Shown here: positions 1-14,055 of the stretch, piece by piece
Layout of the letters: each line of letters starts with the position of its first letter
How positions within the stretch are numbered: position 1 is the first letter of the stretch
NCBI GenBank assembly: GCA_028278625.1
Contig: JANQDY010000061.1
Location: 1 to 14,055 of the forward strand
Source: Thermodesulfobacteriota bacterium
Lineage (GTDB): Bacteria > Desulfobacterota > DSM-4660 > Desulfatiglandales > Desulfatiglandaceae
DNA: 14,055 bases
Direction: 5' to 3'
Position numbers and translations under genes: made by a program
The notes under the pieces: generated by a model
The model's input: only the letters and a program-made list of their open reading frames with translations
Database searches by the model: none
What the model was told of the DNA's origin: nothing

Positions 1-186
1 ATTGAGATGATCCACTTCCTTTTTGACCATGAAAACATCCGCATTGGCAGCATTAGAGTAGTCCTTGTTGGCGGAAAGAATGTTCCTGATCGACAGGATC
101 GAATTACCGGCCACCACCAGGATGGCCAGAAGCAGAATGACCGTCAGGGCCCACATTTTTCCACTCAGTCTTATGTTTTTAAACAT
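1..186 (-). CDS. Methyl-accepting chemotaxis protein, N-terminus (partial)
   Basis: The reverse complement of 1-186 reads as 62 codons from ATG (184-186) with no stop and continues past the left edge. Residues 1-11 are a short basic start (MFKNIRLSGKM). A single hydrophobic membrane segment follows at about 12-32 (WALTVILLLAILVV). Then comes a polar segment ending VKKEVDHLN, which resembles the start of the CZB-like or helical sensor region seen in many deltaproteobacterial chemoreceptors. The start is supported by a GGAGG ribosome site at 196-200, nine bases upstream. Known for the family: these receptors signal to CheA/CheW through a cytoplasmic methylated coiled coil, which lies outside the window. 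It follows the RsbW-like gene in the same direction after a 68-base gap, so the two may be co-transcribed. The receptor call rests on the N-terminus alone; another single-pass sensor (a histidine kinase, for example) is possible. Confidence 0.7.
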   Translation of the reverse strand, partial: MFKNIRLSGKMWALTVILLLAILVVAGNSILSIRNILSANKDYSNAANADVFMVKKEVDHLN

Positions 187-254
187 GACAGATATCCTCC
201 AAAGAAAGTTCAATGCGCCTCTCGCCTCAAGAGTGACGCACAATAGAGTACTTC

Positions 255-677
255 TCAGATCACAGCCCTAAAGTGCACAATAACCCGATTCCCCCTATCA
301 TTGAATTGGATGCGATCGGATAGCCGCTTAATCAAAAGGTATCCTCTTCCGCATTTTGAAAACATAAAATCCTGATCATCATCCTGCAGGCTCTTGTGGT
401 CGAATCCCTTTCCCTCATCTTCTACAGAAACCCTGAATTGCTTGTCTTCCACCCGATAAATGGCGCATTTCACTAGCAGTTCTTCGTTGAATCTGTTTCC
501 ATGGACAACGGCATTCATCAACAATTCCCTTAACAGCACCTTGATCCCGATCGCTTCAGTTTCGGTGACAAATTCGTTCAGGAATCTTTCCGAATGATCG
601 ATGGCTTCATATACCTTTTCTCGACAGGAGCTGAATTCAAAGGAAATGGAGTTGTTTTCTTTTTCTTCTCGATACAT
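255..677 (-). CDS. RsbW-like anti-sigma factor / HATPase_c_2 serine kinase
   Basis: This 140-residue protein has the GHKL ATPase fold typical of stand-alone RsbW/SpoIIAB-type kinases. The N box is at residues 51-61 (ELLMNAVVHGN, with E51 and N55), the G1 box at 85-93 (VEDEGKGFD) and the G2 glycines at 110-112 (GRG). The length matches the family, whose members bind ATP, phosphorylate an anti-sigma antagonist (STAS) protein and sequester a sigma factor or another partner. No STAS or sigma gene is visible beside it, so the partner is unknown. In deltaproteobacteria such kinases also sit next to PP2C phosphatases or response regulators. The ATG at 677 is the only good start: an in-frame stop lies seven codons upstream (696-698) and the ribosome site is weak. 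A chemoreceptor gene follows in the same direction. Confidence 0.85.
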   Translation of the reverse strand: MYREEKENNSISFEFSSCREKVYEAIDHSERFLNEFVTETEAIGIKVLLRELLMNAVVHGNRFNEELLVKCAIYRVEDKQFRVSVEDEGKGFDHKSLQDDDQDFMFSKCGRGYLLIKRLSDRIQFNDRGNRVIVHFRAVI

Positions 678-1096
678 TTGGCTTTCTGATCTCGCTCAGA
701 GCAAACAATCCGTCACTTTTCATCCAGCCAAATAAGATCATGACAGACACTGAGCTTGGGCGCTTCCCGCAACCGAGAATAGGCTCCTTAATATAATGGA
801 AGGATCGTGCCAAGAATTCCAGGTAAGCGTAGCTCATCATTGACGGCAGAACCAAAACCAGACGCGATCTAATAAATAGTGTTTTGAAAACAATAGGATA
901 GTCCTTCTTCGGATTTTTATGGCAGAAGGAATGTTTTCTGCCCATCTGCTGATCAAGGGAGACAAGCGGTCAAAAAAGGGTGCAACAAATGTTGACAAGG
1001 ACCGGAGGCTTTCTTGATATTGAAATTGTTTTCAGGACGTTAAATGAAGTGTCCGAATCTGGGCAACTGCAAAAGATGTTTCACCCTTTCGGTCGC
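678..1096. other. Gene-free stretch upstream of the RsbW-like gene
   Basis: About 420 bases lie between the RsbW-like gene and the sigma-54 activator remnant. An open frame on the minus strand (637-945, 102 codons) fills much of it and overlaps the RsbW-like gene by about 40 bases. Its product is basic, matches no family I recognise and has no clear ribosome site, so I do not call it a gene. No convincing sigma-70 or sigma-54 promoter was found by eye, although the promoter for the RsbW-like gene should lie here. Confidence 0.4.
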
Positions 1097-1546
1097 TCAG
1101 AACCCTCTCCCAGGTCTTTCTTTCAAACGCCTGTTGAGTGCCTGTGGGCTAATCCCCAGCAACCGCGCCGCAATGGTTTGGCTTTCTTGGGAACGTTTTG
1201 GCGCTTCAGCGATGAGCATCTTTTCGGAATCTTTGAGTGTGGGAATGGGCTCAAAGGGGGAGAACGAAGACGCCCTCCGGGCTCCGACTGCCGTGTGTTG
1301 GCAGCTTTGGATGAACGCCGTTCGTCCGAAATAGAACAGAAATGTTTCCATTGACAGGTTTCTTGACCGGTGTTTGCTAACCGTATCAAAAACCACTGAT
1401 TGCAGTTCCCTGACATTTCCCGGAAAATAGTATGTGGAAAGAAGGGTGTAGGGCTCTTTCGGCTGGGTCGGCATCTGCTTTGCCAGTTTTCGGGAGGCTT
1501 TTCCAAGAAAATGGGGCAAGAGAACCTCTATATGTCTTAAATGCGT
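1097..1546 (-). pseudogene. C-terminal remnant of a sigma-54-dependent (NtrC-type) transcriptional activator
   Basis: Read on the minus strand, this frame encodes only the last part of a sigma-54 enhancer-binding protein. HLRHIEVLLPHFLGKA resembles the segment after the 'R..DI' motif near the end of the AAA+ domain. FPGNVRELQ is the conserved GNVREL motif. QTIAARLLGISPQALNRRLK near the end is the Fis-type DNA-binding helix-turn-helix. The natural C-terminus seems intact (stop at 1097-1099). Everything before it is missing: the GAFTGA loop, the Walker A and B motifs and any receiver domain. No AAA+ sequence is readable in the 200 bases further upstream (1547-1760). Full-length members are about 450-500 residues, so this is less than a third of the gene. 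It could still bind DNA if expressed, but it has no clear start or ribosome site. I call it decayed. Confidence 0.75.
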
Positions 1547-2066
1547 TCCTTCTATAGAGCTTTTGGGACTATGTTGATGCCAGCCCGGACGAACCCTGCG
1601 ACACCCTCATTCGGATGATTGAACGACCGGCCAAAAAACAGGTGGAATTCAAAAAGCAATGACCTGGAAATACTTTTGGTATGTCAGGTGGATACTCAGG
1701 TGTGTTATTAGCCACAAAGAACCACTAACAGATGACGCCTAAATCTTGCCGCACTGGCTTGACGCTGATTTCTTCTAAACGTAAGGCATCTCACAAGGTT
1801 TTGACAGCGCCGGTTTTTGTTGATATTCAACATGTTGGAAACGATGCATTTTCAGCAATTCATTGACTCTCTCATGTGATTTTTGTAGTGTTTAAATGTC
1901 TGTTGCTGAAAATCTTCCGTTTTGAATGAGAAGCTCACCCGAAGAAACGTTTAATGAAATCCATCTGTCCTGCAACGATTCCAGCATGTGAAATAGTCCC
2001 GTCGTTCTTTAGCAACTTGACAGTATTCGCATTTTGTGATCGTTTTACTCGAGCGGGAGGCCTGCC
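1547..2066. other. Intergenic region upstream of the giant exported protein
   Basis: This 520-base stretch holds no gene I can support. On the plus strand, 1558-1650 reads as a short protein tail with coding-like composition (IRMIERPAKKQVEFKKQ, then TGA) but no start, so it may be the 3' end of a lost gene. A perfect 11-bp inverted repeat lies at 1848-1913. TTGACA occurs at 1801-1806 and 2017-2022, but neither has a convincing -10 box at 16-18 bases, so no promoter is called. A strong ribosome site (GGGAGG, 2055-2060) precedes the ATG at 2067. Confidence 0.5.
1848..1913. repeat. Perfect 11-bp inverted repeat, 44-base spacer
   Basis: ATTTTCAGCAA at 1848-1858 is matched exactly by its reverse complement TTGCTGAAAAT at 1903-1913. 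It lies about 150 bases upstream of the giant exported protein. It could form a stem in the leader RNA, flank a small lost element, or bind a regulator. A chance occurrence is possible in a 500-base AT-rich stretch. Confidence 0.45.
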
Positions 2067-5000
2067 ATGAGTTTGCATTTTTCAGCACGACCAATTGTCC
2101 TATCCAGCTTTGTCGTCTTGCTTCTTTTCTCCCTGGGCATTTGTATCGCAAACGCAGATTCAGATACGGCTCAAATGACCCGATTGACAAATGAACTGCT
2201 GGGAAAAGCAACGCCTGACGCATGTTTTTTCGGTATTGGGGACCCTGCCAACGAATATGATCCCGGCTTGGTGCTCCCTTGTCCCGGAACCGGCGAGGCC
2301 AAAGTCAATCAGGCCTATGTGTGGGGCCTGACCAAAGCTGGGGACGATTTGTGGTTTGGTACTGCCGCCAATGTCTTGTGTTTCGTGGAAGGCAGCTATC
2401 TTCAATACACGAACCCTCAAATAAACGACTGTTGGGTCTGTGAATTCGAGGAAAGCCAGTTTTTCAGTCCTGATCCGCCTCCGGACCCTAGAATCGGAGA
2501 CTGGAGGCCGCCGCGCATTTTCGTTTACGAAACCCAAACAAACAGCTTGATTGAGAAAACCAATGATATTCCATACCCCCACAACCTACGCCTCAAAACC
2601 ACCTTAGGCATCCGCTCCGCGGGTTCATCCGGAGATATGGTTTTTCTGGGAGGACCGGGGCTGAGCGGGGGGATCAACATCTTCGCTTTTGACGTGGTGT
2701 CCGGCAGTTTCTTGAATTCAACCAACCTGCCGGAATACAGCAATATTAGGAAGTGGCTGGAAGTAGACGGCTCGCTTTACACGGCTGTGGGAAAAACGGC
2801 GGGCGGTGGTGCCGTCTTGCGCTGGACGGGAAATGAGTTGGACATTTTCAAGTTTGACGTGGTGGGGGAGTTGGACGGCCAAGGTGCCGAACTTGCGTAC
2901 CACGAGGGCAGATTATTTGCTTCCACGTGGCCGGGGATCGGCCGGCGCACCCGCGGTACACCACCTGCGGCCGGCATCTGGATGAGTCCCGAGCTTACAT
3001 CCCAAGGGCTCTCTACCGAAAACAAGCACGATTGGGCCAAGATCTGGAGTGCGTCCGATTATGATCCCGACCTGGTTACGGCTGCCACCTACGGCGGGGG
3101 GTCACTCTCCTCTTTTGACGGTTACCTTTATTGGGGAACCATGCATGTGCCCCTGGTTGCTTACTTAGCCCATAACTATGTTTACGGAGAACCGCCGGAC
3201 ATCCAGACAGCATTAATGACATTCCTGGGGACCCACAGGGCGATCAGCATTTTCAGGGGCAAAAACCTTGCCACCAGTCCCATAGTGGAACTGGTCTATG
3301 GCGATCCATTCCTGCCCAAATACTCACAGCCCCGGGGAAGCACTGAAACCGAATCCGGGTATTGGGAGATGGTTCCCAATAAGATGGGCGCCTATCCCCT
3401 TCATGGTCCTTCCGGTTTCGGGAACTTCTTCAATAATTATACCTGGACCATGGGTGTCTATAAGGACCAATTGTATGTGGGCACCATGGACTGGAGTTAC
3501 ATCCTCAGTACCATGCTGAACCCTCTTCTGGAGCCCTACCTGTCCGTTATTCCAAAGAACCTCCTTCAGATTGCAAACCATTTCTATGGCGCCGATCTAT
3601 TCCGATTCGCCAATGCTGATTCAAGGGCGGTACCGGAGAGTCAGTCCGGTGTCGGGAACTACACCAATTACGGCATTCGAACAATGGTTGCAGACGAAGA
3701 TGCTATCTATCTCGGAACCGCCAATCCCATGAACCTTCTGACGAATACTGGCGATGACAAGCCGGAAGGCGGGTGGGAGTTGCGAAGCCTGACGGGCCTG
3801 CCGGGTCCTGTACCTTCTCCCGCCGCCTCGGAAAGCCACCCGGCCATGGTCTATAATCCTGAAAGGAATCAGTATTTCGTTGTCTACACCAAGCTCGACA
3901 AAACAGGCAAGAAGCTATACGGCCGTTTTGTGGATCCCGACGGAACACCGGCGGGAAACGAATTCCCCATAGATGACAACGGTGCTTACGACGCCTTTCC
4001 GTCGGTTGCCTTCGACAGTGACCGGCATAGATACCTGGTCATATGGACCAGGATCGGTCAGACGGGTGAATCACTGGGGGCCAGTATTTTTGGCAGGCTA
4101 TTTAAGGCTGACGGCCAGCCCTATGCCGCTGCATTTCAGTTATCTACTGAGAGCGCACCCGGCTCCATGGCGGCACGGTTTCTACCAACCACCGCCTACG
4201 GCAAGGTGAACGGTGGACGAAGTGATGCCAATGGGTTTATGGTGGTTTGGACGGATTTCCAAATCCTGGCCCAGGGAGAACTGGCTCCCAATATCTCTCT
4301 GGTTGGACAAAATGTTCTTTGGAACGGGTCACTGGCAGGCGAGAATTTCCCGATCACCAATCTGGATGGTGATGTTCCGGCTGCCACTTTGTTTCCTTCC
4401 ATTGCTTATGACAACAGTCAAAACCGGTACTTTGTTGCCTGGGCGAACATGGGAAGTGATGTGTCAGGCTCTTCCGCACAGATCATGGACCAGTTGCTGA
4501 ACGATCGGGCTGTTTTAAGCCTTTTCGCGTCGGCGAACGGGGATGCGGGAAGTCGTATATTGGGACGCTTCGTGGATCCAAACGGAGAATGCTCCGCTTC
4601 AATTTCGATCTCCTCGCATGATTCCGCTTATGTGGCAAGCTATGATTCTTTTCCGTCTGTGGCCTTTGGAAAGGTAAAAGCGGGTGCCGCTGAAACGGAG
4701 GGCTTTCTAACGGCCTGGTCCAGTATTCGTGCCAAAGATGAGACGACGCCCCTGGATATTGATATTTTTGGCCAGATTCTCAAGAATGACGGAGCCCTCA
4801 TCGGTGGAAACTTCTCCATTTCCCGTGAAGGTCATGCGACTCCGGTCGCCCCGCTGTTCCCAAAACTGGCGGCCGGGTGGACCCCCGCGACAGGAGAAAC
4901 CTTCCTGGCGGTTTGGCCGGATACCTCCGATGCCCTTTCCCGCGAAAGTGAAGACATGGACTTGGTCAATATTTTCGGTCAGTACCTTCAGCCGGACGGG

Positions 5001-8000
5001 TCCTATTCCGGTGAGAATTTTATCATTTCAAGTGCGGCCCTCCTGCAATCTAAACCCGCCTTGGCATATAACGGCGCTGACAACAATTTCCTTGCAGGAT
5101 ACACCAAAAACAACCCGGAAACCTTTACCATTGACGTGACGTTCTCACCTGTAAAATCTCAAAAGGCTTTCTACGTTGATATCCGCAATGGAAATGATGC
5201 CAACGACGGTAGCATTGAAAGACCATGGAAAACCCTGCATCATGCCATCTCCAGGATTAATGCGGGACCGCCCTGTGCTTATACGCTCTATGTGGCCGGC
5301 GGTAGTTACAGCGTTAATAACGGGGAAGCGGATAGTGAACTGATCCTTCTAAAGGACCATGTAACCATTGTGGGTGAAGCCGACAGCCGATCTGTCATCG
5401 AAGGCAAAGGCGCTTTGAACTGGCCTGTGGGAATTAAGGTCTCAGCATCTCACACCTGTCTTATAAACCTTCACATCACCGGTTTTGCCCATGGAGACGG
5501 CATCGGTGTTGACCTGATTGCCGGAACCAACAATACCGTTCAAAACTGCCGGGTGTCCGATAACGATAACGGGATATCCGTCTGGCAGTCCAAGAACTGC
5601 ACCGTAAAGGAATGTAAAATTGACAACAACAACCTGGACGGCATCAGCTTCACTCAAAGTACCGGCGGCCTGATTACCCAAAACACCGTTCATGGCCACT
5701 ATGATATCAAGAACAGCGATGGGATTATCGTACAGGCCTGCAATCCGGAAATCAGCCGAAACACTCTTTACGGCAACCGCTTCAACATATCCCTTCAGGC
5801 AGACAAAGGGGAAACCACCTCACCGACCATCAAGAACAACCTGGTTTATATGGCCACCAGGAGTTCGGGAAAGGTGGAGTACGGCATCCTCATGGGCGGT
5901 AAGGGTACGACGGGCCCCATCATTTATCACAATACCATCGACGGAGGGCTGTACGACGGCATTTACATGGATGGTACCGGAAGCACTCCCCACATCAAAT
6001 ACAATATCATAACCAACTTCGGACAGGTAGGAATCAGAAACCTGAAGGGCTTGGGCAGCCCCACCATCGATTACAATGATATCTGGGGCAACGCATCGGG
6101 ACCCTATGACGGCTGTGGGCCCGGAGACAACGACATTTATAAGGACCCTCAATACGGCAGCCACACCCTCCTGGATTCATCGCCTTGCATCAATGCCATT
6201 TCGCTCGCTTCTGGTGATCCCATTACCATCGACAAAAACGGCGATCCAAGGCCCTACGGTGCCGGCTATGACATGGGCTGCTACGAAAAAACCAACCTGC
6301 CACTCGTATCAACGGACGATGTATCTTCCATCAGCGCCACTTCAGCCACCAGCGGCGGGAACGTCACCTCAGCGGGGGGAGAGACATCCATCAAGATCAA
6401 GGCTAGAGGCGTTTGCTGGAGCACCGGCCCTGATCCCACGATCAACGACAGCCACACCAGCGACGGCACCGGCCTCGGGTCTTTTATCAGCAACATCACG
6501 GGCCTTTCCCCCGACACTACCTATCACGTGAGGGCATACGCCACCAACAGCAATAACCTGACCGGGTACGGCAGCGATCTTACCTTCACAACAACGGTTG
6601 CCCCGCCCACCGTCACCTCCTTTAATCCCACGTCCGGGGTTCCCGACACCTCTGTTACCATCAAAGGCACAGGCTTTATCAACACTTCAAAAGTGAAATT
6701 CGGCGGTACGCCCGCCAAAAGCTTCCTGGTGGACTCGGCAACACAAATCACCGCGGTTGTGGGAGATGGCGCGACCGGCAAGGTAAGCGTTACAACGCCG
6801 GGAGGGACGGCCGAAAGCCATCAGAAATTCACCTTTCACACTGTCACTGCCGGAGCCTACCACGTCAACGTCTCTACGGGAGATGACTTAAACGACGGCA
6901 GCGCTGCCCGGCCATGGAAGACCCTGCACCACGCCATTTCTCAAATAAATGGGGGTGAAACTGGCAATTATGCCCTGATTGTGGGACCGGGCACATATGG
7001 GGTATCGAGCAAAGGTAACCGTGCCAAGGGCGAAGCCGATGATCAACTGATTCTCTCACAAAGCAATGTGACCATCATCGGGGATAGCGACAATCCTCCC
7101 CTTGTCGATGGCAACAATGCTACAAACTGGCCAAAAGGCGTTGAAGTTACCGGCTCAAACGATGTCATTGAAAACCTTTGGTTCACCGGATTTTCAGACA
7201 CCAAGGAAGAAGGGGTTCGCATAACCATGGGAAACGGGAACCAAATCCTTCAATGCCGGGTCTATGGAAACAATTCCGGCATCAGGGTGATGGAGGCCAC
7301 TGAGACGACCATTCGGAATTGTGAGGTATTTGTGAACACCACAAACGGCATCGATCTCATAAAAAGCCCGGAAACGGATGTGGTTGACAACAAGATCTAC
7401 GATAATACCGAGTCCGGCATTCGCGCCGAAGGAAGTACCGAAATCAGCCGAAACAGCATTTTCGACAACGATTTCGGCATATTGGTGGAAGCTTTAACTG
7501 GCAACTCGGCATCCCCCGTTATAATGAACAACGTGATCTACCGAACAGAGACGGGAACCATGAGATACGGCATTTACACCCGGGCGGAAAATGGCAGTCA
7601 ATCAAATGCCGAAATCTATCACAATACCGTGGACGGAGGCACCAAAGATGGCATTACAACGGAAAAGGACGGCAGCAGCTCCTCCAAGCCCCTGGTCAAG
7701 TACAACATCATCACCAACTTCGGCCAGTACGGCATTCAGAATGTCGGCGCGAATCCTGCCATTGACTACAACGATGTCTGGAACAATAGCGCAGGCAATT
7801 ACAGGGGATGTCAGAAAGGGACCCACGACATCAACAAGGATCCCAAGTTCGCCAGCTACTCCCTCTGGAAATACTCTCCTTGTATCAACATTATTCCAAC
7901 CACTTCAGGGGATCCGGTTACCGTCGATTATCTCGGATTTGCCAGGCCCCGTCCGGATCAGGCCCCCAAGGATATGGGGGCCTATGAATATGTGGGAAGC

Positions 8001-8813
8001 GTCAAGGACCCTTACGACATGCCAGGGGGCACTGGACAGGTCACGGATTACCGGATCTTTACGGTCCCTTTCTACATGACCGGTGCCGAGATGCTATCCG
8101 CCATGGAAAAGGTGCTGGGAACCTATAACAACACCACCTGGCGGGGCTTCACCACCGTTGATGGGGGCTATGTGGAGTTTAGCGACAAGGCCTTTCAGAC
8201 GCTTTCCATTATTCCAGGCATGGGGTTCTGGATCGTCACACTATTAACAGATACCATCCCCTTTAAAGGAGGCATCGCCCCTGACGGCGTTAACTATGAG
8301 CTGACCCTCAGACGGGGCTGGCACCTGGTAGGCCTCCCCTGGGTCAGTCAGGACATCGACCTTGGGAACATTCTGGTCACCGACGGTTTAAATACCCATA
8401 CCATTACCAGCGCCCAAAACAACCTGACTCAAAGGGTCTTCTGGGATTTCACCGGAAACGGCCCTTACAAAGGGTATGAAAAGCGGGACGTGAGCTCGTA
8501 TCTGCTTAAATGCGGTACCGGTTACTTCCTAGAGGTCCTTTCAAACCAAGGGGTCACCCTCATCATCCCCTGGAAAAATGATCGATCCCGGTCTGTTGAA
8601 AGGGGATCCACCGGTGATGAGGACGAACCGCCGCCGCCGCCGGGAGTGGTTGATCAGGGATTTCAGTGCCCCAAGATTCATGATGGTCGTCTCGAAGACG
8701 TCAACTTTCCCTCAACTGCCGATTGTGACTACACATATCAAGAGAGGTTGACCATTGGAAGCGGCGTTACTGTTCAAGAAGGCGCTGTTTTGAGAATCAA
8801 GCCAGTGCCATGA
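2067..8813 (+). CDS. Giant secreted multidomain protein with duplicated parallel beta-helix modules
   Basis: 2248 residues. A Sec signal peptide (hydrophobic core about 10-28) has a likely cleavage after AxA near residue 30 (IANA/DSD). Residues ~31-585 are an unrecognised extracytoplasmic region with propeller-like segments (LWFGTA, LYVGTM, IYLGTA). Residues ~588-1030 hold seven degenerate repeats of the type FPSVAFD...RYLVIWT...IFGR..K.DGQP, as in a seven-bladed propeller. Residues 1033-1407 form a DUF1565/NosD-like right-handed beta-helix starting FYVDIRNGNDANDGS. Residues 1411-1510 are FnIII-like (GLSPDTTYHVRAYATN) and 1512-1590 IPT/TIG-like. Residues 1597-1974 are a second beta-helix, clearly a copy of the first. 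Residues ~1983-2174 are a surface module with GMGFWIV and GWHLVGLPW. An acidic-proline linker (DEDEPPPPPG) and a short tail follow. The start is fixed by GGGAGG at 2055-2060. No catalytic motif, sorting signal or C-terminal anchor was recognised. A surface adhesin or polysaccharide-binding role is inference. Confidence 0.85.
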   Translation: MSLHFSARPIVLSSFVVLLLFSLGICIANADSDTAQMTRLTNELLGKATPDACFFGIGDPANEYDPGLVLPCPGTGEAKVNQAYVWGLTKAGDDLWFGTAANVLCFVEGSYLQYTNPQINDCWVCEFEESQFFSPDPPPDPRIGDWRPPRIFVYETQTNSLIEKTNDIPYPHNLRLKTTLGIRSAGSSGDMVFLGGPGLSGGINIFAFDVVSGSFLNSTNLPEYSNIRKWLEVDGSLYTAVGKTAGGGAVLRWTGNELDIFKFDVVGELDGQGAELAYHEGRLFASTWPGIGRRTRGTPPAAGIWMSPELTSQGLSTENKHDWAKIWSASDYDPDLVTAATYGGGSLSSFDGYLYWGTMHVPLVAYLAHNYVYGEPPDIQTALMTFLGTHRAISIFRGKNLATSPIVELVYGDPFLPKYSQPRGSTETESGYWEMVPNKMGAYPLHGPSGFGNFFNNYTWTMGVYKDQLYVGTMDWSYILSTMLNPLLEPYLSVIPKNLLQIANHFYGADLFRFANADSRAVPESQSGVGNYTNYGIRTMVADEDAIYLGTANPMNLLTNTGDDKPEGGWELRSLTGLPGPVPSPAASESHPAMVYNPERNQYFVVYTKLDKTGKKLYGRFVDPDGTPAGNEFPIDDNGAYDAFPSVAFDSDRHRYLVIWTRIGQTGESLGASIFGRLFKADGQPYAAAFQLSTESAPGSMAARFLPTTAYGKVNGGRSDANGFMVVWTDFQILAQGELAPNISLVGQNVLWNGSLAGENFPITNLDGDVPAATLFPSIAYDNSQNRYFVAWANMGSDVSGSSAQIMDQLLNDRAVLSLFASANGDAGSRILGRFVDPNGECSASISISSHDSAYVASYDSFPSVAFGKVKAGAAETEGFLTAWSSIRAKDETTPLDIDIFGQILKNDGALIGGNFSISREGHATPVAPLFPKLAAGWTPATGETFLAVWPDTSDALSRESEDMDLVNIFGQYLQPDGSYSGENFIISSAALLQSKPALAYNGADNNFLAGYTKNNPETFTIDVTFSPVKSQKAFYVDIRNGNDANDGSIERPWKTLHHAISRINAGPPCAYTLYVAGGSYSVNNGEADSELILLKDHVTIVGEADSRSVIEGKGALNWPVGIKVSASHTCLINLHITGFAHGDGIGVDLIAGTNNTVQNCRVSDNDNGISVWQSKNCTVKECKIDNNNLDGISFTQSTGGLITQNTVHGHYDIKNSDGIIVQACNPEISRNTLYGNRFNISLQADKGETTSPTIKNNLVYMATRSSGKVEYGILMGGKGTTGPIIYHNTIDGGLYDGIYMDGTGSTPHIKYNIITNFGQVGIRNLKGLGSPTIDYNDIWGNASGPYDGCGPGDNDIYKDPQYGSHTLLDSSPCINAISLASGDPITIDKNGDPRPYGAGYDMGCYEKTNLPLVSTDDVSSISATSATSGGNVTSAGGETSIKIKARGVCWSTGPDPTINDSHTSDGTGLGSFISNITGLSPDTTYHVRAYATNSNNLTGYGSDLTFTTTVAPPTVTSFNPTSGVPDTSVTIKGTGFINTSKVKFGGTPAKSFLVDSATQITAVVGDGATGKVSVTTPGGTAESHQKFTFHTVTAGAYHVNVSTGDDLNDGSAARPWKTLHHAISQINGGETGNYALIVGPGTYGVSSKGNRAKGEADDQLILSQSNVTIIGDSDNPPLVDGNNATNWPKGVEVTGSNDVIENLWFTGFSDTKEEGVRITMGNGNQILQCRVYGNNSGIRVMEATETTIRNCEVFVNTTNGIDLIKSPETDVVDNKIYDNTESGIRAEGSTEISRNSIFDNDFGILVEALTGNSASPVIMNNVIYRTETGTMRYGIYTRAENGSQSNAEIYHNTVDGGTKDGITTEKDGSSSSKPLVKYNIITNFGQYGIQNVGANPAIDYNDVWNNSAGNYRGCQKGTHDINKDPKFASYSLWKYSPCINIIPTTSGDPVTVDYLGFARPRPDQAPKDMGAYEYVGSVKDPYDMPGGTGQVTDYRIFTVPFYMTGAEMLSAMEKVLGTYNNTTWRGFTTVDGGYVEFSDKAFQTLSIIPGMGFWIVTLLTDTIPFKGGIAPDGVNYELTLRRGWHLVGLPWVSQDIDLGNILVTDGLNTHTITSAQNNLTQRVFWDFTGNGPYKGYEKRDVSSYLLKCGTGYFLEVLSNQGVTLIIPWKNDRSRSVERGSTGDEDEPPPPPGVVDQGFQCPKIHDGRLEDVNFPSTADCDYTYQERLTIGSGVTVQEGAVLRIKPVP
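3828..5156 (+). repeat. Seven propeller-like repeats within the giant protein
   Basis: Repeat starts are marked by HPAMVYN, FPSVAFD, LPTTAYG, FPSIAYD, FPSVAFG, FPKLAAG and KPALAYN. Most are followed by an aromatic strand (YFVVYT, YLVIWT, FMVVWT, YFVAWA, FLTAWS, FLAVWP, FLAGYT). Several then carry a GR/GQ..-DG turn (YGRFVDPDG, FGRLFKADG, FGQILKNDG, FGQYLQPDG). Six are complete or nearly so and the seventh is short. Seven units fit a closed seven-bladed propeller. The fold assignment is inference from repeat number and pattern. Confidence 0.65.
5163..6287 (+). repeat. Beta-helix module, copy 1 (residues 1033-1407)
   Basis: This copy opens with a DUF1565-like motif (NDANDGSIERPWKTLHHAIS). Short beta-helix coils rich in N, G and I follow (NCTVKECKIDNNNLDGIS, for example). 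It closes with IIYHNTIDGG, KYNIITNFGQ, IDYNDIWGN and DMGCYE. Copy 2 at 6855-7988 matches it along its whole length with nearly the same size (375 and 378 residues), so the pair arose by internal duplication. Confidence 0.85.
6855..7988 (+). repeat. Beta-helix module, copy 2 (residues 1597-1974)
   Basis: It is the partner of copy 1. It shares RPWKTLHHAIS, GEAD..LIL, EISRN, IYHNTVDGG, KYNIITNFGQ, IDYNDVWNN and MGAYE in the same order. The first and last blocks also remain alike at DNA level: the PWKTLHHAI codons near 5223 and 6912, and the YNIITNFG codons near 6000 and 7702. The middle coils have diverged, which points to an old rather than recent duplication. Confidence 0.85.
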
Positions 8814-9178
8814 TTGAACGTCAGGCACAGGCATTTTCTGACACCTACTTGTTTGAATAATTTAGCTGAAGCCCTTTCATCAAATGGTAGCGATCTTCAG
8901 TTGATGTAACTGCTTCCATGAGGGTTCCGTTTATCAAGCACCTTTTTCAAATTTCATTAATCCTCAGATTTCACTAATTGGAACGAGCTACCGGAGATGT
9001 TTCTTGTTCCAAAATTGGCCCGCGAGTATCTCGTTTCGACCAAAGAATGCATTACAGAGATCTGCTATCGAACCAAACATATTTGAAATAGAAGGCGCCT
9101 TTGATATTCGTTTGATATCGCTCGTAGTTTCATCCTCCGGAGTGGAACAGCTTGATACCTCCACCCCGGGGTTTAAAT
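8814..9178. other. Gene-free stretch between the giant protein and the recombinase
   Basis: This 365-base stretch separates the 3' ends of the plus-strand giant gene and the minus-strand recombinase. I see no coding frame with family resemblance; an open frame at 8988-9203 (minus) overlaps the recombinase end and looks accidental. The only structure found is the stem-loop at 8978-9012. No T-rich terminator follows either gene. Confidence 0.5.
8978..9012. repeat. Inverted repeat / stem-loop downstream of the recombinase
   Basis: TTGGAACGAG (8978-8987) pairs with CTTGTTCCAA (9003-9012) around a 15-base loop, with one G-T pair. AATT on both sides can extend it past a two-base bulge. No T-tract follows on either strand, so it is not a typical intrinsic terminator. 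It may act as a 3' end for the convergent genes or be a recombination-related repeat. The function is unknown. Confidence 0.45.
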
Positions 9179-10016
9179 TTACGCATACAGGTTTTCTATC
9201 CATCGTATGGCTTCCGTGTCAGGAACTTTTCCCAAATATGTCTGGGTGGTCGAAAGGTTCTCGTGCCGTAAAATCACTTTTGAGACAATCTCTATCGGGA
9301 CACCTGATCGGGAAGCATATGTCGCCGCATGTCTCCTTAAATCGTGGGGCCGCAACCTTATTCCGACCTTTTCGCCGGCCTTTCTGACCATCGTTCTGGC
9401 GGATTCATAACATATGGGGAATATTCTTTGATCAGGTTGGATGTTATTTTCCCTGATGTACGCCTTAAGTCTGTCCGCCACTTTCTGAGTGATAAACACG
9501 TGCTCCCGCATTTTTCCACTTTTTGGATTTTTAAGCGTCAGCTTCCTGTCTTGTACGTCGGCGGGGGTGAGCTTTAGGACTTCACCGATTCGCATGCCGC
9601 CACGAGCCATGAGCTCCAGGATCAGACGGTTCCGTTTCTTTCCTGTTCTGAAGATAATTTCATCGATAACATCCTTATCGATAATCTCCCATGAAGGAAT
9701 TGATTTCGCCCTGAACATTTTTCGCAAGATGGGTGTGGCGCAGGGGTTTTGCAGAGCTTGGTCGATATTGCTGATGATGAAGTTGAAGAAAGCTGAAAGG
9801 TGAGCGTAGCGAGTTCGTTTTGTTTGTTGTTTGGTGCCTTCGGTAATTCTGTTCAAAAACTCCAGGATCTGGTCCGATGTGACGTTATCAATGGTTTCAC
9901 CACCTAATTCCTCGCAGAATTTGGTCAATACCGCCTGATAAGCTATAAGCGTATTTTTTTTGTGAATTGGACCTGTGGTATTCCATCCAGAGTTTTGCCG
10001 CTTGTTTGATTTTCTT
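9179..10016 (-). pseudogene. Tyrosine recombinase/integrase (XerC/D-like), start codon and frame disrupted
   Basis: The intact frame (9179-9928) gives 249 residues with the full catalytic set of the phage-integrase family, numbered from the TTG at 9928: R113 (GGMRIGEVL), a beta-hairpin lysine near 136-139, H195 and R198 (PHDLRRHAAT), H222 (LRHENLS) and Y231 (TQTYLG). The N-terminal SAM-like core-binding domain continues upstream in another frame (IKQAAKLWMEYHRSNSQK). It joins the main frame (NTLIAYQAVLTKF) if one A is removed from an A8 tract (T8 on the plus strand, 9954-9961). A strong GGAGGG ribosome site (10024-10029) sits seven bases before an AAG codon at 10016-10014, where an ATG would be expected. 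The reconstructed protein is about 278 residues, normal for the family. It could be decayed, misread at a homopolymer, or made by slippage on A8. It is divergent from the DUF6653-type gene. Confidence 0.8.
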
Positions 10017-10062
10017 TTTTTTGCCCTCCTTTTGTCTGGGTTTTCAACGGAATCCTCAGGTT

Positions 10063-10091
10063 ACTATATGGTATTCTTGATAAAACCTCAA
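10063..10091 (-). promoter_or_regulatory. Candidate sigma-70 promoter for the recombinase
   Basis: On the minus strand, TTGAGG (10086-10091, 4/6 to consensus) and TATAGT (10063-10068, 5/6) are separated by exactly 17 bases. They lie about 35 bases upstream of the GGAGGG ribosome site. This was found by eye; position and spacing make it plausible. Confidence 0.5.
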
Positions 10092-10132
10092 TCCATCTCC
10101 AAGGATATATACATTTTCATAAGGACCGAACC

Positions 10133-10637
10133 ATGACGTTTGAAAAGAGGGTAGCGGCCTTTTTTGCCATGAGCGATGAAGTCTGGATGCGGCATGCCAA
10201 GCCATGGAGTGTGGACCAGGTATGCCGCCCTACCGATTCTTGTCTTTTCAATTTGGAGCAGGACATGGATCGGATGGTGGTCGCTCCTACCGATTACGCT
10301 GTCGGTAATCTGGATATGGATCAATCCAAGAGTTTTCAAAAAGCCGGCTTCAACGAATAACTGGGCGTCCATGGCGGTTTTGGGTGAGCGGGTTTGGTTG
10401 AATAGAAAAGCAATCGCACTCCCTCAGCATTTCGACCCCGTCATCAGAGTATTAAATATGCTCTCGAGCATCGGGGCACTCGTCTGTATTTTAGGGCTCG
10501 TTTTGCAGTCGTTCTGGATGACAATTTTCGGAATCGCGGTTCTGATTCTTTCAAAAAGCTGGTTTCTTGATCGGATGGTATGGTTGTACCAAGAAATAAG
10601 AGACACAGCTGTAGGATCATTGCAGACAACGTCTTAG
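10133..10637 (+). pseudogene. DUF6653-family membrane protein, frameshifted by loss of a TG dinucleotide
   Basis: The protein is split over two frames. Frame one starts at ATG 10133, with AAGGA at 10121-10125 as ribosome site, and gives MTFEKRVAAFFAMSDEVWMRHAKPWSV. The family sequence then resumes one base back, at 10212, as WTRYAALPILVFSIWSRTW, and runs to the TAG at 10635. Joined, this is about 168 residues with the family hallmarks: AMSDEVW.RHA.PWS, two hydrophobic pairs, PASTNNWASMAVLGERVWLNR, and a closing WFLDRMVWLY. The break falls in AGTGTGGACC, where AGTGTGTGGACC would restore the frame, so a two-base slip in a TG repeat is the simplest cause. The function of DUF6653 proteins is not known to me; several membrane segments suggest an integral membrane protein. 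The open frame on the other strand (10088-10372) is a shadow. Confidence 0.75.
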
Positions 10638-10666
10638 GGTAGGGAATATGAAGTTGTTTGTCTGCA
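10621..10666. repeat. Inverted repeat at the end of the DUF6653-type gene
   Basis: TGCAGACA at 10621-10628 is matched by TGTCTGCA at 10659-10666, and AC/GT extends the stem past a one-base bulge. The right arm overlaps a perfect 10-bp palindrome, GTCTGCAGAC (10660-10669). The left arm lies within the last codons of the gene. No T-tract follows, so a terminator role is doubtful. A protein-binding site is an alternative. Confidence 0.4.
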
Positions 10667-10714
10667 GACACCCGCCTCCATGATTCTTCTAGATTACAAT
10701 TTTTTAAACTTTTC

Positions 10715-10743
10715 TTGACATTTATATAACGATCCGATATATA
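10715..10743 (+). promoter_or_regulatory. Sigma-70 promoter of the padR operon
   Basis: A perfect -35 box, TTGACA (10715-10720), is followed by a 17-base spacer and TATATA (10738-10743, 4/6 to consensus). It sits 32 bases upstream of the padR start, with a ribosome site AGAGG near 10764-10768. It is the clearest promoter in the window. Confidence 0.75.
10724..10742 (+). promoter_or_regulatory. Candidate PadR operator palindrome
   Basis: ATATAACGATCCGATATAT is an imperfect palindrome in which ATATA.CG and CG.TATAT are symmetric about position 10733. It fills the spacer and overlaps the -10 box, so a bound dimer would block RNA polymerase. PadR-family repressors commonly bind AT-rich dyads in their own promoters (known for the family). 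That this one does so is inference. Confidence 0.55.
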
Positions 10744-10775
10744 GCGCGTCAAAATATATCTAAAGAGGTTAAATC

Positions 10776-11360
10776 ATGGACATTAAAACAATGGTCTTGG
10801 GTTTTCTCATGCGGGGCAGCATGACCGGTTATGAGTTAAAGAAGAGATTCTCCCTTTCATTCTCCTTCTTTTCAGCCCTCAGTTACGGCTCCATCTATCC
10901 GGCCCTTAAAAGGCTGGAACAGGAAGGCTTGATAACTTTGAAAGTAGAAATTCAGGACGGATCGCCCAATCGCAAGGTGTACACGATAACCAATTCAGGC
11001 AGGAAGTTTTTCCTGGAGAATCTCCGTACCCCTTTCACCCTGGAGCGGCAGAAAAGTGCATTCCTTTCAAGGCTTTTTTTCTTTTCCCACCTGACTCGGG
11101 AAGAACGCCTGGCAACGGCAAGTCGATATCTCCAATCGATCAAGGAAATGCAGAAAACCCTCGTGGCAGTGGAGCCGGAAATCAGAGAACGGGCGGATGA
11201 ATTTCAGTTTCTCTCTTATCAGTTCGGGATCCGGTTTTTTGACGACCTTACCCGGAATGTAAAAGCGGTTTTGCAGGAACTGGAGGGGAAAAATCCTGAA
11301 GACAAGATCCCGTCACCCCAAAAGGGAACAATTGCGAAAGGGAAAGAAGGTGCCCCATGA
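10776..11360 (+). CDS. PadR-family transcriptional regulator
   Basis: 194 residues. Positions ~5-80 are a PadR winged helix-turn-helix: MVLGFLMRGSMTGYELKKRF, then the signature YGSIYPALKRLEQEGLI (37-53) and wing RKVYTITNSGRKF (66-78). Positions ~88-170 form a helical C-terminal region of the virulence-activator alpha (Vir_act_alpha_C) type, used for dimerisation. The last 25 residues are a basic, disordered tail. The ATG at 10776 has AGAGG upstream. Its stop overlaps the next gene's start as ATGA (11357-11360), so the two are translationally coupled. PadR proteins are usually repressors released by small hydrophobic or phenolic ligands. The palindrome in the promoter suggests self-regulation of the whole operon. 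The inducer is unknown and may be related to the ligand of the SCP2 domains downstream. Confidence 0.92.
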   Translation: MDIKTMVLGFLMRGSMTGYELKKRFSLSFSFFSALSYGSIYPALKRLEQEGLITLKVEIQDGSPNRKVYTITNSGRKFFLENLRTPFTLERQKSAFLSRLFFFSHLTREERLATASRYLQSIKEMQKTLVAVEPEIRERADEFQFLSYQFGIRFFDDLTRNVKAVLQELEGKNPEDKIPSPQKGTIAKGKEGAP

Positions 11361-13549
11361 AACAGTTAGGGAAAACCAGGCGAATTCTCCTTTATGCCGG
11401 TCCGTTCCCCGCGCTGGCCTTTTTTAAGATATGGGCCGCATACAGCGCTGGGTCAGGCTCAGGTTCTGGAAGTCTTTCGGTTGTTGCGTTTTTTATGCTG
11501 GTTTTTTGCGCAATCGTGATTGTTGTCGCCAAACGATGGGACAAACCCTCTTATTTTGACTGGACGATTGGCGGCTATTTTGCCCTGATCTGGCTGTCAT
11601 TGCTCGTCTGGCCGGATTCTGCCGGCAGGGTTTTGTTCAGGTATTCGGTGACCGGCATTTATGGGTGTCTATTTGCGGCAGCCTTTTTTCCACCCGTTTT
11701 TGGCACGGAACCCTTCACCTGTCACTACGCGAAGAAATATGCCCCGGAAGCGGTTTGGAACAATCCTGTTTTTTTACGCATCAACCGGATCATGACTTAC
11801 GCCTGGGCCGGAATTTTTGCTTTCTCTGCCCTTTTGAGTCTTTATCCATCAGTGATAACCCGAGCCGTTGTTCCTGTTGGAATCATTCTATGTGTCGGTC
11901 TGCCTTTCAATCTTCGTTTTCCCGACTTCTATTTGAAGCGCCTCGGGCTTCCGTCTCTCAAGGAACAGAAAGAAGCTGCTCTGGAGGAAAACGCGGCCAA
12001 GAGAACCCGGTCCCTGCCTGAACGTCTTCCGGTGACTGCCTGGCAAGCGGTATCCTCCATGCCGGATGTGTTCAGGCCGGAGGCCGCCAGGGGCCTTGAG
12101 GCCGTCATTGGCTTTGAAGTGTCAGGCTCGGAAAACTTTAGGACTTATCTGCATATACAAGATGGCACGTGTGCCCTGGAAGATCGGTTATCAGGTGAAC
12201 CGGACTTGATGATCCATACGCCTTCAGAGGTTTGGCTGGCGATTGCGCGGAAAGAGTTGAGCGGACAGCAAGCCTTTCTGTCCGGCGCGTACACAGCGGA
12301 TGGCAACCTGGGGCTTCTGATGAAGATGAAAGACCTCTTTGCCGGGGAGGCCCTTTCATCAAAGACGGGAAATTCCGGCACGCAAGAAACGATGCTGACT
12401 ATTTCGGCAAAGTCACACGATCCTGAAAACACATTTGTTATCCCAAACCAAAAAAGAAAGGAAAATACCATGAAAGTACTTGCCCTTAATTCAAGTGCAC
12501 GATCAAAAGGCGAGAGTAAGACCGATTTGATGCTTAATCATCTTGTTAATGGAATGAGAGAGGCAGGAGCCGATGTCGAGACTGTCAATCTACGAGAAAA
12601 GATTATAAAAAATTGTGTGGGATGTTTTACGTGTATGACTAAAAACCCGGGGAAATGTGTACTCAGAGATGACATGACGCGAGATCTATTCCCTAAATGG
12701 CTGGAATCCGATCTGGTTATTTACGCCACACCTCTGTTCCATCACACTGTCAATGCGACCATGAAAACCTTCATAGAGAGAACTTGGCCTATTTGTGAAC
12801 CCTTTCTTGTGGAAAAGGAAGGACGCTGGTTTCACCCTCTTCGAAGAAAGCACCCTGGAGTTGTGGTTCTTTCCGTATGCGGTTTCCCGGCAATGTCCGC
12901 CTTTGGTGGTTTGACTCACTATGTGAAATTTCTTTATGAAGCGCATGGAAAAGGGGTGCTATGGGCCGAAATCTATCGACCCGGCGCCGAATTTATGGCG
13001 CGTCAAAACGATAAACAGAAAGATATACTCGACGCCACCATCCAGGCAGGCAGGGAACTCGTGGTTGATCACAGGGTTTCTGCAGAAACATTGGCACGTA
13101 TAGAACAGCCGTTGACTGATAAAGTTTCTGATTTTGCAGAAATTGCGAATTGCATGTGGAAGACTTGCATTTCTGAAGGGATAACTTTAAAGAAATTTGC
13201 AGGCGAGGGCATGATTCCCAGGCCCGACTCCATGGAGACCTTTATGGCGATCTTCCCCCTCGGTTTAAAGGCCTTCGCCGCAAACGGTACGAAGGCCATC
13301 CTTCAATTCAATCTCTCGGGGGATGTGCAGGGAGCTTGTCATTTCCACATCGAGAACGGAACGGTCAACACTTTTCAGGGTCCCGCTGAAAGCCCGGACT
13401 TGACAATCGACACGCCTTTTGATGTTTGGATGGATATCATGACCGGAAAAGCGGACGGACAACAAATGTTCATGGCGCAAAAATACAAAGTGCAGGGAGA
13501 ACTGGGTCTTTTGATGCGCATGGGCCAGATTCTTGGCAACAAGGGATGA
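11357..13549 (+). CDS. Membrane-SCP2-Fe-S flavoprotein-SCP2 fusion protein
   Basis: 730 residues. 1-195: about six hydrophobic segments (near 11-30, 41-58, 68-85, 95-115, 146-163, 170-187) with a GSGSGSGS stretch at 32-39. ~200-225: charged linker. ~230-330: SCP2 sterol-carrier-like domain (DGTCALEDRLSGEPDLMIHT, DGNLGLLMKMKDLF). ~331-371: low-complexity linker. 372-~570: flavodoxin-like NADPH-dependent FMN reductase domain of the iron-sulfur flavoprotein type (KVLALNSSARSKGESKTD). C420, C423, C426 and C434 in NCVGCFTCMTKNPGKC give a CX2CX2CX7C cluster motif. ~620-730: second SCP2 domain (HIENGTVNTFQGPAESPDLT, QGELGLLMRMGQIL), similar to the first. Known: Isf-type flavoproteins move electrons through FMN and [4Fe-4S]; SCP2 domains bind lipids in a hydrophobic tunnel. 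Inferred: a membrane-bound reductase for a lipophilic substrate. Residue 372 has its own ribosome site, so an ancestral gene boundary, or a second start, lies there. The ATGA overlap couples it to padR. Confidence 0.8.
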   Translation: MKQLGKTRRILLYAGPFPALAFFKIWAAYSAGSGSGSGSLSVVAFFMLVFCAIVIVVAKRWDKPSYFDWTIGGYFALIWLSLLVWPDSAGRVLFRYSVTGIYGCLFAAAFFPPVFGTEPFTCHYAKKYAPEAVWNNPVFLRINRIMTYAWAGIFAFSALLSLYPSVITRAVVPVGIILCVGLPFNLRFPDFYLKRLGLPSLKEQKEAALEENAAKRTRSLPERLPVTAWQAVSSMPDVFRPEAARGLEAVIGFEVSGSENFRTYLHIQDGTCALEDRLSGEPDLMIHTPSEVWLAIARKELSGQQAFLSGAYTADGNLGLLMKMKDLFAGEALSSKTGNSGTQETMLTISAKSHDPENTFVIPNQKRKENTMKVLALNSSARSKGESKTDLMLNHLVNGMREAGADVETVNLREKIIKNCVGCFTCMTKNPGKCVLRDDMTRDLFPKWLESDLVIYATPLFHHTVNATMKTFIERTWPICEPFLVEKEGRWFHPLRRKHPGVVVLSVCGFPAMSAFGGLTHYVKFLYEAHGKGVLWAEIYRPGAEFMARQNDKQKDILDATIQAGRELVVDHRVSAETLARIEQPLTDKVSDFAEIANCMWKTCISEGITLKKFAGEGMIPRPDSMETFMAIFPLGLKAFAANGTKAILQFNLSGDVQGACHFHIENGTVNTFQGPAESPDLTIDTPFDVWMDIMTGKADGQQMFMAQKYKVQGELGLLMRMGQILGNKG
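12456..12472 (+). promoter_or_regulatory. Internal ribosome site and start codon inside the fusion gene
   Basis: GAAAGGA (12456-12462) lies seven bases before an in-frame ATG at 12470-12472. The codons that follow encode the normal N-terminus of a flavodoxin-like reductase (MKVLALNSSARSKGESKTD). Translation from here would give a soluble 359-residue flavoprotein-SCP2 protein. The 40 residues before it look like translated intergenic sequence. This supports either a recent gene fusion by stop loss or the production of two proteins from one frame. Confidence 0.6.
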
Positions 13550-13650
13550 AGGACACGCTAAACCTAACAGGAGCGGTTAACGGGTTCCAGTTGAAGCCGG
13601 AAACCGTTAATCCCAATCAAAATCTGAATGATGAAATCCAGAAATCTTGA
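13546..13650 (+). CDS. Possible 34-codon ORF overlapping the end of the fusion gene
   Basis: An ATG overlaps the stop of the preceding gene (ATGA, 13546-13549) and opens a 34-codon frame starting MKDTLNLTGAVNGF and ending DEIQKS. It resembles no family I know. The hairpin at 13577-13610 lies within it, which argues for an untranslated 3' region. It may be a translationally coupled small peptide, the cut-off start of a lost operon gene, or chance. Confidence 0.2.
   Translation: MKDTLNLTGAVNGFQLKPETVNPNQNLNDEIQKS
13577..13610 (+). terminator. Stem-loop after the padR operon (candidate terminator without T-tract)
   Basis: TTAACGGGTTCC (13577-13588) pairs with GGAAACCGTTAA (13599-13610) over 11 of 12 positions around a 10-base loop. 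It begins 28 bases after the stop of the fusion gene, where a terminator or 3'-protecting hairpin is expected. No run of T follows, so intrinsic termination would be weak. It may stabilise the mRNA end or work with Rho. Confidence 0.45.
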
Positions 13651-13945
13651 GGAGCTGGGTAGAGATCACTGCTGTGGATGTCAGGGCACTTGAGGAAGCC
13701 ACCGCATTATATATTTCTGATATCAAACGTTTTTTATGACAAAATATTCTTGGTCCGTGTCAAGGTATGCCAAGTCGAGAAGTCAAATGATTCAGACGTG
13801 TGGGAATTTGCGCCATTATCTTGATTTTCTGTTATCTCCTACCTGCGCTTCCCTCCAGCTCATTTGCCGGTGGATGCTCCAAAAAGCCCATGGGTTTGTT
13901 GGATATTTCATTCGCTTTCCATACTACTGTCATGTCACGCTTGTT
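13651..13945. other. Gene-poor stretch before the IS630-type gene
   Basis: No gene is supported here. A plus-strand frame at 13635-13739 reads AVDVRALEEATALYISDIKR before a TGA. Its composition is coding-like, but it lacks an ATG or ribosome site, so it may be the tail of a lost gene. A 75-codon frame from ATG 13736 shows no family resemblance and no ribosome site. The left end of an IS630-type element probably lies near the right side of this stretch. Confidence 0.35.
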
Positions 13946-13966
13946 ATATCGTATAAAATATGATAT
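13946..13966. repeat. AT-rich inverted repeat upstream of the transposase start
   Basis: ATATCGTAT (13946-13954) and ATATGATAT (13958-13966) are inverted with 8 of 9 matches around AAA. It is 40 bases before the GTG start. TTGTTA (13941-13946) and TATCCT (13964-13969), 17 bases apart, form a weak promoter over it. It could be an operator, or part of the terminal inverted repeat of the insertion sequence. Confidence 0.4.
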
Positions 13967-14005
13967 CCTCCTTTTATAAACGACTCTTTTTGGGGAGGAT
14001 CGATT

Positions 14006-14055
14006 GTGAAGAAATTCATTGTGACACTGACCGAAGAGGAGCGTAAATATTTAAC
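14006..14055 (+). mobile_element. IS630-type transposase, N-terminus (partial)
   Basis: GTG (14006-14008) follows a strong GGGGAGG ribosome site (13992-13998) by seven bases. It opens 16 codons to the right edge: KKFIVTLTEEERKYL. This closely resembles the conserved opening of IS630-family transposases or their split first ORF, before the helix-turn-helix. The catalytic DDE region would lie outside the window. The length available is short, so the family call is tentative, but the pattern and start context are good. Confidence 0.6.

Follow-up and report, generated by a model that had tools for sequence, protein, structure and literature searches.

NAD(P)H:quinone oxidoreductases and FMN azoreductases, such as 4r81, NQO1/NQO2 and AzoR, are not known to have a membrane domain, SCP2 domains or a four-cysteine motif. 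A compact cysteine motif, CX2CX2CX5-7C, is given for the iron-sulfur flavoproteins (Isf) in the part of PMC3164229 used here. The flavone reductase FLR (7d38) is described as a dimer in the excerpt of its paper on which we draw. PadR-like regulators control genes of detoxification, virulence and drug resistance, and the motif quoted for them is ATGT/ACAT (excerpts of PMC3506622). Here, we analysed a stretch of 14,055 nucleotides from a Thermodesulfobacteriota bacterium, hereafter referred to as the window, in which a padR gene is followed by the gene of a fused flavoprotein. We computed the architecture of this protein, its recurrence, its linkage to padR, a palindrome in the padR promoter and the conservation of an internal start. 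Judged by its sequence, the gene, which is uncharacterised, combines a membrane anchor with lipid-binding domains and a flavoprotein of quinone-reductase type, and it is located beside its own repressor.

The earlier note on this DNA had described a single open frame coupled to padR by ATGA. The frame is open over 730 codons on the forward strand, and the stop codon of padR overlaps the start of the flavoprotein gene as claimed. The protein can be described as six membrane helices, an SCP2 domain, a flavodoxin domain with a CX2CX2CX7C motif and a second SCP2 domain; this order, also proposed earlier, was borne out by Pfam, by family profiles made here and by an AlphaFold2 model of the whole protein. 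In Pfam, SCP2 (PF02036) matched two stretches with an E-value of 1.1e-27 and 96.7 bits, against a gathering cut-off of 21.3. FMN_red (PF03358) matched residues 372-476 above its gathering score (E 1.3e-14), and Flavodoxin_2 matched with an E-value of 2.7e-7; with the flavodoxin fold, these scores place the protein in FMN_red/Flavodoxin_2. Our profiles bound the membrane module (TM) at residues 1-200, the first SCP2 domain at 217-334, the flavodoxin module (FLV) at 372-560 and the second SCP2 domain, including its leading helices, at 575-728. The AlphaFold2 model (pLDDT 76.6, pTM 0.43) begins with six long helices, which end by residue 195, and continues with two alpha/beta units on either side of a flavodoxin-like unit; pLDDT is below 50 at residues 331-369 and in the cysteine loop 421-433. 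Foldseek with this model returned azoreductases, and a sterol carrier protein, 8af2, at rank 50.

Table 1 Features of the padR-flavoprotein locus in the window.
Feature	Position	Strand	Remarks
padR promoter-like element	10715..10743	+	TTGACA 10715-10720, 17 nt, TATATA 10738-10743; read in the sequence
Candidate PadR operator	10724..10742		ATATAACG-ATC-CGATATAT; 15/16 to ATATATCG-N3-CGATATAT
PadR-family regulator	10776..11360	+	194 aa; PF03551, E 5.9e-18
Fused flavoprotein gene	11357..13549	+	730 aa, ORF; ATGA overlap with padR
Six-helix membrane domain	11357..11956	+	Residues 1-200; without Pfam match, faint VC0807-like resemblance
First SCP2 domain	12005..12358	+	Residues 217-334; Pfam, profiles, model
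Internal Shine-Dalgarno-like AAAGGA	12457..12462	+	7 nt upstream of the internal ATG
Internal start codon Met372, predicted second translation start	12470..12472	+	Conservation in relatives
Predicted second product, flavodoxin-SCP2	12470..13549	+	359 aa; matches stand-alone genes of about 360 aa
Flavodoxin-fold domain with C420, C423, C426 and C434	12470..13069	+	About residues 372-571
Second SCP2 domain	13274..13540	+	About residues 640-728; Pfam, profiles, model

The six helices of the model agree with the membrane anchoring that had been proposed, and a structure model of the TM domain by itself has a pLDDT of 85.9. The four inner segments contain 4, 3, 2 and 3 lysine and arginine residues and the three outer loops 0, 0 and 0. 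These loop charges fit an N-in/C-in topology, with the SCP2 domains and the flavodoxin module on the cytoplasmic side. The domain did not reach the cut-off of the VC0807/IspZ-like families, scoring 16.9 bits against 65 (NCBIfam/Pfam). Two related ORFs also stayed below the cut-offs, L091 (39 bits, E 6.5e-10) and L119 (IspA, E 0.0017). In L003 (9154-10281) and L080 (9070-10215), the FLV-SCP2 gene is followed by a separate gene with an SCP2 and a membrane part in reversed module order, and this membrane part resembles, by eye, that of the window.

The architecture recurs widely. A protein search scored 7997 candidates, restricted to 0.55 to 1.75 times the query length, so that short stand-alone relatives fall outside it, and it found 235 proteins. 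Among the best 120 of these 235, the window's own included, our profiles assigned the complete order TM+SCP2+FLV+SCP2 to 52; a further 66 lack only the first SCP2 domain (TM+FLV+SCP2) and 2 are SCP2+FLV+SCP2 without a recognised TM domain. The order is thus neither unique to this assembly nor split in all relatives, the two outcomes that the earlier note had named as fatal to its reading. A genome scan found 208 relatives, and the best 80, mostly Deltaproteobacteria/Desulfobacterota records, were taken as loci: 9 have fused genes and 71 have FLV-SCP2 as a separate gene in frame, including L007 at a contig edge and L077, whose truncated start allows no judgement. A search of 395 genomes of one phylum with the TM profile detected the domain in 34 and gave loci for 30. 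Among them are another two window-type fusions (L093, L094), a fused gene truncated by its contig (L106), and twelve fusions that carry a second flavodoxin type (L096-L103, L105, L108, L109, L118), in which the cysteine motif is CX2CX2CX5C, the Shine-Dalgarno (SD) sequence and ATG at the junction are mostly kept, and no padR match was found in the stretch examined. TM and FLV are separate genes in L095, L057/L088 and L111, and in L112, L114 and L115, where they are 304-459 nt apart; the flavodoxin gene lies upstream of a separate TM gene in L107. L113, L116 and L117 have TM-SCP2 genes, and the short stretch examined around these contains no flavodoxin gene; L104, L110, L119 and L120 have TM alone.

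The gene of the window looks like a fusion of two cistrons that are still separate in some relatives. In L057 and L111 the two cistrons overlap by 4 nt, an arrangement that is likely to resemble the precursor of the fused gene. On a tree of 87 FLV-SCP2 sequences, built by a quick method and with L077 and L007 counted as separate, 6 changes are required to explain the fused state, and starred branches enforce at least 3 of these. The closest partner of the window and L001 on this tree is the stand-alone L003 (support 96) and no other fused gene. A module has also been exchanged. The window protein is 91% identical to its close relative P0008 in TM and 83% in the first SCP2 domain, but 61% in the flavodoxin module and 42% in the helices that follow, and identity is 74% in the second SCP2 domain, with 77-87% in the last stretches, while P0008 and P0011 share an even 76-80% across modules. 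The lineage of the window or that of P0008 has therefore replaced its flavodoxin module, and one boundary of this exchange is close to the internal start. The second-type fusion is probably an independent event, because its flavodoxin type also occurs unfused (L107); a single ancient fusion behind both fused types is possible.

In both fused lineages, the ribosome-binding site and start codon of the second cistron persist inside the fused frame. Of the best 120 of 235 proteins, window included, 117 have Met and 3 have Val at the residue equivalent to 372, and the start codon at the junction is TTG in L012. Most fused relatives examined have AAGGAG-type sequences at the junction, stronger than the AAAGGA of the window, and AAGGAG-like sequences are also found at the starts of many stand-alone FLV-SCP2 genes. 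We scored SD strength as pairing energy with the 16S tail and compared the junction with the other codons of the same gene. The mean at the junction was -8.7 kcal/mol in 12 window-type fusions (-2.9 at other codons) and -9.0 kcal/mol in 12 second-type fusions (-3.6 at other codons); the starts of 71 stand-alone or split genes averaged -9.45 kcal/mol, and L106, scored apart, had -8.0 kcal/mol. In both fused lineages, the junction energies come close to those of true gene starts and not to those of other codons. Pooled over the window-type genes, 381 of 7094 other codons equalled or bettered the score of their own junction; over the second-type genes, 767 of 6893 did, 535 of these 767 coming from L118. 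The junction is in the best 5% of codons in 9/12 window-type and 8/12 second-type genes. The exceptions are the window and L001 (about 17%) and L006 (7%) in the former, and L102 (8%), L105 (6%), L109 (12%) and L118 (100%) in the latter; for L109 and L118 the automatic rule took a start codon later than the one beside the SD, and in L118 the one taken has no SD. Thus an SD and a start codon in frame are conserved in the family, yet the window's own SD is weak: its AAAGGA, shared with L001, scores -4.9 in both genes, and 122 of 699 codons in the window and 119 of 701 in L001 do as well.

This weakness favours a single product of 730 aa; the SD-like sequence would then be left over from the fusion, or would arise by chance from the codons of a conserved [RK]KE motif in the linker. 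The residues before the junction are RKE in 59, GKE in 23 and KKE in 16 of the best 120 of 235 proteins, so that 'KE' is common at the protein level and could be a protein motif. Several observations speak against this explanation, which we regard as rather unlikely. The linker is otherwise hardly alignable, yet the SD is kept in both fused lineages, whose flavodoxin types differ, and the purine run stays while the residues vary. The start codon is TTG in one gene, and Val replaces Met in three proteins. Synonymous codons favour AAG and GAG: Lys before Glu near the junction is AAG in 16/16 genes (10.1 expected from their codon use) and KE is AAGGAG in 13/16 (6.5 expected), compared with 14/37 at other KE pairs of the same fused genes. 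The 9 of 25 fused genes without KE at this place were left out, the pair of L094 is not the SD, and the probabilities of this test overstate the surprise, because it assumes independence and the rows are related. Since a ribosome-binding site and a start codon were retained from the second cistron, the gene probably makes two proteins. Gene prediction reports a single fused protein, and a second product would escape notice in every in-frame fusion of cistrons. In L009 (7977-9844), a frameshift breaks the membrane part and leaves flavodoxin-SCP2 intact; this fits an independent second cistron, yet an assembly error is possible.

The regulator belongs to the PadR family, with a winged-helix score (PF03551) of 65.1 bits against a gathering cut-off of 27. 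Searching relatives for the same order next to padR, as the earlier note had proposed, showed padR directly upstream in 9/11 fused genes: it is present in all 9 with upstream sequence from the genome scan and the window (L006 has none), and absent from the 1.3-1.5 kb examined upstream of L093 and L094. It also lies upstream in the split L095 and at 8/71 separate loci, L067 being a partial match; it was not found at the other 63, of which 9 have less than 1 kb upstream. Thus PadR is not essential to the family. The coupling to PadR gains support from a conserved candidate operator. In the window, this palindrome lies behind the -35 and overlaps the -10 of the padR promoter, an element that a generic promoter scan omits because its rule requires a second hexamer that ends in T; none of 200 shuffles matched as well. 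The palindrome follows a TTGACA-like hexamer and reaches at least 14/16 in 14 of 17 padR promoters and 13/16 in the near-identical L067 and L073, while L062 lacks it (10/16, 84/200 shuffles as good); L002 had too little upstream sequence for comparison. As the consensus was read off these same promoters, specificity is the real test. In 1,144,255 bases of loci, 22 of the 23 matches of at least 14/16 (some overlapping) are at padR promoters. In 14 whole genomes, 32 sites have up to two mismatches, against 6 for a reversed control, and of 12 sites in 11 genomes with up to one mismatch, 11 are at padR, as assigned by comparing contig coordinates by hand. The twelfth, a second copy in genome G405, precedes a gene with a 4Fe-4S dicluster domain and then an SDR gene (L139, 3613-4740, minus strand). 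This single hint might point to a second regulon member and to a ferredoxin in the same response.

Just upstream of padR, a DUF6653 gene (10133-10634, forward strand) is split by a frameshift, with model positions 1-27 in one frame (E 8.7e-6) and 25-160 in another (E 6.2e-44). The window also encodes a probably secreted protein of 2248 aa that combines right-handed beta-helix/NosD repeats with a TIG domain (2067-8813, forward strand). Between it and the padR operon is a phage-integrase-type recombinase (9179-9928, reverse strand; PF00589, E 5.8e-22), possibly the remnant of a mobile element. None of the neighbour genes examined identifies a substrate.

Overall, we lean slightly towards a two-gene unit of a self-regulating PadR and a membrane-tethered FMN oxidoreductase, the flavoprotein gene being the one most consistently found with padR. 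PadR would occupy the 19-bp palindrome until a ligand, probably hydrophobic, frees it, and translation of the flavoprotein would be coupled to padR through the ATGA. A membrane-domain-SCP2 cistron fused to a flavodoxin-SCP2 cistron would yield a long form of 730 aa in the inner membrane, with the catalytic part facing the cytoplasm, and a soluble short form of 359 aa. Quinone-reductase-type flavodoxins generally act as dimers, and the two forms may accordingly pair with each other, although we find such heteromeric pairing doubtful. The SCP2 domains would hand a lipophilic electron acceptor, a quinone or a quinone-like or aromatic compound, to FMN, which would reduce it; we give this lipophilic-substrate reductase an even chance. 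The earlier note's proposal of such a reductase, with a PadR that would sense the same class of compound, is thus a reasonable guess; the internal start kept in fused genes and the candidate operator are the stronger results. In a bolder version, held tentatively, one gene would give two enzymes by design: at least two lineages would have fused the cistrons with the inner start under selection, producing an anchored and a soluble lipid reductase in set proportion that assemble together, with PadR and its own type of operator in the window's lineage.

The same two products are compatible with a PadR-induced detoxification reductase for xenobiotics that partition into membranes (quinones, nitro or azo aromatics, flavonoids). 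Quinone and azo reductases as the nearest folds, a flavone reductase as the nearest PDB sequence, the genes that PadR-like regulators govern (as excerpted from PMC3506622), and the near absence, in the genomes searched, of close operator matches away from the padR promoter all agree with this role. However, flavodoxin-SCP2 genes often have no padR nearby, which suggests housekeeping in part of the family, and we put detoxification somewhat below an even chance. A role in endogenous menaquinone or lipid metabolism, in which SCP2 would present a polyprenyl quinone or precursor to the flavoprotein as in UbiT, seems unlikely. The fold is of the NQO type and there is a faint resemblance to UbiT (E 0.008, far below cut-off), but the NCBIfam equivalog model of UbiT was not reached (16.5 bits, cut-off 46.9), and the ten annotated neighbourhood proteins, a small sample, include no quinone-biosynthesis gene. 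If the two-gene unit is right, a flavoprotein family that is uncharacterised and occurs mainly in Desulfobacterota and relatives would gain a testable mechanism, and one reading frame could give an enzyme acting on lipids at the membrane and in the cytoplasm. The operator would then lead directly to the inducing compound and, through it, perhaps to the substrate.

The fold of the flavodoxin module is quinone-reductase/azoreductase-like. In structure comparison its closest folds are NAD(P)H:quinone reductases, with 14-18% identity in the NQO rows and 4r81 and AzoR in the same class. Its cysteines, C420-X2-C423-X2-C426-X7-C434, form a CX2CX2CX7C motif that is present in 88/88 strong FLV sequences examined; of 15 weaker rows, 14 have CX2CX2CX5C and one CX2CX2CX7C. 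Like Isf, these proteins have the compact motif on an FMN_red-type domain (motif from the part of PMC3164229 used). The Isf assignment made earlier thus stands for the motif; membership was not established, as no chain named iron-sulfur flavoprotein matched FLV among the solved structures searched by sequence. FLR ranks first there (E 1.5e-14; profile of the flavodoxin part against the PDB), and the match includes its cysteine run. The alignment covers only about the first 105 residues, the run is CX2CX2CX11C, with X11 where FLV has X7, and neither TM nor SCP2 is reported for FLR in the excerpt of its paper. The word 'iron' is absent from the text of that paper. The motif therefore need not mean an Fe-S cluster. 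We judge the chances evenly split that the four cysteines carry one, which might draw electrons from ferredoxin.

As the earlier note had supposed, no described system with the same combination was found in searches of open-access literature listings. The SCP2 domain (PF02036) is shared with UbiT and other SCP2 proteins, which differ from the present protein, where two copies flank a flavodoxin domain. As in the autoregulated PadR/LmrR operons (excerpts of PMC3506622), the regulator gene is 5' of its target and a palindrome lies in its own promoter, here ATATATCG-N3-CGATATAT as against the ATGT/ACAT motif of those operons. The predicted internal start, in frame and leading to a short C-terminal product, resembles that of Cas11b (part of PMC11899642). 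In contrast to Cas11b, the short product of the window would be a whole two-domain protein, which is a separate gene in other genomes.
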